Shown: positions 1-64,000 of the stretch, piece by piece
Numbering within the stretch: position 1 is the stretch's first letter
How the letters are laid out: every line of letters begins with the position of its first letter
From: Verrucomicrobiia bacterium
GTDB taxonomy: Bacteria > Verrucomicrobiota > Verrucomicrobiia > Verrucomicrobiales > DEV007
Assembly: GCA_030425385.1 (NCBI GenBank)
Contig: JAUIAH010000027.1
Coordinates: forward strand, 1 to 64,000
Reading direction: 5' to 3'
DNA length: 64,000 bases
Notes under the pieces: model-generated
Told to the model about the DNA's origin: nothing
The model's input: only the letters and a program-made list of their open reading frames with translations
Database searches by the model: none
Made by a program: the position numbers and the translations under genes

Positions 1-80
1 CAACACTCGGTAGTGACTACTGGCTAGGTTCTATCACATATGGACTTGCACCATATAAGAAGCGCCTCGCTTTGCTCGGC
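1..80 (-). other. Partial integron cassette, no gene visible
   Basis: This is the beginning of the fifth cassette, entered from the attC at 81-208 and reading leftwards. Only about 80 bases are present. The minus strand has an ATG shortly after the cassette boundary, but it runs into a stop after a few codons. No product can be proposed. Confidence 0.5.
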
Positions 81-208
81 GCACAACGTCGAAGTGGTGG
101 CACCCGCTACCGGGAGCGCCAGTCCGATTCAGGATAAAGGGTTCTAATCACGGTTCAATCTCCGACTCGCGGCGTGGTAGCGGGTTGTCCACCCACGTCT
201 TGTTCGCT
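81..208 (-). repeat. attC recombination site (between cassettes 4 and 5)
   Basis: Read on the minus strand, the site starts with an inverse core ending in AAC (202-208, gttcgct on plus) and ends with a core starting GTT (81-87, gcacaac on plus). The arms are complementary: acccgctaccgggagcg near 100-118 pairs with ggtagcgggtt near 175-187, with the centre unpaired. The outer arm segment is nearly identical to that of the attC at 2000-2127. The stop codon of the ankyrin gene (148-150) lies inside the site, as is common for cassette genes. Confidence 0.88.
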
Positions 209-1035
209 GCTGGTTTTAGAGCGGCTTCGATTATCTCTCTCACCTGCGCATAATCTTGCGACATCGATTTGATTTGCTTCTCAGTGTAACCATCCAACTT
301 GAAGTCTCTGGTTCGAAATGGTTTTTGGGCAAGTTCGATGATCGTTCGTCCATACGGATCTCTCTTCGTTCTTGGGTTCGCGCCTCTATCGACGAGTAAC
401 CATCGAACGACTTCAGGCTGACCGCGACTTACTGCGAATGACAGCCGATCGCTCCAACGCCTGTGCTTAGCTTCAGGGATCTCGACGAGATACTCAATTA
501 CCCGAATTTGCCCGTGTTGGAACGCCACATCGAGAGGCGACCTCTTGTTTCTGTCTAGAGGCTTGGGGCAGCATCCACGTTCTAGAAGGCGTGCCGCATG
601 AGCCGCAGATCCAACTTCGGCGGCGTAATGTAGTGGGGTTTGTCCGTTTCTGTCCCTCGCATCCACAAATGCTCCTCTCTCAAGCAGCGACACAATGAAG
701 TGCTCATTGACAGCACTCGCTGCGTAATGGAGAGGGCTGAGCCTACAGTGCGAAGTCCGCTGATCAATTGGGGCACCTGCCTCAAGTGCTCGACTGAAGA
801 GTGATACATCTCCGCGATCAATCGCCCAATGAAGAGCCCCCAAACCACTGCGATCTAGGCGCTCAAAGTCCAACTCGCTCTCGTCAGCCGACTCCAAAAG
901 CGACTTCCAGTATCTAAATTTGGAGCCACCGGCGGCAGTGTTCGCACAGGGCGCACATCTCCCATCATTCAGATCCGCTGTGATCTGCATGATGCTGGCG
1001 CCGCAGGAGGCACATTGTGCTTTGATTGGCGGCAT
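148..1035 (-). CDS. Ankyrin-repeat protein with N-terminal four-cysteine zinc-ribbon-like module (integron cassette)
   Basis: This 295-residue soluble protein has no signal peptide. The N-terminus has paired cysteines C8-x2-C11 and C27-x2-C30, the second pair within RCAPC, which suggests a small metal-binding ribbon. Residues about 60-250 hold roughly five ankyrin repeats; the clearest have GLGALHWAIDRGD, SPLHYAA and QTPLHYAAEVGS cores. Ankyrin repeats bind partner proteins, so this is probably an adaptor, inhibitor or immunity-type protein, but no function can be assigned. The ATG lies only about a dozen bases inside the cassette boundary and has no obvious ribosome-binding site. The stop codon falls in the downstream attC. 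The cysteine module recurs with identical spacing in the cassette gene at 2133-2651. Confidence 0.85.
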   Translation of the reverse strand: MPPIKAQCASCGASIMQITADLNDGRCAPCANTAAGGSKFRYWKSLLESADESELDFERLDRSGLGALHWAIDRGDVSLFSRALEAGAPIDQRTSHCRLSPLHYAASAVNEHFIVSLLERGAFVDARDRNGQTPLHYAAEVGSAAHAARLLERGCCPKPLDRNKRSPLDVAFQHGQIRVIEYLVEIPEAKHRRWSDRLSFAVSRGQPEVVRWLLVDRGANPRTKRDPYGRTIIELAQKPFRTRDFKLDGYTEKQIKSMSQDYAQVREIIEAALKPAANKTWVDNPLPRRESEIEP

Positions 1036-1042
1036 TCTTTAA

Positions 1043-1170
1043 AGCGAACGTCTAGGACCACTGAATCCCGGCAGACGGGAAGCGTGAATCGCTGGGTTGA
1101 TCTTCCTGGTTCATTGTCAGTGGTTTTGGCACGAGAAGTAGCCGGGGTTCAGTGCGTCCTCTTGTTCGGA
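1043..1170 (-). repeat. attC recombination site (between cassettes 3 and 4)
   Basis: On the minus strand the inverse core lies at 1164-1170 (gttcgga on plus) and the core at 1043-1049 (agcgaac on plus). The arms pair imperfectly: ccactgaatcccggc near 1058-1072 against gccggggttcagtgcg near 1141-1156. Total length is 128 bp, matching the other sites in the array. Confidence 0.87.
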
Positions 1171-1436
1171 AGTCGCCCACCCTCGCCATCTGTTTCTGTA
1201 GTCTACTCGCCGCCCCCTCTTGCACAAGTTCTTTGAGGGCGAGCTTCCTCGGCACGAGCGGTATTCGATCTACCAGATTCTTGGATGTCTGATGGTCTTC
1301 TCGTGACGTGGATCCGTTCGTCGTCGGGCGGCTATCGATGCGGCAGATTTCCTTGCTAGATTTTTGTTAGATTAATGAAGAGTCTGCCTGTGATCTGGGA
1401 CTATCACTTTATCCGCCTGCGGAGATCTCTAATGCA
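1171..1436 (-). other. Body of cassette 3, no convincing gene
   Basis: This 266-bp cassette body lies between two attC sites. The minus strand has an open frame from about 1355 to 1052 encoding a charged peptide with the segment RKLALKELVQEGAASRLQ, but its only start in a plausible position is GTG at 1255 and it reads through the downstream attC. The helical segment resembles the tail of small antitoxin-like proteins, though not enough to name one. It could be a decayed gene, a promoter-carrying cassette or a non-coding RNA. No ATG-initiated gene was found. Confidence 0.4.
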
Positions 1437-1563
1437 TCCGAACGTCGAGGACCAGTGGCCACTCTCGACGAGCAGCTTCCGACCGCGAGATCTGGGTTGT
1501 AGTTAGAAATCATCTCCAGAAACTCCGACCATGAGAGTGGTCAACTGCGTCCAATTGTTAGCC
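1437..1563 (-). repeat. attC recombination site (between cassettes 2 and 3)
   Basis: On the minus strand the inverse core is GGCTAAC (1557-1563) and the core is GTTCGGA (1437-1443). The arms pair: ccagtggccactctc near 1452-1466 against gagagtggtcaactgcg near 1533-1549. Length is 127 bp. The outer arm shares aacgtc followed by aggacca with the attC at 1043-1170. Confidence 0.88.
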
Positions 1564-1568
1564 TTTTT

Positions 1569-1961
1569 TCATTCTTTTGATGGCTTTTCGTCATCTGGTT
1601 TAGAAGAGACAACTACGACATCTCCAGCTTTCATCTCGAAGTAGCCGTTCTGAATTTTCTTTCCATCAACGATGATTCCGTTAATCGCACTAGTATTCAA
1701 TCGCACAACTTCGCCTCTCCTAACAACGATCAAGTTTGTAGCGTCGGCTCCATCGGTGAATCCTCCACTGGCAACTAAACAATCTAACAACCTAATTCCT
1801 TCTCGATGACGAATGACCGAAGGCCGCTTCACGTCGCCGACAACCGTTACTCCTTCTGCGGATTCTGATATCGGCTTGGCTTCAACCGCTTTGTCTGCCT
1901 GCAAGGAAGGCGCGTTCAGCACCAAGAGACTGAGGACAACTAGGAGCGTTTGTATATTCAT
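1569..1961 (-). CDS. Small exported SLBB-domain protein (integron cassette)
   Basis: The product is 130 residues with an N-terminal signal peptide (LLVVLSLLVLNAPSLQA) and one soluble ligand-binding beta-grasp (SLBB) fold at about 35-115. The SLBB signature is seen in VTVVGDVKRPSVIRHREG, LLDCLVASGGFTDGAD, NLIVVRRGE and a closing MKAGDVVVV. In Wza-type polysaccharide export proteins this domain follows a Poly_export domain. Here it stands alone, so the protein is probably a periplasmic binding module rather than an exporter. The ATG at 1961 was preferred to an in-frame TTG six bases upstream. The gene begins about 40 bp inside its cassette and stops a few bases before the attC. Confidence 0.8.
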   Translation of the reverse strand: MNIQTLLVVLSLLVLNAPSLQADKAVEAKPISESAEGVTVVGDVKRPSVIRHREGIRLLDCLVASGGFTDGADATNLIVVRRGEVVRLNTSAINGIIVDGKKIQNGYFEMKAGDVVVVSSKPDDEKPSKE

Positions 1962-1999
1962 ATCCAACGATCTGCGTTCAGTTAAAATCTAGATTGGCT

Positions 2000-2127
2000 G
2001 GCTAACGTCCAAGCGCTGGCACCCGCTACCGGGAGCGCCGCGTCGCAACAGGGTTAAGTGTTAGAGTAAAGAGGGTCATGTCAACTCGCGGCGGGGTAGC
2101 GGGTTGTCCAGCCGCGCCTTGTTCGGT
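2000..2127 (-). repeat. attC recombination site (between cassettes 1 and 2)
   Basis: On the minus strand the inverse core ends GAAC (2121-2127, gttcggt on plus) and the core is GTTAGCC (2000-2006). The complementary arms are acccgctaccgggagcg near 2021-2037 and ggtagcgggttgtcc near 2096-2110. Length is 128 bp. The arms are almost the same as those of the attC at 81-208, so these two cassettes share an attC subtype. Confidence 0.9.
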
Positions 2128-2132
2128 CTTGG

Positions 2133-2651
2133 TTAGTCTGCGAACTTGGCTTCGAGCTGTTCAATCGGGGTCTCAGCTTCGTTCGCGACTTCATAGTTCT
2201 TCTCGTGTGCCCCTAGCTCTTCGTTGGAGATGAGGAACTCCTCGACCAGTTCGGGATCAAAGTATCCCTCCGGCGAACATCCCGCCTCGATGAAGTCCAA
2301 GAGTCCGTGAATTGCAGCCTCGCACTTTGGAGCGTCGACTTGTTTGAGGCTGTGAAGGACGGTGAGAATCTCATCAACGTCAGTCTGATCGAGCCCGTCG
2401 AAATAGAGCAGGTTGGTGAACTGGGTAAGAATCGTATGAGGATCGTCGAATGGCTCCTTTGAAAGCTCCCGAACAATCTTCTTGTCTCGCTTCAGTCTTT
2501 CGCGCTCTTCAGCGTGTGCCTTGGCAGCCTTCTCCTTCCGCTCGATGCGCCCTGGATCCTTCCAGCATGGCATGCAGCGGTTGTCGGTTGCCTCGGCCGT
2601 GGTCTGAAGAATCTCAGTACCGCAAAGTCTGCATGTTGTCTTCACAGTCAT
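2133..2651 (-). CDS. Hypothetical protein with N-terminal four-cysteine zinc-ribbon-like module (first integron cassette)
   Basis: This 172-residue soluble protein is rich in Glu, Asp and Lys. With the start chosen here, the N-terminus carries C7-x2-C10 and C26-x2-C29 (RCMPC), the same spacing as in the ankyrin cassette protein at 148-1035. A helical Lys/Glu segment (about 35-65) and an acidic helical C-terminal part follow, with no recognised family. A start ten codons upstream (2681) exists in frame, but it lies on the attI side of the cassette junction at 2659-2665. The ATG at 2651, inside the mobile cassette, is therefore much more likely. As the first cassette it should be the best expressed. 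Confidence 0.75.
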   Translation of the reverse strand: MTVKTTCRLCGTEILQTTAEATDNRCMPCWKDPGRIERKEKAAKAHAEERERLKRDKKIVRELSKEPFDDPHTILTQFTNLLYFDGLDQTDVDEILTVLHSLKQVDAPKCEAAIHGLLDFIEAGCSPEGYFDPELVEEFLISNEELGAHEKNYEVANEAETPIEQLEAKFAD

Positions 2652-2658
2652 TTTTCTG

Positions 2659-2704
2659 ACCGAACGTTGTATATACGACACGTGCGATATATCACCGGAT
2701 ATAT
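2659..2704 (-). other. attI region: cassette junction and AT-rich inverted repeat
   Basis: The junction with the first cassette is the core accgaac (2659-2665 on plus, GTTCGGT on minus). Next to it lies a perfect inverted repeat, ATATATC (2687-2693) and GATATAT (2698-2704) around a 4-bp spacer. attI sites usually carry integrase-binding repeats beside the exchange point, so this palindrome may be an IntI binding site or part of the cassette promoter region. Position and core match are seen directly; the binding role is inferred. Confidence 0.6.
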
Positions 2705-2769
2705 GTGCAGGTCGTTTGGATTTCTTGATTATTTGGTTTTATTAATTTCATAATCACTACATTTTTCGT

Positions 2770-2797
2770 TTGACCGGTTTGTTCAATTGCTTACTTT
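2770..2797 (+). promoter_or_regulatory. Likely intI promoter
   Basis: TTGACC (2770-2775) stands 16 bp from TACTTT (2792-2797), a plausible but weak sigma70-type pair placed directly before the intI start codon. If used, the transcript would have almost no leader. Confidence 0.35.
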
Positions 2798-2810
2798 GTT
2801 CGGATGAACG
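2797..2810 (+). promoter_or_regulatory. LexA-type SOS operator overlapping the intI start
   Basis: TGTTC-GGAT-GAACG matches the palindrome TGTTC-N4-GAACA described for verrucomicrobial LexA at nine of ten fixed positions. The box overlaps the likely -10 element and the ATG at 2804. Integrase genes in many bacteria are repressed by LexA, so SOS control of cassette recombination is the natural reading. LexA itself is not in the window. Confidence 0.65.
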
Positions 2811-4399
2811 CTTTCCATGACTCGGATTTGCCTCGCCATGCGGCTTGGTTGGAGCGTCTTTTGGATCGGGCAGACGGGTTGGTGGGGAAGCGGCGGTTTT
2901 GGTTCGGGGTTTGGATCAAGCGTTTTCGATGCTTTTGCTACAGTGATCCTGTTCATACGGGGATCGCACTCATTCCTCTTTGCCAAGCGTATTTGCATCA
3001 CTTGGAGTCTCGGCCCGATGTTCCCGATTGGCAAGCAGATCAGGCGCGCGAAGCGCTTCGTCTTTTCGCCAGGGAGATCGAGCATTGGCGATGGAAGGCG
3101 GATCAGATCTGCTTTCGGTTGCGGACGACTCTGCCGGTCCGGGACCTCCCGGTTCCCGTGGTCCCTCCTGATGGCGGAGAACGGCAAGGGGGCGCTTCGG
3201 CGAGGGAGATTATGCCCGCAGTGGCGGGTGACCCTTCGATTCCAGCCGTTTCTGCCCCTGAGATGGCGTTGCGGCGCGGGGCACCGGATCCGCGTGCGGC
3301 GTTGCCCGTTGTGGAGGGCCCAAAGGCGAGTGGAGGGGAGCGCTCTGAGCGTTCCGTGAGTGATTCTGTTTCCGCCGGACGCGAGGCGGGGCTTGATATG
3401 AGTGCTAAGGGAGAGGCGAGCGAGCCGGCAGCGCTGCAGGCGATGCGCTTGGCGTTGGCGGGTGGGCATTATGCGTTGGCGACTGAGCGGTCGTATCTTT
3501 CTTGGGTGCGGCGTTATTTGGCGCATTGGGGTGGTGAGGAGGCGGCACGGGCGCGAGGCACTCAGGGCGCGAAGTCCTTTTTGGAGATGTTGGCGTGTCG
3601 GGGACGGGTGACGGCGTCGACTCAGAATCAGGCGTTTTCGGCAATTCTGTTTTTGTTTCGTTATGTGTGGAAGCTTTCTTTGGATGATATGGAGACGACG
3701 ATTCGTGCGCGGCGTTCTGAGCGGCTTCCGACGGTGCTTTCGTCATCGGAGACGGCAAGCGTGTTGGCAGAGGTGGGGATGGCGGATGGCCCAGGGGTGC
3801 TGATTCATTTGCTTTACGGATGTGGATTGCGAGTTCGTGAGGCGTTGACGCTGCGGCTGAAGGATGTGGATTTGAAGCGTGGTGTCTTGGAGATTCGGGC
3901 CGGGAAGGGACGGAAGGACCGGTTGGTGACGGTTCCTCGAGCGCTTGAGACGGTGTTATCCAAGCGCTTGAAGGCTATGGAGCGTTTGTGGGAGGTGGAT
4001 CAGGCAGAGGGGTTGCCTGGGGTGGCGCTCCCGGATGCGCTGGAGAAGAAGTGGCCGAACGCTGGGAGGCAGCTTGGTTGGCAGTGGTTGTTTCCTGGGC
4101 GTGAGGTTTCGAAGGATCCTCGTAGCGGGACCGTGAGACGCCATCATTTGCATGGGGCGACTGTGCAACGGCGCTTGAAGCGAGCGGTGGACGCTTGCGG
4201 GATGACGCGCCGCGTGACTTGCCATGTGTTGCGCCATTCCTTTGCGACGCATCTGTTAGAGCGCGGGACGGATATCCGTACGGTGCAGGAGTTGTTAGGG
4301 CATTCGAGTCTTGAGACCACTCAAGTTTATACGCATGTGATGGAGCGCCCTGGCGCGATGGGGACACGGAGTCCCTTGGATTTGCCCATGGTGGCGTGA
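2804..4399 (+). CDS. intI: Integron integrase (IntI) with a long N-terminal extension
   Basis: This tyrosine recombinase inserts and shuffles cassettes at attI x attC. It is 531 residues long; IntI proteins are usually about 320-340. The canonical part begins near residue 213 with a SAM-like core-binding domain (HYALATERSYLSWVRRYLAH). The catalytic residues are R343 (CGLRVREAL), a Lys in the GKGRKDRL loop near 368-371, H474 and R477 (HVLRHSFATHLL), H500 and Y509. The segment at 416-450, with WPNAGRQLGWQWLFP and DPRSGTVRRHHLH, is the extra patch that separates IntI from XerC/D. Residues 1-110 form an additional helical domain (FWFGVWIKRF, DQAREALRLFAREIEHW), joined by a low-complexity linker at about 115-205. 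No earlier ATG exists before an upstream stop. Confidence 0.95.
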   Translation: MNAFHDSDLPRHAAWLERLLDRADGLVGKRRFWFGVWIKRFRCFCYSDPVHTGIALIPLCQAYLHHLESRPDVPDWQADQAREALRLFAREIEHWRWKADQICFRLRTTLPVRDLPVPVVPPDGGERQGGASAREIMPAVAGDPSIPAVSAPEMALRRGAPDPRAALPVVEGPKASGGERSERSVSDSVSAGREAGLDMSAKGEASEPAALQAMRLALAGGHYALATERSYLSWVRRYLAHWGGEEAARARGTQGAKSFLEMLACRGRVTASTQNQAFSAILFLFRYVWKLSLDDMETTIRARRSERLPTVLSSSETASVLAEVGMADGPGVLIHLLYGCGLRVREALTLRLKDVDLKRGVLEIRAGKGRKDRLVTVPRALETVLSKRLKAMERLWEVDQAEGLPGVALPDALEKKWPNAGRQLGWQWLFPGREVSKDPRSGTVRRHHLHGATVQRRLKRAVDACGMTRRVTCHVLRHSFATHLLERGTDIRTVQELLGHSSLETTQVYTHVMERPGAMGTRSPLDLPMVA

Positions 4400-4424
4400 T
4401 TTGCGGCGTTGGGTGAGCTTTTGG

Positions 4425-4457
4425 GCCGACGGGGACGTCGGCGCTCCCGGGGGGAGC
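4425..4457 (+). terminator. Tandem GC hairpins after intI
   Basis: Two consecutive perfect stems follow the intI stop by about 25 bp: GCCGAC/GTCGGC (4425-4430 and 4437-4442), then GCTCCC/GGGAGC (4443-4448 and 4452-4457). No T-run follows, so this may be a factor-dependent terminator or a REP-like extragenic element. Only one copy was noticed in the window. Confidence 0.45.
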
Positions 4458-4518
4458 GGAACTTCTCGTGGCGTTCTCGCCCTGTTGCTCTATTGCGTTG
4501 ACTGGTAGGAGCAGGCTT

Positions 4519-6780
4519 ATGAGAATACTATCAACCGTTCCCCACAACGTACTTGAGATGCTTTTCAGATCCTCCCTTCTCCGCGTGTTCTTGGCGTCTT
4601 CCTTGGCTTACCTCGGAGGTCTTGGGGTGCATCGGTGGCTTTCTCCTCGCGTGATGGAGGAGATGGGCGGGATTGAAAGGACCATTGTTAGTGAAAGGCC
4701 GTTATTGTCTCTTGAGCAGGCTTCTGGTTCACTGGCAATATCCTTGGCGACTTGGCTGGAGATGGCGGCGACGGATCCTCTGGGAACGGCACCCACTATC
4801 ACGACGGCCATGGCAGCGTTGGATCAGGAGGCCCTCGCGCAGCTTGCCGAAACCTGGGCCACGCTTGAGGCACACCCGCCTTCGACTTTGGCGGCGCGCC
4901 TCGTGCACGATGCGCTGTTCTTTCGCTGGGCTACGGTGGATCCGGCTGGCTTGTTAGGCTATATCAATCAAGGGCCACGATATCGCATGGGGCATGATGG
5001 AGCGATTGCGGCGGCGATCTTGCAATGGGCCTTACGCAATCCTAGCGATGCCTTTGCGGCCGCTCGCTCCTCCCACCAACCAGACGCTTGTGCCAATGGG
5101 ATTCTTCAAACCGTGACTTTGCTAGGGCCACGGTGCGCATCCACCCTGGCAGAACACTTGAACCAGACACAGGATATCAACCTTTATCGTCGCCGTGACG
5201 AGATTCCGAATATGCTCGTGGATTGGGCCATGGAGTCACCCTCTGCGGCTGTGGCTTGGTTGAGCCTGTTGCATCGGAACGATCTTCGGAGATCGATCGC
5301 CCGCCCTTTCTTCACCCAGTGGGCAAAGATTGATGCCACGGCAGCCACGAAAGCGTTAGAAGGGCAGCGGCGCACGACGGATCGCGACAGTCTTATGCGT
5401 TCCGTCGCGCAAGCTTGGCATGAAGAGGATCCGATAGCAGCAACGGCTTGGGCGGAAGCATGCGGCGTGGCTAGCGTCTGGGAGACGATTCAATTCGCAG
5501 GCCTTTGGAAGACCCTCAGTGACGATCCCCTCTCCCTCACTCCCGCCCAATTGGCTGCCCTTCCACGCGGAGGTCAACGTGCCAGCGTGCTTCGCAGCCT
5601 TGTCAGCCAAACCCTCAGCCACGACTTTGAAAGGACGAAGACCCTGATCGATCAATTGCCTAAGAACGAGCAACTTCCCTTGCGCCTCAAGCTGGCGGAT
5701 GAGCTGGCGGATGAGGGCCAAGCCACTTTCGAGGCGAATGAAGCGCTCGACTTCCTAGCAGACCTCCCTCCCGGCACGGAACGCGCCATCCACTCGCTTC
5801 GATTGGCTGCGCGGTTAGGGGAACGCGATCCCGAAGGGCTCTTCCAGTGGTTGGCCGATCATCCAGAGGCGCTGGATCACGAACGCATGCTGATGGCGGC
5901 GGTGAAGCCGTGGGTAAAGAATGACCTCGCTGGTGCCCAAGACATGCTGCGCGTGTCTCCTGATTCCCCAGCCTCGCGAGAATTGGCATCGGAGATCTCC
6001 AGACAATTGTTAGAAATTGATCCTGACACTCTTCTGTCTTTTGCCAAGGAGATCACTGAGCCCTCCGTGGCAACGCATCTCTACGACGCCTACGATATCC
6101 ATCAGGCCAAAGCTAATCCTGTCACTTTCCTAAAGGAAGCTGCCCAGCAAGCATCCCTCCCGAAGGACCAAGCCGTTCACGCCGCTCTCGAAAACCTCGC
6201 TCAAGTGGATCTGGATGCCGCCGTGACTTGGGCGCGCGAGCAAGCGGATCGGCTTCCTCAAGAGGCGATGGAAAGACTGGCACGCGCTGCTGCCAGGACC
6301 GACTTAGCAGCAGCTAGAACCATAGCTGACGCCGTGGTGAACGATCCCAAGCTGCGCAATCAGGGCCGTAGTGTGGTGGTGACCCTTACCAACGCATGGA
6401 CTGACGAGGATCCGGTGGCGGCGAGCACCTGGGCACTCGCGATGCCACCAAGCGAACTTCGCAATGCGGCGGTGGAGAACGTTGCCAATCATTGGAGTCG
6501 CCGCGACTGGCCTGCCGCGCGCAGATGGATCGAAAGCCTCCCTCCAGGCGCGCTCCGCGACACGGCGATCGAGGGCGTCCGGTGGCCTCTCAACCAACGC
6601 GATCCCCGGCTACTGCTCGATGCCTTGCCGCTTGTCAGCTCGGAAACGACACGCACCAAATGGCAGAGCGATCTCTTTAGCCAATGGGTCCGTCAAGACC
6701 GTGCGGCTGCCCACGCCGCCGCCGAAGAGATCGGGCTTTCCTCGGATGAGATGCAAACCCTCTTTGGAGAAACACCATGA
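4519..6780 (+). CDS. Large exported or membrane-anchored helical-repeat protein (WxxxDP repeats), first of a pair
   Basis: The product is 753 residues. The start at 4519 was chosen because AGGAG lies about 8 bp upstream; a 17-codon longer form lacks this. A hydrophobic N-terminal segment (LLRVFLASSLAYLGGLGV) suggests a signal or anchor. The rest is made of degenerate units of about 30-40 residues whose cores read W-x3-D-P-x-A-A-x2-W followed by LP-x-G-x2-R-x2-A; WHEEDPIAATAWAEAC and WTDEDPVAASTWALAMP are clear examples. Such units form HEAT/TPR-like solenoids. No catalytic domain is visible, so it is probably a scaffold or binding protein of the cell envelope. The stop overlaps the start of the paralogue at 6777 (ATGA). 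Confidence 0.75.
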   Translation: MRILSTVPHNVLEMLFRSSLLRVFLASSLAYLGGLGVHRWLSPRVMEEMGGIERTIVSERPLLSLEQASGSLAISLATWLEMAATDPLGTAPTITTAMAALDQEALAQLAETWATLEAHPPSTLAARLVHDALFFRWATVDPAGLLGYINQGPRYRMGHDGAIAAAILQWALRNPSDAFAAARSSHQPDACANGILQTVTLLGPRCASTLAEHLNQTQDINLYRRRDEIPNMLVDWAMESPSAAVAWLSLLHRNDLRRSIARPFFTQWAKIDATAATKALEGQRRTTDRDSLMRSVAQAWHEEDPIAATAWAEACGVASVWETIQFAGLWKTLSDDPLSLTPAQLAALPRGGQRASVLRSLVSQTLSHDFERTKTLIDQLPKNEQLPLRLKLADELADEGQATFEANEALDFLADLPPGTERAIHSLRLAARLGERDPEGLFQWLADHPEALDHERMLMAAVKPWVKNDLAGAQDMLRVSPDSPASRELASEISRQLLEIDPDTLLSFAKEITEPSVATHLYDAYDIHQAKANPVTFLKEAAQQASLPKDQAVHAALENLAQVDLDAAVTWAREQADRLPQEAMERLARAAARTDLAAARTIADAVVNDPKLRNQGRSVVVTLTNAWTDEDPVAASTWALAMPPSELRNAAVENVANHWSRRDWPAARRWIESLPPGALRDTAIEGVRWPLNQRDPRLLLDALPLVSSETTRTKWQSDLFSQWVRQDRAAAHAAAEEIGLSSDEMQTLFGETP

Positions 6781-8564
6781 GGCTCTTTCTTGCGATCACC
6801 TTAGCCGCAATGTTAGGAATTGCCACTGATCGGTGGATCCTCTCCCCAACCGTCAGCGCGGAGAGAATCAATATGCCTTCACGCGACCATCTCCTACCCG
6901 ATTCACGCCAGGACACCCGCACGCCAGCATTCCGTACACGAGTGTCTCAAGCGATTGATCAGAACAACACCGCTGCCGTGTGGACGGCACTGGCAGCGGC
7001 GTTTGGCGATGCCACTCCCGAAGAGGTGCGTGCCGCTCTGAAGGCCCTTCTCCAGCAACCCGTGGCCAATGAAGCGCAGCCGTGGAAAGACCCTTCCCGA
7101 CCACGTGCTGAGGCGATGATCGAGCTTCTGCTTTTCTGGCAGATGCCAGAAATGGTCACCGATCTCCTGACAGAAGTTCCTGATCGCATTACCCGTTCAT
7201 TGCTCATGCGGGCCTTCCAGGCACACTATCAGAAAGACCCAACCACTGCATCGGCGCTAGCTGAGGCATCCCTTGGCAAGCATTTCGAAGGTTTCGACTG
7301 GATGGCAGAGACCGTCACCTTCGCTGGCCCCATTACCGTAAGGTGGACGTTGCCTGATCCACTATCAGAAACAGACGACTGCCTGGCCGAATTGGATGCC
7401 CTGTCACCGCAGGAACGTTTTCAGATCATCAAAGCCATGTACCATTCACCCGGAGGAATCGGCAACCCTATCTCCAATTTCTGGACAACCTATCCCGAGA
7501 TCGCGGCGCGCTTTGTCGAGAGGATGCCGGCCGGCTCGAATGAGCGAGGGAATGAGATTCTAACCGTCGCCAAAGCGTGGGCCGAGACGGATCCCGAGAA
7601 CGCCGTTGCTTGGTTAGAGTCCCTCAATGACCTCGCCGGCACCCGGAGGGCTTGGGGAGGCACCTTGCAGGCGTGGGCCGAGAGGGATCCGCAAGCGGCG
7701 GCGGGCTGGTTGGAGGGCAAGCCCTTTGATGAGCGCACGCAAACGGCGGCCTGGGCTATCGCGGAGCAATGGGCAGACAACGATCCTCACAAAGCACTCC
7801 ATTGGGCCTCTTCTCTCTCCGATCCTGATTTGCGTCGGGAAGCGCTCAAGCGCTCCGCCTTTCAGTGGGGTCGGAATGATCCCGAAACGGCACTCGCTCA
7901 CGTCCTTCATACAGTGGACGGCGAAACGCAAGGCGTCATGCTACGCGCGGTCTATCAGGCTTACGGGAATGCTGATCTAGAGACCGCATGGGAATCGGTA
8001 GACCTGTTAGATGAGGCTCAACGAAAGACGGCACTTGGAGCGCTCTTGGAAAGGGCCCATTCCAGTGGACTTGAGGACCTTTCCCTTCATGTCGAGATCG
8101 CGACGGCCTACGCTCAAACGCACCCCACCACGCCTGAGAACCAGGCTCACGTGCCGGTTCTCAATCGGCTCGCCATGACCATGGCTCAGCAAGACGCGAC
8201 GCATGCCCTCACATGGGCCTTAAGCCTTCCAGAAGGCGATCCCCGGGACGCCTCCCTCAGTGGTCTCTTTCAGCAATGGTCTCAAGTCGACCCTATCACG
8301 GCCACCGAGGCTCTCGCGACCCTTTCGCCAGGTCCCGATCGCGACACTGCGATTGATGCCGCCTTCTACGGTCTCCGTCAACGCGACCCGGAGCGGGCTT
8401 TCCACTGGGCCTTGGCGGTAGAATCCTCTGCCTCGCGAGAGAAACTCTTGAACCAATCCGTCTCCCGCTGGCCCAACGATCCTCACATGCTTCGACAGCT
8501 GATCGACGAAGCGTCGACCCTCTCTCCCGAGCTGCGCGCATCCTTGCTTCAGCAAATCCGTTAG
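6777..8564 (+). CDS. Exported helical-repeat protein (WxxxDP repeats), paralogue of the upstream gene
   Basis: The product is 595 residues with a clean N-terminal signal or anchor (RLFLAITLAAMLGIATDRWI). It has the same kind of repeat as the preceding protein, and here the units are more regular: AWAETDPENAVAWLESL, AWAERDPQAAAGWLEG, QWADNDPHKALHWASSL, QWGRNDPETALAHVL, QWSQVDPITATEAL. The ATG overlaps the upstream stop by 4 bp, so translation is coupled and the two are probably partners. No known function; a solenoid scaffold at the envelope is inferred from the signal and repeats. Confidence 0.78.
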   Translation: MRLFLAITLAAMLGIATDRWILSPTVSAERINMPSRDHLLPDSRQDTRTPAFRTRVSQAIDQNNTAAVWTALAAAFGDATPEEVRAALKALLQQPVANEAQPWKDPSRPRAEAMIELLLFWQMPEMVTDLLTEVPDRITRSLLMRAFQAHYQKDPTTASALAEASLGKHFEGFDWMAETVTFAGPITVRWTLPDPLSETDDCLAELDALSPQERFQIIKAMYHSPGGIGNPISNFWTTYPEIAARFVERMPAGSNERGNEILTVAKAWAETDPENAVAWLESLNDLAGTRRAWGGTLQAWAERDPQAAAGWLEGKPFDERTQTAAWAIAEQWADNDPHKALHWASSLSDPDLRREALKRSAFQWGRNDPETALAHVLHTVDGETQGVMLRAVYQAYGNADLETAWESVDLLDEAQRKTALGALLERAHSSGLEDLSLHVEIATAYAQTHPTTPENQAHVPVLNRLAMTMAQQDATHALTWALSLPEGDPRDASLSGLFQQWSQVDPITATEALATLSPGPDRDTAIDAAFYGLRQRDPERAFHWALAVESSASREKLLNQSVSRWPNDPHMLRQLIDEASTLSPELRASLLQQIR

Positions 8565-8595
8565 TCATCAGTGGCAAGCAGCGGCTATCTGGAGC

Positions 8596-8982
8596 TCAGT
8601 CTCTGCCTACCCATCCTGCGGATCGCGATTGGGTGCACTTGGCCAGGAAAGCTCCTAGCATGATCCCTACCACGTCCGCAGCGAAGTCAGCGAAGTCACA
8701 GGAGCGGGTGGGGATGAACGCCTGGGAGAATTCTTCCAACCCGACCACGGCGAGGACGATGAGGGTGCCTACCATCACCGGGCGCTGTCCCACCGTGAGT
8801 TGACGGCAATCCAGGCTGCGATTCACGAGAAACGAAAGCGTTCCCATGAGAAGAAAGTGCCCCATCTTATCGACGTAGGGGATGCCGTAGAACCCTTCCC
8901 AGAGGGTGGGTGCCGAGCCTGTATTCACGGAGTAGATGATCCCCCCAAGAAAGAGGACGAACAGTGCCAGCAAGAGTCGCAT
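8596..8982 (-). CDS. VanZ-like membrane protein
   Basis: The product is 128 residues with four predicted membrane segments: RLLLALFVLFLGGIIYSV, HFLLMGTLSFLVNRSL, VMVGTLIVLAVVGLEEFSQ and DFAADVVGIMLGAFLA. The motifs D-K-x-G-H-F and E-E-x-x-Q near the third helix, then D-x2-D, are typical of the VanZ family, whose biochemical role is largely unknown outside teicoplanin resistance. An ATG 26 codons upstream (9060) is possible, but it would overlap the divergent SDR start and adds a non-hydrophobic tail, so 8982 is preferred. Confidence 0.75.
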   Translation of the reverse strand: MRLLLALFVLFLGGIIYSVNTGSAPTLWEGFYGIPYVDKMGHFLLMGTLSFLVNRSLDCRQLTVGQRPVMVGTLIVLAVVGLEEFSQAFIPTRSCDFADFAADVVGIMLGAFLAKCTQSRSAGWVGRD

Positions 8983-9058
8983 ACGAAAGCATCCGACCCA
9001 TTTGCGTTCCAAGCGTTCAATGTTTGCCTTGGACGCCGTGGCACGATACGAAGGCTTC

Positions 9059-9850
9059 ATGACTCAAGAGTGGACGGATAAGATCGTGATCATCACAGGC
9101 GGCGGCGGTGGCATGGGACGGGCGGCCGCGAAACGCTTTGCCGAAGCGGGCGCACAGGCCTTTGTGTTAGGGCGGACAGCCAGCGCATTGGAGGAAACGG
9201 CGGCTCTCGCCTCGACGATCACGCCGGTGGTGTGCGATGTGGCCGACACGGAGAGCGTCGGGCAAGCCATGGACACGATTCTTGAAGCAGGCACCCCGGC
9301 GGCACTGATCCATACGGCGGGGATCAATACTCCGGATCGTTTCATGGCGCACGCTGATGCCTCCAAGGTCGCCGAGACGTCCAGTTGGCAGCGAGTGATG
9401 GACATCAATGTGTTAGGAGTGGTCCACATGATCCGAGCGGTGACGCCTCCCATGGCACGCCAAGGGGGAGGCAAGATCGTGGTCGTCTCCTCCACGGCGG
9501 GGCATGGCTTCGATAGCTATGCGGGCGTGCCCTACACCGCGAGCAAATGGGCCGTGCACGGGATGCTCTTCACCGCTCGGGCACAATTGAACGCCCATGG
9601 CATTGTGGTTTCTGAATACGCGCCTGGGGAGGCTAACACGCCTATCGTCGACAACCGCCCCGTTCTCCCCTCTGCTGACCATCGGAAGGCCATGATTCAG
9701 ACGGAGGACTGTGCCGAGGCCCTCTTCTACATGGCCTCCCAAGACCACAGCGTGAGCCTCATCCAATTGCCACGCTATCAACCCTTTGGCGGGATGCCGC
9801 CCCAGATCCCCGCTCCGTGGCTGGATGGGCTGGAGATCCACCCCGCCTGA
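9059..9850 (+). CDS. Short-chain dehydrogenase/reductase
   Basis: A 263-residue NAD(P)-dependent SDR. The cofactor loop TGGGGGMG (13-20) and the active site YTASK (Y159, K163), with a preceding VVSSTAG serine, are all present. The Rossmann fold fills the protein with no extra domain. The substrate cannot be deduced. The start at 9059 matches normal SDR length; the frame is open further upstream but that part is antisense to the VanZ gene. It is followed by two amidohydrolase genes on the same strand. Confidence 0.9.
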   Translation: MTQEWTDKIVIITGGGGGMGRAAAKRFAEAGAQAFVLGRTASALEETAALASTITPVVCDVADTESVGQAMDTILEAGTPAALIHTAGINTPDRFMAHADASKVAETSSWQRVMDINVLGVVHMIRAVTPPMARQGGGKIVVVSSTAGHGFDSYAGVPYTASKWAVHGMLFTARAQLNAHGIVVSEYAPGEANTPIVDNRPVLPSADHRKAMIQTEDCAEALFYMASQDHSVSLIQLPRYQPFGGMPPQIPAPWLDGLEIHPA

Positions 9851-9892
9851 AGCCTCGTTTGACTTCTTCTTTCTTCAGTGAACTTTGAAATC

Positions 9893-11185
9893 ATGAAAAC
9901 CATATTAGCTCAAATCTTGGCGATGGCCTTGCTTGCCTCCGCACATGGGGAGCCCACGGCTTTCGTCGGTGCCACGCTCTATCCGATCACGGGCGATCCC
10001 ATTGAGAAAGGCACCTTGGTCATCGAGAACGGCAAGATCGCCGCCATCGGTGCTGAGGTCGCCATTCCTGACAACGCCACCAAGATCGATGCGAGCGGGA
10101 AAGTGATCATGCCAGGGCTGATCTGCACCCATAGTCACATCGGCCAGGTGAGTGGCGGCGACTACTCCGCGCCGATCCAGCCGGAAGTGCGCGCGTATGA
10201 TTCGATCAATGTGAGGCATCCATCCTTTCAGAAAGCGCGTGCAGGGGGCCTGACCACAGTGAACATCATGCCAGGCTCCGGACATCTGTTGAGTGGTCAG
10301 ACGGTCTATCTGAAGCTCCGTGAGGGGGGCACCATTGACGAACTCTTCATCCGCCAACCCAATGGCAAACCCGCTGGCGGCATCAAGATGGCGAACGGAA
10401 CCAACTCCATTCGTCAATCCCCTTTCCCAGGCACGCGAGGGAAGTCCGCCTCCCTCGTACGCCAGCAATTTATCCGAGCGCAGAGCTATCAGAAGAAGCT
10501 CGCTGCCGCGGCTGAAGATCCTGACAAAACTCCCGAACGCGACCTAGCCTTGGAAGCGTTGGTAGAGGTGCTCGAAGGCAAGCGCGTGGTCCATCATCAC
10601 ACGCATCGACACGATGACATTCTCACCGTGTTGCGATTGAAGGAGGAGTTCGGTTTCCGGCTCGTCTTGCATCATGTGAGTGAAGCCTGGAAGGTCGCTC
10701 CACAGATTGCCGCCGCCAAGGTGCCTTGTTCCATCATTCTGCTAGACAGTCCTGGAGGCAAGTTGGAGGCGCGCGACATCGAGTGGCGCAATGGTGCGGA
10801 ACTCGAACAACGTGGCGTGGTCACCTCTTTCCACACGGACGATCCTATCAATGATTCACGGTGGTTTCTCCGATCGGGCGGCTTCGCCGTGCGCGCGGGC
10901 ATGTCGCGCCATGGAGCCCTGGAGGCGCTCACGATGGCCGGTGCCATTCAGCTCGATCTCCAGGAGCGCATTGGTTCCCTCAGCGTTGGCAAAGACGCAG
11001 ACTTTATCATTCTGTCAGGAGACCCTCTCAGCATCTACACACGGGTGGAGGAAACCTGGGTGGAAGGTGAGCGCGTCTTTGACCTCGACGACCCCAAGGA
11101 TCGGCTCTTTGCCGTGGGTGGCCCAGGTGCAGGGAGCAATCGACGCCTGAATCTCTGTTGTTTCGGGCCTCTTCTCAACGACTAA
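9893..11185 (+). CDS. Exported amidohydrolase, apparently catalytically complete
   Basis: The product is 430 residues with a signal peptide (MKTILAQILAMALLASAHG). It has an imidazolonepropionase-like amidohydrolase barrel: the metal motif CTHSHIG (HxH after strand 1), a histidine-rich VVHHHTHRHDD at strand 5, LVLHHVSEAW at strand 6 and SFHTDDP at strand 8. The C-terminal SVGKDADFIILSGDP segment is typical of the family. It would hydrolyse a cyclic amide or similar bond in the periplasm; the substrate is unknown. An in-frame GTG five codons upstream is less likely than this ATG. One base separates it from a paralogue that has lost several metal ligands. Confidence 0.85.
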   Translation: MKTILAQILAMALLASAHGEPTAFVGATLYPITGDPIEKGTLVIENGKIAAIGAEVAIPDNATKIDASGKVIMPGLICTHSHIGQVSGGDYSAPIQPEVRAYDSINVRHPSFQKARAGGLTTVNIMPGSGHLLSGQTVYLKLREGGTIDELFIRQPNGKPAGGIKMANGTNSIRQSPFPGTRGKSASLVRQQFIRAQSYQKKLAAAAEDPDKTPERDLALEALVEVLEGKRVVHHHTHRHDDILTVLRLKEEFGFRLVLHHVSEAWKVAPQIAAAKVPCSIILLDSPGGKLEARDIEWRNGAELEQRGVVTSFHTDDPINDSRWFLRSGGFAVRAGMSRHGALEALTMAGAIQLDLQERIGSLSVGKDADFIILSGDPLSIYTRVEETWVEGERVFDLDDPKDRLFAVGGPGAGSNRRLNLCCFGPLLND

Positions 11186-11186
11186 C

Positions 11187-12395
11187 ATGCCGACCATGAA
11201 AGCATTCTTCGTCACGTTCATCCTCACAACGCTCACCGCGTCTGCGCAACTCGCCGTCCAGGGGGAAACCATCCACACGATGGAAGGCGATCCCATTGCG
11301 GATGGCGTGATCCTGATAGAGTCCGGCAAGATCACCGCAGTGGGCTCCGCTTCCGAGATCGTCATCCCCGAAGGCTATGAAACGCTGTCAGCCAAGGTGG
11401 TGACTCCTGGCATCATCGATGCCCACGCCACGGTGGGGTTGTCAGGCATCCTCAACTACGATCATGATCAAGAACAACTTGAGAAATCGGCGCCCATTCA
11501 GCCCGAGTTGCGCGCCTTGGACGCCTACAACCCACGCGATCCCCTCGTCAGTTGGGTTCGCGGCTTCGGGGTGACCACGGTGAACACCGGGCATTCGCCT
11601 GGCGCCGTCATTTCTGGTCAGGCCATGCTCATCAAGACGAATCGCCTCAATGTCAGTGATGGCGCGCTGCAACCCTTCTCCATGGTCATGGCCAGTCTCG
11701 GCAGTGCGAGCCTCGCCTCCGGGACGAGTGTGCCTGGCACGCGGGCGAAGGCCGTGGCCATTCTCCGCACCGAACTCATCAAGGCGCAGTCCTATCTCAA
11801 GAAAGTGAACGCCGATGACCCTGACAAGGCCCCCGATCGCGATCTCCGCCTGGAAGCGCTGGCGGCTGTCTTGGAAAAGAAGAAGCCTCTGTTAATCACC
11901 GCCCATCGGCACCACGACATTCAGGCCGCCTTGCGTTTGGCTAAGGAATTTGATTTCCGGCTCATCCTCGACGGGGCCAGTGAAGCCTACGATTTGCTCG
12001 ATGAAATCAAGGCGGCCGGCGTCCCGGTGATTGTCCATCCCACCATGATCCGTGCTCAGGGGGATGCGGAGAACGCCACCTTTGCATGCGCGCAGAAGTT
12101 GCATGCCCACGGCATTCCCATCGCGCTACAGAGTGGATTCGAAGCCTATGTGCCCAAGACGCGCGTGGTCCTCTTCGAAGCCGGAATGGCGGCCGCCTAC
12201 GGTTTGCCTAAGGAAGCCGCCCTTGCCGCCATCACGAGAGATGCTGCCGTCATCCTCGGTATCGAGGATCGTGTGGGGTCTCTTTCCCCTGGCAAAGACG
12301 CCGATCTCGCTCTCTACGATGGCGATCCGTTTGAATACACCACCCACTGTCTAGGCGTGGTGATCGACGGAGAGCACCTCCCATCGACCAACTGA
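11187..12395 (+). CDS. Exported amidohydrolase paralogue lacking several metal ligands
   Basis: A 402-residue protein with a signal peptide (KAFFVTFILTTLTASA) and the same fold as the upstream enzyme, including the shared SAPIQPELRA and SPGKDADLALYDGDP segments. The ligands are altered: strand 1 reads DAHATVG instead of HSH, strand 6 reads LILDGASEAY where the paralogue has LHHVSEA, and strand 8 reads LQSGFEAY instead of HTDDP. It keeps TAHRHHD at strand 5. It is therefore probably inactive or mechanistically different, perhaps a structural partner in a hetero-oligomer. A second ATG three codons in is an alternative start. Confidence 0.8.
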   Translation: MPTMKAFFVTFILTTLTASAQLAVQGETIHTMEGDPIADGVILIESGKITAVGSASEIVIPEGYETLSAKVVTPGIIDAHATVGLSGILNYDHDQEQLEKSAPIQPELRALDAYNPRDPLVSWVRGFGVTTVNTGHSPGAVISGQAMLIKTNRLNVSDGALQPFSMVMASLGSASLASGTSVPGTRAKAVAILRTELIKAQSYLKKVNADDPDKAPDRDLRLEALAAVLEKKKPLLITAHRHHDIQAALRLAKEFDFRLILDGASEAYDLLDEIKAAGVPVIVHPTMIRAQGDAENATFACAQKLHAHGIPIALQSGFEAYVPKTRVVLFEAGMAAAYGLPKEAALAAITRDAAVILGIEDRVGSLSPGKDADLALYDGDPFEYTTHCLGVVIDGEHLPSTN

Positions 12396-12496
12396 CACGA
12401 TTCAGAGAGGAGTGCCATTGCGGCGGGAAAGATTAGGAGTCGACAAGTCGCATTTCCATGGCCTTACATGTGGGAAATCGAACCTCCCAGATACCG

Positions 12497-12509
12497 ATAC
12501 GATCCGTAT
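12497..12509. promoter_or_regulatory. Palindrome upstream of the sugar-isomerase-like gene
   Basis: ATACG-ATC-CGTAT is a perfect 5-bp inverted repeat about 60 bp before the start at 12572. It sits where an operator would be expected in this 176-bp gap, but the protein that would bind it is unknown. Confidence 0.3.
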
Positions 12510-12571
12510 AGTCTCTGATTCGCAGCCTAAATTTCACTCTCACTGAATACGAACCCCTTATCATACCCATC

Positions 12572-13603
12572 ATGAGCAACGTCTTTCCCAAACTTCACAA
12601 CGCCATGTGGCCTGGCCTCGTCGGAAAAGGTGGCGAAGGTGCCGAGCCGCCCATTGAGTTCGACAAGATGCTAGAACTCACTGCCAATGCGGAGGTGAAT
12701 GGGCAGAAATTCGATGGCATCGATTTCTTTCTCTTCGATCCTCACATCAATATCGACATCAGTGAGGATGACCTCAAGAAGATGGCCGATAGCGTCACTT
12801 CGAAAGGCCTCAAGGTCGGTTCTCTCGTCGCTCCGGTGTGGCCAGGAACCGTGGGAGATTCCGCGATGGGGGATGCCGAGGCGCGCAAGAAATTCATTCT
12901 CGCAGTGGAGAAGGCCTGCCGCATCGCCAAGATCCTCAACGACCACGGTGCCCGGGATTATGGCATCATCCGGATCGACTCAGCGGACAATCCTGAGAAT
13001 TGGGCCAAAGACCCTGCAGGCAACACCAAGAAGATTGCGGAGACGTTTCGGGAAGCTGGGAAAGTCGCCGAAAGCCATGGCGAGAAGCTTGCGGCGGAGG
13101 GGGAAATCTGCTGGGGCGGCATGCACAGTTGGAAAGCAATGATTGAGACTCTGGAGCAGACCGACATGCCGAATACGGTGGGTTTCCAGGCTGACCTTGC
13201 GCACACCTATCTTTACTTGTTAGGCTACAACGCTCCTGAAGCAGCCCTCCTCAAGGACGGCTATTCCGAGGAAGAGTTGGACGCTGCCTATCAGACAATG
13301 ACGGATGCGCTGCGCCCCTGGACGATGGATTTCCACGTGGCCCAGAATGACGGCTCCGTGCACGGATCGGGTTCGCACGATAAGACTGGTCGCCATTGCC
13401 CAGCCGATGATCCCAATGGCAAGCTCGATATTACCAAGGCTTCTGGATACTGGCTCACAGAAGGTGGTCAGCCGACGAAGCGCTTCCAGCACATTTGCTG
13501 GGATGGCTGCATGTTCCCCAATGACATGCTCCTCAAGCAGGACACCTGGAATACGATTCTAGAGGCGATGATCAAGGTCCGCGATGCCCACGGTTGGTCC
13601 TGA
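12572..13603 (+). CDS. Sugar phosphate isomerase/epimerase-like TIM-barrel protein
   Basis: The product is 343 residues, without a signal peptide. It belongs to the xylose-isomerase-like TIM-barrel superfamily (AP endonuclease 2 fold), inferred from the alternating strand/helix pattern and acidic/histidine residues at strand ends: [12 protein letters not shown] near 50, [13 protein letters not shown] near 170, [11 protein letters not shown] near 195, [11 protein letters not shown] near 250. Such proteins bind a divalent metal and isomerise or epimerise sugars and polyols. The 176-bp upstream gap and a strong downstream terminator suggest a monocistronic unit. Confidence 0.75.
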
Positions 13604-13639
13604 TCAACTATCGAGCTAACAGAATCACTCAATTCATAC

Positions 13640-13668
13640 AAAGCCCCGTCTGCTACAGGCGGGGCTTT
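13640..13668. terminator. Bidirectional intrinsic terminator
   Basis: AAGCCCCG on the left pairs with CGGGGCTT on the right across a short loop, flanked by A-rich sequence on the left and TTTTCTTG on the right. It serves the plus gene ending at 13603 and the minus infA ending at 13653. The infA stop codon lies inside the hairpin. Confidence 0.85.
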
Positions 13669-13889
13669 TCTTGTGGCAAGAGACGCTCCGCAATGCGCGC
13701 TTTGGAGAAATCATAGGGCGTCATCTCCACACGCACCGCATCCCCCGGCGCATAGACCACCGATCCGTCGCGTAACTTCTTGGCGAGGTGCCCCACCACT
13801 TCTTTCCCGTTCGGCAAGGCGATCTGGTAGGTCACCGGGCTCAACTGATGGAGGATCTTGGCGGTGGCAACAATGGGTGTTTCCGGCAT
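13653..13889 (-). CDS. infA: Translation initiation factor IF-1
   Basis: The product is 78 residues, slightly longer than the usual 72. The S1-type OB fold is recognised from YQIALPNGKEVVGHLAKKLR, YAPGDAVRVEMTPYDFSKARI and the final AERL. IF-1 binds the ribosomal A site and helps IF-2 and IF-3 at initiation. It is not next to ribosomal protein genes here, as also happens in other phyla. The last codons (KPRL-stop) form one arm of the shared terminator. Confidence 0.85.
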   Translation of the reverse strand: MPETPIVATAKILHQLSPVTYQIALPNGKEVVGHLAKKLRDGSVVYAPGDAVRVEMTPYDFSKARIAERLLPQEKPRL

Positions 13890-13950
13890 GGCTCAAGAGA
13901 TACGCACGTCCACTGCACTCGCAACTAAGCGGCGCATTCCCCTTTTCTGA

Positions 13951-13960
13951 ATGACGTCAT
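13951..13960. promoter_or_regulatory. Perfect palindrome between divergent infA and GH62 genes
   Basis: ATGACGTCAT is a perfect 10-bp palindrome in the 90-bp region between the two divergent starts, 20 bp before the GH62 ATG. It could be an operator; no regulator is encoded next to it. Confidence 0.3.
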
Positions 13961-13979
13961 TTGGCCTACGATCATCGGG

Positions 13980-15011
13980 ATGACTGGTCTACCACGATTG
14001 CTGTTTCTCGTTTGGCTGACGCTGCCTCTCTCCCTCCAGGCGGATCCCTTGCCGTGGGCCTACCCGCGGCAATGGACCTACACAGCCCCTCTCATTGCGC
14101 CCGAGAAACGAACCACGGCTTCTAGCCATGCACAGAAAGACCCTTCGGTCGTCTATCATGAGGGGCTGTGGCATGTCTTCATGACGGTTAAGTTGGAAGG
14201 ACGATCTGCGATTGAACACGTCGCGTTTTCAGATTGGACGGAGGCACATCGTTCTCGCCGCACCCTGCTGCCCATTTGCGACACCACCTATTTCTGTGCG
14301 CCACAAGTCTTCTACTATCGCCCGCACGCATGTTGGTATTTGATCTACCAGGTTGGAGGAGTCAGCTCCGATCAGCGCAAGATGTGGGTCGGGTATTCCA
14401 CGACCAAGACGATTGAAGATCCTCTCTCATGGTCCCACGTCGCCCCTATCCCTTCACTCGATGGGGGACCAAAGGACCCCCGCAACGTTGGTGGTCTCGA
14501 CTATTGGATGATCGCTGACGATGCCAGGTTCTACTTGTTCTACACTAGCAACAATGGCAGGATGTGGCGCTTATCAACCACGCGCAATCAGTTTCCTGAA
14601 GGCTTCGCTCATTGTGAACTCGCCTTCCAAGGAGAGATCTTCGAGGCCAGCCACATTTATAAAGTGAAAGGCCATCCCCACTACTTGGCCATCATTGAAG
14701 AAGATCACCGCCGTTACCAGAAAGCCCTCATTGCTGATCGGTTAGACGGCGAATGGACGGTCCTCGGGAACACTCCAGAGACAGCCTTTGCCTCCTGGCA
14801 CAATTGCCAACCGGCGGCAGGCGTGACCGCCTGGACAACCAACATGAGCCATGGAGAATTGATCCGATCAGGGGTGGACGAACGCCTGGAGATCGACCCC
14901 AACCATTGGCGTTTCCTCTTCCAAGGCATGCGGGACGAGGAGAAAGAAGGCCAAGGCTACGGAGGCTTCCCTTGGCGCCTTGCGCTCTTGCAGCCCGCGG
15001 AAACGCCCTAG
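13980..15011 (+). CDS. GH62 family alpha-L-arabinofuranosidase, exported
   Basis: The product is 343 residues with a signal peptide (LPRLLFLVWLTLPLSLQA). It has a five-bladed propeller of the GH62 type, which removes arabinose side chains from arabinoxylan. Recognisable blocks are KDPSVVYHEGLWHVF with the likely general base D54, YFCAPQVFYYRPHACWYLIYQ in part, GGLDYWMIADD with the likely stabilising D174, and EIFEASHIYKVKG with the likely general acid E222. No carbohydrate-binding module is attached. No other xylan-degrading gene is seen nearby, so it may act on short or algal/plant arabinosides. Confidence 0.82.
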   Translation: MTGLPRLLFLVWLTLPLSLQADPLPWAYPRQWTYTAPLIAPEKRTTASSHAQKDPSVVYHEGLWHVFMTVKLEGRSAIEHVAFSDWTEAHRSRRTLLPICDTTYFCAPQVFYYRPHACWYLIYQVGGVSSDQRKMWVGYSTTKTIEDPLSWSHVAPIPSLDGGPKDPRNVGGLDYWMIADDARFYLFYTSNNGRMWRLSTTRNQFPEGFAHCELAFQGEIFEASHIYKVKGHPHYLAIIEEDHRRYQKALIADRLDGEWTVLGNTPETAFASWHNCQPAAGVTAWTTNMSHGELIRSGVDERLEIDPNHWRFLFQGMRDEEKEGQGYGGFPWRLALLQPAETP

Positions 15012-15015
15012 CGTT

Positions 15016-15657
15016 TTACCCGATAGCGCCCAGTCTCCTACGACGATGTGTCCACCAAATGATGAACACAGCCACTATCGATCCTATCAGATTGGCGACG
15101 AGATCCCAACCTGTGTTCACGTAGCCGCCAACATTGGTTTCGGCGATGAGGAGCGTTGCCACAAACTCGATGACTTCGTTCAATGCGCCGAATCCCATGC
15201 CGGCGGCGGCGCACAACGTCATCAAGCCGAGTGACGGCTCGGCGGGCTGGCGAAAGCGGCGGACGATCCCAGCACTCAGTCCCTGCCAACATAGCCAGCT
15301 GGTGATGCCGAACCCGTAGGCATGCACCACCTGGTCATACTTCAACCGCTCCGGGATGAGCCACCAACTATAGAGGACGCGAATTTCTCCTTCGGCAGGC
15401 CAGGTGTCCGGAAGCGGAACCAATCCGCCAGCCATGTGGAGTAGGCCCCACACCGCCAAGCACCATAGGAGACCAGCACTGAGTCCTACGGAGCGGTGCA
15501 CCCAGAAGATGGATCCTCCTAACACGACCATCACTGCAATATAGAACGCAAACTCTCGGTTCCCAGCGATGACGGCAGCAACGCAGGCCGTTAGCACGTA
15601 TGTCAGGACAAACCCGACCACGGCAACGACCTGCTTTGGCGATGCTGTATGGTCCAT
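15016..15657 (-). CDS. YjdF/DUF2238-type integral membrane protein
   Basis: The product is 213 residues with about six membrane helices. The family signature is clear in YDQVVHAYGFGITSWLCWQG, in GMGFGALNEVIEFVATLLI and in GGYVNTGWDLVANLIGSI. The conserved His, Glu and Asp residues lie in or near membrane helices, suggesting a metal or ion role, but the function of this family is unknown. It is convergent with the GH62 gene (4 bp between stops). Confidence 0.82.
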   Translation of the reverse strand: MDHTASPKQVVAVVGFVLTYVLTACVAAVIAGNREFAFYIAVMVVLGGSIFWVHRSVGLSAGLLWCLAVWGLLHMAGGLVPLPDTWPAEGEIRVLYSWWLIPERLKYDQVVHAYGFGITSWLCWQGLSAGIVRRFRQPAEPSLGLMTLCAAAGMGFGALNEVIEFVATLLIAETNVGGYVNTGWDLVANLIGSIVAVFIIWWTHRRRRLGAIG

Positions 15658-15744
15658 TCAATAGAGCGTTACAGCTTCGCAACCGATGTCGATCACAATC
15701 GACTCAGCAACACAACACTCTGGGCGGCAATCATTGCCGCAAAT

Positions 15745-16332
15745 TCACTTGGCTAAACGCACCATCACCTCGTTGCGCCGGAGCGCAGGGATGGTGAATG
15801 GTGGGTCATAGCTTGCACGCTCGATCTCACCGACCGTCTGCAGGCCTTGTCCCTTGGCCCAAGCCATCAATTTCGCGCTCGCGGCCTTCTCATTCGCCTC
15901 GGTCCATCGACCACTATAGCGATAAACGGCGAACCGCCCGCCCGGCCTCTCACTAATCTGAACCTCGTCGTTATCCGCCTTCGGTGCCCCTTCCCTGGCG
16001 ACCTCTTTAGGGACCACAAAGCTCATCATCGCTTCGCCATCTTCCTGGGGGCTATTGAAGACGGGAGTCGTCATTTCGATCTTCTGCTTCGCCTCATTCT
16101 TGCCGTCGATGTAACGGAACAACTTCATGAAGGCTGTATTCGTCTTACCAGAACCGTCGCTCATCGCGACCGACGCGACCACCATCTTGGGGTAGTCACG
16201 CACTTCAAATGCTCCGTCACGTTTCACCACCAAGTAGCTTGGCGTCTCGTAGTCGTCGCGGTCTGCGAGAGCTACCGGAGAAGCGCTGAGAGTGACGGCG
16301 ATCGCTGGGGTCAGCATGGGACGTAGAGTCAT
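15745..16332 (-). CDS. SOUL-type heme-binding family protein, exported
   Basis: The product is 195 residues with a signal peptide (MLTPAIAVTLSASPVALA). The SOUL/HBP domain runs over about 30-190: YLVVKRDGAFEVRDYPKMVVA, AFMKLFRYIDGKNEAKQKIEM, TTPVF and PPFTIPALRRNEVMVRL are typical. Eukaryotic members bind tetrapyrroles; bacterial ones are poorly studied. The ATG at 16332 was chosen because it starts directly before the signal peptide, with AGGAG somewhat far upstream. It lies downstream of the fasciclin gene on the same strand, separated by a strong terminator. Confidence 0.85.
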   Translation of the reverse strand: MTLRPMLTPAIAVTLSASPVALADRDDYETPSYLVVKRDGAFEVRDYPKMVVASVAMSDGSGKTNTAFMKLFRYIDGKNEAKQKIEMTTPVFNSPQEDGEAMMSFVVPKEVAREGAPKADNDEVQISERPGGRFAVYRYSGRWTEANEKAASAKLMAWAKGQGLQTVGEIERASYDPPFTIPALRRNEVMVRLAK

Positions 16333-16370
16333 GATTCGATTCTCTGCTCCTGTTAGTCTATTAAATAAAT

Positions 16371-16406
16371 AAGTGGCGGTGGCCACACAACATGCCACCG
16401 CCACTT
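16371..16406 (-). terminator. Intrinsic terminator of the fasciclin gene
   Basis: A perfect 13-bp stem, AAGTGGCGGTGGC (16371-16383) against GCCACCGCCACTT (16394-16406), lies just downstream of the minus-strand fasciclin stop. In the direction of transcription it is followed by a T-rich run (TTATTTATTTAA). Confidence 0.9.
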
Positions 16407-16423
16407 GTCTTGCGAACGGGAAG

Positions 16424-16930
16424 TTAGGAGGTGGGGAGGATCACCGTGTCGATGACATGGATGACTCCATTCGTTCCCGCGATATCTGTCTTAACGACCT
16501 TGGCTCCATTGACAGTCACGTTCCCATCGGCGACCGCAATCTTGACGGACTCGCCTGCGAGCGTGTCGACGTCACCAGGCTTCACGTCAGCAGCCATCAC
16601 TTTGGCTCCGACCACGTGGAGCTTGAGAATCTTCGTGAGCTTGTCCTTGTTCTCTGGCTTCAAGAGAGACTCGACGGTGCCTTCTGGAAGCTTCTCGAAA
16701 GCGTCGTTGGTGGGCGCGAAGATGGTGAAGGGACCGTCGCCACTGAGAGCTTCGGCAAGACCGGCCGCCTTCACTGCGGCAACCAGCGTGCTGAAAGAAT
16801 CGTTGGAAGCGGCGATTTCGACCACGTTCTTCGCGTCGGCTTTCTTCTTGTGGTCATCGGCGATCGCAAGAGGCGCCGCAATGAGTGTGGTGACGGTGGT
16901 AGCAGTGATGAGGAGGTTACGGATGTTCAT
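16424..16930 (-). CDS. Exported fasciclin-domain protein
   Basis: The product is 168 residues: a signal peptide ([20 protein letters not shown]) and one FAS1 domain at about 35-167. The two conserved FAS1 blocks are [17 protein letters not shown] (H1) and [12 protein letters not shown] (H2). FAS1 proteins are secreted adhesion or envelope proteins. The gene is divergent from a CarH-type B12 photoreceptor gene with a 170-bp regulatory region between them, so light-dependent expression is plausible. A strong terminator follows. Confidence 0.92.
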
Positions 16931-16989
16931 GGTTCTGATTTCTAAGTTTCTTGGTTGGTGACAGCTGCTCAGCGTCGTTGCCGTTCGCT

Positions 16990-17080
16990 GTCTAGGTAGT
17001 GTCTACGTATGAAACGCTACCGTGTCAACAATTTGTCTAAATAAATTTCCCAAGATGAATCTCCTATTGTCAGAAGTCTA
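16990..17080 (-). promoter_or_regulatory. Promoter and GTCTA/TAGAC repeat cluster, candidate CarH operator
   Basis: The minus strand has TTGACA (17022-17027), then 17 bp, then TAGACA as -10 (16999-17004), a good sigma70 promoter for the fasciclin gene. Four GTCTA copies (TAGAC on minus) start at 16990, 17001, 17035 and 17076. The first two are exactly 11 bp apart and one forms the -10 element. CarH-type repressors bind direct repeats spaced 11 bp that overlap promoters. Binding here is an inference from spacing and neighbourhood. Confidence 0.55.
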
Positions 17081-17100
17081 GGTTTTGTATAGGTTTAGGC

Positions 17101-18045
17101 ATGGCCGCGTTCCGATACCCGATGAAATACGTCGTGCAGCAGACTGGGCTCAGTCCCCACGTCCTGCGCGTCTGGGAACGTCGCTATGGTGCTGTGCACC
17201 CCGAACGTTCCGAGACCAATCGACGTCTCTACACCGATGAAGAGGTGCGGCGTCTTGAGCTCCTGGCATCCTTATCTCAATCGGGGCACGGCATCAGCCA
17301 GATCGCCACTCTCTCGACTGACCAATTGGCAGAAATGGCAAACCGAGAGGAGGCGGCGCCACCTTCCCAATCCGGTCCTGAGAAGGCAAATGACTTAGAT
17401 CCTGCCGCCGAATTCCTCGCGCTTGCCTGGACGCATGTGTTGGGATTAGAGCCCTCCAAGTTACAGGACGTCCTGGAAGATGCCACTGTCGCCATGGGAA
17501 CAACTAGTGCCCTGGAGAGCTTGGTCATTCCCCTCCTCAACCGCATTGGCGCGGCGTGGGATACTGGAGAGATTTCCCCTGCCGAGGAGCACGCGGCCAG
17601 TGCCGTCATCAAGGAGATGATCTTTCTCGGTAGCCGCCCCTTCACGGAATCGGCAGGTGCTCCTAACATAATTGCGACCACTCCTGCGGGTCAACTGCAC
17701 GAGCTTGGTGCCGCCATGATCACCGCTGCGGCTCGAAGGCTAGGGTGGAATGTCACCTACCTCGGGCCTTCATTGCCCGCTGAGGAAATTGCAAGGGCGG
17801 CCATTCGCAGTGAGGCCATCGCGGTGGCTTTGAGCGTGGTCTACCCCAGTGATGACCCTCAGTTGCCCGATGAACTTCGGCGCTTGCGGAAACACCTCCC
17901 CGAAGGCATGCCCATCCTCATCGGTGGCCGCGCGGCCCATGCTTACCTTGACGTGATCAAGCACATTGGAGCAACGTTCCTCACCGATATCCCAAGCTTT
18001 AAAGGAGAACTCGCGCACATCCGAGAGCGGCGTTCCCCATCATAG
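17101..18045 (+). CDS. CarH/LitR-type MerR regulator with B12-binding photoreceptor domain
   Basis: The product is 314 residues. Residues 1-75 form a MerR-type winged helix (MKYVVQQTGLSPHVLRVWERRYG). Residues 105-180 form a four-helix bundle containing W153-x9-E163-H164, the motif that contacts adenosylcobalamin in CarH photoreceptors. Residues 185-300 form a B12-binding Rossmann domain with H200-x2-G as likely lower axial ligand, ALSVV and IGGRA. In CarH, B12-bound tetramers repress in the dark and light splits them. All key residues are present, so light sensing is likely. No carotenoid genes lie in the window; the divergent fasciclin gene is the obvious target candidate. Confidence 0.88.
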   Translation: MAAFRYPMKYVVQQTGLSPHVLRVWERRYGAVHPERSETNRRLYTDEEVRRLELLASLSQSGHGISQIATLSTDQLAEMANREEAAPPSQSGPEKANDLDPAAEFLALAWTHVLGLEPSKLQDVLEDATVAMGTTSALESLVIPLLNRIGAAWDTGEISPAEEHAASAVIKEMIFLGSRPFTESAGAPNIIATTPAGQLHELGAAMITAAARRLGWNVTYLGPSLPAEEIARAAIRSEAIAVALSVVYPSDDPQLPDELRRLRKHLPEGMPILIGGRAAHAYLDVIKHIGATFLTDIPSFKGELAHIRERRSPS

Positions 18046-18121
18046 CGCCCACGCCACCATCATTCGGGCCACGCGTCGAAGGTCCGTTCGCGCAACGTCG
18101 CCTGGCCGGATTCTGGGAGTG

Positions 18122-18421
18122 CTAGAGATTCGAATGCCTCGTAGGCCGACACGCCCTCGCATGAAGCGCCTGCAACTCGGGGACCGAGGCCTCAGCCACA
18201 TGGTGGAGCGCCAGAGGCGGACGTCGCCATGGAGGCAAGTCGACGTTCGCTTTCAAATGCGGACGCGACGGCTCCGTCCGCAAACTTCCTGGAGCAGTCG
18301 TTGCCTCGAACTCAAGTATCGCCTCCGCATATGGCGACACCGCTTTCTCAGGAGTCGGCTCCATCATCCAACGGACAAGGGCCCCCATCAGGAACGCTCC
18401 CAGGACCATGATCAGTCGCAT
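18122..18421 (-). CDS. Small membrane-anchored hypothetical protein
   Basis: The product is 99 residues: one N-terminal membrane segment ([17 protein letters not shown]), then a proline- and arginine-rich tail with no recognised domain. The start at 18421 places the hydrophobic segment at the N-terminus; a start 12 codons upstream is possible. It is divergent from the oxidoreductase gene at 18486. Coding status is moderately likely, function unknown. Confidence 0.5.
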
Positions 18422-18485
18422 GGCAAGGAGCCTACCAGGGCGCTTTGCCCTTGGCAAGGGGAGGCGTCTCCGTCATGACCGGGGC

Positions 18486-19628
18486 ATGAAGATCGCGATC
18501 ACCGGAACCGGATTCATGGGCACGGTCCATGCGGAAGCCCTCAAGCGCTTGCACTTGGACCTCGTTGGCATTCAAGGATCCACTCCTGAGAAATCTCGCC
18601 AGGCCGCACAAACGTTAGGCCTCACACATGCCTACTCCTCTTTTGATGAGCTTCTCGCCGATCCCGAGGTCGCGGCTGTTCACATCACGACCCCCAATCG
18701 CCATCATTTCCCCATGGCCATGGCGGCCCTGGAGCGTGGCAAACACGTGTTGTGTGAGAAACCGCTAGCCATGACCGCAGACGAAACGGCCCAACTCGTC
18801 GATGCTGCCAAGCAAGCGGGTGTGGCCGCTGGTGTGAACTACAATGTCCGATTCTATCCTCTCTGTCAGGAGGCGAAGGCACGCGTGCAGGACGGCGCCA
18901 TGGGAGCCATCCATTCTGTTCATGGATGCTATGTGCAGGACTGGCTTCTGCATGAGACGGACTACAATTGGCGCGTGCTTGCGGAAGAGGGCGGCAACCT
19001 ACGCGCCATGGCTGACATTGGTACGCATTGGCTCGATATCGTTCAGAACCTCACTGGCCTTCGCGTCACGGAGATCCTCGCCGATCTCAAAACCGTGCAC
19101 CCTGTGCGCCAACGTCCCACGGGGGAAGTAGAAACCTTCAGCGGTCCTCTGCAGTCCGAAACGCGCACGCACCCTGTCGCGATCACGACGGAAGATCTAG
19201 GGACCCTTCTCTTGCGCTTTCACAATGGTGCCAAAGGCACGGTCTTTGTCTCGCAAGCCTCTGCCGGACGCAAGAATTTCCTGCAATTCGAGATCGCCGG
19301 TTCGTTAGGATCCATGGCTTGGAACAGCGAGACTCCCAATGCCCTTCGGTTAGGCCATCGGGATCGCCCCAACGAAACCCTCGTGAAGGATCCCGCTCTG
19401 ATGGCTCCAGCCGCAGCCGCGGCCGCCGCCTATCCCGGCGGCCACGCCGAAGGCTTTCCTGACACCTTTAAGATGTGTTTCCGCGCCTTCTACGATTACA
19501 TCGCGGCAGGAGACTTCACGGCACCGGCTCCCTTCCCGACCTTTGCCGATGGTCACCGCGAAATGGTGCTGTGTGAGGCCATTCTCAAGAGCCACGCCGC
19601 GGAAGCATGGGTGACAATTGAGGATTGA
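18486..19628 (+). CDS. Gfo/Idh/MocA family oxidoreductase (cytoplasmic)
   Basis: The product is 380 residues. The N-terminal Rossmann domain starts immediately with [16 protein letters not shown], followed by the family motif CEKPLAM near residue 97. The C-terminal alpha/beta domain carries [17 protein letters not shown] near 180, where the conserved Asp-x3-His pair contributes to catalysis. Such enzymes oxidise or reduce sugars and cyclitols with NAD(P). Without a signal peptide it acts in the cytoplasm. A frame extension of 26 codons upstream is ignored because the Rossmann fold would not begin there. It is followed 32 bp later by an exported member of the same family. Confidence 0.92.
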
Positions 19629-19660
19629 TCCCTCTAGCATTCCACGGCAGAGTTCGGTTC

Positions 19661-21028
19661 ATGACTCCATCTCGACGCCATTTCCTCAAAGACACGATCG
19701 CGGCCTCCGCAGCGCTTGCGTTTCCCACCATCATTCCCGCCACCGCTCTCGGCAAAGGCGGACGCCCAGCTCCCTCCGAGCGGGTGACGGTCGGGCTGAT
19801 GGGCTTCGGCACCATCGCGCAGTTCACGTCCCAGAATTTCCTGGCAGATGCACGTTGTCAGATCGTGGCCGTTGCTGATCCCGTGACGGAGCTGAGCAAC
19901 TACGGGTATTCCGGGCAATGGACAGGCGGACGCGTTCCCGGGAAAGCCATGGTGGAGACATTCTACTCCGAGCGCGATGATCGCGGCAAGGACTTCAAAG
20001 GGTGTGCGATCTACGAATCGCATGAGGAGATGTTAGCCAAGGAAGACCTCGACGCCCTTAACATTTCCACTCCGGATCATTGGCATGCCAAGATGTGCCT
20101 GGACGGCGCGGCTGCGGGCAAGCACATGTATGGACAGAAGCCGCTCTCCCTCACCGTGAAACAAGGACGTCGCATGGCCGACGCCGTGAAGAAGGCTGGC
20201 ATCACCTGGCAGACCGGCAGTCAGCAGCGGTCGGACGTGTATTTCCGCACAGCATGTGAGTTTGTGAGGAATGGCCGTTTGGGGAAACTGCAAGCCATCA
20301 AGATCGTGCTCCCTGGGGGGCATAAAGATTGGAGCAAGCAGGCAGAGAAGGTGGCTCCCCTCCCCGTACCCGCTGGTTTCAACTACGACCGCTGGGAAGG
20401 TCCTGCTCCGCATCGCGACTACCGTCCCGCGCTCCTCCCGCTACAGTGGCGGCACAATTACGACTACTCTGGCGGGATGGTGACCGACTTTGGTGCGCAC
20501 CATTTCGACATCGTGCAGTGGGCGCTGGGCATGGATGAATCGGGCCCTGTCAAATTCACCGATATCAAGGCCACGCTTCCCGCCTCGAGCGAGATCTACA
20601 ACACGGCAACCAGTTTCCAGTTCACCTATCATTATGCCGACGGCACGCCCGTGCACGTGAGTGATGATCGGAGCTCGACAGGGAGCATTCTCTTCGAAGG
20701 CGAAGACGGCAAGTCCATCCTCGTGACGCGCGATGCTCTCACCATGACACCAAATGAATTGCGCCGGGAGAAGATCCAAGACGACGAGATCAAGCTCTAC
20801 GAAAGCCGGGGCCACGTGCGCAACTTCCTCGATTGCATCTACAGCGGCGAGCCGACGGTCGCCCCCATCGAGGCCGCACACCGCACCGTGAGCATCGCTC
20901 ATCTCGCCAATATTGGGATCCGCCAAGGCATCTCATCCTTCGATTGGGATCCCGCTAAGGAACAATCGTCGAACGCGAAGATAAACGCCCATCTCGATCG
21001 CGAAGCGCGCGAACCTTATCGGTTCTAG
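19661..21028 (+). CDS. Tat-exported Gfo/Idh/MocA family oxidoreductase
   Basis: The product is 455 residues. The Tat signal is SRRHFLKDTIAASAALAFP, so the protein folds with NAD(P) in the cytoplasm before export. The Rossmann domain shows VGLMGFGTIAQ near 45, STPDHWHAKM near 135 and GQKPLSLT near 160. The C-terminal domain has GGMVTDFGAHHFDIVQWALG near 280. This bacterial-oxidoreductase subgroup is abundant in Verrucomicrobia and Planctomycetes, where it accompanies carbohydrate breakdown. It is followed closely by a DUF1501 gene, also with a Tat-like leader. Confidence 0.92.
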   Translation: MTPSRRHFLKDTIAASAALAFPTIIPATALGKGGRPAPSERVTVGLMGFGTIAQFTSQNFLADARCQIVAVADPVTELSNYGYSGQWTGGRVPGKAMVETFYSERDDRGKDFKGCAIYESHEEMLAKEDLDALNISTPDHWHAKMCLDGAAAGKHMYGQKPLSLTVKQGRRMADAVKKAGITWQTGSQQRSDVYFRTACEFVRNGRLGKLQAIKIVLPGGHKDWSKQAEKVAPLPVPAGFNYDRWEGPAPHRDYRPALLPLQWRHNYDYSGGMVTDFGAHHFDIVQWALGMDESGPVKFTDIKATLPASSEIYNTATSFQFTYHYADGTPVHVSDDRSSTGSILFEGEDGKSILVTRDALTMTPNELRREKIQDDEIKLYESRGHVRNFLDCIYSGEPTVAPIEAAHRTVSIAHLANIGIRQGISSFDWDPAKEQSSNAKINAHLDREAREPYRF

Positions 21029-21042
21029 GGGTTTTCCCCTGC

Positions 21043-22473
21043 ATGCAAGCTCTTCCCCAGCGCGCCTGGCTCCAGTGGCAGACCCGGAGGCAGTTCTTCC
21101 ACGACTGTGGCATCGGTGTCGGCAAGATGGCCCTCGCCTCCTTGCTCACGGGAACAGCCGCGCGTGCGGGTCAGGGAGCGATGCGCCCCAAAGCCTCACA
21201 CCTACCTGGCAAGGCCAAGGCGGTCATCCACCTCTTCATGGCGGGCGCGCCCAGCCAATTGGATCTCTTCGATTACAAGCCAGACCTCGTCGCCTACGAA
21301 GGGAAGCCGCTACCGCCATCAATCATCGGGGATCAACGCTATGCTTTCATCCGACCGGATGCCGCAGTGTTAGGCCCGCGCTACGCCTTTGCTCAGCACG
21401 GCCAGTCCGGTGCAGAACTCTCCGAAATGTTACCGCACCTCGCCAAGGTAGCGGATGACATTTGCCTCATCAAATCCGTCACCACGGACCAATTCAACCA
21501 TGCCCCGGCGCAGTTGTTCTTCAATACAGGCTTCGCCCAACCAGGACGCCCCAGCATGGGTTCCTGGCTCACCTATGGACTCGGCTCGGAGGCGAGTGAT
21601 TTGCCCGCCTTCGTCGTCATGTCCACCGGGGCCGGGATCAGTGGCGGCGCGGCCAATTGGTCAAATGGCTTCCTCCCATCGGTCTACGCCGGCGTGCGCT
21701 TTCGAAATTCCGGCGATCCCATTCTCAATGTCAGCAGTCCTCCCGGCATCGATGACGGCTTGCAGCGTGATTCCCTGGATCTCATCCGGCGGATGAATGA
21801 GAAACAGTTAGGCGACGTGGGTGACCCGGAGATCGCCACCCGCATCGCCTCCTACGAAATGGCATACCGGCTGCAAAGTTCGGCTCCAGAACTCATGGAT
21901 CTCAAGAGTGAATCTCCGCAGACTCTGGAGCGCTACGGCTGTGACCCTGACAAACCCTCATTCGCGCGCGCCTGTCTCCTTGCCAGACGCATGGTGGAAC
22001 GCGGCGTCCGTTTCATTAACATCTATCATGAAGGCTGGGACGCCCATTCCGATGTCGCGGGCAATCTCCGCAACAATTGCGGGCAGACAGATCAAGGGAG
22101 CGCTGCCCTCGTGCAGGACCTCAAAGAACGCGGTTTGTTAGACCAGACACTGGTGGTTTGGGGAGGTGAGTTTGGACGCACTCCCATGGTGGAAACGAAT
22201 CCTGCCTTGGGACGAGCGCTTGGCCGTGATCACCACCCGCAAGCCTTCACCATGTGGCTCGCTGGTGGCGGGATCAAGCCGGGCATCACTCTGGGCGAAA
22301 CCGATAACATGGGCTTCCACGTCGTCGCCGATCCCATCCATGTGCATGATCTCCAAGCCACCATCCTCCATCAGCTAGGCATGGATCACGAGCGCCTCAC
22401 TTACGTCTATCAAGGGCGCCGCTTCCGCCTAACCGATGTCCACGGCAAGATCATCACCCCCATCCTTGCGTGA
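21043..22473 (+). CDS. DUF1501 protein (alkaline-phosphatase-like fold), Tat-type leader
   Basis: The product is 476 residues. The N-terminus has TRRQFFHDCGIGVGKMALAS, a twin-arginine leader. The DUF1501 core includes KAVIHLFMAGAPSQLDLFDYK, PFLPSVYAGV-like and GCDPDKPSFARACLLARRM segments, and GGEFGRTPMVE with a metal-binding-like Asp/His environment (GRDHHPQAFTMWL). DUF1501 proteins in this phylum usually pair with DUF1549/DUF1553 cytochrome-type partners. None is present here; the upstream neighbour is a Gfo/Idh/MocA protein. Function unknown. Confidence 0.9.
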   Translation: MQALPQRAWLQWQTRRQFFHDCGIGVGKMALASLLTGTAARAGQGAMRPKASHLPGKAKAVIHLFMAGAPSQLDLFDYKPDLVAYEGKPLPPSIIGDQRYAFIRPDAAVLGPRYAFAQHGQSGAELSEMLPHLAKVADDICLIKSVTTDQFNHAPAQLFFNTGFAQPGRPSMGSWLTYGLGSEASDLPAFVVMSTGAGISGGAANWSNGFLPSVYAGVRFRNSGDPILNVSSPPGIDDGLQRDSLDLIRRMNEKQLGDVGDPEIATRIASYEMAYRLQSSAPELMDLKSESPQTLERYGCDPDKPSFARACLLARRMVERGVRFINIYHEGWDAHSDVAGNLRNNCGQTDQGSAALVQDLKERGLLDQTLVVWGGEFGRTPMVETNPALGRALGRDHHPQAFTMWLAGGGIKPGITLGETDNMGFHVVADPIHVHDLQATILHQLGMDHERLTYVYQGRRFRLTDVHGKIITPILA

Positions 22474-22512
22474 TCCCCTGTCGGGAGGAATCCTGTGAAG
22501 GGTGCTGGGATG

Positions 22513-23754
22513 TTAGAGCGTTTCTGGCTCTTGTAAGAGCGCGGCCACGCGAGTGAGCAGGCGCCCGGCGGCTCCACCATCAAGGACGCGGTGGTCGAAG
22601 CTCAGGGTCATCTCAGCTCCCGTGACAGGGACGAATTCTCCTCGATCCTGGTCCCATACGGGTTGTTTGACGCCTCGGCCTAACCCAAGCACCAGATTCT
22701 GCTCGGGCAAGGGAATAGGCGTGGCCCACACGATGCCGAAGGTTCCGAAGTTGGTCACGGTGGCGATGCCGGCCCCGCTGGCTTCAGGCGGCAGGCGGCG
22801 GTCTCGCGCTTGTTTCACGAGTTGATCGTAGATGGCGATGAGTTCTCCCAAGGGCTTCTGATCGACCTCGCGGATCACCGGCACGAGGACGCCGTCTTCC
22901 ACTTCGACGGCGAAACCGATGTCGACAGCCTTCGGGTGCACAATGTGAGAACCGATCAACCGCCCCGCTACCGCGGTATTCTCTGCCAATGCTAGGGCAA
23001 GGGCACGGACGAGGTAAAGGGCTGGGCCCGCCTTCTTCTCTGCGGCTTTCCGATGCGCTAACAAGGCGTCCAAATGCACGGGGGCGCCCACGGTCGCCAA
23101 GGGACGCGACCAGCTGCGCCGCATGGAATCCGCCACCGCGATGCGCATGGGCGATGCGGGGGTCATCTTGTTGCGTTCAAGCTCTGACAGAAATCCCTCA
23201 AAGTCTTCGATCGTCACCCGCCCGCCAGAGCCGCTTCCCGGCACGCCCGCGAGGTCTGCTTTGTTCAAGCCCAACTCGACCATGCGCGCTTTGAGCCTCG
23301 GCGAGAGATAACTCGCCCCCGTGGCTTTGGCTGGCACCGGCAAGCCTTCGACCGTCGGCTTCACGGTCGGTTGAGGCGTCTCATGATCTTGACGGATCTC
23401 ATCATCGTCTTCGACCTTGAAATGGATGCCCTCGGTATCATCCGCCGACGCCTCCTCCACTGGCTCCGGTTTCGGTTTCGAATCGCCGCCGTCCAATTGG
23501 TCGACCGCTTCTTCCGAGACCTGCAAATATCCCAACGTCGCCCCGACGGCGTAACTGACATCTTTCTCGGCCACCACCCTGACTATTTCCCCATCACACG
23601 GCGTGGTCACGCTCATGACCGCCTTATCCGTTTCCACCTCCATGATCTCCTGATCCGCCGTGACCCGATCTCCTACGCCCACATGGATATCGACGACCAT
23701 CGCTTCAGCGATGGATTCGCCCAGTTGAGGCATGGTGATGGGAATCTCCGGCAT
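22513..23754 (-). CDS. Dihydrolipoamide acyltransferase (E2) of a 2-oxo acid dehydrogenase complex
   Basis: The product is 413 residues with the usual three parts. The lipoyl domain (about 1-80) has the lipoylated lysine in EVETDKAVMSV. The peripheral-subunit-binding domain (about 150-190) reads SPRLKARMVELGLNKADL with GSGSGGRVTIEDF. The catalytic domain (about 200-413) ends with SFDHRVLDGGAAG carrying the active His and Asp. It transfers acyl groups to CoA in a pyruvate or branched-chain type complex. AAGGA stands 8 bp before the ATG; a GTG one codon upstream is possible. No E1 or E3 gene is adjacent. Confidence 0.92.
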   Translation of the reverse strand: MPEIPITMPQLGESIAEAMVVDIHVGVGDRVTADQEIMEVETDKAVMSVTTPCDGEIVRVVAEKDVSYAVGATLGYLQVSEEAVDQLDGGDSKPKPEPVEEASADDTEGIHFKVEDDDEIRQDHETPQPTVKPTVEGLPVPAKATGASYLSPRLKARMVELGLNKADLAGVPGSGSGGRVTIEDFEGFLSELERNKMTPASPMRIAVADSMRRSWSRPLATVGAPVHLDALLAHRKAAEKKAGPALYLVRALALALAENTAVAGRLIGSHIVHPKAVDIGFAVEVEDGVLVPVIREVDQKPLGELIAIYDQLVKQARDRRLPPEASGAGIATVTNFGTFGIVWATPIPLPEQNLVLGLGRGVKQPVWDQDRGEFVPVTGAEMTLSFDHRVLDGGAAGRLLTRVAALLQEPETL

Positions 23755-23826
23755 CACTCTATCCTTGGCGGACGTTAGCCCCGGTCAATCGCGAAGTTCA
23801 CATCCAGTTGCGAGTGGTGCGCGCAC

Positions 23827-25056
23827 ATGCCTAGATGCCTGATGCGTATTCTGTGGCTCTTCCTCGTGTTTCTTGTCGTTCCTGCCCAGGGGGAATCGAC
23901 GGGTGAATTGTTTCAAGCGTGGCTCCTCCTGGAGCCTTCCAAACGCCCCCCACTGAGCGAGCAGGCCTTTGCAAAGGCAGCGTTGAGCCAACGGGAGGCG
24001 GAAATCGCGCACCATCTCCTATGGGAAGACCTGGTGGCACGAGAGAGGGCTACCCGAGCGGAGGAACTGAAAGCAAAGGTGATCACCATCGATGACGTTT
24101 CTTTGAAATTCGAAACCCGAGTCTTCGGTGAGAAACCGGAAGGAGGGCACCGCCTCTTCCTCTCCATGCACGGAGGGGGCAACACGCGCCCAGCGGTGAA
24201 CGACCGCCAATGGCAGAATCAGATCGGGCTCTATGAACCAGAAGAAGGGATCTACCTCGCGCCGCGTGCGCCGACCGACACCTGGAATCTATGGCATCGT
24301 TCTCACATTGACGCCTTATTCGACCGATTGATCGAGAACTATGTGATCCTTGGCGAAGTGAACCCTAACAAGATCTATCTCATGGGCTACTCCGCAGGTG
24401 GTGACGGGGTGTATCAACTCGCGCCCCGCATGGCAGATCGCTTTGCTGCGGCAGCCATGATGGCGGGGCACCCTAACGACGCCACTCCTGATGGATTGCG
24501 CAACATCGGGTTCACCTTGCACATGGGCGGCAATGATAGGGCCTACAAACGCAATGAAGTCGCAGCGGAATGGAAGAAACAGTTAGCCACTTTGCGAGAG
24601 GCCGATCCTGACGGATACCCACACGAGGTGATCATTCACGAAGGCAAAGGGCATTGGATGGAGAAAGAAGACGCGGTGGCCGTTCCCTGGATGGCGACTT
24701 TCACGCGCAATCCGCATCCCAAGCGCGTGGTATGGCGACAGTCTAGCGTTCTGCATCCCCGCTTCTACTGGCTGCAGGTGGACGAATCCCAGGCGAAGAA
24801 AGGGCAGCGACTTGTGGCTTCCATCGAAGGGCAAACGGTGACGTTGGAGGCAGTGCCTGACGATCTCAATGCGGTGACTCTGTTGCTCACGGACACTCTC
24901 CTGGACCTAGATCAGGAGGTGACCGTGCGCTCGGGTGACAAGACCTGTTTCTCCGGGAAGGTGCCACGCACGCTCGCCGCTCTGTCAGGATCGTTCAAGG
25001 AACGCGCGGACCCTACGCAACGGTATTGGGTACGCACGACCGTGGCACTTCGTTAG
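23827..25056 (+). CDS. Exported alpha/beta-hydrolase (esterase / PHB-depolymerase-like)
   Basis: The product is 409 residues with a signal peptide (RILWLFLVFLVVPAQG). The hydrolase core spans about 90-300: oxyanion region LFLSMHGGG, nucleophile elbow GYSAGG near 195, HMGGNDRAY for the acid and GKGHWM near 275 for the histidine. The fold resembles poly-hydroxyalkanoate depolymerase or feruloyl-esterase types; the ester substrate is not determinable. The C-terminal 90 residues form a beta-rich domain. An ATG five codons downstream is an equally good start. Confidence 0.85.
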   Translation: MPRCLMRILWLFLVFLVVPAQGESTGELFQAWLLLEPSKRPPLSEQAFAKAALSQREAEIAHHLLWEDLVARERATRAEELKAKVITIDDVSLKFETRVFGEKPEGGHRLFLSMHGGGNTRPAVNDRQWQNQIGLYEPEEGIYLAPRAPTDTWNLWHRSHIDALFDRLIENYVILGEVNPNKIYLMGYSAGGDGVYQLAPRMADRFAAAAMMAGHPNDATPDGLRNIGFTLHMGGNDRAYKRNEVAAEWKKQLATLREADPDGYPHEVIIHEGKGHWMEKEDAVAVPWMATFTRNPHPKRVVWRQSSVLHPRFYWLQVDESQAKKGQRLVASIEGQTVTLEAVPDDLNAVTLLLTDTLLDLDQEVTVRSGDKTCFSGKVPRTLAALSGSFKERADPTQRYWVRTTVALR

Positions 25057-25060
25057 GGCC

Positions 25061-25753
25061 ATGGCCATAGACGTCCTCTTCTTCGACGCGGTAGGAACGC
25101 TCTTTGGACTTCGCCATCCTCCGGGGCACACCTATGCGCGCTTCGCGCAAGCCGCGGGCATCGCTGTGGAACCCGATGCCGTGGCGCGGGCCTTTCCGGG
25201 GGCTTGGCAAGGAGCCGGTGCTCCTGACTATCAGAATGCTCATGACGAAGCCGCTCGCGAAGCGGTCGATCGCCGGTGGTGGCGCGGCATCGTGCAGGAG
25301 AGCCTCACCCAAGCGGGAGCCACCTTTTCTCAGGAAGCACTGACCACGTGCTTTGACGCCCTGTTCGCGCACTACGGAACGGTCGATCCCTGGATGGTCT
25401 ATGAGGAAACGCCCGACATTCTAGCAGCATTGCAATCCGAGTATCGATTGGCTGTCCTCTCTAACTTCGACCAGCGTTTGGTGACGGTGATGCGCGCCTT
25501 GGGATTGGCAAATTACTTCGAAGCCATCCTCTATTCGTCAGCGCTCGGGGCATCGAAACCGGCCCGTCTTGCTTTCGAGAAAGCCCTGGCTCACCTGGGG
25601 GTGCCGGCTACGCGTGCGCTTCACGTGGGTGACGATCCCCACAAGGACGCGCATGGAGCCTCTGAAGTAGGCCTCCAATCGTATCTTCTCGACCGCCCGA
25701 TGAAAGATCTCCGTGGTTTGCCACGTTTCCTAACAGACCACGACCGTCTTTGA
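25061..25753 (+). CDS. HAD-like hydrolase, subfamily IA
   Basis: The product is 230 residues. The HAD motifs are FFDAVGTLF (motif I, first Asp present but the second Asp position is Val), LAVLSNFDQR (motif II), SALGASKPA (motif III Lys) and HVGDDPHKDAHGA (motif IV). Motif I in the form DAVGT is known from a group of HAD-IA proteins; the missing second Asp argues against classical phosphatase chemistry. The start at 25061 follows the esterase stop by 4 bp, and longer forms overlap that gene. Confidence 0.88.
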   Translation: MAIDVLFFDAVGTLFGLRHPPGHTYARFAQAAGIAVEPDAVARAFPGAWQGAGAPDYQNAHDEAAREAVDRRWWRGIVQESLTQAGATFSQEALTTCFDALFAHYGTVDPWMVYEETPDILAALQSEYRLAVLSNFDQRLVTVMRALGLANYFEAILYSSALGASKPARLAFEKALAHLGVPATRALHVGDDPHKDAHGASEVGLQSYLLDRPMKDLRGLPRFLTDHDRL

Positions 25754-25845
25754 ACGGCGCGACCCCTTCCCCTGTCTGTGGGTTGGAATCTCTAAGGAAA
25801 CCGGTGGCAAAGATCGGCTTCTTCTTTAACCTTTCCTCTCCAGAA

Positions 25846-26892
25846 ATGAACACCTCTTCTTTCTCCCTCTTCGTGCTCCTCGCGGTGAGCCTGTTGACCT
25901 GGATCCCCCACCCCACTCAGGCGCAGACGACCGCTCCCGTTCAGCAACAGCAGCAGTATTATCAGCAAGCCCCTCAGAAGCGGTCGTTTCTTTCGCGCTT
26001 CCGTCACGCTCCGCGCACCCAACAACAGCAACAGCCTCAAGCAGTCCCACAGGCTCAGCAGCAGCAACAGCCTACCAAGCGCGGATTCTCGCTTCGCTTG
26101 CCGAAGTTCAAGAAGCCGAATATTCGCATGCCGCGCCTGGACCTTTCCAAAGTCCGCATGCCCAAGGTGAAGACTCCCAAACTGAAATGGCCCTTTGGCG
26201 GGCGTCAGGAGGTGAAGAAGCAGGTGATGAATTATCCCAACGCCGTGCAGAACCAACAAATCGGTGGGGCCTATGGCATCGTCACGGGCCAAGGGGTCAA
26301 ATTCTACGAAATCGGCCCTAGCCAGCCCTTGGGTCCGGACGAACGGCTCGCTCAGGGCACTCTGGTGACGATTCGGAGCAATGACCGCTCATGGGCCTAC
26401 GTCACGCTCAAGGATCAGCGCTCGGGCTACATCGGGCTGGACCAGGTGCGTTTCGCCGCACCTCAAGAGGTCTCTCGAGCACAGCCCAAGACACGCTCCC
26501 GCTCGACGAAGAAGAGCACCCGTTCGCGCCGACTCGCCTCCAACTCGGGCACGAAGAAGAAATACACGCCGCCCGCGTTGCCGAAAGCAGCTGCCGACTT
26601 GGAAGAGGCTTCCGAGCCTGAGGTCAATCCTCTCCTTGGAGCCGCACAGGAAGACGAACCCGAGGTCGCTCAGTCGCCCGAGCCACTCCCAGTGGATTCT
26701 CCTGAAGTGCTCTTCGATCCCATTCTCGATCCTTTGGAGCCCATTCCTGGGGACATGGTGCCGAGTGCAGGTCCTGGACCGGAGCCCTTCCTGTCCGATC
26801 CGATTCCATCGATCGAGGAAGAGCTGCGGGCCATCCGCGAAGCGAAGGAGGCTGCGGGTGAGGATGACGTGCCGTTGCCGTCCGATTCTTAG
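25846..26892 (+). CDS. Exported low-complexity protein with an SH3-like domain
   Basis: The product is 348 residues. After a signal peptide (SLFVLLAVSLLTWIPHPTQA) comes a glutamine-rich stretch (about 28-85) with several runs of 4-5 Gln. A very basic Lys/Pro repeat follows (about 87-130; IRMPRLDLSKVRMPKVK). Residues about 145-210 look like a bacterial SH3 (VTGQGVKFYEIG, GTLVTIRSND, SGYIGLDQVRF), which could bind cell-wall peptides. The tail is first basic (RSRSTKKSTRSRR), then acidic and Pro-rich. It may be an envelope or wall-associated structural protein. The start at 25846 puts the signal peptide at the N-terminus. Confidence 0.72.
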   Translation: MNTSSFSLFVLLAVSLLTWIPHPTQAQTTAPVQQQQQYYQQAPQKRSFLSRFRHAPRTQQQQQPQAVPQAQQQQQPTKRGFSLRLPKFKKPNIRMPRLDLSKVRMPKVKTPKLKWPFGGRQEVKKQVMNYPNAVQNQQIGGAYGIVTGQGVKFYEIGPSQPLGPDERLAQGTLVTIRSNDRSWAYVTLKDQRSGYIGLDQVRFAAPQEVSRAQPKTRSRSTKKSTRSRRLASNSGTKKKYTPPALPKAAADLEEASEPEVNPLLGAAQEDEPEVAQSPEPLPVDSPEVLFDPILDPLEPIPGDMVPSAGPGPEPFLSDPIPSIEEELRAIREAKEAAGEDDVPLPSDS

Positions 26893-26961
26893 CAAGCGGC
26901 AAAGAAACATTGCTTTCGGCACGGGGTTTCAGCCAACGTTAGGCGAACCTCCTGTCCCGCG

Positions 26962-28308
26962 ATGCTTTCTATTCTTGGCCAAGACACTGGCGAATCCTTC
27001 TGCGACGGCTTTTCCCGTCGGAACTTCCTCCGCATCGGCGGGCTCGGCGTGGCCGGGTGCGCCCTACCCGACATCCTCCGGGCCGAGGCGGCCTCTGGAC
27101 GGCGTCCTGGGGACAAAGCGGTCATTATGATCTTCCTCCCGGGCGGCCCGCCGCACCAGGACATGTTCGATCTCAAGATGGATGCCCCGGCGGAGATCCG
27201 GGGTGAATTCTCTCCCATCTCGACCAATGTACCTGGCATCCAGATTTGTGAGCATTTCCCCCGTCTGGCCAAGCGGATGGACAAGTTCTCCATCATCCGC
27301 TCGATCGTCGGAGCGTCGGGGGATCACGATGCTTACCAGTGCATGACGGGGCGTCCGCCCAAACGGAATTTGCCTCCAGGAGGCTGGCCGTCGATGGGAT
27401 CGGTCCTGTCCTCGCTGCAAGGATCGAATGGAGAGGCGGTGCCTCCATTTGTAGGGCTGGCGCCCAAGATGGGTGAGATGCGTTGGGCGGATCCCGGCAA
27501 ACCTGGATTCCTCGGCCCCGCGCACGCTCCATTTCAACCGAACGGTGGTGGCAAAAGTGATATGGTGCTCAACGGGATTTCCCTCGACCGCCTGTCTGAC
27601 CGCAAGCAGTTGCTTACTAGCTTTGATCAGTTCCGCCGCGAGACAGATGCCTCGGGAGCGATGGACGGACTGGACACCTTCACCCAGCAGGCGTTCGGAG
27701 TATTGACCTCTAGCAAATTGGTTGAGGCGATGGATCTGGAGAAGGAAGATGCTAGAGTTCGAGAGAGCTACGGCAAGGGCATCGCCAAGAACGTCGCGGA
27801 TGGTGGGCCTCGCTTGATGGAGCAGTTTCTCATGGCGCGTCGTCTTGTCGAAGCGGGCGTCCGCTGTGTCACTCTTGCCTTCAGCCGCTGGGACTGGCAT
27901 GGCAACAATTTCAAACGCGGTCGTGAAGACATGCCGATGCTCGATCAAGGGGTGACGGCCTTGGTCGACGATCTCCATCAGCGCGGTCTTGACAACGATG
28001 TCAGTGTGATTGTCTGGGGTGAATTTGGGCGCACGCCCACCATCAATGCCCAGGCTGGGCGCGATCACTGGCCACGTGTTTCCTGTGCGCTGCTCGCCGG
28101 TGGGGGCATGCCTTCGGGCCAAGTCATTGGCGCAACGGACCGCTTGGGCGGAGAGGCAAGTGATCGCCCCGTCCATTTCCAAGAAGTGCATGCCACGCTC
28201 TACCGCAATATGGGCATTGATGTGAAATCGACGACGGTGGATGATCTCACGGGACGCCCGCGCTATCTGGTGGATCAAGAGTACGATCCTATTCCTGAGT
28301 TGATCTAG
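26962..28308 (+). CDS. DUF1501 protein, Tat-exported, second copy
   Basis: The product is 448 residues with a Tat leader at about 18-40 ([20 protein letters not shown]). The DUF1501 core has [55 protein letters not shown] and [18 protein letters not shown]. It is only distantly similar to the DUF1501 protein at 21043 and represents a different branch. In PVC bacteria it typically sits behind a DUF1549/DUF1553 gene; here it stands alone between the SH3-like protein and a DCC protein. Confidence 0.9.
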
Positions 28309-28333
28309 CCCGCCTCCTGCGACTGGTTGATGC

Positions 28334-28771
28334 ATGACTGAGCCCTCAGGAGCCCGCAACGTGATCTTCGTGGATGGTGCCTGTGTGCTTTGTCATGGTC
28401 TTGTCGCATTCCTGCTCAAGCGGGACAAACGCAAAGTCCTCTCCTTCTCCACGCTGCAAGGCAAGACCGCCGCCATTGTTCTCTCAGAGCCACCCTATGA
28501 TCGCCTCCGACAGGAAGTCTCAACAGTGATCTATGTGCGTGATTGTCAGGGTCCTCACGAACGGATCTACACCCATTCCACCGCGGTTCTCCTAGCATTG
28601 CGCGATATCGGCGGCCCCTGGCGCCACGTCGCCTGGCTCCGTTTCCTTCCTTCTCCTCTCCGCAACCTTGGCTATCGTTTCATCGCCCACAACCGCTACC
28701 GTTGGTTCGGCAAACATGACGATGCCTGTCCCCTACCTTCTCAAGATGACACTGCCCGCTTCCTTGCTTAA
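28334..28771 (+). CDS. DCC-type thiol-disulfide oxidoreductase family protein (DUF393)
   Basis: The product is 145 residues, cytoplasmic. The DxxCxxC motif that names the family is DGACVLCH near residue 12, followed by FLLKRDKRKVLSFSTLQG and later HNRYRWFGKHDDACPLP. A thioredoxin-like redox role is assumed for the family but not shown. The 3' end overlaps the start of the next gene by 26 bp, suggesting coupling. Confidence 0.88.
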   Translation: MTEPSGARNVIFVDGACVLCHGLVAFLLKRDKRKVLSFSTLQGKTAAIVLSEPPYDRLRQEVSTVIYVRDCQGPHERIYTHSTAVLLALRDIGGPWRHVAWLRFLPSPLRNLGYRFIAHNRYRWFGKHDDACPLPSQDDTARFLA

Positions 28772-30065
28772 ACCCTTCTTCCTCACACTCACTTATTCCT
28801 CCATCGCGCTTGCGGTTGAGATCCCTTGGCCGGACAAAAGTGGTCCGACCAAAGACGGCCACGTTCCCGCGGCTCACGGCGAAGGCCTGGCCACGGCGTG
28901 GGATGAGGAGACTGGCAAGAACATTGCTTGGAAGACGCCATTGCCCGAGGAGGGCCATTCCACACCAGTCATCGCGGGGGACATGCTCTGGTTTACCAGT
29001 GCGAACAAAGAGGGTAGCAAGCAATACGTGGATGGTGTCCATCGCGAAACGGGTGCCCTGGTGCACCATCACCTCCTCTTTGAGAACGTGGATCCCGAGC
29101 CGCTGAGCAATAGTGTGAACAACTATGCCGCGCCTTCATGCGTGATCGATGAAACCGGCCTCTATGTGCACTTTGGCTCTTACGGAACGGCGAAACTCGA
29201 TCCCGAGACGCTCAAGCCCATCTGGCAGCGCCGTGACCTGCCTTGCCAACACTACCGCGGCCCTGGGTCTTCTCCAGTCCTCTATCAGAATCTCCTTATC
29301 CTCACCATGGATGGGGTCGACCAACAATATCTCACGGCTCTGGACAAGGACACCGGGAAAACGGTGTGGCGCACGGATCGCACCACTGACTACGGCGACA
29401 TCGGTCCCGATGGCAAACCCGAGCGCGAAGGCGACAATCGCAAAGCCTATGGCACGCCTAGCATTGCGCACGCGAATGGCGTCCCTCAATTGATCTCCGT
29501 CGGTTCCCGCGCTCTCTTCGGCTACGAGCCGCTCACCGGCAAGGAGCTGTGGACCATTCCCCACGGCAACTTCAACGCGGCGGTGCGGCCCGTTTCTCAC
29601 AATGGCCTACTCTTCGTCAACACTGGCTCGTCCCGGGCCCACTTGTTAGCCATCCGACTCGATGACAAGATGCACGGCGACATCCGCGAATCTCATATCG
29701 TGTGGGACCGCGACAAGCGGAACAGCCGCTTTTCGGGGCATGTGCTCGTCGGCGATCGTATTGTCCAATCTACCGAGGGTGGCATCGTCTCCTGCATCGA
29801 TCAGAAAACGGGCGAGCAACTTTGGTCGGATCGGCTCCCCGGCACTTACATGGCCACCCCCATCGTGGTGGGTAATCGTGTCTACTACAGCAATGAGACG
29901 GGGCAAAGCCGCATCCTTGAGATTGGTGATACCTTCAAGGTCATCGGCGAGGCCGAACTCGAGCTAGGCATTCAAGCCTCAGCGGCGGTGGCAGATGGCG
30001 CCCTGTATCTCCGCACGAAGAAGGCGCTCTACAAGATCCAGGCCGAGGCCTCTTCAAACAACTAG
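28746..30065 (+). CDS. Exported PQQ-like beta-propeller protein
   Basis: The product is 439 residues with a signal peptide (LLKPFFLTLTYSSIALA). It has repeated propeller blades of the PQQ-binding-like/WD40-like type: WKTPLPEEGHSTPVIAGD, YLTALDKDTGKTVWRTD, LFGYEPLTGKELWTIPHG, VSCIDQKTGEQLWSDRLPG. These W-x-D/E-x-TG-x2-W units are typical of the outer-membrane-protein-assembly/PQQ-like group. Common in PVC genomes, probably binding rather than catalytic. Start 28746 was chosen for its signal peptide; an ATG ten codons upstream is possible. Confidence 0.85.
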   Translation: MTLPASLLKPFFLTLTYSSIALAVEIPWPDKSGPTKDGHVPAAHGEGLATAWDEETGKNIAWKTPLPEEGHSTPVIAGDMLWFTSANKEGSKQYVDGVHRETGALVHHHLLFENVDPEPLSNSVNNYAAPSCVIDETGLYVHFGSYGTAKLDPETLKPIWQRRDLPCQHYRGPGSSPVLYQNLLILTMDGVDQQYLTALDKDTGKTVWRTDRTTDYGDIGPDGKPEREGDNRKAYGTPSIAHANGVPQLISVGSRALFGYEPLTGKELWTIPHGNFNAAVRPVSHNGLLFVNTGSSRAHLLAIRLDDKMHGDIRESHIVWDRDKRNSRFSGHVLVGDRIVQSTEGGIVSCIDQKTGEQLWSDRLPGTYMATPIVVGNRVYYSNETGQSRILEIGDTFKVIGEAELELGIQASAAVADGALYLRTKKALYKIQAEASSNN

Positions 30066-30073
30066 CATCATCG

Positions 30074-30943
30074 CTAGATCTCACTGAGATCCAAACGCCG
30101 GATCTCCAGGAGCCGATGGGTGCGTTCTCCAGATGGCTGATGGACTATGCCTTTCTCATCCAGGCGATCCGTTCGCACGAAAGCGGAGGCATGGATCACG
30201 TGGCCATCTTCTCCGATGATGCCCACGTGGGAACTTTCATCCCAGGCAGCAAAGAACGCCAAGTCGCCCAGCTGTGCTTCTGTCAGGCGCCCTACCACTT
30301 TCCCACAAGCACGCTGATCTGAGCTGTCCCGCGGCAACGCTTTCCCAAATGTCCGGTAAACCATTTGGACCAGCCCTGAGCAATCAATGCCAACTGGACT
30401 TCGCCCACCCCAAAGATAGGGCGCGTGCGCATACGCCTCCAAGGTAGCTAACAAGGCCTTTGGCGAATAGGGCTGAGCCCTTCCCACCTGGCCCCGCACC
30501 CAGCCGATCTTCCCTCCGGGAAGCACAAACTTGCCATTGGCATACCCAGGCAAGGGCGTGCCGCGCAAGAGAGTCACCGTCCGATTCTCGACACCACCGA
30601 GGCAATGCTGATCCACGACATAGTGCGTGGCCGATTCCGATTGAAACCAGGCATAGTCGCTCTCCGAGAGAGGCTCTCCCTGCCGCAGATCCAACCACCC
30701 TTCATAGCCGTCATGAGTCAGCCGAACCTTCCAGAAATGACGTTCTTCCTCCAGGATCTCAAACGTCTCCGCAAACAGCACCTGGGACACCATCTCACTC
30801 ACCAAATCTGGTGCGACCCGGAGCGGCGCGCAAGAGAGACGACAATAGCCATGATCCATGCCTACCGCTCGAAAGCTGGCCTCGTCTGTCAACCGATCTC
30901 GCTCCCCAATCAAACCAATCACGTTGCGAATTTCCGGGCACAT
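30074..30943 (-). CDS. NlpC/P60 cell-wall peptidase with SH3 domains
   Basis: The product is 289 residues. The catalytic NlpC/P60 domain (about 165-289) has the nucleophile in GIDCSGLVQ, the histidine in ESSHVGII and the third residue in DGHVIHAS. Residues about 35-155 form SH3-like binding domains (LRVAPDLVSEMVSQVLFAE, RHFWKVRLTHDGYEGWL). The layout matches gamma-D-glutamyl-diamino-acid endopeptidases of the YkfC type, which cut murein peptides. No signal peptide is visible, consistent with use on recycled peptides in the cytoplasm. ATG at 30862 is an alternative start near the usual N-terminus of this group. Confidence 0.87.
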   Translation of the reverse strand: MCPEIRNVIGLIGERDRLTDEASFRAVGMDHGYCRLSCAPLRVAPDLVSEMVSQVLFAETFEILEEERHFWKVRLTHDGYEGWLDLRQGEPLSESDYAWFQSESATHYVVDQHCLGGVENRTVTLLRGTPLPGYANGKFVLPGGKIGWVRGQVGRAQPYSPKALLATLEAYAHAPYLWGGRSPVGIDCSGLVQMVYRTFGKALPRDSSDQRACGKVVGRLTEAQLGDLAFFAAWDESSHVGIIGEDGHVIHASAFVRTDRLDEKGIVHQPSGERTHRLLEIRRLDLSEI

Positions 30944-31132
30944 CTCGCCATAATCCTAACATCATAACGAAACATTCTTGCAAGAGAGTCGTGGTCAGTA
31001 CAAGGATGCACGGAATCTGACAAGCTTGGCTCAGTCGATGCTGCTTATGAGAATTTCATAACTGATTCTTCCTGAAAGGCTCGCTTCATTGGGCTGATTG
31101 TTTAACCTCGCGTCAGCAACCCATTCCACTTC

Positions 31133-32170
31133 ATGTTAAGACCTTATCGAGTCGTTGTGCTTGGACTCCATCACGACCACGTATGGACGCATCTCCAGGA
31201 TCTGCGTATCTCCCGCCAGGCCGAATTGGTCGGCGTGGCCGATCCAAATCTTCCTCTTTTAAGCCAGGCGCGCAGCAAAGTGAGTTGTCCTACCTACGCG
31301 GACTATGAAGAACTGTTAGAATCCACTGAAGCTGACATCGCCTATATCTTTGCGAGCAATCGAATGGGAGCCTTGCTCGCGATGACGGCGGCCAAGCGCG
31401 GGCTCCACGTTCTGATAGAGAAACCGATGGCGGCAGACCTGGACGACGCAGATGAGATCTTGCGCGTGAGCGAAGCCGCTGGTGTGCAGCTGATGGTGAA
31501 TTGGCCGTTTGCCTGGTCACCACCACTCGTTCGCGCCCTCTCATTGATCGAGGAAGGCGACATCGGTCGCGTGTGGCAGGTGCGTTACCGCGCTGCGCAC
31601 GCGGGTCCAAAGGAACTGGGCTGCAGCCGTTACTTTTGTGACTGGCTCTTTGACACGCGTCTCAATGGCGGCGGCGCCCTCATGGACTACGCTTGCTATG
31701 GGTGTGCCTTGGCCCGGACGCTTATGGGCATGCCCAAGGGGGTTCGCGCTAACAAAGGACACTACGTGAAGACGAGCATGGAGGTCGAAGACAATGCGAC
31801 CGTCCTGCTAGACTACGAACGGGGCTCGGCACTGGCCGAGGCTTCCTGGTCGCAGCAAGGGGACCTTAGCTCTTACACGGCCTTCATCTACGGAGAGGAA
31901 GGCACGTTGATCGCGGACTGCTTGAAAGGCACGCTCACCCGCGCCGACCAGGAACATGCCAATGGCGAAGAAGTACCTCTGGATACGGTCCCAGCCTCGT
32001 TCCGCCATGCCACGGCGCATTTCACCACAGCTCTGAGCACGGGCGAACCCGTGACGCCACTCGTTTCCGCCCAAGTGGGACGGGACACGCAGGCCATCCT
32101 TGCAGCGGCGCGGCGCGCAAGCGAGGAACCATCCACGCCCATCCGCGCGTATCAGCCCGAGATCTCGTAG
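31133..32170 (+). CDS. Gfo/Idh/MocA family oxidoreductase
   Basis: The product is 345 residues, cytoplasmic. The Rossmann domain begins RVVVLGLHHDHVWTHLQDL, with the unusual LGLHHDH in place of the common GxGxxG. The EKP motif is IEKPMAA near 100, and GGGALMDYACYGCALARTLM near 180 replaces the more usual D-x3-H helix, with Cys and Tyr in place of His. The cofactor loop and catalytic helix are therefore atypical. It is preceded by a 189-bp gap with no gene. Its 3' end overlaps the minus-strand gene at 32152 by 19 bp. Confidence 0.88.
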   Translation: MLRPYRVVVLGLHHDHVWTHLQDLRISRQAELVGVADPNLPLLSQARSKVSCPTYADYEELLESTEADIAYIFASNRMGALLAMTAAKRGLHVLIEKPMAADLDDADEILRVSEAAGVQLMVNWPFAWSPPLVRALSLIEEGDIGRVWQVRYRAAHAGPKELGCSRYFCDWLFDTRLNGGGALMDYACYGCALARTLMGMPKGVRANKGHYVKTSMEVEDNATVLLDYERGSALAEASWSQQGDLSSYTAFIYGEEGTLIADCLKGTLTRADQEHANGEEVPLDTVPASFRHATAHFTTALSTGEPVTPLVSAQVGRDTQAILAAARRASEEPSTPIRAYQPEIS

Positions 32171-32487
32171 GATCTCGCCGTGGCGCTGTCTTGCTCCTCC
32201 AAACGACTTTCGAATCGCCCGATCGTCTCGACATTCTCTAACCGTTTTTCCAACGAAGCGAGACGCTCTTCGAGTTCTTTCTCTCGAGCGGACGGCCCCT
32301 TGGACGTGTTGCCCCCAAACAACCATACGGCCGACGCACTGAATCCTGCGGCAAGGACGACATAGGCAGGCAGGAAGAGAAACCGCCCAAACAAGACAAA
32401 GGGAAGGCTGACGATGAGCATGCCCACGCCATATTTCCATATGATCTCCGTGGCGCGAAGACGGATGTCACGCAGTTCCTCGCTCAT
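32152..32487 (-). CDS. Small membrane protein with coiled-coil tail (PspB-like), third gene of an hflKC operon
   Basis: The product is 111 residues. Two membrane segments (GVGMLIVSLPFVLFGRFLFL and AYVVLAAGFSASAVWLFG) precede a heptad-type coiled coil (REKELEERLASLEKRLENVE). The coiled coil recalls the C-terminal half of PspB, though PspB has a single helix. The ATG overlaps the hflC stop by 4 bp, so it is translationally coupled to hflC and probably acts with the HflKC-FtsH complex in membrane quality control. Function is inferred only from context. Confidence 0.7.
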   Translation of the reverse strand: MSEELRDIRLRATEIIWKYGVGMLIVSLPFVLFGRFLFLPAYVVLAAGFSASAVWLFGGNTSKGPSAREKELEERLASLEKRLENVETIGRFESRLEEQDSATARSYEISG

Positions 32488-33491
32488 GGAAACGCTGGGT
32501 AGGTCGTCGCAGGTTTCGCTGCTTTGTCAGTGCCATCCATGCTTTTGAGAAACTTGAAGAGATCACTCTCCGTCGAGAGGATAACGGTGGTGTCGTCAGC
32601 CATGACCTCCGAATAGGTTTCCATCGTCTTGATGAATTCGTAGAACTCGGCAGCCTCGCCACTTTGATTGTAAGCCTCCGCATAGATTTGAGTCGCTTTC
32701 GCGTCGGCTTCGCCTCGAATCTCTTGCACTTTCTTATAGGCTTCAGACTCGATCTTCTTCACTTCGAGGGACTTGTTCCCAAGAATCCGCGAGGCCTCGG
32801 CATTCCCTTCCGAACGGAACAGCTCGGCGATCTGCTCGCGTTCACTGATCATCCGTTCGTAGATCTGAGAGCGGACCTGCTCATTGTAATTGATCCGTTT
32901 GAATCGGACGTCTAACAGATCGATACCCAATTCCGCCAACTTGCCTTTGGCATTCTCCTTGATTTCCTTCTCAATGGCCGCCCGGCCTTTGGTGATCTTT
33001 TCAAGGATATTCACACCCCTCCCTTGCTGCCCAGACACCTCGAGGTCTGGTTGCATCGGTTCCCGGCCAATGGTTGTCCGGATCATTTCGATGAGGTCAT
33101 GCTTGGCGACGGCGTTCCGCGTCTCACTCCCGAGGATGTCATCCAAGCGTGACTGAGCTCGCCGTTCATTTCTCAATCGCAGGAAATACTGCATGGGATC
33201 GCTGATCTGCCAGCGAGCGAAGGTATCCACCTTGATGTAGAGCTTATCCTTCGTAGGCATTTCGTTAGGACGCCCATCCCATTCCAACACGCGCTTCTCG
33301 ATGACGTTGACCGTTTGAATGAAGGGCACTTTGAACTTCAGCCCTGCACTGGTGATCGGATCGCCCTTGGGCTTCCCGAACTCCGTGATGATGACTTGCT
33401 GGGATTCATTGACCGTGTAGAAGGAGCCGGAAACGACCATCAATGCGAGGACCGCTACGATCGCAGCGAGAATGAAGAATGCTTGTTTCAT
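32484..33491 (-). CDS. hflC: HflC, SPFH/band-7 membrane protein
   Basis: The product is 335 residues. One N-terminal membrane helix (AFFILAAIVAVLALMVVSG) precedes a band-7/SPFH domain (VNESQQVIITEFGKP; VEKRVLEWDG-like; DTFARWQISDPMQYFLRL) and a C-terminal helical part (REQIAELFRSEGNAEASRI, SEAYKKVQEIRGEADAKA). With HflK it forms a ring around the FtsH protease and limits its access to membrane substrates. The gene follows hflK by 8 bp. Confidence 0.93.
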   Translation of the reverse strand: MKQAFFILAAIVAVLALMVVSGSFYTVNESQQVIITEFGKPKGDPITSAGLKFKVPFIQTVNVIEKRVLEWDGRPNEMPTKDKLYIKVDTFARWQISDPMQYFLRLRNERRAQSRLDDILGSETRNAVAKHDLIEMIRTTIGREPMQPDLEVSGQQGRGVNILEKITKGRAAIEKEIKENAKGKLAELGIDLLDVRFKRINYNEQVRSQIYERMISEREQIAELFRSEGNAEASRILGNKSLEVKKIESEAYKKVQEIRGEADAKATQIYAEAYNQSGEAAEFYEFIKTMETYSEVMADDTTVILSTESDLFKFLKSMDGTDKAAKPATTYPAFP

Positions 33492-33499
33492 GAAATGGC

Positions 33500-34462
33500 T
33501 TACTTTTGGGTGTTGGAGAGGTTGAGGAGAGGGAGAACGCTCTGTGCATTCTCATCCATGATGATCTTGCCTCCTAACCGAGGCACCACTTGTCCTAACG
33601 TTTCTAAATAAAGGCGCCGTTTCGTCACTTCGGGAGCCTTCTCGTATTCCGCAAAGAGCGCCTTGAAAGCCGCGACATCGCCTTCGGCCTCATTCACCCG
33701 TTGCGCGGCATAGCCTTGTGCCTCACTGATGTCGCGATCCGCCTTACCACGGGCCGCAGGTACTTCCTTGTTCTTCTCACGCCACGCCACGTTGATGGAG
33801 CGCTCTTTCTCTTGCTGCGCTTTGTTAACATCGTTGAACGAGTCCTGGACGGAGGGCGGCGGGTTCACATTGTTCAACTGCACTTGATCGATGCGGAGAC
33901 CCAGTTTGTAATAGTTGGCCACGTCCTGCATCTTCTGCAGCGCCTCCGACTCGATCTGTTGACGTCCGACCGTGAGCACTTCGTCCACGGTTCGATCGCC
34001 GACGACTTCGCGCATCACGGATTCGGAGACGTCACGGAGGGTGGCGCCGGGATTCCGCACGCGGAAGAGAAAGTCCTCTGGGCGATCCACGCGGTACTGA
34101 ACGACCCATTCCACGGAGGCCTCGTTGCGATCACCCGTGATCATGCTCTTCTCTTCTTCCTGCACCCGTAAATTGGGAGCGAACTGGTAGGGATTGGTGG
34201 CGGTGGCCGCGCGCTGCGTGCCGATCCCCAGCCCAAATTCTTGTTTCTCCTGGCGCTCGACCGCCACGATGTGGGCTTGATCGATCCCAAAGGGTAGTTT
34301 GAAGTGGAGGCCAGGTGTCGCCGGATCTCCGGTGATCTTGCCAAACCGGGTCACAATCCCGACTGACTCCGCGGGGACGGTGTAGAAGGCCGTGGAGATC
34401 GACGCGAGGATCGCGAAGCCGATGATGGCGGCAATGATGACTTTCGGGTTCACACTCTGCAT
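33500..34462 (-). CDS. hflK: HflK, SPFH/band-7 membrane protein
   Basis: The product is 320 residues. A membrane helix (VIIAAIIGFAILASISTAFY) is followed by the SPFH domain (VPAESVGIVTRFGKIT; EVVGDRTVDEVLTVGRQQIE; LRIDQVQLNNVNPPPSVQDSF) with the Pro-Pro-Pro segment usual in HflK. It is the partner of HflC. The ATG at 34462 was preferred to an in-frame GTG three codons upstream because AAGG lies at better spacing. First gene of a three-gene operon. Confidence 0.92.
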   Translation of the reverse strand: MQSVNPKVIIAAIIGFAILASISTAFYTVPAESVGIVTRFGKITGDPATPGLHFKLPFGIDQAHIVAVERQEKQEFGLGIGTQRAATATNPYQFAPNLRVQEEEKSMITGDRNEASVEWVVQYRVDRPEDFLFRVRNPGATLRDVSESVMREVVGDRTVDEVLTVGRQQIESEALQKMQDVANYYKLGLRIDQVQLNNVNPPPSVQDSFNDVNKAQQEKERSINVAWREKNKEVPAARGKADRDISEAQGYAAQRVNEAEGDVAAFKALFAEYEKAPEVTKRRLYLETLGQVVPRLGGKIIMDENAQSVLPLLNLSNTQK

Positions 34463-34602
34463 GGTGGCCACCCTTACCCCGCCACTCCCAGCCTGCCATT
34501 ACAAAGGGACGCGGGAATTCGACCCGAATGAGCTTCTGACCTGATCAAAGGTTGCCATCCGGCAGGGGGATTGCTACGAAACGAGCGCATTCCCATCCTG
34601 TT

Positions 34603-36141
34603 ATGCCCATGAAATTTCCGAAAACTGTCCTCCTCATCCTCCTCGCCGTCTTCTTCGGAGGGCTCGCCGCCTTCGCTGAAGAAGACCCCGTGGGCCCCAA
34701 GGGGATCGATGAGCAGATCAATAAGATCATGGAAGACCCGACGAAGAAGATCACCAGTGTCGTCTTCTTTGCGATCAAGGTGAATGAGGATGTGTCCATC
34801 CCTCTCGTGCTGGTCTGGCTCGCAGTCGCGGCCATCTTCTTCACCTTCTACTTCCGATTCGTGAATCTTCGCTTTCTGGGTCTTGCTGCCAAGACGATTC
34901 GCGGCCGCTACAGTTCGCCCAATGATCCGGGGGAGATCACCCACTTTCAAGCGCTCACCGCTGCCTTATCAGGCACCGTTGGTCTCGGAAATATCGCTGG
35001 CGTCGCCATTGCCATCCAACTTGGCGGCCCTGGCGCCACCTTCTGGATGATTCTCATGGGCCTCTTTGGGATGACCTCCAAATTTGTGGAGTGCACCTTG
35101 GGCGTGCGCTACCGGGAAATAGACAGCGAGGGCAAAGTGCTAGGAGGGCCAATGCGCTACCTATCCAAGGGCTTGCAGGAGCGCGGCCAAGGGCAAATCG
35201 GGATGATCCTGGCAATGTTCTTCGCCGTCATGTGTATCGGCGGTTCCTTTGGGGGCGGAAACATCTTTCAGATCAACAGTGCGACGGAGCAATTCATCTC
35301 CGCATTCGGCGGAGGAGAAGGTTCTTTTCTCGACCAACAGCGTTGGCTCTTCGGGCTGATCATCGCCGTGATCGTTGGCGCTGTGATCATCGGCGGCATT
35401 CGCAGCATCGCTAGAGTCACCGCTAAACTCGTTCCCTTCATGTGCGGCATCTACGTGCTCGCTGTGCTCGTGATTCTTATTCTGAACCTTGGCAAGCTAC
35501 CCGGCGCCATTGGTGCCATCGTCACCCAGGCATTCAATCCTACCGCAGTTGGAGGGGGCCTGATTGGGTGTATGTTGCTAGGAATCAAACGTGCTGCTTT
35601 CTCAAACGAAGCAGGGGTAGGATCAGCCGCGATCGCGCACTCGGCTGTCAAGACGTCAAAGCCCGCCTCTGAAGGACTGGTCGCACTCTTGGAACCCTTT
35701 GTCGACACCGTCGTCGTCTGCACCATGACCGCTCTAGCAATCATCGTCACCGATACCTATCAGCTTTCCAATGTGGAAGGCGTCGCCATGACCTCCGCCG
35801 CATTTGAAACGGCGATGCCGTGGTTCAAGATGATCCTGTCTATCGCCGTGATCCTCTTCGCCTTCTCAACGATGATTTCTTGGTCTTACTACGGGATGCA
35901 AGCCTGGGCCTTCCTCTTTGGAAAGAATCGCTTCATGGACCTGGGGTACAAATTAATCTTTTGTGTGTTTATCGTTGTGGGATCTTCCATGAGCCTCAAC
36001 AACGTCGTCGACTTCTCTGACGCGATGATCTTTGCCATGTCGATACCCAATATCGTTGGCCTCTACATTCTCCTCCCAGTCGTCAGGCGTGAGCTAGACG
36101 ATTACAAGGCGCACTGCGCCGAGATCGACTCCCAGTCTTAA
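34603..36141 (+). CDS. Sodium:alanine symporter (AGCS family)
   Basis: The product is 512 residues with about ten membrane helices. The family signature GTVGLGNIAGVAIAIQLGGP lies near residue 127, with FVECTLGVRYRE, GGPMRYLSKGL and AAFSNEAGVGSAAIAHSA also characteristic. It imports alanine or glycine with Na+. An N-terminal signal-like segment and a 50-residue periplasmic stretch come before the first core helix. Its stop directly abuts the helicase ATG at 36142, so the two are co-transcribed. Confidence 0.95.
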   Translation: MPMKFPKTVLLILLAVFFGGLAAFAEEDPVGPKGIDEQINKIMEDPTKKITSVVFFAIKVNEDVSIPLVLVWLAVAAIFFTFYFRFVNLRFLGLAAKTIRGRYSSPNDPGEITHFQALTAALSGTVGLGNIAGVAIAIQLGGPGATFWMILMGLFGMTSKFVECTLGVRYREIDSEGKVLGGPMRYLSKGLQERGQGQIGMILAMFFAVMCIGGSFGGGNIFQINSATEQFISAFGGGEGSFLDQQRWLFGLIIAVIVGAVIIGGIRSIARVTAKLVPFMCGIYVLAVLVILILNLGKLPGAIGAIVTQAFNPTAVGGGLIGCMLLGIKRAAFSNEAGVGSAAIAHSAVKTSKPASEGLVALLEPFVDTVVVCTMTALAIIVTDTYQLSNVEGVAMTSAAFETAMPWFKMILSIAVILFAFSTMISWSYYGMQAWAFLFGKNRFMDLGYKLIFCVFIVVGSSMSLNNVVDFSDAMIFAMSIPNIVGLYILLPVVRRELDDYKAHCAEIDSQS

Positions 36142-38175
36142 ATGGCACGGAGTTACCAGCTTAAGGGAACCAAGAAGCGCGCCGCTCCCCCGTCTGGAAT
36201 TGACTTCGCGGCGCTGCTCAATGCGCAACAGCTGGCGGCGGTCACGTCCAAGCCAGGGGCCGCTCTCGTCATTGCTGGCGCGGGGAGTGGGAAGACGCGA
36301 ACCCTGACGCATCGCGTCGCCTACTTGCTTGAGCAGGGAATGGAGCCCTATCACATTCTCCTCCTCACATTTACCAACAAGGCAGCCGGGGAAATGCTGG
36401 CTCGAGTGGGGCAACTCGTTCCCCAAGACATGGGAGGCCTCTGGGGTGGGACCTTCCATGCCATCGGCAATCGCATCCTTCGCCGCTATGGCGACTTGCT
36501 AGGATACTCCAAGGGCTTCTCCATCATGGATCGGGAAGATCAGACGAGTCTTCTCACCCAAGTCCGCAAGGAATCCGGGCTGGGGAAAGATGGGAACAAA
36601 CAGGACAAACGCTTCCCCAAATCCAACGTCCTGGCAGACATCTATAGCATCACGCAGAACCTCGATGCCAAGCTAGATGACGTCTTGGAATCGCGTTATC
36701 CTCAGTTAGAAGAATACTTCGACGCCATCCGCACTCTGCATGAGGCTTACGAGGAGAAGAAGCTGGCAAACAACGCCGTCGATTTCGACGATTTGTTATG
36801 CAAGACACTCACGCTTCTTGAGTCGAAGAAAGAGGTGCGGGAACACTATCAGAACAAGTTCCGCGCGGTGCTCGTGGATGAATACCAGGATACGAATCCG
36901 ATTCAGTCGCGCATGATCGATGTCTTCGCCGGAAAGCATCGGCATCTCATGGTCGTGGGCGACGATGCGCAGTCGATCTATTCGTGGCGGGGCGCCGATT
37001 TCCGCAACATCATGGGCTTCAGCCAACGTTATCCCGGAGCCACCGTCTACAAGATCGAGACCAACTATCGCAGCGTGCCTGAAGTGCTTGCGCTGGCCAA
37101 TGAGTCCATTCAGATCAATCGCAACCAATTCGAGAAGACACTCGTCGCTGCCCGGGAATCGAAAGGCTGCCTCCCCGCGATGGTGCCTGTGCAAGATCCC
37201 AATCAGCAAGCATCGTTCATTGGGCAACGCATTGAGGATCTGCTCGATGACCTTGGTCTCGCCTATAGCGATGTAGCCATTCTCTATCGCGCGCATTTCC
37301 ACTCCATGGAGGTGCAGATGGAGCTCACTCAACGCGGGATGCCTTTCCGCCTCACGAGTGGTCCACGTTTCTTTGAACAGGCGCACGTGAAAGATGTCAG
37401 TGCTTTCATGCGCTTCGTGGCCAATCGCCGCGATGAAGTGGCTTTCAAACGCATGCTCAAGCTCGTCAATGGAATCGGCGATGTCACGGCGGACAAGCTT
37501 TGGCAAAGTTGGCTCGGGTGCGCAGCCTCATCCAATGACGAGCCTCTCCCTGAAAGTTTCTCCGATCTCTTGTTAGGCTTTCGCGTCCCCTCGCGTTCTG
37601 AAGCGGAGTGGAAACAGTTAGCCTACACGCTCGATGAACTGATTGAGAATCACGAGCCGGTCGCGCCCAAAGCGATGTTCACCTCCATCATAGAAGGCGT
37701 CTACGATGACTACGCGAAGGCAGCCTTTTCCAACTACGAGCAGCGCATGCAAGACATCGATCAAGTGAAGCGCTACAGTGAGAAATTTGCCACCCTTGAC
37801 GAATTTCTTTCCAAGCTCTCCCTTGAAACCAACACCGATCGCGAAGAGCCAGAGGACGACGACAAGATTGTCCTGTCCAGCGTTCATCAGGCGAAAGGGT
37901 TAGAATGGCCCGTCGTCTTTATCATCTGGCTCACTCAAGGCATGTTCCCCAATCGCAACGCTCTCGAAGCAGACGACTATGAAGCTCTAGAAGAAGAGCG
38001 CCGTCTCTTCTATGTGGCCGTGACGCGTGCCTGCGATCAAGTGTATCTTCTTCATCCGATGGTTCGCCCTGGTGGACGCGGGTGGTCAGATGACTACTAC
38101 CAATGCCCCTCACACTTCCTCACCGAACTCCCCACTGATTTCATGGAGGAATGGGATGTCGGCAACGTGTGGTAG
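36142..38175 (+). CDS. UvrD/Rep-type ATP-dependent DNA helicase (SF1A)
   Basis: The product is 677 residues. SF1A motifs run in order: AGAGSGKT (45-52, Walker A), LLLTFTNKAAGEM, VDEYQDTN (motif II), GDDAQSIYSWRGAD (III), KIETNYRS (IV), SSVHQAKGLEWPVVF (V) and EERRLFYVAVTRA (VI). It unwinds DNA 3' to 5' in repair or replication restart. It differs from typical PcrA/UvrD by the shorter C-terminus. The position behind an amino-acid symporter and before an ABC exporter gives no hint of a special task. Confidence 0.95.
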   Translation: MARSYQLKGTKKRAAPPSGIDFAALLNAQQLAAVTSKPGAALVIAGAGSGKTRTLTHRVAYLLEQGMEPYHILLLTFTNKAAGEMLARVGQLVPQDMGGLWGGTFHAIGNRILRRYGDLLGYSKGFSIMDREDQTSLLTQVRKESGLGKDGNKQDKRFPKSNVLADIYSITQNLDAKLDDVLESRYPQLEEYFDAIRTLHEAYEEKKLANNAVDFDDLLCKTLTLLESKKEVREHYQNKFRAVLVDEYQDTNPIQSRMIDVFAGKHRHLMVVGDDAQSIYSWRGADFRNIMGFSQRYPGATVYKIETNYRSVPEVLALANESIQINRNQFEKTLVAARESKGCLPAMVPVQDPNQQASFIGQRIEDLLDDLGLAYSDVAILYRAHFHSMEVQMELTQRGMPFRLTSGPRFFEQAHVKDVSAFMRFVANRRDEVAFKRMLKLVNGIGDVTADKLWQSWLGCAASSNDEPLPESFSDLLLGFRVPSRSEAEWKQLAYTLDELIENHEPVAPKAMFTSIIEGVYDDYAKAAFSNYEQRMQDIDQVKRYSEKFATLDEFLSKLSLETNTDREEPEDDDKIVLSSVHQAKGLEWPVVFIIWLTQGMFPNRNALEADDYEALEEERRLFYVAVTRACDQVYLLHPMVRPGGRGWSDDYYQCPSHFLTELPTDFMEEWDVGNVW

Positions 38176-38183
38176 ATACTTTC

Positions 38184-40004
38184 ATGAAGCCCAAGGAACC
38201 CAAGCAACAGTCGAAAGCCGAGTCGTCCTTCTTCCGAGGCGCTTGGGAGCTCTTTCGCTTTCTCACTCCCTACAACCGCTACTTCATTCCCGCGCTGATC
38301 GCTCTGTGCTTCACCGGGTTCCTCATCCTCCTCTTTCCAGAGCTGATGGGGGAGCTCGTCGGCGGGGCCATGGTCAGCAGCGGCGACGCTCAGGCGGTGG
38401 ATGTGGATCAAGTGCTCGCCAAGCGCAATCGAGTGGCTATCACCTTAGCACTTGTGCTATGCACCCAAGCGGTTGTCGCCTACTTCCGCATCACCTGGTT
38501 TGCCAAAGCCGGCGAAAGCGCCCTCGCAGATTTGCGGAAACGCGTCTACGGACGGCTCGTTTGTTTGCCCATGACATTCTTTGGCGAACGCCGCGTGGGA
38601 GAGCTGTCCAGTCGCCTCGCGGCCGATCTCAGCCTCATTCGCGACACCCTGGTCACGACCACCCCTCAACTGCTCCGCCAGACGATCACCTTGTTAGGCT
38701 GTCTCGTCATGATCTTCATCACCTCGATGAAACTCAGCCTGTTCATGCTTGCTTGTTTACCCGTGGTGATCTTGGCCACCGCCTTGGTGGGCCGGCGCAT
38801 TCGCGGACAGTCCAAACTCGCGCAAGATCAGATGGCCGAGAGTAATGTGATTGTGGAAGAGACGTTGCAGAGCATCGCAGACGTGAAGGCCTTTCACAAT
38901 GAATCCTACGAGTCGAAACGCTATGCCACCGCCATCGGCGCGTTTCTGGATACCGCGCTGCGAACGGCACGTTCTCGCGCATCGTTCGTTTCCTTCATCA
39001 TCTTCGTGATGTTTGGAGTGATCACCTTGGTCATTTGGTATGGAGCAGGGCTCCTCGCGCAACCAGCCAACGCAGGTGGGTTGACCTCTGAGCAATTCTT
39101 CAAATTCGTGCTCTACACCGTCTTTCTCAGCGGGGCCTTGGGCTCGCTTCCTGAAGCCGTGAGCCAGGTGCAGAAAGCGGTTGGTGCGACTGATCGCGTT
39201 CGTCAGATCTTAGGAGAGCCCGCCGAGCCGGTCTCGCTCCCTAGCGAAATCCCCGAGACTCGACTCAAAGGCGCCGTCACCCTCGAAGGGGTGCATTTCG
39301 CCTATCCCAGCCGCAGCGATCATCCCGTCCTGCGCGGTGTCACCTTGCAATGCAGCCCCGGAGAACGCATCGCCATCGTGGGTCCCAGCGGCGCGGGCAA
39401 GTCGACGGTGATTTCACTTCTCTTACAGTTTTACCAACCTGATGAAGGCATCATCCGCTTCGATGGCAAAGCGGCTCGCGACTATCCCCTCACCTATCTG
39501 CGTACGCAGATGGCGATGGTGCCTCAGGAGGTGCTCCTCTTCGGTGGCTCCATCCGAGAGAACATCGCCTACGGTCGGGTGGGCGCGAGCGATGAAGCCG
39601 TCGTGACGGCGGCCAAGAAAGCCTATGCGCACGACTTCATCGAAGCTTTTCCAGAGGGCTACGACACCTTGGTGGGTGATCGTGGGGTGAAACTGTCAGG
39701 AGGTCAGCGGCAACGCATAGCCATTGCGCGCGCCATCCTTGCCAATCCTGCCATTCTCATTCTGGACGAAGCGACCAGTTCGCTCGATTCGGAAAGCGAG
39801 CACCAAGTGCAGCAAGCCTTGGAAGAACTGATGAAAGATCGCACCTCAATCATCATCGCCCATCGACTGGCCACGGTGCGTCAGGCAGATCAGATCTTTG
39901 TCCTGCAAGAAGGCAAGGTGATCGAGACGGGCACGCACGAGGCACTGGCAGCGAAGACAGGAGGCGTATACGCCAGCCTTTCTAAATTGCAGTTCTCCGC
40001 GTGA
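38184..40004 (+). CDS. ABC exporter, fused membrane and ATPase domains (MsbA-like)
   Basis: The product is 606 residues. Six membrane helices (about 35-330) are followed by a nucleotide-binding domain with GPSGAGKST near 400, signature LSGGQRQR near 503 and ILILDEATSS near 524. It works as a homodimer. The substrate may be a lipid, peptide or drug; MsbA- or TAP-like half transporters look alike. It starts 8 bp after the helicase stop, and its own stop overlaps the next gene (GTGA). Confidence 0.93.
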   Translation: MKPKEPKQQSKAESSFFRGAWELFRFLTPYNRYFIPALIALCFTGFLILLFPELMGELVGGAMVSSGDAQAVDVDQVLAKRNRVAITLALVLCTQAVVAYFRITWFAKAGESALADLRKRVYGRLVCLPMTFFGERRVGELSSRLAADLSLIRDTLVTTTPQLLRQTITLLGCLVMIFITSMKLSLFMLACLPVVILATALVGRRIRGQSKLAQDQMAESNVIVEETLQSIADVKAFHNESYESKRYATAIGAFLDTALRTARSRASFVSFIIFVMFGVITLVIWYGAGLLAQPANAGGLTSEQFFKFVLYTVFLSGALGSLPEAVSQVQKAVGATDRVRQILGEPAEPVSLPSEIPETRLKGAVTLEGVHFAYPSRSDHPVLRGVTLQCSPGERIAIVGPSGAGKSTVISLLLQFYQPDEGIIRFDGKAARDYPLTYLRTQMAMVPQEVLLFGGSIRENIAYGRVGASDEAVVTAAKKAYAHDFIEAFPEGYDTLVGDRGVKLSGGQRQRIAIARAILANPAILILDEATSSLDSESEHQVQQALEELMKDRTSIIIAHRLATVRQADQIFVLQEGKVIETGTHEALAAKTGGVYASLSKLQFSA

Positions 40005-41398
40005 GCGCCTCACCTTCTCCCAAGAAAGGCGGCTGCCTCCCACTCGCGCTCAAGATCGGCGGACTTTTCATCGGCCTTTGCTTGATCGGACTGGTCGTCG
40101 GCTATCTCATCGAGGACGGTCGCGGGCGCAAAGCTTGGGACGCCTACCTGGCAGAACAACGAGAGAAGGGCGTGACCCAACTTCTCTGGCACGACTTCAT
40201 CCCTCCTGAAGTGCCCGATGAGGAGAATATGGCGAAAGCGCCAGGGTTCGATCTCGATGCCTGGCAAGAGCTGAGCGATACCCAGTGGCCGCACCGCCGC
40301 CAAGGTGTGAAACGGCAGCCAGGGTGGCGTGCTGCTCAGCCCTGGGATCTCGCTCTTCTGATCACCGAAGAGGCGGCAGCAACCGAAGAGGAAGCGGCCC
40401 GTGTTCTGTTAGACCACTTCGCCACCCACGAGGAGCTTCTCGCATCAATCTCAGCGGCAGCCGCACGGCCCGCCTGTCGGATGGATCTCAACTACGAGGC
40501 CATCGTCAACATGACGTTTCCCATCGGAGAACTGCGGGATGCGACACGCGCCTTCGCCATTCGCGGCGCGGCGGCTCTTCGCGTGGGAGACACGACGACT
40601 GCTGCCAACGATCTCCTCACGATCATGCGTTTGGTGAATCATTTCGAGACCGTCCCGACCATCATCGTTCATCTCGTGCAACTCGCCACCGTCGATCTCA
40701 GCCTCCAACTTCTCTGGGAAGGCCAACGCCAACATGCGTGGAATGACAATCAACTGACACTCTTCGAGAACGCCTTTGCGCAATGGGACGCGCAAACGAG
40801 CTTTCTCAATCATCTGCGCTCTGATCGGGCTGGGATCCTCACCATGCTCGAATCCATGGCGCAAGGCCAGCAGCAAGCGCCTAACGGATTGCCCCGAGTC
40901 CGCCTCATTCCCAAGGGCTGGATCTATCAGAACATGGTGCAACTCGCACGGCTCTACGATGACTACTGCCTGTTTCCAGATGGCGAGGAAGTGCGCTCCG
41001 TATCGCCGCAACACGCCGAGGCCTTGATCACCGAACTCGGGCGGCGACGGAATCGATTCTTTGGTTATCCCCATCCCTATGATTTCATGTCGGTCATCGC
41101 CGTCCCCTTCGTCGATCGCGCAGCCCACAACGTCCTCCGCATGGACGCCAGCCTCACACTTGCGCAGCACGCCATCGCCTTGGAGCGCCATTTCCTGGTC
41201 AATGAGCGGTATCCTGACCACTACGCGGTCGATCCTCCTCTTATCTATCGGCTCAAGGCTGACAGAACACCACTTCTCTACCACCTCGGGACCAATGATG
41301 CCGACGATGGCGGCACGCCCTACGAGTCCGCCTCCAAAGGAGATTGGGTATGGCAATGGACTTATCCTGAGTTCGATCCTACGGCATTCGCCGAGTGA
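40001..41398 (+). CDS. Membrane-anchored hypothetical protein
   Basis: The product is 465 residues, starting with GTG that overlaps the ABC exporter stop by 4 bp. One membrane helix (ALKIGGLFIGLCLIGLVVGYL) lies near 15-35, followed by a large, mostly helical, probably periplasmic domain without a recognised family. The last 110 residues carry AQHAIALERHFLVNERYPD, a pattern resembling the pilin-like/general-secretion end domain found in many PVC hypothetical proteins. Coupling to the exporter suggests an accessory role, which is inference only. Confidence 0.7.
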   Translation: MSASPSPKKGGCLPLALKIGGLFIGLCLIGLVVGYLIEDGRGRKAWDAYLAEQREKGVTQLLWHDFIPPEVPDEENMAKAPGFDLDAWQELSDTQWPHRRQGVKRQPGWRAAQPWDLALLITEEAAATEEEAARVLLDHFATHEELLASISAAAARPACRMDLNYEAIVNMTFPIGELRDATRAFAIRGAAALRVGDTTTAANDLLTIMRLVNHFETVPTIIVHLVQLATVDLSLQLLWEGQRQHAWNDNQLTLFENAFAQWDAQTSFLNHLRSDRAGILTMLESMAQGQQQAPNGLPRVRLIPKGWIYQNMVQLARLYDDYCLFPDGEEVRSVSPQHAEALITELGRRRNRFFGYPHPYDFMSVIAVPFVDRAAHNVLRMDASLTLAQHAIALERHFLVNERYPDHYAVDPPLIYRLKADRTPLLYHLGTNDADDGGTPYESASKGDWVWQWTYPEFDPTAFAE

Positions 41399-41414
41399 CA
41401 GAGACCCAATGCCT

Positions 41415-42107
41415 CTACGCCCTCTCTGGCACTTTCTCATCGGCTGCGAGAAGGCCATCGCGAATGCGAAGGATACGCCGCGAATGCAGCGCCACGTCTT
41501 CCTCATGCGTTACCACGATGATGGTGTTGCCCCCACGCCACAGCTCATCGAACAATGCTAGGATCTCATCTCCCGTGGTCGAATCCAAATTGCCAGTCGG
41601 TTCATCTGCTAGGATGATGCTAGGGCGATTCACGAGGGCGCGGGCGACCGCCACGCGTTGCCGTTGACCGCCAGACATTTCATTCGGCTTGTGCGTGACG
41701 CGATCTCCCAAGCCCACGCGTTCCAAGGCCTCGCGGGCCTCCTCGCGTCGCGTGTCGCGATCGATGCCCGCGTAAACCAATGGCATCTCCACGTTGCGCA
41801 ACGCGGACACGCGCGGCAGCAGATGAAAGGTCTGGAAGACGAATCCAATCTCGCGATTGCGGATATCGGCGAGCGCATTCTCGCCCAAGCTGGAGACATC
41901 GGTCCCATTCAATTCGTAGATCCCTCGCGTAGGGGTGTCCAGGCAACCGAGGATGTTCATCAAGGTGGATTTCCCAGAACCAGAAGGCCCCATGATGGAG
42001 ACATACTCGCCCCGTTCAATCTCGGCCGAGACTCCTCGAAGTGCATGCACCGTTTCCGCTCCCATCTCGTAGGAACGCGCGAGATCCACCAGGCGCAAGA
42101 GGCTCAT
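41415..42107 (-). CDS. ABC transporter ATPase, MacB/LolD type
   Basis: The product is 230 residues: Walker [10 protein letters not shown] (40-48), signature MSGGQRQ (144-150), Walker B ILADEP (165-170) followed by TGNLDS, the hallmark of the MacB/LolD/FtsE group. It should power a FtsX-like permease in a mechanotransmission export system. The upstream adaptor gene overlaps it by 4 bp and a TolC gene precedes that. No permease gene follows: a convergent gene ends 17 bp away. Confidence 0.93.
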
Positions 42108-43384
42108 GGAGTCGCTTTGTCAGAGCCCTGAACGTCGACAAGCTTACCATCAGCCAAGTCCGTGTGAATGGCACGATAACTACCCGTCACCACGTCTTGC
42201 CCCTCTTCCAGACCCGACTTGATCTCGATGTAGTAATCATCTCGAATCCCACTCTCAACAGACTGACGCTTTGCCCGATCTCCCTCCACGAGGAAGACCA
42301 ATTCATCCACCTTCTTCTCTTTCTTCTCTCTCTCCTTCTGTTCAGGATTCTCATCATCCGCGTTCGCATCTTTGCCTTGCAAGGCCCTCGTAGTGACGCT
42401 CTGTGAGGGAACGGCTAACACATTCTCTACCGCACGCGTTTCAATGTAGGCCGTCACCGACATGCCGGGACGGAAACCCGCCTTCTCGTTCACGCGAATC
42501 TTCACTTCGAACTTGGTCGCCTGTTGGCTGGAGACCGAGGCCGCCGCGTTCGACATGGACGCGTTGTTAGACGCATTGGCAATCTCGGACACCACACCTG
42601 TGAATGCGTCATCACGGAAAGCATCTGCTTCGAGCCGCACTTTCTGCCCGATTTCTATCAAGACCACATCCACCTCTCCCACTTCTACTCGAGCTTCCAT
42701 TTGATCAAGTTGCGCGACAGTCATCATCTCCGTCCCTGCCATGAGGGAGGTCCCCACCACGCGTTCTCCTTTCTCCGAACGCAACTGGACAACGGTGCCA
42801 TCAATCGGAGCCACAATCCGCGTCTTCTTCAAATCCTCATCCGCCCGTTCAAGGGAAGCCTTGGCCTGGGAGACAGCGTGTTGCGCCGACTCATAGGAGG
42901 CATCAGCCATTTCCCAGGCGGACTTGGCCGCCGAGTATTCCGCCTCGGAGATCAGTTTGCTAGTGTAAAGCCCCTCTTTCCGATCAAAGTCATCCTTGGC
43001 CTGATCTCGGCTCGCCTTGCTCCGCTTCAAATTACTCAAAGACCCCTGGTAACTCGCCTCTGACAGATTGCGATTCGCACGATAATCATCTTCACGAATC
43101 TTCACGAGCAAGTCGCCAGCGGTCACTTTCTGCCCTTCCTTCACTGGCAGTTCCACAATCTCACCTGCCACTTCGGGATTGATCACCACGCGAGTCACCG
43201 GTTGAATGCGCCCAGTCGCGACCACGCTCTCCACAATGTCGCGACGTGCCACTTTCTCCGTTTGCACCGTGATTGGGCGTTCTTTGGACTTCTCCTGCTT
43301 CCACCGATGATAACCTCCGCCTAACATCAAGGCGAGAATGATCAGAATGATCCAACGTTTGAAGCGACGTTTCTTACGAGCCAT
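42104..43384 (-). CDS. Periplasmic adaptor (HlyD/MacA family)
   Basis: The product is 426 residues. An N-terminal membrane helix ([18 protein letters not shown]) is followed by the lipoyl/barrel-sandwich domain ([23 protein letters not shown] in part), a coiled-coil hairpin with Lys/Glu-rich helices (about 105-190) and a second lipoyl half ([19 protein letters not shown]). The membrane-proximal part is unusual in having a long charged insert ([16 protein letters not shown], about 345-362). It links the inner-membrane transporter to TolC. Overlaps the TolC gene by 11 bp and the ATPase gene by 4 bp. Confidence 0.92.
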
Positions 43385-44900
43385 GGGCGTCTACGGGAGT
43401 GAAGGCGATGTGATAGCGGTCGAGATTGTCGCCCTCGACCAGGCGAAGGCGAGAGAGCGCTTTGTTGTAATCGGTGAGACTTTGGATCTCTTGGGAACGC
43501 GCGCGCGTGAGATCACTTTGCAAGCGCAGCACCACGAAATTGGTGCTTGCTCCGCGAGCCAACTTGGCCCGTTCATTGGCCAGAGCCTGCTCGGCAAAGG
43601 CTCGTGCCTCGCGGGTGGCCTGCAACTGCTGGAAACTCGTCTCCGCCTGACTGATGGCGTCATCGATTTGGATCATCACACTCTGACGCAACTGATGCCA
43701 ACGCAGGCGCGCTTGGTCCACCTGCAGACTAGCAGAATGCGCGGCCTCTTTCTCTCGCCGATTCGTGAGCGGCAAGGCAAGGGAGAGGCCCACAGAATAG
43801 AAGGGTGCATCGCGATGCCGTACTTGATCGATCACCTGACTCAATTCGTTGGCTGAACCCGCCACTCCCGCCCGCGCCGTCAGATCCAGTTGCGGAAGCC
43901 GTTGATTGTCGCGCCGGCGAAGGATGAGCATCTGCTGCTCCCATTGGATCCGTGACGTCATGACGTCCGGACGCAAGGTTTGCGCGCGCTCCCAACTACG
44001 GTCAAAGTCCACTGAGGTAGACGTCTGTGAGAGCGCACTGCTCGGTTGGATCGCCAATTCGCGCCAGGAAAGATAGTCCTCCACCATCACACCTTTGAGG
44101 GCATTCTGGGCTACCCGGACGAATCGTTCGCTGTTGATCAACGCAGCGCGACTGCTGGCCACCTGAGAGCGGGTTTCCGCAGCTTCCAATGGTGCCAAGG
44201 CCCCAAGGGCAACGCGTTTGTCGTTGTCTTGAGAAAGTTCTTCCGCCAATGTTAGAGAAGCCCGTTGGACACTCACATTCTCACGAGCGGCAACCAGATC
44301 GTAGTACAGTTCTTCTACACGATTGACCGCATTGAGCATGGATTGGCGCAACGCTAGGGTCGCTATCTCATAGCCCTGACGAGACACGTGGATATTGAGG
44401 CGGATGTCGTCGATGGCGAAGTTTTCAAGGAGCGGTTGGCGAAACTCGACGTACGGTCCCTGCGCGGAGGCATTGCTAAAGTCAAAGCCGCCACTGGTCC
44501 CGTTGGTATCCGTCACCGAAGCTCCCACCGTCAGCGAGCCGCCCGTCGGAAGGGCGGCACTGAGTCCGACCCCACTGCGGACGGATTTCGTTTGAGAGTC
44601 GACGAACTGTCCTGTGCGGGTGTCAAACCCGCCCGGGGCCGTCGTATCACTATAATCAAAAGTCGCTGTGAAGATGGGATCATAGGCACCCGTGGCCGCG
44701 CGCACCTGACTCGCCGCTACCGCTTGATCCAAGGCGCTGATTCGAAGATCGAAGCTCTGCTGCAAGGCGATCAGCACACACTCTTTCAAACTCATGGCCC
44801 GTCCTTCATCCTTCGCTTGTGCCCAGGCAGAACCGAGAATCGTCACCCAAAGGCACGCAGCGCATGCCAAGAAGGGACGTTTCCGGCCAGTGATCATCAT
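43374..44900 (-). CDS. TolC-family outer-membrane efflux protein
   Basis: The product is 508 residues with a signal peptide (FLACAACLWVTILGSAWA). It shows the TolC pattern of two repeated halves of long helices and beta segments: SLKECVLIALQQSFDLRIS, YVEFRQPLLENFAIDDIRLN and, in the second half, YSVGLSLALPLTNRREKEAA and ARGASTNFVVLRLQSDLTRA. It forms the outer-membrane channel of a tripartite pump. First gene of the TolC/adaptor/ATPase operon. Confidence 0.93.
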   Translation of the reverse strand: MMITGRKRPFLACAACLWVTILGSAWAQAKDEGRAMSLKECVLIALQQSFDLRISALDQAVAASQVRAATGAYDPIFTATFDYSDTTAPGGFDTRTGQFVDSQTKSVRSGVGLSAALPTGGSLTVGASVTDTNGTSGGFDFSNASAQGPYVEFRQPLLENFAIDDIRLNIHVSRQGYEIATLALRQSMLNAVNRVEELYYDLVAARENVSVQRASLTLAEELSQDNDKRVALGALAPLEAAETRSQVASSRAALINSERFVRVAQNALKGVMVEDYLSWRELAIQPSSALSQTSTSVDFDRSWERAQTLRPDVMTSRIQWEQQMLILRRRDNQRLPQLDLTARAGVAGSANELSQVIDQVRHRDAPFYSVGLSLALPLTNRREKEAAHSASLQVDQARLRWHQLRQSVMIQIDDAISQAETSFQQLQATREARAFAEQALANERAKLARGASTNFVVLRLQSDLTRARSQEIQSLTDYNKALSRLRLVEGDNLDRYHIAFTPVDAHGS

Positions 44901-45002
44901 GGATGGTGATCCTGCGACAGTTGCGGCCCACGATCAACCACAGAGACAATCTGATACAGATTCTTGCGCGTTTCCCTGACCGAGAAGCGAGGGCGAAAGG
45001 TC

Positions 45003-45710
45003 TCACGGAATATCGAGAAGCCCCGCCTGCTCACTCTTGGTCAAGGCCGCGTCGTGATCATAGGCGACCCGACGAAAGCACACGCGGAGATGATCGGGTT
45101 CATAGATCACGTACGAGGCCCGCTCGTCCTCATCGCGAGGCTTGCCCACACTACCCACATTGATCAAATACCGCGCTCGCGGGTCGAGATCGAGGCGGCG
45201 ATCATCACAGGGTTCCACACTGACATCGCGATGAATGTAAGTGATAGGCAAATGCGTGTGTCCATGGAAACACACCATTTCCAGTTGCTGGCGAAAGTGC
45301 CTCTCTGCATGGGCTAGCTTGAGCACATAGCCCCACTCCCCTGGCCGATGCAGCGTCGCATGGACGATGACGGCGTCATCGGTCGGATAGGCAATCAAGG
45401 GAAGCGTCTGCAGCCAGATCCGATTGGTTTCCGAAAGCACCTCGCGCGTCCAGAGCAAGGATCGGCGTGCACGACGACTCAGGCCAAAGAGCGGGTGCAT
45501 GCCCGCCCCATCTTCATCGTGATTGCCCCGGACGACGGGACACGCTAACGCTCGCACCAGATCCACACAAGCGTTAGGATCAGAGTGATAGCCGATGAGG
45601 TCCCCGGTGCAATAGTAGTCTGTGCACCCGGCTTCCCGCGCGTCAGCCAGCACCGCTTGTAGTGCCTCGACATTGGCGTGGACATCACCAAAGACCGCAA
45701 TCTTCGTCAT
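45003..45710 (-). CDS. Metallophosphoesterase (YfcE/DUF2437-like)
   Basis: The product is 235 residues. Calcineurin-like motifs: FGDVHANVEAL (D-x-H), CTGDLIGYH (GD), RGNHDEDG (GNHD), VIVHATLHRPGEW and FHGHTHLP (GHTH). The full set of metal ligands is present, so it should be an active phosphodiesterase or phosphatase of unknown substrate. Monocistronic on the minus strand. Confidence 0.92.
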   Translation of the reverse strand: MTKIAVFGDVHANVEALQAVLADAREAGCTDYYCTGDLIGYHSDPNACVDLVRALACPVVRGNHDEDGAGMHPLFGLSRRARRSLLWTREVLSETNRIWLQTLPLIAYPTDDAVIVHATLHRPGEWGYVLKLAHAERHFRQQLEMVCFHGHTHLPITYIHRDVSVEPCDDRRLDLDPRARYLINVGSVGKPRDEDERASYVIYEPDHLRVCFRRVAYDHDAALTKSEQAGLLDIP

Positions 45711-45761
45711 TACTTAGTACAACGCGATCACGAGCGAAACATTTCCAATTTCTCTCGGAAA

Positions 45762-46070
45762 TCAGTGCCCTTGATCCAAATCGCCACTACCTTTTAGGGA
45801 AACCAGGGTCGCTCCCCAACCACCCGTTTGCTCATCGCCCAAGCGGAACCCCAACACTGCGGGATGTTGCCGGAGTTTCTTGTGCACCAATTCCCTCAAT
45901 GTGCCTGTTCCCTTTCCATGGATGATGCGGAGCGATCGGATCCCGCGTCTCTGACATTCATCGATGTACTCGGGCACGAGACTACGCACGTCCTTGGGAC
46001 GGAAGGTGTGCAGGTCAAGCTCACCCGTGATGGGCACCTCCACAGGCGGCTCATCGTCAGGATCAGACAT
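45762..46070 (-). CDS. Smr-domain protein
   Basis: The product is 102 residues, a stand-alone Smr domain. Motifs: LDLHTFRP (LDLH-x-K-like), IIHGKGTGTLRELVHKKLR (HGxG) and GWGATLVSL. The HGxG loop and LDLH are the proposed nuclease residues of the Smr fold, which acts on RNA or DNA and in ribosome-collision rescue. The protein is shorter than MutS2 or SmrA/B forms. It lies 57 bp downstream of the FmdB-like gene on the same strand. Confidence 0.9.
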   Translation of the reverse strand: MSDPDDEPPVEVPITGELDLHTFRPKDVRSLVPEYIDECQRRGIRSLRIIHGKGTGTLRELVHKKLRQHPAVLGFRLGDEQTGGWGATLVSLKGSGDLDQGH

Positions 46071-46127
46071 GAGGAGACCGAAGGGAATGTTGCGCGGCTA
46101 CGAACTGCAGCCACATCCACTGGGCAT

Positions 46128-46337
46128 TCATCCGCCCCCACTCCCCATAGAGTCACCTCCCGCAGCGCCCGACTTTCCACTGATATAGCCTAAGCCTCCA
46201 GAGATCACTCGCCGCACCGGACGCCCTGTATCGGGATGCGTTTCGAGGGGTGCATCTGACATCGATTGGCGGACTTCAAACCGCTCCGCCGTCTCATCGG
46301 GAGTACTCGGGATGGTCTCGTAAACGTAGGTTGGCAT
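46128..46337 (-). CDS. FmdB-like small protein lacking zinc-ribbon cysteines
   Basis: The product is 69 residues. It matches the FmdB regulatory family layout: MPTYVYETI at the start, RFEVRQSMSDAPLETHPDTG in the middle and RPVRRVISGGLGY then a Gly/Ser-rich tail. Normal FmdB proteins carry two CxxC pairs, one after the first strand and one after the QSM-x-D-PL segment; here both are replaced and the protein has no cysteine. It therefore cannot bind zinc in the usual way. Function unknown. Confidence 0.8.
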   Translation of the reverse strand: MPTYVYETIPSTPDETAERFEVRQSMSDAPLETHPDTGRPVRRVISGGLGYISGKSGAAGGDSMGSGGG

Positions 46338-46370
46338 CGTTGGGAAATACTGAGGGCTCGTTGTCTTTTC

Positions 46371-48461
46371 CTATTCGTCTCCGCCATCGACCACGCCCGC
46401 CGTGCGGCCAAAGACGACAAACGCCGCACCCGTGTTGTTGTCTTCATCATTTCCATCGTTGTCAGGATCACGGTTGGCGCGGTGTGCGCCAATGATGAAA
46501 TCAGGAGCGCCATCGCCGTTGACGTCGCCTGCTCGAGAAACGGCTTTCCCTCCCAAGTCGTCGTCACCATCGCCAGGTAAGAAGACCGCATCTGGACCTG
46601 CTAACAGATCCGCAATGAAGTGCTCCGCGAGGAAAGTATCACGCCCAAAGATCAGATAAGCTTCCCCACTGTCCGAGAAATCTTCGTCCGAACTTTGGCC
46701 GTTGCCGCGCAGCGCTCCGATGACCAAATCGCCCTTCCCATCACCATTCACATCGCCCACGAAATCAACATCCGAGCCCGCGTTGTCATCGTTATTGATG
46801 CCTCGCAAGATCGTGCCGTTCGTCCCATCGAAGGTCGCGGCATCGAGCACGGCCGGGAAGCCATCCGCTTGACCAAAGATCAGGTAGACTTCCCCAGCCC
46901 CTTGCGGGCTGATACCGCCTTCTTCGTTGGCAATCGCGATGTCAGCAATGCCATCGCCATTCACGTCACCATCGCCTGCCACAACCCCGCCTGCGTATTC
47001 ATTGGCGCGAATCGTGAAGCGGATACGGAAGCCATTGGTGCCGTCAAGCTGGCCTAACGCTATGCGTGCCGGGAAGGGATCCAGGCTCCCAAAGAGCACG
47101 TAGAACTCTTGCTCGGTGAAATGGTCTGAACGCCGCCGACGATCGCCCGACCCCACGATCAGATCCGTGATGCCATCGGCATTCACATCGCCTGCATTGG
47201 CAAGGTCACGCCCAATGAATGTGTCCAGCTCGGGGCCTAACAACGTGATGCCATTGGTGCCGTCTAAGGTATTCAAATCGATCTCTGCAGGGAAGCCCGT
47301 GTCGTTCCCAAAGAGCACATAGGCCTTCCCACTTCTGGCCGCATCGGGATCGGCCAAATCAGCTCCCACCGCAATGTCACTCAGCCCATCACCATTCAGA
47401 TCCCCCGCGTTCGCCACGGCGATCCCCGTGCGATCCCACTCGGACGCGCCTCGGATGGCAAAGCCGTTGGTGCCATTCAAGGCATTGACATCAATGACTG
47501 CAGGCAAATTGTCAGGGTTCCCGAAGATCACGTAGGCGGAACCCGCATTCTTCTCTGGCACATCGGCCAAATGCGCCCCGACGAGAATGTCCCAAATGCC
47601 ATCGCCATTCACATCACCTGCCGACGACACGCTTCCCAAACGATCATCGCGGCGACCACCCGTGATGGTGAAGCCATTGGTGCCATCGAGTGTTTCCACA
47701 CCCATCTGTGCCGGGGGATTGGCCGAACCAAAGACCACATACGCTTCCCCGGCAAAGTTGCCGGCCCGATCATCACCCGCGCCCCGCGCTCCCGCAATGA
47801 CATCATCAAAGCCATCGCCATTCACATCGCCCACATTGGAAACTGCCGCACCCAGGATGTCATCCTCGCGTCCTCCCAGAATCACAAACCCATTCTCACC
47901 ATCCAATTCACCTAACGGAAGCACAGAAGGCCAGTTGGCCTCCACCGCCTGCACCGCTTGGCCTTGGATGTTGAGCCGCACAAAGAGTTGGCCATCGTCC
48001 GCCGCATCGTAGGCCAATTGAACCGTGACCCGTTCGCTCTGGCCATCTGTCGTGCGCTGCGTCTTCGCCGTGAAGGGCGCCTCCAGGGTCGCATCCTCCC
48101 ACGTATCAAGCGTTGGAGAGGCCTCGACCCGATAGCGCACGCCATTCGCCAATGCTTCCAAGCAGCGTTGATAGGTGAATTCCAATCGCGGACGTCCCGC
48201 TTCATTCACCACACGCAATTGCTGATAGGCATCCACCGGGGTACGCTCGGTGCACGAGGTGCCCAGGGCAAATTCCTCGAAGTTGGTCAGGCCATCACCA
48301 TCGGCGTCCGCCTGCGGCGCGGTCTCCATCAATCCGTGCCGATCCGCCCAGGCCGCATAGGCGTCGGACCAGGCCTCTTTCGCCGAGGCCAGGCTTGGAA
48401 CGAGCGCGACAACACCAAGGAGAGACGTCGCACGTGAAGGAAAGGAGGGCCGGGACAGCAT
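46371..48461 (-). CDS. Exported FG-GAP (integrin-alpha-like) beta-propeller protein
   Basis: The product is 696 residues with a signal peptide (TSLLGVVALVPSLASA). After a Ca-binding-like segment (DADGDGLTNFEEF, about 52-64) and a beta domain come seven FG-GAP repeats, each with GDVNGDG or similar followed by a D and GA, and ending YVVFG or YLIFG; each is introduced by an LDGTNGF-like segment. Seven repeats fit a seven-bladed propeller with calcium sites in the DxNGDG loops. Probably an extracellular adhesion or recognition protein. No PEP-CTERM or other sorting tail is seen. Confidence 0.88.
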   Translation of the reverse strand: MLSRPSFPSRATSLLGVVALVPSLASAKEAWSDAYAAWADRHGLMETAPQADADGDGLTNFEEFALGTSCTERTPVDAYQQLRVVNEAGRPRLEFTYQRCLEALANGVRYRVEASPTLDTWEDATLEAPFTAKTQRTTDGQSERVTVQLAYDAADDGQLFVRLNIQGQAVQAVEANWPSVLPLGELDGENGFVILGGREDDILGAAVSNVGDVNGDGFDDVIAGARGAGDDRAGNFAGEAYVVFGSANPPAQMGVETLDGTNGFTITGGRRDDRLGSVSSAGDVNGDGIWDILVGAHLADVPEKNAGSAYVIFGNPDNLPAVIDVNALNGTNGFAIRGASEWDRTGIAVANAGDLNGDGLSDIAVGADLADPDAARSGKAYVLFGNDTGFPAEIDLNTLDGTNGITLLGPELDTFIGRDLANAGDVNADGITDLIVGSGDRRRRSDHFTEQEFYVLFGSLDPFPARIALGQLDGTNGFRIRFTIRANEYAGGVVAGDGDVNGDGIADIAIANEEGGISPQGAGEVYLIFGQADGFPAVLDAATFDGTNGTILRGINNDDNAGSDVDFVGDVNGDGKGDLVIGALRGNGQSSDEDFSDSGEAYLIFGRDTFLAEHFIADLLAGPDAVFLPGDGDDDLGGKAVSRAGDVNGDGAPDFIIGAHRANRDPDNDGNDEDNNTGAAFVVFGRTAGVVDGGDE

Positions 48462-48491
48462 GACTTAGAAATAAATGAGTCTTAGAAAGCC

Positions 48492-49640
48492 TCATTCTTG
48501 CCCGCCGCCTACTGAAGGCAAGCCCAAATCCCGGAGCAGCTGCGGAGAAGCTCCTCGGAGAGCCTCGGCAGGGGCCCGCATCGCTGCCTCCTCACCCACG
48601 AGATCCGTCAACGCCACCAGAGGTCGAAAGACATCATTAAGAGCCGCGCGCGCTTCAGGCACGATGGCACCGCAAATCGCGCCAACCGGCTTGCCATGCC
48701 TCGCAGCCAGTTGCGCCACCCCGTGGGGGCCCTTTCCCGAGAGCGTCTGCATGTCCATGCGCCCCTCTCCCGTCACGACCCAATCAGCCTCTGCCACCAA
48801 CGCTTCCAATCCGATGCGCGCACAGATCTCATCAAAGCCAGGCACAATTTCCGCATCAAAGAAGCTGAGAAGGCCGAAAGCGCATCCACCAGCAGCCCCT
48901 GCACCAGGCGTTTCCCGATGATCCACGCCCAAATCACGGGCCACCACGTCAGCGAGCCGTTCCAAAGCCGCCTCCAATTCGGGTGCCGTTGCTTCGGTCA
49001 CGCCTTTCTGCGGCCCGTAAACCGCCGTTGCCCCGTCAGGACCTAGCAGTGGATTCGTCACGTCCGCTAGGATACGGATGCGAAACGGCGGCATTTCTTC
49101 TGGGGTCACGATGTGCTCTAGGCGCGATAGCTGACCCGGGGCTTCCAAAGCCTCTCCAGCTGCATCGAGAAACTGATACCCCCACGCCCTTGCAAGGCCC
49201 ATGCCGCCATCGTTGGTCGCACTGCCCCCCAGGCCGATCACCAGGGTCTGCGCTCCATGATCCACCGCCGCCTTCATCAGGACTCCCGTGCCATACGTCG
49301 TAGCCTGAAAGGGATCCTGTTCCTCTGGCTGCAAGAGCGCGAGCCCTGAGGCCTGCGCCATTTCCAGTGTCGCCTCCACTGGATCCGATTCCGAACGCAA
49401 CCAGAACGACGCGGTCACCTGCCGTGAACCCACCGCATTCTCAACCTCCACCGCGTGCATGCGCCCAGGCGTCTGCGCAGCAAGGGCGTCCACCGTCCCG
49501 TCCCCACCATCGGCGATCGGACACAGATCCACCTGCAGGGACCTGGAAGTCGCAGACACCAACCCGTCGCGCAGGGCCTGACAGGCTTCCAAGCCGCTGA
49601 GCGTTCCTTTAAACTTGTCGAGAGCGAGGACGATCTTCAC
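48492..49640 (-). CDS. glxK: Glycerate 2-kinase (GlxK/GarK type)
   Basis: The product is 382 residues. The family signature is at the N-terminus (LALDKFKGTLSGLEACQAL) with CPIADGGDGTVDAL near 40 and GLGGSATNDGGMGLARA near 145. DWVVTGEGRMDMQTLSGKGP near 285 is also typical. It phosphorylates glycerate, normally giving 2-phosphoglycerate, in glyoxylate or sugar-acid breakdown. Followed 30 bp downstream by the FG-GAP gene; no glyoxylate genes are adjacent. Confidence 0.93.
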   Translation of the reverse strand: MKIVLALDKFKGTLSGLEACQALRDGLVSATSRSLQVDLCPIADGGDGTVDALAAQTPGRMHAVEVENAVGSRQVTASFWLRSESDPVEATLEMAQASGLALLQPEEQDPFQATTYGTGVLMKAAVDHGAQTLVIGLGGSATNDGGMGLARAWGYQFLDAAGEALEAPGQLSRLEHIVTPEEMPPFRIRILADVTNPLLGPDGATAVYGPQKGVTEATAPELEAALERLADVVARDLGVDHRETPGAGAAGGCAFGLLSFFDAEIVPGFDEICARIGLEALVAEADWVVTGEGRMDMQTLSGKGPHGVAQLAARHGKPVGAICGAIVPEARAALNDVFRPLVALTDLVGEEAAMRAPAEALRGASPQLLRDLGLPSVGGGQE

Positions 49641-49720
49641 GCAGCACGCTGATGCAGACTCCGCGCCACTTCACGCGAACATTCGACCTTTCTGATCCCG
49701 CAGCGCCAATTCACGACGCT

Positions 49721-50278
49721 TCAAGAATCATAAATATCCGCCAGCGCCAATCGCGCATCAATTTGCGCTAACGGAATCACCGCATCTCGCCCCTCATAGA
49801 TCTTTCTAACAAAGCCATTCATCGTTCGCGTGTAGACGATTGCAGCGGGAGTGTCTTGCTCAAGCATCACGTAGGTTTCCAGTGAAGGAATGGTCAGATA
49901 AGCATCTTTCTTCTCCGTCTGGTCCGTCCGACGCGTGGAATCCGATAACACCTCGATCAACACCACGGGCCGGTCTTGGAAATCATCATCTCCTGGATTC
50001 GACTCGCAGATCACGGAAACGTCAGGATAGTAGAAGCGCGTGTGTGTCGGCAACTGAACTCGAATCTTCATGTCCGAATTGAAGGGGCGACACGGCTTCC
50101 CCTGCAAAGATCCGTGAAGAGCCCCCAACGCATTGGACGCGATCCGGTTATGCGTGACTTTCCCTCCCGCCGTGGCAAAGACCTGGCCATCCACATAGTC
50201 ATGCTTGATCTCGGAGAGATGCTCTCCAGCCAGATAGTCGTCGATGGAGATGAAGGCGTAGGCGACGGCTCCGCACAT
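49721..50278 (-). CDS. Uma2 (DUF820) family putative nuclease
   Basis: The product is 185 residues, the usual family length with the start at 50278. The PD-(D/E)xK-like core has YYPDVSVICE (Asp) and VVLIEVLSDSTRRTDQTEKK (Glu and the downstream Lys). Uma2 proteins are numerous in cyanobacteria and PVC bacteria; an endonuclease role is predicted from the fold only. The frame is open for 51 more codons upstream, but that part lacks family similarity and approaches the divergent M48 gene. Confidence 0.82.
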   Translation of the reverse strand: MCGAVAYAFISIDDYLAGEHLSEIKHDYVDGQVFATAGGKVTHNRIASNALGALHGSLQGKPCRPFNSDMKIRVQLPTHTRFYYPDVSVICESNPGDDDFQDRPVVLIEVLSDSTRRTDQTEKKDAYLTIPSLETYVMLEQDTPAAIVYTRTMNGFVRKIYEGRDAVIPLAQIDARLALADIYDS

Positions 50279-50377
50279 GAGGAAACGTAGGCCCCCCACG
50301 CGACCACGCAAGCCCCACTCCGCCCCCCCTTCACTTGAAACATTCGACATTTCTGAGTCGGTGATTGATACTCTGCC

Positions 50378-51346
50378 GTGGGCATCCGGAGCGACATCCA
50401 TGACGAGCGCAAGCGCGAGAATACACTGCAAACCGTGGCGATCGTGGGCGGTCTCGGACTCATCCTCGCGACCATTGGTTGGCTCATCGCAGGCATTCTC
50501 GGGATCATCGTCGCTCTGGTGCTCGTCCTGATCACCGCCGTCATCACTCCACGCATCGGCCCTGCGCTCATCTTTCGCTACTATCGCGCTCGGCCGCTCA
50601 CGCCCCAGACCAGCCCCGGCCTTTACCGCATGCTCGTCGCCCTCTCCCAGCGTGCGGGATTAGAAACGGTGCCTCAGCTCTACTACATTCCCAGCCCTAT
50701 GCACAACGCCTTCGCCACGGGAGTCGATGACCGTGCGGCCATTGGCATCACCGATGGCATCCTACGTCAGTTCAACGGGCGCGAAATTGCCGGGATCCTC
50801 GCGCACGAGATCAGCCATATCAAACACCGGGACACCCAAGTGATGGCCCTCGCCGACACCATGAATCGACTCACCGCCACCGCATCACAACTGGCCTTCT
50901 TCTTTCTCCTCATCAGCTTCCCTGTCATCCTCGTCGCCGGCGCCTCTATCTCATGGCTCAGCGTCCTCATCCTCCTCGCCGCCCCATCGGCGGGCAATCT
51001 CCTGCAACTAGGCCTCTCCCGCACGCGCGAATACGCCGCCGACCTTGAAGCGGCCCGACTCACGGGGGATCCTCACGGATTAGCTTCTGCGTTAGGCAAA
51101 CTCGAACGCCTCACCGCTGGTCGCTGGGAACAAGTCTTCCTACCTGGCCGACGCGTCCCGGAGCCCTCGCTCCTCCGCACGCACCCACCAACCAAAGAGC
51201 GCATCCATCGATTGTTAGAGCTCAAACCAGAGCCGCAACCCACGCTTCCGGACGTGCTTCGATCCACTCTCCGCCCCTCACACTGGCACCATCCAGCAAC
51301 CCTCTCCCCCCGCCCCACCTGGCATCTCAGCGGTCTTTGGTACTGA
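50378..51346 (+). CDS. M48 family membrane zinc metalloprotease (HtpX-like)
   Basis: The product is 322 residues starting with GTG. Four membrane helices: two near the N-terminus (VAIVGGLGLILATIGWLIAG, and IIVALVLVLITAVI) and two after the active site (LAFFFLLISFPVILVAGA and a following pair). The zinc motif HEISH lies near residue 145 with the third ligand in TREYAADLEAARL. HtpX-type proteases degrade damaged membrane proteins. The ATG at 50398 nearby is out of frame, so GTG is required. Confidence 0.88.
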   Translation: MGIRSDIHDERKRENTLQTVAIVGGLGLILATIGWLIAGILGIIVALVLVLITAVITPRIGPALIFRYYRARPLTPQTSPGLYRMLVALSQRAGLETVPQLYYIPSPMHNAFATGVDDRAAIGITDGILRQFNGREIAGILAHEISHIKHRDTQVMALADTMNRLTATASQLAFFFLLISFPVILVAGASISWLSVLILLAAPSAGNLLQLGLSRTREYAADLEAARLTGDPHGLASALGKLERLTAGRWEQVFLPGRRVPEPSLLRTHPPTKERIHRLLELKPEPQPTLPDVLRSTLRPSHWHHPATLSPRPTWHLSGLWY

Positions 51347-51372
51347 ATTCCATTCATTCATTCATACGATTT

Positions 51373-52395
51373 ATGACAACATCTACCCTTTCACCTTCTG
51401 AAGTTCACTTGGGCATGCCCACCGCCGTGGAGGCGATTGATGAGGGGCTTCACTTGCTTTGGGAACAGAATGAAACGGCGGCGCGAGCCTCGTTGATGAA
51501 TCTGGCTGTCTACAGCGAGGATCCCGATGCTTTGGGGGCGAATACCAAGCTGGTAGAGCCTTTGACCCATGAGCACGCGTGTCGGGTGCTCCTCATTGAG
51601 GCACGGCGAGAGAGTTCCAACAAGCACACAGAGGCGTGGGTGACGGCGCACTGCTCGTTAGGACCAAACGGCGAGAAGGCCGTTTGCTGCGAGCAGTTGG
51701 CCTTCCGTATGCATGGGTGTTCGCCCGGTCGCCTGACGAATCTGCTCTTTGCTCACTTGGATTCTGACCTACCACTGGTGCTTTGGTGGCAGGCTTCGCT
51801 CACCCATGGTTTCGGTCCCGACCTTTACTCTCGCATTGATCGCTTGATCTTGGATAGCCAGCTCTGGCAGGATCCGCAATCCGAATTTGCCCGTTTGCTA
51901 GAGATCTACAAGGATCGGCGCCAGCACTTCGTCATTCATGACCTTAGCTGGGCACGCACCCTTCATTTGCGTTTGGCCATCGCGGCGGCATTCGAGGATG
52001 CGTATGCGTGTCAGCTGCTGGCCAAGCTTGAGGGCATCACCATCGCCCACGCACCTTCTGGTGAGACCACCGCGCGTTTGTTAGGTGGCTGGTTGGGTGA
52101 ACGCCTGCAAGAAGGGGACCGACCCGTCCCAGACATTTCCTTCGAGAACGTGGCCGATCGCGATCATGAGGGGGCGATCGATACCGTCACCTTTCATCTT
52201 GGCGGATCGTCTCTTTCCATGCGCCGTGGGAAACGTTTCTACCATTGGATCGCCGATGCCTCGGGCGTACCTCAGCGCTTCCCTTCGGATCCGACTGACA
52301 CCTCCACCTTGCTGACCGCTCAACTAGGTCGAGGCGGAAACAACGCCGCGTATTGGAGCAATGTGCGCCGAGCGTTTGCGCTTTCCGACGACTAA
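51373..52395 (+). CDS. opcA: OpcA, glucose-6-phosphate dehydrogenase assembly protein
   Basis: The product is 340 residues. OpcA signature segments are RVLLIEARRES, EAWVTAHCSLG, VCCEQLAFRMHGCSPGRL and DLPLVLWWQASL. In cyanobacteria and actinobacteria OpcA is needed for assembly or redox activation of G6PDH, the entry into the oxidative pentose phosphate pathway. Usually next to zwf; no zwf is nearby here. The start at 51373 gives the normal length. The stop overlaps the convergent lipoprotein gene. Confidence 0.88.
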   Translation: MTTSTLSPSEVHLGMPTAVEAIDEGLHLLWEQNETAARASLMNLAVYSEDPDALGANTKLVEPLTHEHACRVLLIEARRESSNKHTEAWVTAHCSLGPNGEKAVCCEQLAFRMHGCSPGRLTNLLFAHLDSDLPLVLWWQASLTHGFGPDLYSRIDRLILDSQLWQDPQSEFARLLEIYKDRRQHFVIHDLSWARTLHLRLAIAAAFEDAYACQLLAKLEGITIAHAPSGETTARLLGGWLGERLQEGDRPVPDISFENVADRDHEGAIDTVTFHLGGSSLSMRRGKRFYHWIADASGVPQRFPSDPTDTSTLLTAQLGRGGNNAAYWSNVRRAFALSDD

Positions 52396-52628
52396 CGTTT
52401 CGGTGCGTCGGCGGGTATCGTGGCGATGCTGATTGCCTCAGGAGTCTCCTCCATTGGTCCAGGAAGCTCTCCTTGTACTCTATCGGTCGTGTCGTTCTCC
52501 GTGACACTGTTGAGCAAACTGCCAGGCACGCGAAGGATTGATCCCAGTAGACTACCAACCGCTGCACACCCACTCAGACTGATGACGAGCACGGCGGCGA
52601 GAGGAATGAGGAGGAGAGAACGTTTCAT
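52392..52628 (-). CDS. Small lipoprotein of unknown function
   Basis: The product is 78 residues. The signal peptide ends in a lipobox (VLVISLSGCAAV), so the mature protein begins at Cys and is about 55 residues with a Thr/Pro-rich tail. Stop codon overlaps the opcA stop by 3 bp, with the genes convergent. It lies 74 bp downstream of the SUMF1-LamG gene on the same strand and may be co-transcribed. Confidence 0.7.
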   Translation of the reverse strand: MKRSLLLIPLAAVLVISLSGCAAVGSLLGSILRVPGSLLNSVTENDTTDRVQGELPGPMEETPEAISIATIPADAPKR

Positions 52629-52702
52629 CAATGGACACCAACGCCGAGAGCCTGCGAGAAGCAAGCAGAATGCACGCGCCGCCTGCGGTGACACCTTGGT
52701 CA

Positions 52703-54937
52703 TCATTGTTCGGCGGCTTCTGGCAGGTAGACGACTCGCAGACGCACAAAAGTCCTCGCACTCTCGGGAGGCGTGAGCCGAAAGGTCACGTCCTCAGTCC
52801 CGTCACCATTGTCTACGGGAACCCCTCGCATTTCCCATAAGGCCGGGTGCTCTGCCCATCCCTCGGGGTCAGTCAGGTCTGTCGTGATTTCTAAATGACA
52901 TGTTAGCTCACCCACGGCGTAGCGCGCGGATGTTTCCTGCAGCCCTCCCCTAGGACGGCGGTAGGAGAAATGAATTCCAGCGACAGCCTCTTCCACCACC
53001 ACCAGTCCGTTGGGGAGGTGATAATCCGATCCATCGGCAGGGTGGGTACGTGCGAGAAACTCGAATAGATTGTTGGCCTCATCAGCATCGTCATTGCCGG
53101 AGGGATCCAAGTCAGGCATGGGATTTCCTGAATCTATTGAAAGTGTTTCAGCGATCCAGGTCGCATAGGATTCGTAGGCCATGCCGATAGGATCGCTCCC
53201 CACCCGGCGCGGGCGCACTCCGCGACTGATCCGGACCTCATCCATGTAGCCTGGAAATCCGCCGAGAGTGAGTGACCAATCCTGATCCCGATCCCAATTA
53301 GGAAGTGGTGGAAGGCTATTTCCCTCTTGTGAGAGATCTTGTGGAATGATCCTCCCATTCACCCAAACGCGAATCGCTCCATCTGCCTCCATGACCATCT
53401 TCACGCGCATCCACTGCGCAGAGAAGTTTCCATCGTGCAAGAAATCTCGCGACTGTGAACGCGTGAGCACCTCGGCACTACTCGCGTTCGCTATCAATGT
53501 TGGGGCGTAGGGCTTTGACCATGCGTGCGTACGCATTTGAAAGAAGGTGTCGTAGTTCTGCCGGAAAAGGAGAAAGCCACGCTCATCACCCAAAGCATGA
53601 GTCTCGATGGGACCGGACTTCTTGATTTGCCACTCGATTGTCAGTTCGCTGCCTTCTTCCGGGAGTACCATGCTGTCTGGAATCCCTGATACATGTAATT
53701 GATCCGTTTCATCGAGAAACTCGACCACACCTCCAGACGGCTGCCACATCCACTCAAGCTGGTCCGTACGAAAGGTCGTGTCGCCAACCGGTGTCAAATG
53801 GAAGCCGTTTCCCGATGCATCCATACCGTCACCGTCTAAATGATAGAGCGCGATGGTGTGATCATCCACTTCAAAGGGCTCTCCGAGCGGCGTATCTCCC
53901 GGACCGTCGGCATCGGGATCAATCCCTCCCATCGGATCCAATGCAAATGCGGGCAGCGCGAAGACGCGAAAGCCATTATCGGTCGTGTGGCGTGCCGCGG
54001 TGGCCGCATTGATATTCACATTCTGTTGATCCCACAGAGAATTCCCCCAATCGCCTCCACGGATATCGACCTTGGGCGGATCCGCATTCGCAAAGTCGTT
54101 GAGGCGGTCTTCCGTCCATTCCACCACGTTCCCACCCATGTGCATCACACCATAGGGAGATTCCGCGGAGGAACCGCCAGCGTCGACGTTGCAATGCCCC
54201 TGAGGACCGTCTCCTCGGAAGTTGGTCAATTTGACGCCAGGACTGGCATTGATGATCGCTCCTTCGTCCAGGATCGCAGCAACAGGATCATCATCAGTGG
54301 CCTGTGGATAGCGCCAATAATGCGGGATCGCTCCAGGCCCACCTTCCTCAGGCGTGCGCGGATCGTAATAGGCCGCCTTGTGCCATTCACTATGAGTGGG
54401 CAAGAACACCGTCGCCCCAGGAGCGCGTTGTGGGAAAAGCATGCTCATATCATAGACACCTCTTTCCGTTCCCCCGGGACCCTGACCGTTCTGCAGCCAA
54501 TTCACAAACCGAGCAGCATCCGACCAACTGACGAAGATGACTGGGGATTGGGCTCTGCCCGGCATCGATTTATAAATGTAGGGATCTCCACTCGTGCCGC
54601 TCCCTTCCCGAGAAATGACGCGATGATCAATTCCCTTCGCCTCATCCACATACGTCTCCATACGAGGATCCCACAATTGATAGACATCACCATAACGAGC
54701 GACTCTATTTAGAAATACCGTGTACTGCGCAACGGAAACCTCATGCTTGGCGGCCGCGTAAGCATACGAGACAGATCCCATCGAAACCACGGTGCTGAAT
54801 TGGCCATTGGGTTCGGACTCCATGCCCACATTTCCAAGATCATCGATCATCTGCCACGTGAAGAACACGTTGGCCCTCAGCGGACTAAGGAACAGCAGGC
54901 TCCATGCCACGACTGTACCAAGAACATAATTACCCAT
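52703..54937 (-). CDS. Exported SUMF1-like plus LamG-domain protein
   Basis: The product is 744 residues with a signal peptide (VLGTVVAWSLLFLSPLRA). Residues about 45-320 form a SUMF1/formylglycine-generating-type fold (AKHEVSVAQYTVFLNRVA, SWSDAARFVNWLQNG, MGGNVVEWTEDRL, GGDWGNSLWDQQNVN, TDNGFRVFAL). No cysteine is found at the catalytic positions of true FGE, so enzyme activity is unlikely. Residues about 350-560 form a concanavalin-like LamG domain (YHLDGDGMDASGNGFHLTP, GFPGYMDEVRISRG). Probably an extracellular binding protein. Confidence 0.85.
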   Translation of the reverse strand: MGNYVLGTVVAWSLLFLSPLRANVFFTWQMIDDLGNVGMESEPNGQFSTVVSMGSVSYAYAAAKHEVSVAQYTVFLNRVARYGDVYQLWDPRMETYVDEAKGIDHRVISREGSGTSGDPYIYKSMPGRAQSPVIFVSWSDAARFVNWLQNGQGPGGTERGVYDMSMLFPQRAPGATVFLPTHSEWHKAAYYDPRTPEEGGPGAIPHYWRYPQATDDDPVAAILDEGAIINASPGVKLTNFRGDGPQGHCNVDAGGSSAESPYGVMHMGGNVVEWTEDRLNDFANADPPKVDIRGGDWGNSLWDQQNVNINAATAARHTTDNGFRVFALPAFALDPMGGIDPDADGPGDTPLGEPFEVDDHTIALYHLDGDGMDASGNGFHLTPVGDTTFRTDQLEWMWQPSGGVVEFLDETDQLHVSGIPDSMVLPEEGSELTIEWQIKKSGPIETHALGDERGFLLFRQNYDTFFQMRTHAWSKPYAPTLIANASSAEVLTRSQSRDFLHDGNFSAQWMRVKMVMEADGAIRVWVNGRIIPQDLSQEGNSLPPLPNWDRDQDWSLTLGGFPGYMDEVRISRGVRPRRVGSDPIGMAYESYATWIAETLSIDSGNPMPDLDPSGNDDADEANNLFEFLARTHPADGSDYHLPNGLVVVEEAVAGIHFSYRRPRGGLQETSARYAVGELTCHLEITTDLTDPEGWAEHPALWEMRGVPVDNGDGTEDVTFRLTPPESARTFVRLRVVYLPEAAEQ

Positions 54938-55134
54938 AGGAACCGAAGAAGTATGATAACGTTAGTATTTGCAAATCCCTTCCTCGCTACATTGCGGCGA
55001 AGCGGAATGAGGAGATTCCTAGGTGATTCATTGAAGATAAACCAGCGATTTCTTGCCTAACCAAAGATCTCTCCCGTATGTGACGATTGGTTAGGCCATA
55101 GCACCCCGACCAGTGTCAGATGGTGACAATCTCT
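54938..55134. other. Intergenic region with a 10-bp inverted repeat
   Basis: No gene was found in this 197-bp stretch. It holds a perfect inverted repeat, gcctaaccaa (55055-55064) and ttggttaggc (55087-55096), around a 22-bp loop. It lies just downstream of the mgtE stop (minus) and upstream of the SUMF1-LamG gene, so a terminator or regulatory stem is possible; no T-run follows. Confidence 0.5.
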
Positions 55135-56532
55135 TCAAATTCCCAGGATCCACTTGGCCAAGCCGAAGTAGATGATGAGGCCCGTGACATCGACCACGGT
55201 CGTGATGGCCGGTGAAGCGACTACGGCAGGGTCTAACTTGAGTGCGCGGGCTAGGATCGGCAACGCCGCCCCCAGGACGGTCGAGGTCGTGACTTGAGCG
55301 GTGAGCGAGCAGGCGACGATCAGCGCAAGATCACTCGTCTTCAAGACTTGTCCGGTGGCGCTTGTCTCGGGCAAGGCCATCATGACCACTGGCGTCAGAA
55401 GGGCAACGCATCCCCCTAACAAGAGCCCCATCAACAGCCCAATCCGCAGTTCTTTCCAGATCGCTCCCAGGAATTCGCGCGGCTCGAATTCTCCCAAAGA
55501 CATGGCGCGAATGACCGTGGTCGCCGCTTGAGCACCCGTGTTGCCACCGGCTGCCACGACCATCGGCATGTAGAGCGCGAGGAGGAACCACCCGTCAAGA
55601 ACACTTTCATACGAGCAGATGACATAGCCTGACACAATAGCCAATAACGCCAACCCTAGCACCCACAGGAATCGGCGACGAAAGTGTGAGAATACAGGAG
55701 TTTCCAAGTAATCCGTTTCTTCTTGGTGTCCGGAAATCCCTGATTGGCGTTCCAAATCCTCCGTGGATTCTTCCTGCAGAATCTCCATGGCGTCATCGTG
55801 CGTGATGACCCCGAGAAGACGCTGTTCGCCATCGACCACTGGAAGCGTCATGAGGTCGTATTTGAGCATCATGTTAGCCGCTTCCTCCTGATCATCCATG
55901 GCATCAATGGTCACCGTCTCTGGCTGCATGACATCGGTGATGCGCAGGGTGGCTGGGTTGAACGTGAGGTCACGCAAACGCAGTTTCCCGAGGATCCGTT
56001 GCTGCTCATCGACGACGTAGATCCGCGCGAGGATCTCCGTTTCCTCTTTCTTCTCGGCGAGCATGGCGATGGCTTCCGCGATGGTCATTTCACTCCGCAC
56101 TCTGGCGAAGGCGGTCGTCATGCGTCCCCCTGCTACGGTCTCCGGATAGCGCAGGAGCTCTTCTGCCGTCTCCTTGGTCTCTTCATCCAGCAGGTTGATG
56201 TAGCGGTCGCGATCCTCATCGGATACCTCTTGAAGGAAGTCCGCGAGGTCATCGTCCCACATCTCTTCAAGCGCCTCGGCCTGAACGGATTGAGGAAAGT
56301 GTTGGAGAATCACATCGGCCAAGGGCGCAGGGAGATGGGGCAGCAACCTCTCGAAATCGTCACTGTTGAGCGTCTTGAGAAGTTTGGCCTGATTTCCCTC
56401 GTCGAGCTCTTCAAAAGCCTCGGCGGCCGCTTGGGGAGGCATGCGCTCCAGGAGGGTGCGGAGGGCCACGGCATCACCGTTAGGCACGAGCCCCCAGAAG
56501 CGTTCTTTGAGACCTTGAGCAGGATACGACAC
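55135..56532 (-). CDS. mgtE: MgtE magnesium transporter
   Basis: The product is 465 residues with the standard layout: an acidic helical N domain (about 1-130, EEMWDDDLADFLQEV), two CBS domains (about 135-260, ITDVMQPETVTIDAMD and VVDGEQRLLGVITHDDAME) and five membrane helices (about 285-465). YMPMVVAAGGNTGAQAATTV is the Mg2+ selectivity region. The protein senses cytoplasmic Mg2+ through the N and CBS domains. Only 83 bp separate it from the divergent DUF1015 gene, too short for an M-box riboswitch. Confidence 0.95.
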   Translation of the reverse strand: MSYPAQGLKERFWGLVPNGDAVALRTLLERMPPQAAAEAFEELDEGNQAKLLKTLNSDDFERLLPHLPAPLADVILQHFPQSVQAEALEEMWDDDLADFLQEVSDEDRDRYINLLDEETKETAEELLRYPETVAGGRMTTAFARVRSEMTIAEAIAMLAEKKEETEILARIYVVDEQQRILGKLRLRDLTFNPATLRITDVMQPETVTIDAMDDQEEAANMMLKYDLMTLPVVDGEQRLLGVITHDDAMEILQEESTEDLERQSGISGHQEETDYLETPVFSHFRRRFLWVLGLALLAIVSGYVICSYESVLDGWFLLALYMPMVVAAGGNTGAQAATTVIRAMSLGEFEPREFLGAIWKELRIGLLMGLLLGGCVALLTPVVMMALPETSATGQVLKTSDLALIVACSLTAQVTTSTVLGAALPILARALKLDPAVVASPAITTVVDVTGLIIYFGLAKWILGI

Positions 56533-56615
56533 GGGTCGACTGTTCCCGGCGTCCGCCCGATGTCTACCGGGAATGCCACTTGAGTCAGAACGATCTTGCG
56601 CTAGGTAGACAGTCC

Positions 56616-57839
56616 ATGCGTTGCAAAGCTTTTCAAGGGCTCGTCCCCAATCCTGACCACGTGGACGGCGTGGCGACTGTTCCCTATGATGTCGTGAACA
56701 CGGAGGAGGCTCGGGCCCTGGCCCAGGGGCGTCCTCACGACCTCCTCCATGTTGACCGCGCTGAAATCGACCTTCCCGCGGACACAGATCCCTATAGCGC
56801 TATCGTTTACGAAACGGCTCGGGCCAAATTCCAAGAGCTCCAAGCCGAGGGCATCCTTCAGCGTGAGGAGAAGCCGTGCCTCTACGTTTACGAGCAGGTG
56901 ATGGGCGAGCATCGGCAAACGGGAATTGCTCTCGCGTGCCATATTGACGACTATGGGGATAACAAGATCCGCAAACACGAAAAGACGCGGCAAGTGAAAG
57001 AGGATGATCGTACGCGCTTGGTGGACTCCCTATCCGCACACACGGGCCCGATCTTTCTCACCTACAAGGACCGCTCTGCCATTGACGCCAAAGTGGCCGA
57101 GATCCAGGAGGGTGCGCCCGTCTACGACATCGTCGATGAACGCAACGTGCAGCACCGCGTTTGGCGCGTGACGGATGGAGAGGCTATCTTGAAGGAATTT
57201 GCGGAAGTGCCTCTGAGCTACGTGGCGGATGGGCATCACCGCAGCGCGAGCGCCTGGCGTGTGGGTTCGGAAAGACGGGCTAAGAATGCGGCCCACACCG
57301 GTGACGAAACCTACAATTGGTTTCTGGGCGTGCTCTTCCCCGCCAGCCAACTCAAAGTGTTAGGGTATCACCGTGTGGTGAAAGACCTTCAAGGCATGGA
57401 TCCCGCTGGATTCTTGGCAAAACTGAAAGGGGTCGCCACCGTGGAAAGTGACGGAAAGAAAGATCCCCAACGCCCCGGCGAGACCTGTGTCTACTTGGGC
57501 GGTCAGTGGCACACGATCACCTGGCCAGAGAAGGAGACAGATAGCCCCATCGAGAAGCTCGATGTGAGCACCCTTCAACAACTTGTCTTAGAGCCGATGT
57601 TAGGCATCGCCGATGTGCGCACCGATAGCCGAATCGATTTCGTGGGTGGCATTCGCGGGACGGGCGAGCTTGAGAAGCGCGTTGATTCTGGGGACTGGGC
57701 CGTGGCTTTCTCCATGTTTCCCGTCACGGTCGATCAATTGATGAAAATTGCTGATGCCGACGAAATCATGCCGCCCAAGAGCACCTGGTTCGAGCCGAAA
57801 CTCCGTTCCGGTCTCTTTGTCTACACCATCGACGATTAA
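56616..57839 (+). CDS. DUF1015 family protein
   Basis: The product is 407 residues, cytoplasmic. Family blocks include VATVPYDVVNTEEARAL near 18, RKHEKTRQVKEDDRTRLVD near 118, YVADGHHRSASAWRVG near 205 and FVGGIRGTG near 345. In many genomes DUF1015 genes sit next to serine-biosynthesis genes, so a link to that pathway has been proposed; that neighbourhood is absent here. ATG at 56616 follows an AGGTAG-type site; an upstream TTG is possible. It is followed 14 bp later by a methyltransferase gene. Confidence 0.88.
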   Translation: MRCKAFQGLVPNPDHVDGVATVPYDVVNTEEARALAQGRPHDLLHVDRAEIDLPADTDPYSAIVYETARAKFQELQAEGILQREEKPCLYVYEQVMGEHRQTGIALACHIDDYGDNKIRKHEKTRQVKEDDRTRLVDSLSAHTGPIFLTYKDRSAIDAKVAEIQEGAPVYDIVDERNVQHRVWRVTDGEAILKEFAEVPLSYVADGHHRSASAWRVGSERRAKNAAHTGDETYNWFLGVLFPASQLKVLGYHRVVKDLQGMDPAGFLAKLKGVATVESDGKKDPQRPGETCVYLGGQWHTITWPEKETDSPIEKLDVSTLQQLVLEPMLGIADVRTDSRIDFVGGIRGTGELEKRVDSGDWAVAFSMFPVTVDQLMKIADADEIMPPKSTWFEPKLRSGLFVYTIDD

Positions 57840-57853
57840 ATCACCGAGATGAG

Positions 57854-58483
57854 ATGAGCCGCGCCATCCAGCAAGCCCAACTCGCGCAAGACATGAAGCG
57901 GCTGAAGAAACAGCTTCAGCGTCTCTGTCAGGATCGCCTGGATGTCGCAGACGGCAAGCGCTTGCGTGTGCTCGACCTTGCTTGTGGGGAATGCTTTGAG
58001 GCGGAAATGCTCTCCAAGGCCTTGCGAGATCTCGCGAGCAAAGATGCCCATCCGTTAGACCTGAACGTGGAGTTTGTGGGTGCCGATATCCGCGAAGCGG
58101 AGATTGGCCGGGCAGCGGAACGCTGTGGAAGCGGACCTGAAGGAATCGACTACCGTTTTCTGGTGAAGGATGGCCAGAAAGTGGCGCAAGATGCCGATTT
58201 GGATGAACCCTTCGACGTCGTCTTTGTGCGGCACCAGAATTACTACCTCGGCGGCAAGGAATGGCATGCACTCTTCGAACAGAGCCTAGAGAAACTCGCC
58301 CCTGAAGGCAAGCTCGTGATCACCTCCTACTTTGATCATGAACATGAATTGGCCAAAGGGGCCATTCAGAAAGTGGGTGGCGAACTCATCGATGACATCG
58401 CCAATCGCGAGGCGCGCGCGTTGCAGACGAAGGGCAAGCATGTTGACAAGCGTCTTGCCATGTTCCGTCGGCGCGAACGTTAG
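57854..58483 (+). CDS. Class I SAM-dependent methyltransferase
   Basis: The product is 209 residues. Motif I is VLDLACGECFEAEML near 40, motif II region FVGADIREAEIG near 78 and the post-motif FDVVFVRHQNYYLGG near 125, followed by LVITSYF. An N-terminal coiled region is rich in Gln, Lys and Arg (DMKRLKKQLQRLCQ). The substrate is unknown. It lies between a DUF1015 gene (14 bp upstream) and an RtcB gene (3 bp downstream), so an RNA or nucleotide substrate is plausible. It lacks the E-x2-E-H...H pattern of Hen1-type methylases. Confidence 0.85.
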   Translation: MSRAIQQAQLAQDMKRLKKQLQRLCQDRLDVADGKRLRVLDLACGECFEAEMLSKALRDLASKDAHPLDLNVEFVGADIREAEIGRAAERCGSGPEGIDYRFLVKDGQKVAQDADLDEPFDVVFVRHQNYYLGGKEWHALFEQSLEKLAPEGKLVITSYFDHEHELAKGAIQKVGGELIDDIANREARALQTKGKHVDKRLAMFRRRER

Positions 58484-58486
58484 GAG

Positions 58487-60034
58487 ATGGACTGGACGCG
58501 GGAAGACCTGATTGCCGAGGGATGGCCAGAAGACAGCCCGTTCGAGCCTTTGCTAGACGAGGCGAGTCGTTTGATCGCTCAAGGCAATACCGATCGGGCC
58601 TACATTCTCAAGCGCTTGGATCGGAAACACCCGCGTCAGCAGGCCACCCTGACCATGCGTGCCGAAGGCCTTCCCTTTAGCGAGGCCATCGAAGCGGAGA
58701 GCAAGGAAGAGCTGAAGAATCTCAAGGCCGCGCGTCGCACCATGCGTGAACTCATGGCCTGCCCCGTTGTGACCGCAGGCGCGTTGATGCCTGACACTTG
58801 TCCATCCGGAAGTGCCATCGCCTCCATCCCTGTTGGTGGCGCCATCTCCGCGCAGAACGCGATCCTCCCCGCTGCACACGGCTCCGATATTTGTTGCTCC
58901 ATGCAGGCGACACTCTTCGAGGCCCCACGCGAGATGGAAGTCTCCCCCATGATGGACGCTCTCGTTTCCGTCACTCGCTTCGGCCCTGGCGGGCGCTCCC
59001 CTGACGCCTGGATCCCTCATCGCGTGCTCGACGAACCCGTCTGGGAGAACCCCTTTCTCCGAGGCTTTCAGAACTATGCGAGGATGCACTTGGCCGATCA
59101 AGGTGATGGCAATCACTTCGCCTTCCTCGGACGCATGATCATGGACGACGCCATGCTGCAGAAACTGCACGCCGCCGGCCATGGCGAGGTATTTGCCAGG
59201 GTCGCCGCAGGGAAACCCTATCATGTGCTCGTCACTCACCACGGATCACGTGGTCTGGGCGCACGCGTGTATCAGCGTGGACTGGAAGCCGCCGTGGCCG
59301 CGACCAAACAGATCGCCCGAGGGATTCCCGAGGCCGCTGCATGGCTGGATGTGAACGCTCCTCAGGGCCGCGACTACTGGCAAGCTTTGCAGTACGTCGC
59401 GCGCTGGACCAGAGCCAATCACGCACTGATCCACGAGCGTTTCCTCGCCGAGCTCGGCATGCTTCCGTTAGGATCCTTTGGCAATGAGCACAATTTCGTG
59501 TGGCAACGAGGCGAGCACTTCCTCCATGGCAAGGGGGCCACACCCGCCTGGCGGGATGATATCGGAAGACCATTGTTAGGCTTGATTCCTCTCAATATGG
59601 CGAGCCCGATTCTAGTCGTGCTCGGGGGAGATCAAGATGCCTTCTTATCCTTTGCTCCTCATGGCGCTGGTCGCAATCTCTCGCGCCGTGCGGTCCTACG
59701 CACCTTCCGATTGAAGGATGGGAGCTTCGACGAAGAAGCGATGGAACGCGCCCTGACACAAGCCACCAAAGGAATCGACGTGCGATGGTATCAGGGCAAA
59801 GCGGATCTTTCTGAAAGCCCGTTAGGATACAAGCCAGCGCAGACCGTGCGCGAACAGATCGCTCAATTTGAGCTGGCAACGGTGGTCGGTGAAGTGGCCC
59901 CCTTGGGATCCGTGATGGCCGGCCGCGGTCGAGGGCGTGAGGAAGAACTCACGCCCAAGCAGCGCCGCCAAATGGAGCATCGCTCCGAGCGCCGGAAGCA
60001 ACGGCAAGCGTTGCGTGAGCGCTGGGACGACTAA
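58487..60034 (+). CDS. rtcB: RtcB-type RNA ligase, divergent
   Basis: The product is 515 residues. All active-site positions of RtcB are recognisable: D134 and C137 (GSDICCSM), H210 (GDGNHF), H251/H252 (THHGSRGLG), H335 (GNEHNFVW) and the guanylylated H392 (APHGAGRNLSR). RtcB joins 2',3'-cyclic phosphate and 5'-OH RNA ends using GTP and Mn2+. Compared with the E. coli type it has a longer N-terminus and ends in a very basic tail (KQRRQMEHRSERRKQRQAL), which may bind RNA. Three bases separate it from the methyltransferase gene. No archease or RtcA gene is adjacent. Confidence 0.9.
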   Translation: MDWTREDLIAEGWPEDSPFEPLLDEASRLIAQGNTDRAYILKRLDRKHPRQQATLTMRAEGLPFSEAIEAESKEELKNLKAARRTMRELMACPVVTAGALMPDTCPSGSAIASIPVGGAISAQNAILPAAHGSDICCSMQATLFEAPREMEVSPMMDALVSVTRFGPGGRSPDAWIPHRVLDEPVWENPFLRGFQNYARMHLADQGDGNHFAFLGRMIMDDAMLQKLHAAGHGEVFARVAAGKPYHVLVTHHGSRGLGARVYQRGLEAAVAATKQIARGIPEAAAWLDVNAPQGRDYWQALQYVARWTRANHALIHERFLAELGMLPLGSFGNEHNFVWQRGEHFLHGKGATPAWRDDIGRPLLGLIPLNMASPILVVLGGDQDAFLSFAPHGAGRNLSRRAVLRTFRLKDGSFDEEAMERALTQATKGIDVRWYQGKADLSESPLGYKPAQTVREQIAQFELATVVGEVAPLGSVMAGRGRGREEELTPKQRRQMEHRSERRKQRQALRERWDD

Positions 60035-60035
60035 C

Positions 60036-60731
60036 TTATCGGATCCGCCCCCGGAACGTCGCCAACACGGCTGGAGAAGGCGCTGTCCGCTGTGCCCACA
60101 GCGGTGTCGAAGCACGCATGCTGCCTCGCAAATGCTGTTCCAAACCATCGGACACGGCCATGGCGACCGCCCGTTGATAGTTTGGATCAAGACACCGCTG
60201 GCGCTCCCAGACATTCGATAAGAAACCCGCCTCCACGAGGATGGCACGACTCGCGGTATTCTTCGCCAACACCGCGTAGCCGCGACGTTTCACGCCGCGA
60301 TTCATCACCCCGCGCAAACGCGCCAGACACCCTTGCACGTGCGCCGCCAGAGCGCGACTGGCCGCACCGTGATAGTAGGTTTCCACCCCACGTGCCTCCG
60401 CGTTCACAGCGGCATTGTAGTGCAGACTGACGAAGACACATCCAGGATAGCGTTGACTAAGATCACGGCGTTGTGCCAGTGTGAGAAAGACATCCGTCTG
60501 GCGCGTGAGTACCACCCGAAACCCGCGGCGAGCCAATTCCGATGCTAGGTAGCGCGAGGTCGCAAGCGCCACCTGTTTCTCCATCACGCCGGGACGTACG
60601 GCGCCAGGGTCGCGCCCACCATGACCAGGGTCGATGATGATAGTCTGGGCTTGCGTGAGATTCAGAAGTGAGGTCATGACCCAAAGGGCCAAGGTCCACA
60701 AGGGGACACGAAGAGAGAAGAGCGATTTCAT
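60036..60731 (-). CDS. N-acetylmuramoyl-L-alanine amidase (Amidase_3), exported
   Basis: The product is 231 residues with a signal peptide (LWTLALWVMTSLLNLTQA). The zinc site is IIIDPGHGGRDPGAV (His), MEKQVALA with its Glu, SLHYNA (His), and the catalytic Glu in AILVEAGFLSN. It cuts the amide bond between muramic acid and the stem peptide in murein. The start at 60731 puts the signal peptide first; a longer frame adds 33 residues without it. Its stop is 1 bp from the rtcB stop. Confidence 0.92.
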   Translation of the reverse strand: MKSLFSLRVPLWTLALWVMTSLLNLTQAQTIIIDPGHGGRDPGAVRPGVMEKQVALATSRYLASELARRGFRVVLTRQTDVFLTLAQRRDLSQRYPGCVFVSLHYNAAVNAEARGVETYYHGAASRALAAHVQGCLARLRGVMNRGVKRRGYAVLAKNTASRAILVEAGFLSNVWERQRCLDPNYQRAVAMAVSDGLEQHLRGSMRASTPLWAQRTAPSPAVLATFRGRIR

Positions 60732-60974
60732 GAGAGACAGAGGGTTAGCGTTCCGGTCGCACAGCATCCTGCTAGTCAGGAGATCTGATCTAGCATTGTG
60801 CGACTGATCCGCTTGCAGAGCGCTCGACAAGCAATGGATGAGAGATGGACGCAGGCTCTCCGAAAGCTATTCAGGAAATTGTCTCTAAGGTGATGTCGAT
60901 TGGGATCCAGGAATGCCGCTTCTCAGAGCAAATAGCATTGAAACCGGCCTTGAATCCGCTACATCTTGACGCCG

Positions 60975-63122
60975 ATGAACGGCAATCAATCCGAATCTTC
61001 CCCCACGCTGCTGGGCCATCCTCCTGGACTCTTCACCCTCTTCTTCGCCGAGATGTGGGAGCGCTTCTCCTACTATGGGATGCGAGCGTTGCTTCTCTTC
61101 TACATGATCAAAGGCTTTCTCGGCTACAATGATGCCAAAGCCTATGCCGTCTATGGGGCCTACACGAGTTTGGTTTATGCCACGCCCTTCATCGGTGGAA
61201 TGTTAGCGGACCGCCTCTTAGGGCAGCGCTTTGCGGTGATCCTCGGGGGACTCCTCATGTCAGCAGGACACCTTGCGATGACGGCAGAGAACGAGTTTAT
61301 CTTCTTTCTCGCGTTGGCACTGCTCATCATCGGCAACGGCTTCTTCAAACCTAACATCTCCACCATGGTGGGTGATCATTACCCGAAAGCAAGCGACCGC
61401 AAAGACACCGGCTTCACCATCTTCTACATGGGGATCAACCTGGGCGCCGCGCTCTCTCCCATTCTTTGTGGTTATGTTGGGGAAACCTATGGATGGCATA
61501 AGGGTTTCGGACTGGCGACCGCTGGCATGCTGGTGGGCACGGCCATCTTCGTGGCTCCCACTCGACTGACACAAGTCCTGATACTCTTCGGGGCGCTGCT
61601 CACGGCCGTTTCGCTCATCTTCCAACAACAGTTGGAGCCGGCGATCGCGAGCCTCTTCAACCTGGATGCCGCGACCACGGCTCTGACAAGTTTGCAGATC
61701 GGGACCCGTGTCTTTCTCGGGATCGCACTCTTGATCTCAGGAGCCGTGGCCATTGCTGCGCTCAACAAAGGCGGGATCCCTGAAGGCATCGGCGCGCCGC
61801 CATCCAAGGAGCGCTTGCAGCAGAAGCCCTTCCATGGTCAACACAAAGAGAGCCTTCTCATTTACCGAATCCTCGTCGGCGTGTGTGGCTTGGGCTTGCT
61901 CAGTTACGCCCTGATCAAGGGTGAGACGCTCAACGCCACCTGCTACGGTATCGCTCTCGCGGCTGGCCTCTTGGTGCCGCACCTGAAAGCCGTGGCCGCC
62001 GTGTTGGTGGGTTCGCTAGGAGTCCTCAGTCTGATCACCGTCCTTCTGCAAGGAAGCATTGCGGGCTATATCTTGATCACTTTCGGGATCCTCGCATTGA
62101 TCTATCTCCTCATCGTCACTTTTCAAAGTCCCAAGGTCGAGCGCGAACGGATGTTCGTCGTCCTCATCCTCACTTTCTTCTCCATGCTCTTCTGGGCGTT
62201 CTTTGAACAAGCAGGCAGCTCTATGAATAACTTCGCCGACCGCAACGTGGATCGCGCGGAAGAATCACGGCGACTCACGGACAACGACATTGGGACGACA
62301 ATCGCGTTCCGTGTGCCTATCAAAACCACTGATACCGAGATCCGAGCGCTCCCATTGCTCTCACAGGAACAGTTGGGGTATGAGAACAACGGCACGCTCT
62401 TCAACATGACGCAGCTGAGTGAACTGCGAGACGCGGTGCAGAAAGCGGAAGAAGGCGATTCCCCCACCCTGCGGGTCGAATGGCCCATCACGGAAGCCCA
62501 CGTCGGCATGGGCATCCTGGAGGAAGATGCTAGTGAAATCCCGGCATCGGAATTTCAAGCCGCCAACGCCATCTTCATTCTCATCTTCGGACTCGTCTTC
62601 ACCGCTATCTGGGGATTCCTCCGAGCGCGCGGCTGGGAGCCATCGACTCCCGTGAAGTTTGCCTTAGGGCTGTTACAAGTGGGCCTCGGCTTTGTTGCCC
62701 TCTGGTATGGAGCGCAGATCTGTGATAGCCGCGGCATGGTGGGCATGGTATGGCTCTTGCTCGCCTATCTCTTGCACACGACCGGCGAGCTTTGCCTCTC
62801 GCCGGTCGGCCTTTCCATGGTGACCAAGCTCTCGCCCGCCCGCATCGTCAGCACGGTGATGGGCACCTGGTTCCTCGCCACGGCCTTCTCCAACTACTTG
62901 GCCGCCCTCATCGCCATGCTCACCCGCGTGTCCGATGGAGGCGAAGAGCAAGTCGTGCCCGCGCCGATTGAGACCGTGAGCGTTTACGGAGGTGTCTTCG
63001 GAAAGATCGCTATCGTGGCGATTGCCTCAGCCATCATTTGCCTAGCGCTCACGCCACTGCTGAAGCGGTGGATGCATCTTGACAAGCCCAGCGATGACGA
63101 GCCCATCGCGTCGACGCACTAA
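60975..63122 (+). CDS. POT-family proton-dependent oligopeptide transporter
   Basis: The product is 715 residues, long for a family of about 450-600. The ExxER-type motif is AEMWERFSYYGMRALLLFYM near 27. Also present are FKPNISTMVGDHY near 130, the signature GFTIFYMGINLGAALSP near 150 and FWAFFEQAGSSMN near 405. A hydrophilic insertion of about 90-110 residues (about 420-525, rich in Glu and Asp) lies between two late membrane helices. It imports di- and tripeptides with H+. The start ATG was preferred to an in-frame TTG three codons upstream. Nothing is seen in the 140-bp upstream gap. Confidence 0.92.
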   Translation: MNGNQSESSPTLLGHPPGLFTLFFAEMWERFSYYGMRALLLFYMIKGFLGYNDAKAYAVYGAYTSLVYATPFIGGMLADRLLGQRFAVILGGLLMSAGHLAMTAENEFIFFLALALLIIGNGFFKPNISTMVGDHYPKASDRKDTGFTIFYMGINLGAALSPILCGYVGETYGWHKGFGLATAGMLVGTAIFVAPTRLTQVLILFGALLTAVSLIFQQQLEPAIASLFNLDAATTALTSLQIGTRVFLGIALLISGAVAIAALNKGGIPEGIGAPPSKERLQQKPFHGQHKESLLIYRILVGVCGLGLLSYALIKGETLNATCYGIALAAGLLVPHLKAVAAVLVGSLGVLSLITVLLQGSIAGYILITFGILALIYLLIVTFQSPKVERERMFVVLILTFFSMLFWAFFEQAGSSMNNFADRNVDRAEESRRLTDNDIGTTIAFRVPIKTTDTEIRALPLLSQEQLGYENNGTLFNMTQLSELRDAVQKAEEGDSPTLRVEWPITEAHVGMGILEEDASEIPASEFQAANAIFILIFGLVFTAIWGFLRARGWEPSTPVKFALGLLQVGLGFVALWYGAQICDSRGMVGMVWLLLAYLLHTTGELCLSPVGLSMVTKLSPARIVSTVMGTWFLATAFSNYLAALIAMLTRVSDGGEEQVVPAPIETVSVYGGVFGKIAIVAIASAIICLALTPLLKRWMHLDKPSDDEPIASTH

Positions 63123-63140
63123 CACCCACCCACTCAACCC

Positions 63141-64000
63141 ATGAGAGCTTTCCTTTCCTGCCTTGCCTTCAGTCTTCTGTTAGTTCGAGCCGATGCGCGC
63201 CCTCCAAATATCATCGTCATCTTTCTCGACGACGCTGGCTGGGCAGACTTTGAGCCGTTTGGCAATCCTCCTTATGAGACGCCCCACGTCGCTCAGCTCG
63301 CGTCCGAGGGCACCCGATTCAACCAATTCTACGTGCCTCAGGCAATCTGCTCGGCCTCGCGAGCAGCGCTTTTGTCAGGATGCTATCCGGGACGAACAAA
63401 GGTCTTTGGCGCTCATGGTCCCAATGGGCGTGGGCTCGATCCGCAGTTCACAAACATCGCCGAGATGCTGAAAGCGGTCGACTATCACACGGCGATCTTT
63501 GGCAAATGGCACGTGGGCGACCAGCCCGAGACGCGCCCCGCCGCGCGAGGGTTCGACACCTCCGCCGGCCTCATGTATTCCAATGACATGTGGGAATTCC
63601 ACCCACAGAATCCCGAGCACTGGGGCAAGTTTCCCTTACAATACTACGAAGACAATGAGGTCACCATTCCTCGCGTGACGAAGGAGCATCAGCCCTTCCT
63701 CACCACTTGGTATACGGAGAAGGCGGTTGAGTTCATTGGGAACCATAAGAACGACCCTTTCTTTCTCTACGTGCCGCATTCCATGCCCCATGTGCCGCTC
63801 TTCGTCAGTGAGAAGTTTGCAGGGAAATCGGGTGCCGGTTTGTTAGGGGACGTACTCATGGAGATTGACTGGTCCGTCGGGCAGATCAATCAGGCAGTGA
63901 AAGACCACGGGATTGAGGAAGAAACCCTCATTGTCTTCACCTCTGACAACGGTCCGTGGATCGCCTATGGTAATCACGCAGGCGCCACGCCCTATCGCGA
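63141..64000 (+). CDS. Sulfatase (N-terminal part, runs past the window edge)
   Basis: At least 286 residues, open at 64000. A signal peptide (RAFLSCLAFSLLLVRADA) is followed by the sulfatase start PPNIIVIFLDDAGWADFEPFG with the metal-binding Asp pair. The modified residue is C70 in CSASR (70-74), the CxAxR variant of the usual CxPxR, then AALLSGCYPGR. Further metal or substrate residues are in FGKWHVGDQ and FTSDNGPW. It needs formylglycine conversion of C70 by a maturation enzyme, which is not evident in the window. Desulfation of polysaccharides is likely. Confidence 0.9.
   Translation, partial: MRAFLSCLAFSLLLVRADARPPNIIVIFLDDAGWADFEPFGNPPYETPHVAQLASEGTRFNQFYVPQAICSASRAALLSGCYPGRTKVFGAHGPNGRGLDPQFTNIAEMLKAVDYHTAIFGKWHVGDQPETRPAARGFDTSAGLMYSNDMWEFHPQNPEHWGKFPLQYYEDNEVTIPRVTKEHQPFLTTWYTEKAVEFIGNHKNDPFFLYVPHSMPHVPLFVSEKFAGKSGAGLLGDVLMEIDWSVGQINQAVKDHGIEEETLIVFTSDNGPWIAYGNHAGATPYR

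What the first reader, a model, noticed from the sequence alone, without database searches (positions are those of the whole stretch)
148..2651. Two unrelated integron cassettes share an identical-spacing four-cysteine N-terminal module
The ankyrin protein (148-1035) and the first-cassette protein (2133-2651) both begin with C-x2-CG-x2-I-x3-TA-x6-RC-x-PC; the spacing C-x2-C-x15-C-x2-C is the same, while the rest of the proteins differ. A common zinc-ribbon tag attached to different binding domains in a shuffling array suggests a modular family of effectors, inhibitors or immunity proteins.
Basis: seen in the sequence. Interest (0 to 1): 0.65.

Follow-up and report, generated by a model that had tools for sequence, protein, structure and literature searches.

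The report
Zinc-finger module on mobile immunity-type cassettes
Two neighbouring gene cassettes in a Verrucomicrobia-type integron begin with the same undescribed 30-residue four-cysteine zinc-finger-like module, which sits on many unrelated antidote-type protein domains, often in mobile cassettes, suggesting that integrons collect and trade protection against rival bacteria's toxins.

Summary
The ankyrin protein (148-1035, -) and the first-cassette protein (2133-2651, -) share a homologous N-terminal C-x2-C-x15-C-x2-C module. A profile built without them finds both at E about 5e-10, with nothing else in the window below 0.48. The same genome carries a third copy, also in a cassette. I collected 46 module genes. 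It is a sparse accessory module (about 1-4% of sampled genomes), absent from Pfam and NCBIfam, fused to about 25 different C-terminal domains. Recognisable partners are mostly immunity-type (DMP19/DUF4375, DUF1963-like, ankyrin). At least 17 of the 46 genes lie in integron arrays in 11 genomes or records, including Vibrio and Pseudomonadales-type arrays. Two non-integron copies sit beside an Rhs protein or a HINT-AHH toxin. The arrays also carry SUKH, Barstar, Imm21, Imm34 and DUF1963 cassettes. The first-cassette gene moved as an intact cassette between two genera (96% identity, ending at the recombination sites). The integron shuffles whole genes, not the module. AlphaFold predicts a treble-clef-like finger. 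Best reading: mobile orphan immunity-type proteins sharing a constant zinc-finger module. Toxin neutralisation and zinc binding are inferred, not shown.

The parts
2133..2651 (-). First-cassette protein (172 aa): zinc-finger-like module + 140-aa C-terminal part of unknown family
   Evidence: 12 synonymous vs 5 non-synonymous codon changes against its copy in genome G057
2565..2633 (-). Four-cysteine core of the module in the first-cassette protein (C7..C29)
   Evidence: sequence; leave-out profile E 4.8e-10; AlphaFold pLDDT 93-97
148..1035 (-). Ankyrin cassette protein (295 aa): module + ankyrin repeats
   Evidence: Pfam Ank E 2.1e-21
946..1014 (-). Four-cysteine core of the module in the ankyrin protein (C8..C30)
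   Evidence: sequence; leave-out profile E 5.5e-10
2004..2668 (-). Whole first cassette, from the attI crossover to the attC GTT
   Evidence: 96.4% identical over 665 bp to a cassette in G057 (other genus, same family); the match ends at the two crossover points
2000..2127 (-). attC of the first cassette
   Evidence: attC model R1 112.1 bits (this site is in the training set); also a custom palindrome detector
1437..1563 (-). attC of the second (SLBB) cassette
   Evidence: attC model 62.0 bits
1043..1170 (-). attC of the third (non-coding) cassette; its GTT lies about 12 nt before the ankyrin ATG
   Evidence: attC model 69.5 bits
81..208 (-). attC of the ankyrin cassette, followed right after GTT by an apparent group II intron 5' end
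   Evidence: attC model 109.3 bits; sequence
1569..1961 (-). Second cassette: SLBB-domain protein without the module
   Evidence: Pfam SLBB E 6.7e-13
1046..1446 (-). Third cassette, no clear gene; two near-identical copies (98-99%) in the second array of the same genome
2804..4399 (+). Integron integrase IntI (531 aa, with a roughly 200-aa N-terminal extension)
   Evidence: TIGR02249 364.8 bits, residues 211-526

Best explanation
The two window proteins belong to a wider, so far undescribed set of cytosolic immunity-type proteins. Each has a constant N-terminal treble-clef-like zinc finger (C-x2-C-x15-C-x2-C, about 30 residues) and a variable C-terminal domain. Most likely the variable domain binds and blocks a toxin delivered by a competing cell (Rhs or other polymorphic toxin), while the zinc finger is a common folding, dimerisation or docking part. 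In the integron they act as orphan immunity genes: a collectable reserve against other strains' toxins. The integrase moves them as whole-gene cassettes, and the start codon lies about 7-15 nt after the crossover, so the whole gene lands intact wherever it inserts. Shown: the module, its modularity, the cassette state, the whole-cassette transfer between genera, an excess of synonymous changes, and the company of immunity-type genes and, elsewhere, toxins. Inferred: zinc binding, toxin binding, and the finger's role.
For: Module homology. 43 module proteins fall into 25 C-terminal groups. Partners are DMP19 in 11/43, DUF1963-like in 3, DUF7832 in 1, ankyrin in 1; ankyrin (Imm-Ank, paired with AHH toxins), Imm34=DUF2314, SUKH and HEAT are listed immunity types in PMC3482391. 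Toxin neighbours: the L050 module gene lies after a 1757-aa protein with PT-HINT and AHH nuclease domains, with one gene between; the L051 module gene lies 97 nt after an Rhs-repeat protein. Array company: among 49 other cassette ORFs, SUKH x3, Imm21, Barstar, DUF1963, DUF2314/Imm34 and an ankyrin-DMP19 fusion. Cassette state: attC beside at least 17 of 46 module genes; 8 of 9 in the three genomes counted, where cassettes are about 0.5-1% of genes. Host rich in Rhs: 117 Rhs-repeat matches, many in frames of 1500-2900 aa, and an AHH domain. Whole-cassette transfer and selection.
Against: No toxin lies next to the window genes. 29 of 46 module genes are not in detected arrays, and only two or three of those have a recognisable toxin neighbour. 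About half of the proteins match no Pfam family in their C-terminal part, including the first-cassette protein and the one on contig 46. DMP19 itself was described as a DNA mimic (PMC5722371), not as an immunity protein, and the DUF1963 matches are below Pfam's cut-off. AlphaFold could not fold the first-cassette C-terminal part with confidence. Some partners look like membrane proteins (L045, L117, L124), which fit an immunity role only if the toxin acts at the membrane.
Confidence: 0.58

Rival explanations
1. The module proteins are anti-phage or stress-response cassettes: the zinc finger senses or binds nucleic acid or a phage protein and the variable domain acts. Integrons are known to hold defence genes.
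For: PADLOC's PDC-M72A and Ankyrin models hit the ankyrin protein; phrog_6107, a phage family of unknown function, matches a consensus of the module weakly (E 0.0015).
Against: The PADLOC hits cover only the ankyrin repeats; the other six module proteins scanned have no PADLOC match. No relatives in phage records or viral contigs. Neighbours are toxin/immunity genes, not known defence genes.
Confidence: 0.15
2. The proteins are regulators: the finger and an acidic partner such as DMP19 act on host DNA-binding proteins (DNA mimicry) or gyrase, as the small zinc protein YacG does.
For: DMP19 prevents DNA binding by HU and by NHTF (PMC5722371, abstract); DMP19 domain in 11/43; YacG bound to gyrase is among the weak structural matches.
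Against: Structural scores are at noise level (Foldseek E above 1, VIA-align Z 2.8 or less). Partners are far too diverse for one regulator, and the sporadic cassette-borne distribution does not suit a housekeeping regulator.
Confidence: 0.12
3. Antitoxin-like half of toxin-antitoxin cassettes that stabilise the array, the toxin partner being unrecognised.
For: A ParE toxin gene occurs in the Pseudomonadales-type array; TA genes are common in integrons (general knowledge; also the premise of PMC11089894).
Against: The window cassettes hold a single clear gene each; no partner ORF lies between the attC sites.
Confidence: 0.05

Closest known systems
Orphan immunity proteins and polyimmunity loci of polymorphic toxin systems (Zhang et al. 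2012, PMC3482391)
   Same: Unrelated immunity-type domains (ankyrin, SUKH, Barstar, Imm21, Imm34) gathered in one array without toxins; mobile; short genes in one direction.
   Different: Here the genes are integron cassettes each with its own attC, and several share a constant zinc-finger-like module; term searches of that paper found no mention of integron, zinc ribbon or DMP19.
Imm-Ank (ankyrin immunity proteins paired with Tox-AHH)
   Same: Ankyrin repeats; the host genome has an AHH domain.
   Different: The window ankyrin gene has no toxin neighbour and carries the extra N-terminal module.
DMP19-like / DUF4375 proteins (PF14300)
   Same: The commonest partner of the module, also in a Vibrio campbellii cassette annotated DUF4375.
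   Different: The two window proteins have no DMP19 domain; the Pfam DMP19 match starts downstream of the module.
Treble-clef zinc fingers (FYVE, FCS, YacG)
   Same: CxxC knuckle on a beta hairpin, then a helix starting at the second CxxC in the predicted model.
   Different: Only about 30 residues, no sequence similarity, structural Z 2.8 or less; homology not shown.
Sedentary chromosomal integron cassettes
   Same: IntI, attI, attC, one gene per cassette, whole-cassette transfer.
   Different: Cassettes with otherwise unrelated proteins share a homologous N-terminal module.

Membership tests
Integron gene cassette | Gene bounded by attI/attC recombination sites | tested here: met
   attC at 81-208, 1043-1170, 1437-1563, 2000-2127; cassette identity to G057 ends at the crossover points
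Integron gene cassette | Integron integrase adjacent | tested here: met
   2804-4399, TIGR02249 364.8 bits, cut-off 265
Polymorphic-toxin immunity protein | Gene next to a toxin gene | tested here: not met
   Not in the window. Met for relatives L050 (PT-HINT + AHH) and L051 (Rhs)
Polymorphic-toxin immunity protein | Domain of a listed immunity family | tested here: inconclusive
   Ankyrin protein: ankyrin repeats. First-cassette protein: no family
Polymorphic-toxin immunity protein | Neutralises a toxin | not testable with these tools
   needs an experiment
Zinc finger / zinc ribbon | Four conserved cysteines in two CxxC pairs | tested here: met
   Columns C7, C10, C26, C29 invariant in the 27-row alignment
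Zinc finger / zinc ribbon | Known zinc-binding fold | tested here: inconclusive
   AlphaFold pLDDT 91; weak treble-clef-type matches FYVE/FCS/YacG, Z 2.8 or less
Zinc finger / zinc ribbon | Binds zinc | not testable with these tools
   needs metal analysis
DMP19-like (PF14300) | Pfam DMP19 domain | tested here: not met
   No hit in either window protein; present in 11/43 module proteins
Known anti-phage system | PADLOC model over the protein | tested here: inconclusive
   Only ankyrin-repeat hits, PDC-M72A 5.3e-17

The most novel reading that the evidence does not exclude
Integron arrays of Verrucomicrobia and some Gammaproteobacteria serve as exchangeable polyimmunity libraries, and the shared treble-clef-like module is a universal adapter that brings structurally unrelated immunity domains to one common partner (a toxin-delivery feature, a ribosome or nucleic-acid site, or a protease/chaperone), letting new antidotes plug into one system.
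Probability: 0.22. Interest if true: 0.82.

Novelty: new variant of a known kind. Interest (0 to 1): 0.6.

Why it matters
Most integron cassettes have no known function. A module that marks a recognisable set of them, and that reappears beside polymorphic toxins, gives a handle for assigning function to many cassettes and for testing whether integrons store protection against competitors as well as drug resistance and phage defence. It also defines a domain family that Pfam and NCBIfam lack.

Tried and rejected
Housekeeping zinc ribbon: rejected (about 1-4% of sampled genomes). Recent DNA-level swapping of the module between cassettes: rejected (43-55% DNA identity; attC boundaries lie outside the gene). 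My first attC detector was too strict and reported no attC at loci such as L042 and L052, and too few at L056, L058 and L122; the covariance model corrected this, so understates the cassette link. Phage and viral contig searches found no relatives; these are short-query searches and weak evidence of absence. A solved-structure sequence search gave only single-CxxC matches at E 0.07 or worse. Foldseek with the whole first-cassette model gave nothing significant. A profile of the first-cassette C-terminal part found only its G057 copy and a weak hit broken by stop codons. Some search alignments contained designed consensus rows (A3; A4 also had one altered row); they were used only to find loci.

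Full report
OBSERVATION. The spacing C-x2-C-x15-C-x2-C is identical; the middle is TA-x5-RC, not x6. To test for chance I built a profile from 34 modules of other genomes, leaving out the window genome and array members L040 and L041 of its relative G057. Among 1267 six-frame ORFs of the window it ranks exactly these two first (E 4.8e-10 and 5.5e-10), and the next is 0.48. This is homology. The modules differ at about half of their nucleotides, so the shared start is old.

CASSETTES. The integrase at 2804-4399 passes the integron-integrase model (364.8 bits, cut-off 265). Reading away from it on the minus strand: attI, first-cassette gene, attC 2000-2127, SLBB gene (no module), attC 1437-1563, a non-coding cassette, attC 1043-1170, ankyrin gene, attC 81-208, then the contig end. 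The attC sites were found with a palindrome detector (no hits in 51 kb of shuffled sequence) and with a covariance model trained on 23 such sites, these included. The first cassette is 96.4% identical over 665 bp to a cassette in G057, a different genus of the same family, and the match ends at the two crossover points; the gene has 12 synonymous against 5 non-synonymous codon changes. So the cassette moves whole and its protein appears to be under selection. A third module gene in the same genome (contig 46, L009 6677-7321) starts about 11 nt after a crossover-like GTT and is followed by attC.

HOW WIDESPREAD. Evenly drawn samples gave the module at E 1e-5 in 10/286 genomes of the class, 9/387 of the phylum (G000 included in both) and 3/293 of the order of a Hahella genome. 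Candidates scored per genome were capped in those runs, so these are lower bounds. In all I collected 46 module genes. Named loci are mostly Verrucomicrobia, plus Hahella and a Vibrio campbellii plasmid. Pfam and NCBIfam have no model for it; the nearest is phrog_6107, unknown function, E 0.0015 to a consensus.

MODULARITY. 43 module proteins fall into 25 groups by their C-terminal parts (BLASTP 1e-4). Pfam recognises DMP19 in 11, DUF1963-like in 3 (below cut-off), DUF7832 in 1 and ankyrin in 1. In one protein (L047) the module is at the C-terminus. The four cysteines are invariant in the working alignments.

LINK TO INTEGRONS. At least 17 of the 46 genes have attC beside them: three in G000, three in G057 (L040, L041, L042), two identical copies in G311 (L116), and L046, L052, L053, L056, L058, L122, L126, L130, plus the V. 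campbellii gene among VCR-type repeats. That is 11 genomes or records. L053, L122 and L130 have a detected attC on the 3' side only; L126 and the two ends of L046 were judged by eye. In the three genomes where I counted attC sites (32, 58 and 49) cassettes are about 0.5-1% of genes, yet 8 of 9 module genes are cassettes (binomial 1e-7, 1e-6 and 3e-4). The first is inflated because the finding itself led me there; G057 without the first-cassette copy still gives 1.3e-4, and G311 with its two identical copies counted once gives only 0.02. The other 29 genes are not in detected arrays, so the module is not integron-exclusive. In one search I also computed 14 of 42; the correct count is 13 of 42, which does not change the conclusion.

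COMPANY. Outside integrons, L050 follows (with one gene between) a 1757-aa protein with a pretoxin HINT and an AHH nuclease domain, and L051 follows an Rhs-repeat protein by 97 nt. Within arrays, 49 other cassette ORFs include three SUKH, Imm21, Barstar, DUF1963, DUF2314 (Imm34), UPF0167, CPCC, DUF6572, and an ankyrin-DMP19 fusion. In L056 the module gene sits next to a SUKH gene, with a Barstar gene two genes upstream. PMC3482391 lists ankyrin, SUKH, Imm11 and Imm34 as immunity types and describes toxin-free polyimmunity loci, some beside XerC/D recombinases. The window genome itself has 117 Rhs-repeat matches, many in very long frames, and an AHH domain, so toxins of this type are at home in the host.

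STRUCTURE. AlphaFold gives the module pLDDT 91-97: a hairpin carrying the first CxxC, a short helix, and a helix starting at the second CxxC. Matches are FYVE, FCS, YacG and similar treble-clef types, all weak (Z 2.8 or less, Foldseek E above 1), as expected for 36 residues. I call it treble-clef-like and do not claim homology. The C-terminal part of the first-cassette protein was not modelled with confidence.

MECHANISM. Most likely these are cytosolic immunity-type proteins: the variable domain blocks an incoming toxin, and the constant finger gives folding, dimerisation or docking. In the integron they are orphan, tradeable antidotes. The integron shuffles whole genes and cannot itself swap module and domain, because the crossover lies before the start codon. 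Toxin neutralisation, zinc binding and the finger's role are inference. For the window pair the immunity reading rests on their relatives and on the company they keep.

LITERATURE. My searches of the held open-access papers found no description of this module and none of integron arrays as polyimmunity stores. PMC5361080 compares T6SS immunity arrays with integrons and states that there is so far no evidence of integrase involvement there; PMC11089894 mentions immunity proteins among predicted cassette-encoded effectors. Other searches. The library lacks most subscription journals, so novelty is provisional.

Noticed in passing
window 1-86; L009 10462-10579: The start of contig 37 and the end of contig 46 share a stretch beginning GTGCGCC right after an attC GTT, which looks like the 5' end of a group II intron inserted in attC; a separate group II intron core is matched by Rfam on the minus strand at L009 9932-10222. 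Such repeats probably broke the assembly here.
   Followed up: partly
window 1046-1446: A cassette without a clear gene has two further copies at 98-99% identity in the second array of the same genome (L009 7919-8318 and 8846-9246), alternating with a repeated 135-aa gene.
   Followed up: no
window 2804-4399: The integron integrase has an N-terminal extension of about 200 residues; several relatives also lie in open frames of 430-540 codons.
   Followed up: no
L040 114-1052: A G057 cassette encodes an ankyrin-DMP19 fusion without the module, joining two partner types of the module in one protein.
   Followed up: partly
L116 3717-4352 and 13618-14253: The same module-DMP19 cassette occurs twice, identical in protein, 10 kb apart in one array of a single-contig genome.
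   Followed up: no
window 81-208; L116 10081-10208: The attC of the window ankyrin cassette is nearly identical to an attC in a genome of another family, suggesting recent exchange.
   Followed up: no
L060 8582-9570: In the Vibrio campbellii array the region after the module-DMP19 gene holds a repeated element resembling an insertion sequence, apparently inserted in its attC.
   Followed up: no
L136 1839-2312: In the window's own genome an AHH-type toxin frame (contig 12) is followed by a gene that resembles an immunity protein by eye.
   Followed up: no
window 4468-6780 and 6777-8564: Two adjacent long ORFs beside the integrase look like paralogues made of repeated Ala/Trp-rich units; function unknown.
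   Followed up: no

Follow-up and report, generated by a model that had tools for sequence, protein, structure and literature searches.

What does a B12-dependent photoreceptor of the CarH type control when the genes beside it are not those of carotenoid synthesis? The question is raised by a regulator gene from a Verrucomicrobiia bacterium (assembly GCA_030425385.1), found in a 64,000-nucleotide stretch of contig JAUIAH010000027.1 (the window), which lies back to back with genes for a fasciclin-domain (FAS1) protein and a SOUL heme-binding-type protein. The answer that we favour, with a probability of roughly three in four, is that an adenosylcobalamin (AdoCbl)-dependent repressor of the CarH type switches the divergent FAS1 (SOUL) unit and is released by light, in the service of photo-oxidative defence at the cell envelope. 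It draws on the computed domain make-up of the regulator, its B12- and adenosyl-contacting residues, operator sites that are nearly unique in the assembly, and a conserved synteny.

The regulator gene (17101..18045, + strand) encodes 314 amino acids, in which Pfam places, all above cut-offs, a MerR_1 domain, a B12-binding_2 four-helix bundle and a B12-binding Rossmann domain (PF02310, residues 189-280, 50.4 bits), in that order. The top PDB sequence matches are Thermus LitR (E 1.6e-25) and Thermus CarH (E 2e-25), and an AlphaFold2 model (seven sequences as input, mean pLDDT 83) proved, on re-alignment of 1000 Foldseek matches, to be closest to Thermus thermophilus CarH (TtCarH) among the chains compared. 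The B12 domains of the model superimpose on those of TtCarH with Z of about 21-22 and an rmsd of 2.5-2.8 across about 195 residues; residues 3-306 against full-length 5c8d give Z 21.9 and an rmsd of 13.4, the domains being placed differently. The motif W153-x9-E163-H164 and H200, at the position of the lower Co-ligand His in the Rossmann domain, were both found in the protein as originally predicted, and the agreement of Pfam domains, PDB sequence matches and fold bears out the CarH-type identity proposed with them. Equivalents of W131, E141 and H177 (TtCarH numbering) are kept in all 43 aligned homologs, and that of H142 in 42 of the 43. The nearest named homologs, among the matches listed, are Verrucomicrobiota records.

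Domain order, fold, the W-x9-EH motif and the Co-ligand His are shared with the class I CarH/LitR protein of T. thermophilus. By its domains, its motif and its predicted operator, then, the regulator is of the known CarH/class I LitR kind, and we infer that it binds AdoCbl. Its score against the NCBIfam CarH equivalog model NF052513 (117.6 bits) falls below the cut-off of 400, which makes it a relative, and no equivalog, of the modelled CarH. Linked carotenoid genes, the mark of a CarH carotenoid switch, are absent; FAS1 and SOUL are the linked genes here, in contrast to the carotenoid genes of Thermus. A class II LitR identity was considered as well and is ruled out by the presence of the B12 Rossmann domain (PF02310): class II LitR proteins lack one of the two B12 domains, use a LOV partner and bind sites of the form TGTACA-N12-TGTACA (PMC9758184).

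One residue sets the regulator apart from TtCarH. The upper light-state ligand, His132, is replaced by Asp (Asp154 in the regulator), and among the 43 aligned homologs the position is occupied by R in 11, E in 9, H in 8, Q in 7 and others in 8, so that 35 are without His132. We do not treat this residue as class-defining, because variation at the position has been published for other B12 photoreceptors (PMC11796333). With Asp there, the light state would need a route without bis-His ligation. The H132A variant of TtCarH is mostly tetrameric still in light, even if earlier work had described its disassembly (PMC10442372), whereas CtMerR, which has Arg at 132, does respond to light (PMC11796333). 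Taken together, these cases suggest that the regulator likely responds to light and that the last step must differ. A light response in a family that mostly lacks His132 would show bis-His ligation to be dispensable for a CarH-type switch. The replacement, with His132 kept in just 8 of 43 homologs, also invites a reading in which the regulator binds its repeats and represses fasciclin with no light switch at all, sensing the AdoCbl supply or redox state, or acting independently of B12 like Myxococcus CarA, which binds its operator without B12 (PMC9304148, PMC8156234). We consider this unlikely: the regulator keeps the residues that hold adenosylcobalamin (Trp, Glu and the lower His), CtMerR responds to light with Arg132 at a position that varies among photoreceptors (PMC11796333), and the photolyase and crtI-like genes that adjoin carH in some relatives suggest light.

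The 170-bp intergenic region between the regulator gene (carH) and the fasciclin gene contains the predicted operator. TnnACA occurs on the fasciclin strand with its T at 17091, 17039, 17028, 17005 and 16994 (+ coordinates), and four of these make two exact 11-bp pairs (17039/17028 and 17005/16994), the successive steps being 11, 23 and 11. Pair A, TAGACA-N5-TTGACA (17023..17039, - strand), has as its second repeat the candidate -35 hexamer of the fasciclin promoter; pair B, TAGACA-N5-TAGACA (16989..17005, - strand), has its repeats at 64 and 75 bp before the start of the fasciclin gene. Together the pairs lie 64-109 bp from that start and are oriented in the fasciclin sense. A degenerate pair, TATACA-N5-TAGACT (17075..17091, - strand), stands 10 bp ahead of the start of carH and is a candidate autoregulation site; TAGACA is found 17-31 bp from carH in several relatives. 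The original prediction had placed GTCTA copies at 16990, 17001, 17035 and 17076, all of which are present on the + strand; the last of them is TAGACT when read on the fasciclin strand and repeats the TATACA at 17091 imperfectly, at a distance of 11 bp.

The published consensus for CarH operators is a tandem array of 11-bp repeats, nnnnTnnACAn (or nAnnTnnACAn), and in Thermus one CarH repeat covers the -35 element (PMC9304148, PMC8156234). The longer form, nAnnTnnACAn, is matched here by TACGTAGACAC and TACCTAGACAG. The likeness to Thermus thus extends to 11-bp TnnACA direct repeats, one of them on the -35 (PMC9304148), with the difference that the Thermus repeats are three and contiguous while the strict repeats here form two pairs at a 23-bp step; three strict contiguous repeats are absent from the window operator. 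Four repeats are also found in the CarH operators of Bacillus megaterium and Cystobacter fuscus, and C. fuscus CarH dimers require two tandem repeats (PMC9304148). What differs from these systems is that the repeats here form two pairs, with a step between them that is not constant across the group, and that the linked genes are other ones.

The elements of the proposed fasciclin promoter are where they had been claimed, TTGACA (17028-17023, - strand), a spacer of 17 and TAGACA (17005-17000, - strand), and form a sigma-70-like candidate (17000..17028, - strand) with a weak second hexamer, which a consensus promoter scan did not report. The claim of an 11-bp direct-repeat operator over this promoter held as well, with two TnnACA pairs and the -35 TTGACA itself one of the repeats. 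The accompanying claim that TAGACA is the -10 box had to be given up, since the distance between TTGACA and the TAGACA pair changes across fasciclin-linked loci: the step measures 23 in both the window and G040, 17 in G249 (locus L069), 18 in G288 (L073), 9 in L169 and 7 in L161. Such variation points to pair B as a predicted binding site whose position floats relative to the promoter, and not as a conserved -10.

Promoters of the classical MerR type have spacers of 19-20. Activation of that type, in which a protein bound to a palindrome twists a long-spacer promoter, might be entertained for any regulator with a MerR-family DNA-binding domain such as this one, but here the spacer is 17 and the operator is made of direct repeats with no palindrome; it is hard to credit, the least probable of the readings that we weighed. 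We favour the CarH-like repressor. In the dark, the AdoCbl-bound regulator would oligomerise and occupy the paired 11-bp TnnACA repeats, covering the fasciclin promoter at its -35 and in its downstream part so that RNA polymerase would be blocked. Light (UV, blue or green) would break the Co-C bond and undo the oligomer, freeing the promoter. FAS1, and SOUL too given read-through, would then be made in the light as a defence against photo-oxidative stress at the envelope. Dark repression of FAS1, lifted in light, is well supported as a prediction from the operator and the protein, and the regulator probably controls its own gene in addition.

How far the operator is shared was judged from 80 upstream regions, comprising the window and 79 of the 80 homolog loci listed (one was dropped for its short flank), these loci being 80 of 207 confirmed relatives. 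An 11-bp TnnACA pair in the sense of the divergent gene occurs in 58 of the 80 regions listed (shuffle mean 0.6), a count inflated, like the others across homologs, by relatedness. Among spacings 7-33 the value 11 is the peak, every other spacing being found in at most 16 of the 80 regions, and the commonest hexamer repeated at 11 bp is TAGACA (22 of 80; shuffle mean 0.0). Even allowing for relatedness, one sharp spacing would be hard to obtain otherwise. Chains of at least three strict repeats are present in 8 of the 80 regions and at least two separate chains in 35; for the 24 chain-to-chain steps below 45 bp, 19 is the commonest value (six cases) and 7-12 accounts for nine cases. The strict pair is missing from 22 of the 80 regions; FAS1-linked loci without it are L127 (G341), L177, L188 and G037:C88, and TAGACA recurs instead at steps of 53 and 19 in G341/L127 and of 65 and 65 in G037:C88.

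Eleven relatives selected for their carH homologs contain 15 exact TAGACA-N5-TAGACA sites against 5 control matches, and 11 of the 15 are no more than about 120 bp away from the start of a carH gene. Within this set the exact pair is missing from G253 and G341, and in G003 and G144 it occurs away from carH only. Of the four sites off carH, two precede frames that look ECF-like (L123) and ArsR-like (L124) by inspection, one falls within a frame (L125), and one sits right where a frame opens and may precede the actual start of that frame (L126); no common theme was seen among these neighbours.

Could the repeats serve carH autoregulation alone, with fasciclin a bystander? Repeat pairs do occur upstream of homologs without FAS1, and a carH-proximal pair exists. 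Against this, pairs A and B lie at the distances from the fasciclin start given above and include its -35 candidate, pairs run in the sense of the divergent gene (only 8 of the 80 regions listed have an 11-bp TnnACA pair in the carH sense), and FAS1 adjacency recurs over the tree. We therefore hold autoregulation alone to be very improbable and retain fasciclin as a target.

Within the assembly (8,006,327 bases in 74 contigs, 95.5% complete), TAGACA-N5-TAGACA has a single exact copy, which is pair B. Allowing up to one mismatch gives 7 sites, 2 of them in this intergenic region, while a reversed-pattern control gives 16; the operator repeats are not a chance occurrence, the exact pair being unique in the assembly and two of seven near-matches local. 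The other five near-matches comprise four within long reading frames and one (L120) inside a 91-aa frame that may well not be real and that precedes a frame judged ECF-like by inspection. The pattern TNGACA-N5-TNGACA occurs at nine sites: two here, six within reading frames and one intergenic (L210). One form of the strict three-repeat pattern was searched in the assembly and had 0 matches.

The assembly has one regulator of the CarH type, one Cob_adeno_trans family match and, at its 95.5% completeness, one gene matching PF02469 (FAS1). A photolyase gene, a second photolyase-like gene and two SQS_PSY genes are on other contigs, and no TnnACA pair was present around these four loci in 41 kb read. 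A wide light regulon in this genome was accordingly rejected, there being no pairs in the 41 kb around the photolyase and SQS_PSY loci and the remaining sites falling mostly within frames; to judge from the distribution of sites, the B12 switch looks local.

The fasciclin gene (16424..16930, - strand) encodes 168 amino acids with a single FAS1 domain (PF02469, Pfam 2.1e-40) and, by inspection, an N-terminal export signal. It faces away from the regulator gene and is followed on its own strand by the SOUL gene (15745..16332, - strand; Pfam SOUL 1.2e-43 for the longer frame), whose start was taken as ATG 16332 in preference to GTG 16404 and whose product begins with a stretch resembling an export signal (by inspection). 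The predicted target of the repressor is a divergent unit of exported proteins, FAS1 and then probably SOUL. Between the two genes lies a 13-bp, GC-rich hairpin followed by UUAUUUAUUU (16371..16406, - strand; MFE -27.3, fold z -2.9). A terminator scan detects its core, the same scan expecting 2.5 such sites in shuffles, and we describe the hairpin as terminator-like or attenuating. At the equivalent gap, G239 and G288 have hairpins of other sequence without a T-run (z -4.2 and -7.7). Hairpins in this place imply that SOUL may run at a lower level or from a separate promoter of its own. The suggestion that SOUL shares the control of fasciclin is thus upheld by the place of SOUL in a conserved neighbourhood and tempered by the terminator-like hairpin that stands between the two; coupling to the fasciclin promoter is plausible, with read-through. 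A gene for a DUF2238 membrane protein (15016-15657, - strand) follows SOUL on that strand after 87-88 bp and may or may not be part of the FAS1-SOUL unit.

The neighbourhood recurs in relatives. FAS1 is divergent to carH in G040, G009, G037:C88, G249, G341, G239 and G288; SOUL follows FAS1 in G040, G249, G239 and G288 and is present without FAS1 in G253; and photolyase follows SOUL in G239, G288 and G253, giving the order fas-soul-photolyase in G239 and G288, two close relatives by regulator sequence. In a second set that overlaps the first (for example L127/G341 and L129/G249, so that counts are not summed), comprising the 80 loci listed and the window, 15 of 81 rows have FAS1 divergent within 700 bp, one of them (L128) as a 105-aa frame; by title L188 is from Proteobacteria, L205 from an unclassified bacterium and the others from Verrucomicrobiota. 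In 19 of the 81 rows the divergent strand carries a crtI-like gene within 3 kb (all four crtI-like genes scanned are above the phytoene desaturase family cut-off), and 47 rows have neither neighbour. On a tree of the 81 rows listed, the FAS1 label is clustered (none of 500 shuffles scored as low) and requires at least nine changes, at least six of them forced by well-supported branches, from which the FAS1-carH pairing appears to have been repeatedly gained or lost. Conserved synteny and phylogenetic footprinting make the link between regulator and FAS1 firmer than a single sequence could. That the linked target is not a carotenoid gene, as first supposed, agrees with the adjacency of FAS1 and SOUL to carH and with the recurrence of FAS1 in relatives.

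What FAS1 and SOUL might do in the light is suggested by other systems. The singlet-oxygen RpoE-ChrR regulon of Rhodobacter sphaeroides, in the regulon table of PMC7074977, includes a fasciclin (RSP_1409) and the photolyase phrA, both induced in photo-oxidative stress; its sensor is an ECF sigma/anti-sigma pair, in contrast to the B12 repressor here. In Pseudomonas putida and P. mendocina, class II LitR proteins place a photolyase and other non-carotenoid genes under light control (PMC9758184); a search of that text for fasciclin gave no match. The Azospirillum brasilense fasciclin under RpoE-ChrR has reported roles in photo-oxidative stress and flocculation (work cited in PMC10949492). Light control of the cell surface through an adhesion-type FAS1 protein had been the original proposal, and light-controlled adhesion or flocculation, with FAS1 as a surface adhesin, is compatible with the repressor mechanism set out above. 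The FAS1 domain (Pfam) and the export signal (by inspection) suit such a purpose, as does the flocculation reportedly mediated by the Azospirillum protein, and this part of the proposal retains some merit. It is nonetheless rather unlikely as the purpose of the switch: a title cited in PMC10949492 ties the same Azospirillum fasciclin to photo-oxidative stress, RSP_1409 stands in the singlet-oxygen regulon table (PMC7074977), and SOUL adjoins FAS1, as photolyase does too in some relatives. The SOUL and photolyase neighbours and the alphaproteobacterial fasciclins of RpoE-ChrR photo-oxidative responses make photoprotection our first choice, and photo-oxidative protection is a likelier role for FAS1 than adhesion. 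For the SOUL protein we infer porphyrin scavenging.

A broader proposal, offered tentatively as possible rather than probable, is that in Verrucomicrobiota and a few other lineages FAS1-SOUL(-photolyase) stands beside carotenoids as the second regular output of B12 photoreceptors. A His132-less CarH would be released by light from a split 2+2 operator, exported FAS1 and a porphyrin-binding SOUL would neutralise photosensitising porphyrins at the envelope, and photolyase would repair DNA. The kind of regulator is known; in the literature searched, outside which most subscription papers fell, we found nothing linking fasciclin or SOUL with CarH or LitR, nothing joining Verrucomicrobia with CarH and photoreceptor, and nothing joining SOUL, fasciclin, photolyase and light. 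If the proposal is right, B12 light sensing extends past pigments to an exported FAS1 family, and there is a direct, promoter-level route to the roles of bacterial FAS1 and SOUL proteins in light.

Several further features of the homolog loci were observed. CIA30-domain proteins, another possible light-linked exported family, adjoin carH homologs in L066, L081, L084, L087 and L168, and in L087 CIA30 is fused to FAS1. G249 has two carH copies, L069 (G249:C187), with Arg in place of the EH-motif His, and L068 (G249:C56), beside which the FAS1-like frame is short, at about 105 aa. In other genomes of this family (L018-L030) there is a different MerR protein (for example L019:1429-2496 and L027:1474-2466, both + strand), with 43-56% identity to the regulator over the DNA-binding domain only. 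The three that were scanned match MerR models and have a C-terminal part without a Pfam family, and several of the frames share a C-x-C-P stretch towards their end. Of these 13 loci, 11 have an ECF sigma gene nearby and 3 have crtI; upstream, a TAGACA/TAGACA pair is present in 3 of 13 and a divergent-sense TnnACA pair of any kind in 6 of 13. These proteins possibly represent a swap of sensor on a common operator code.
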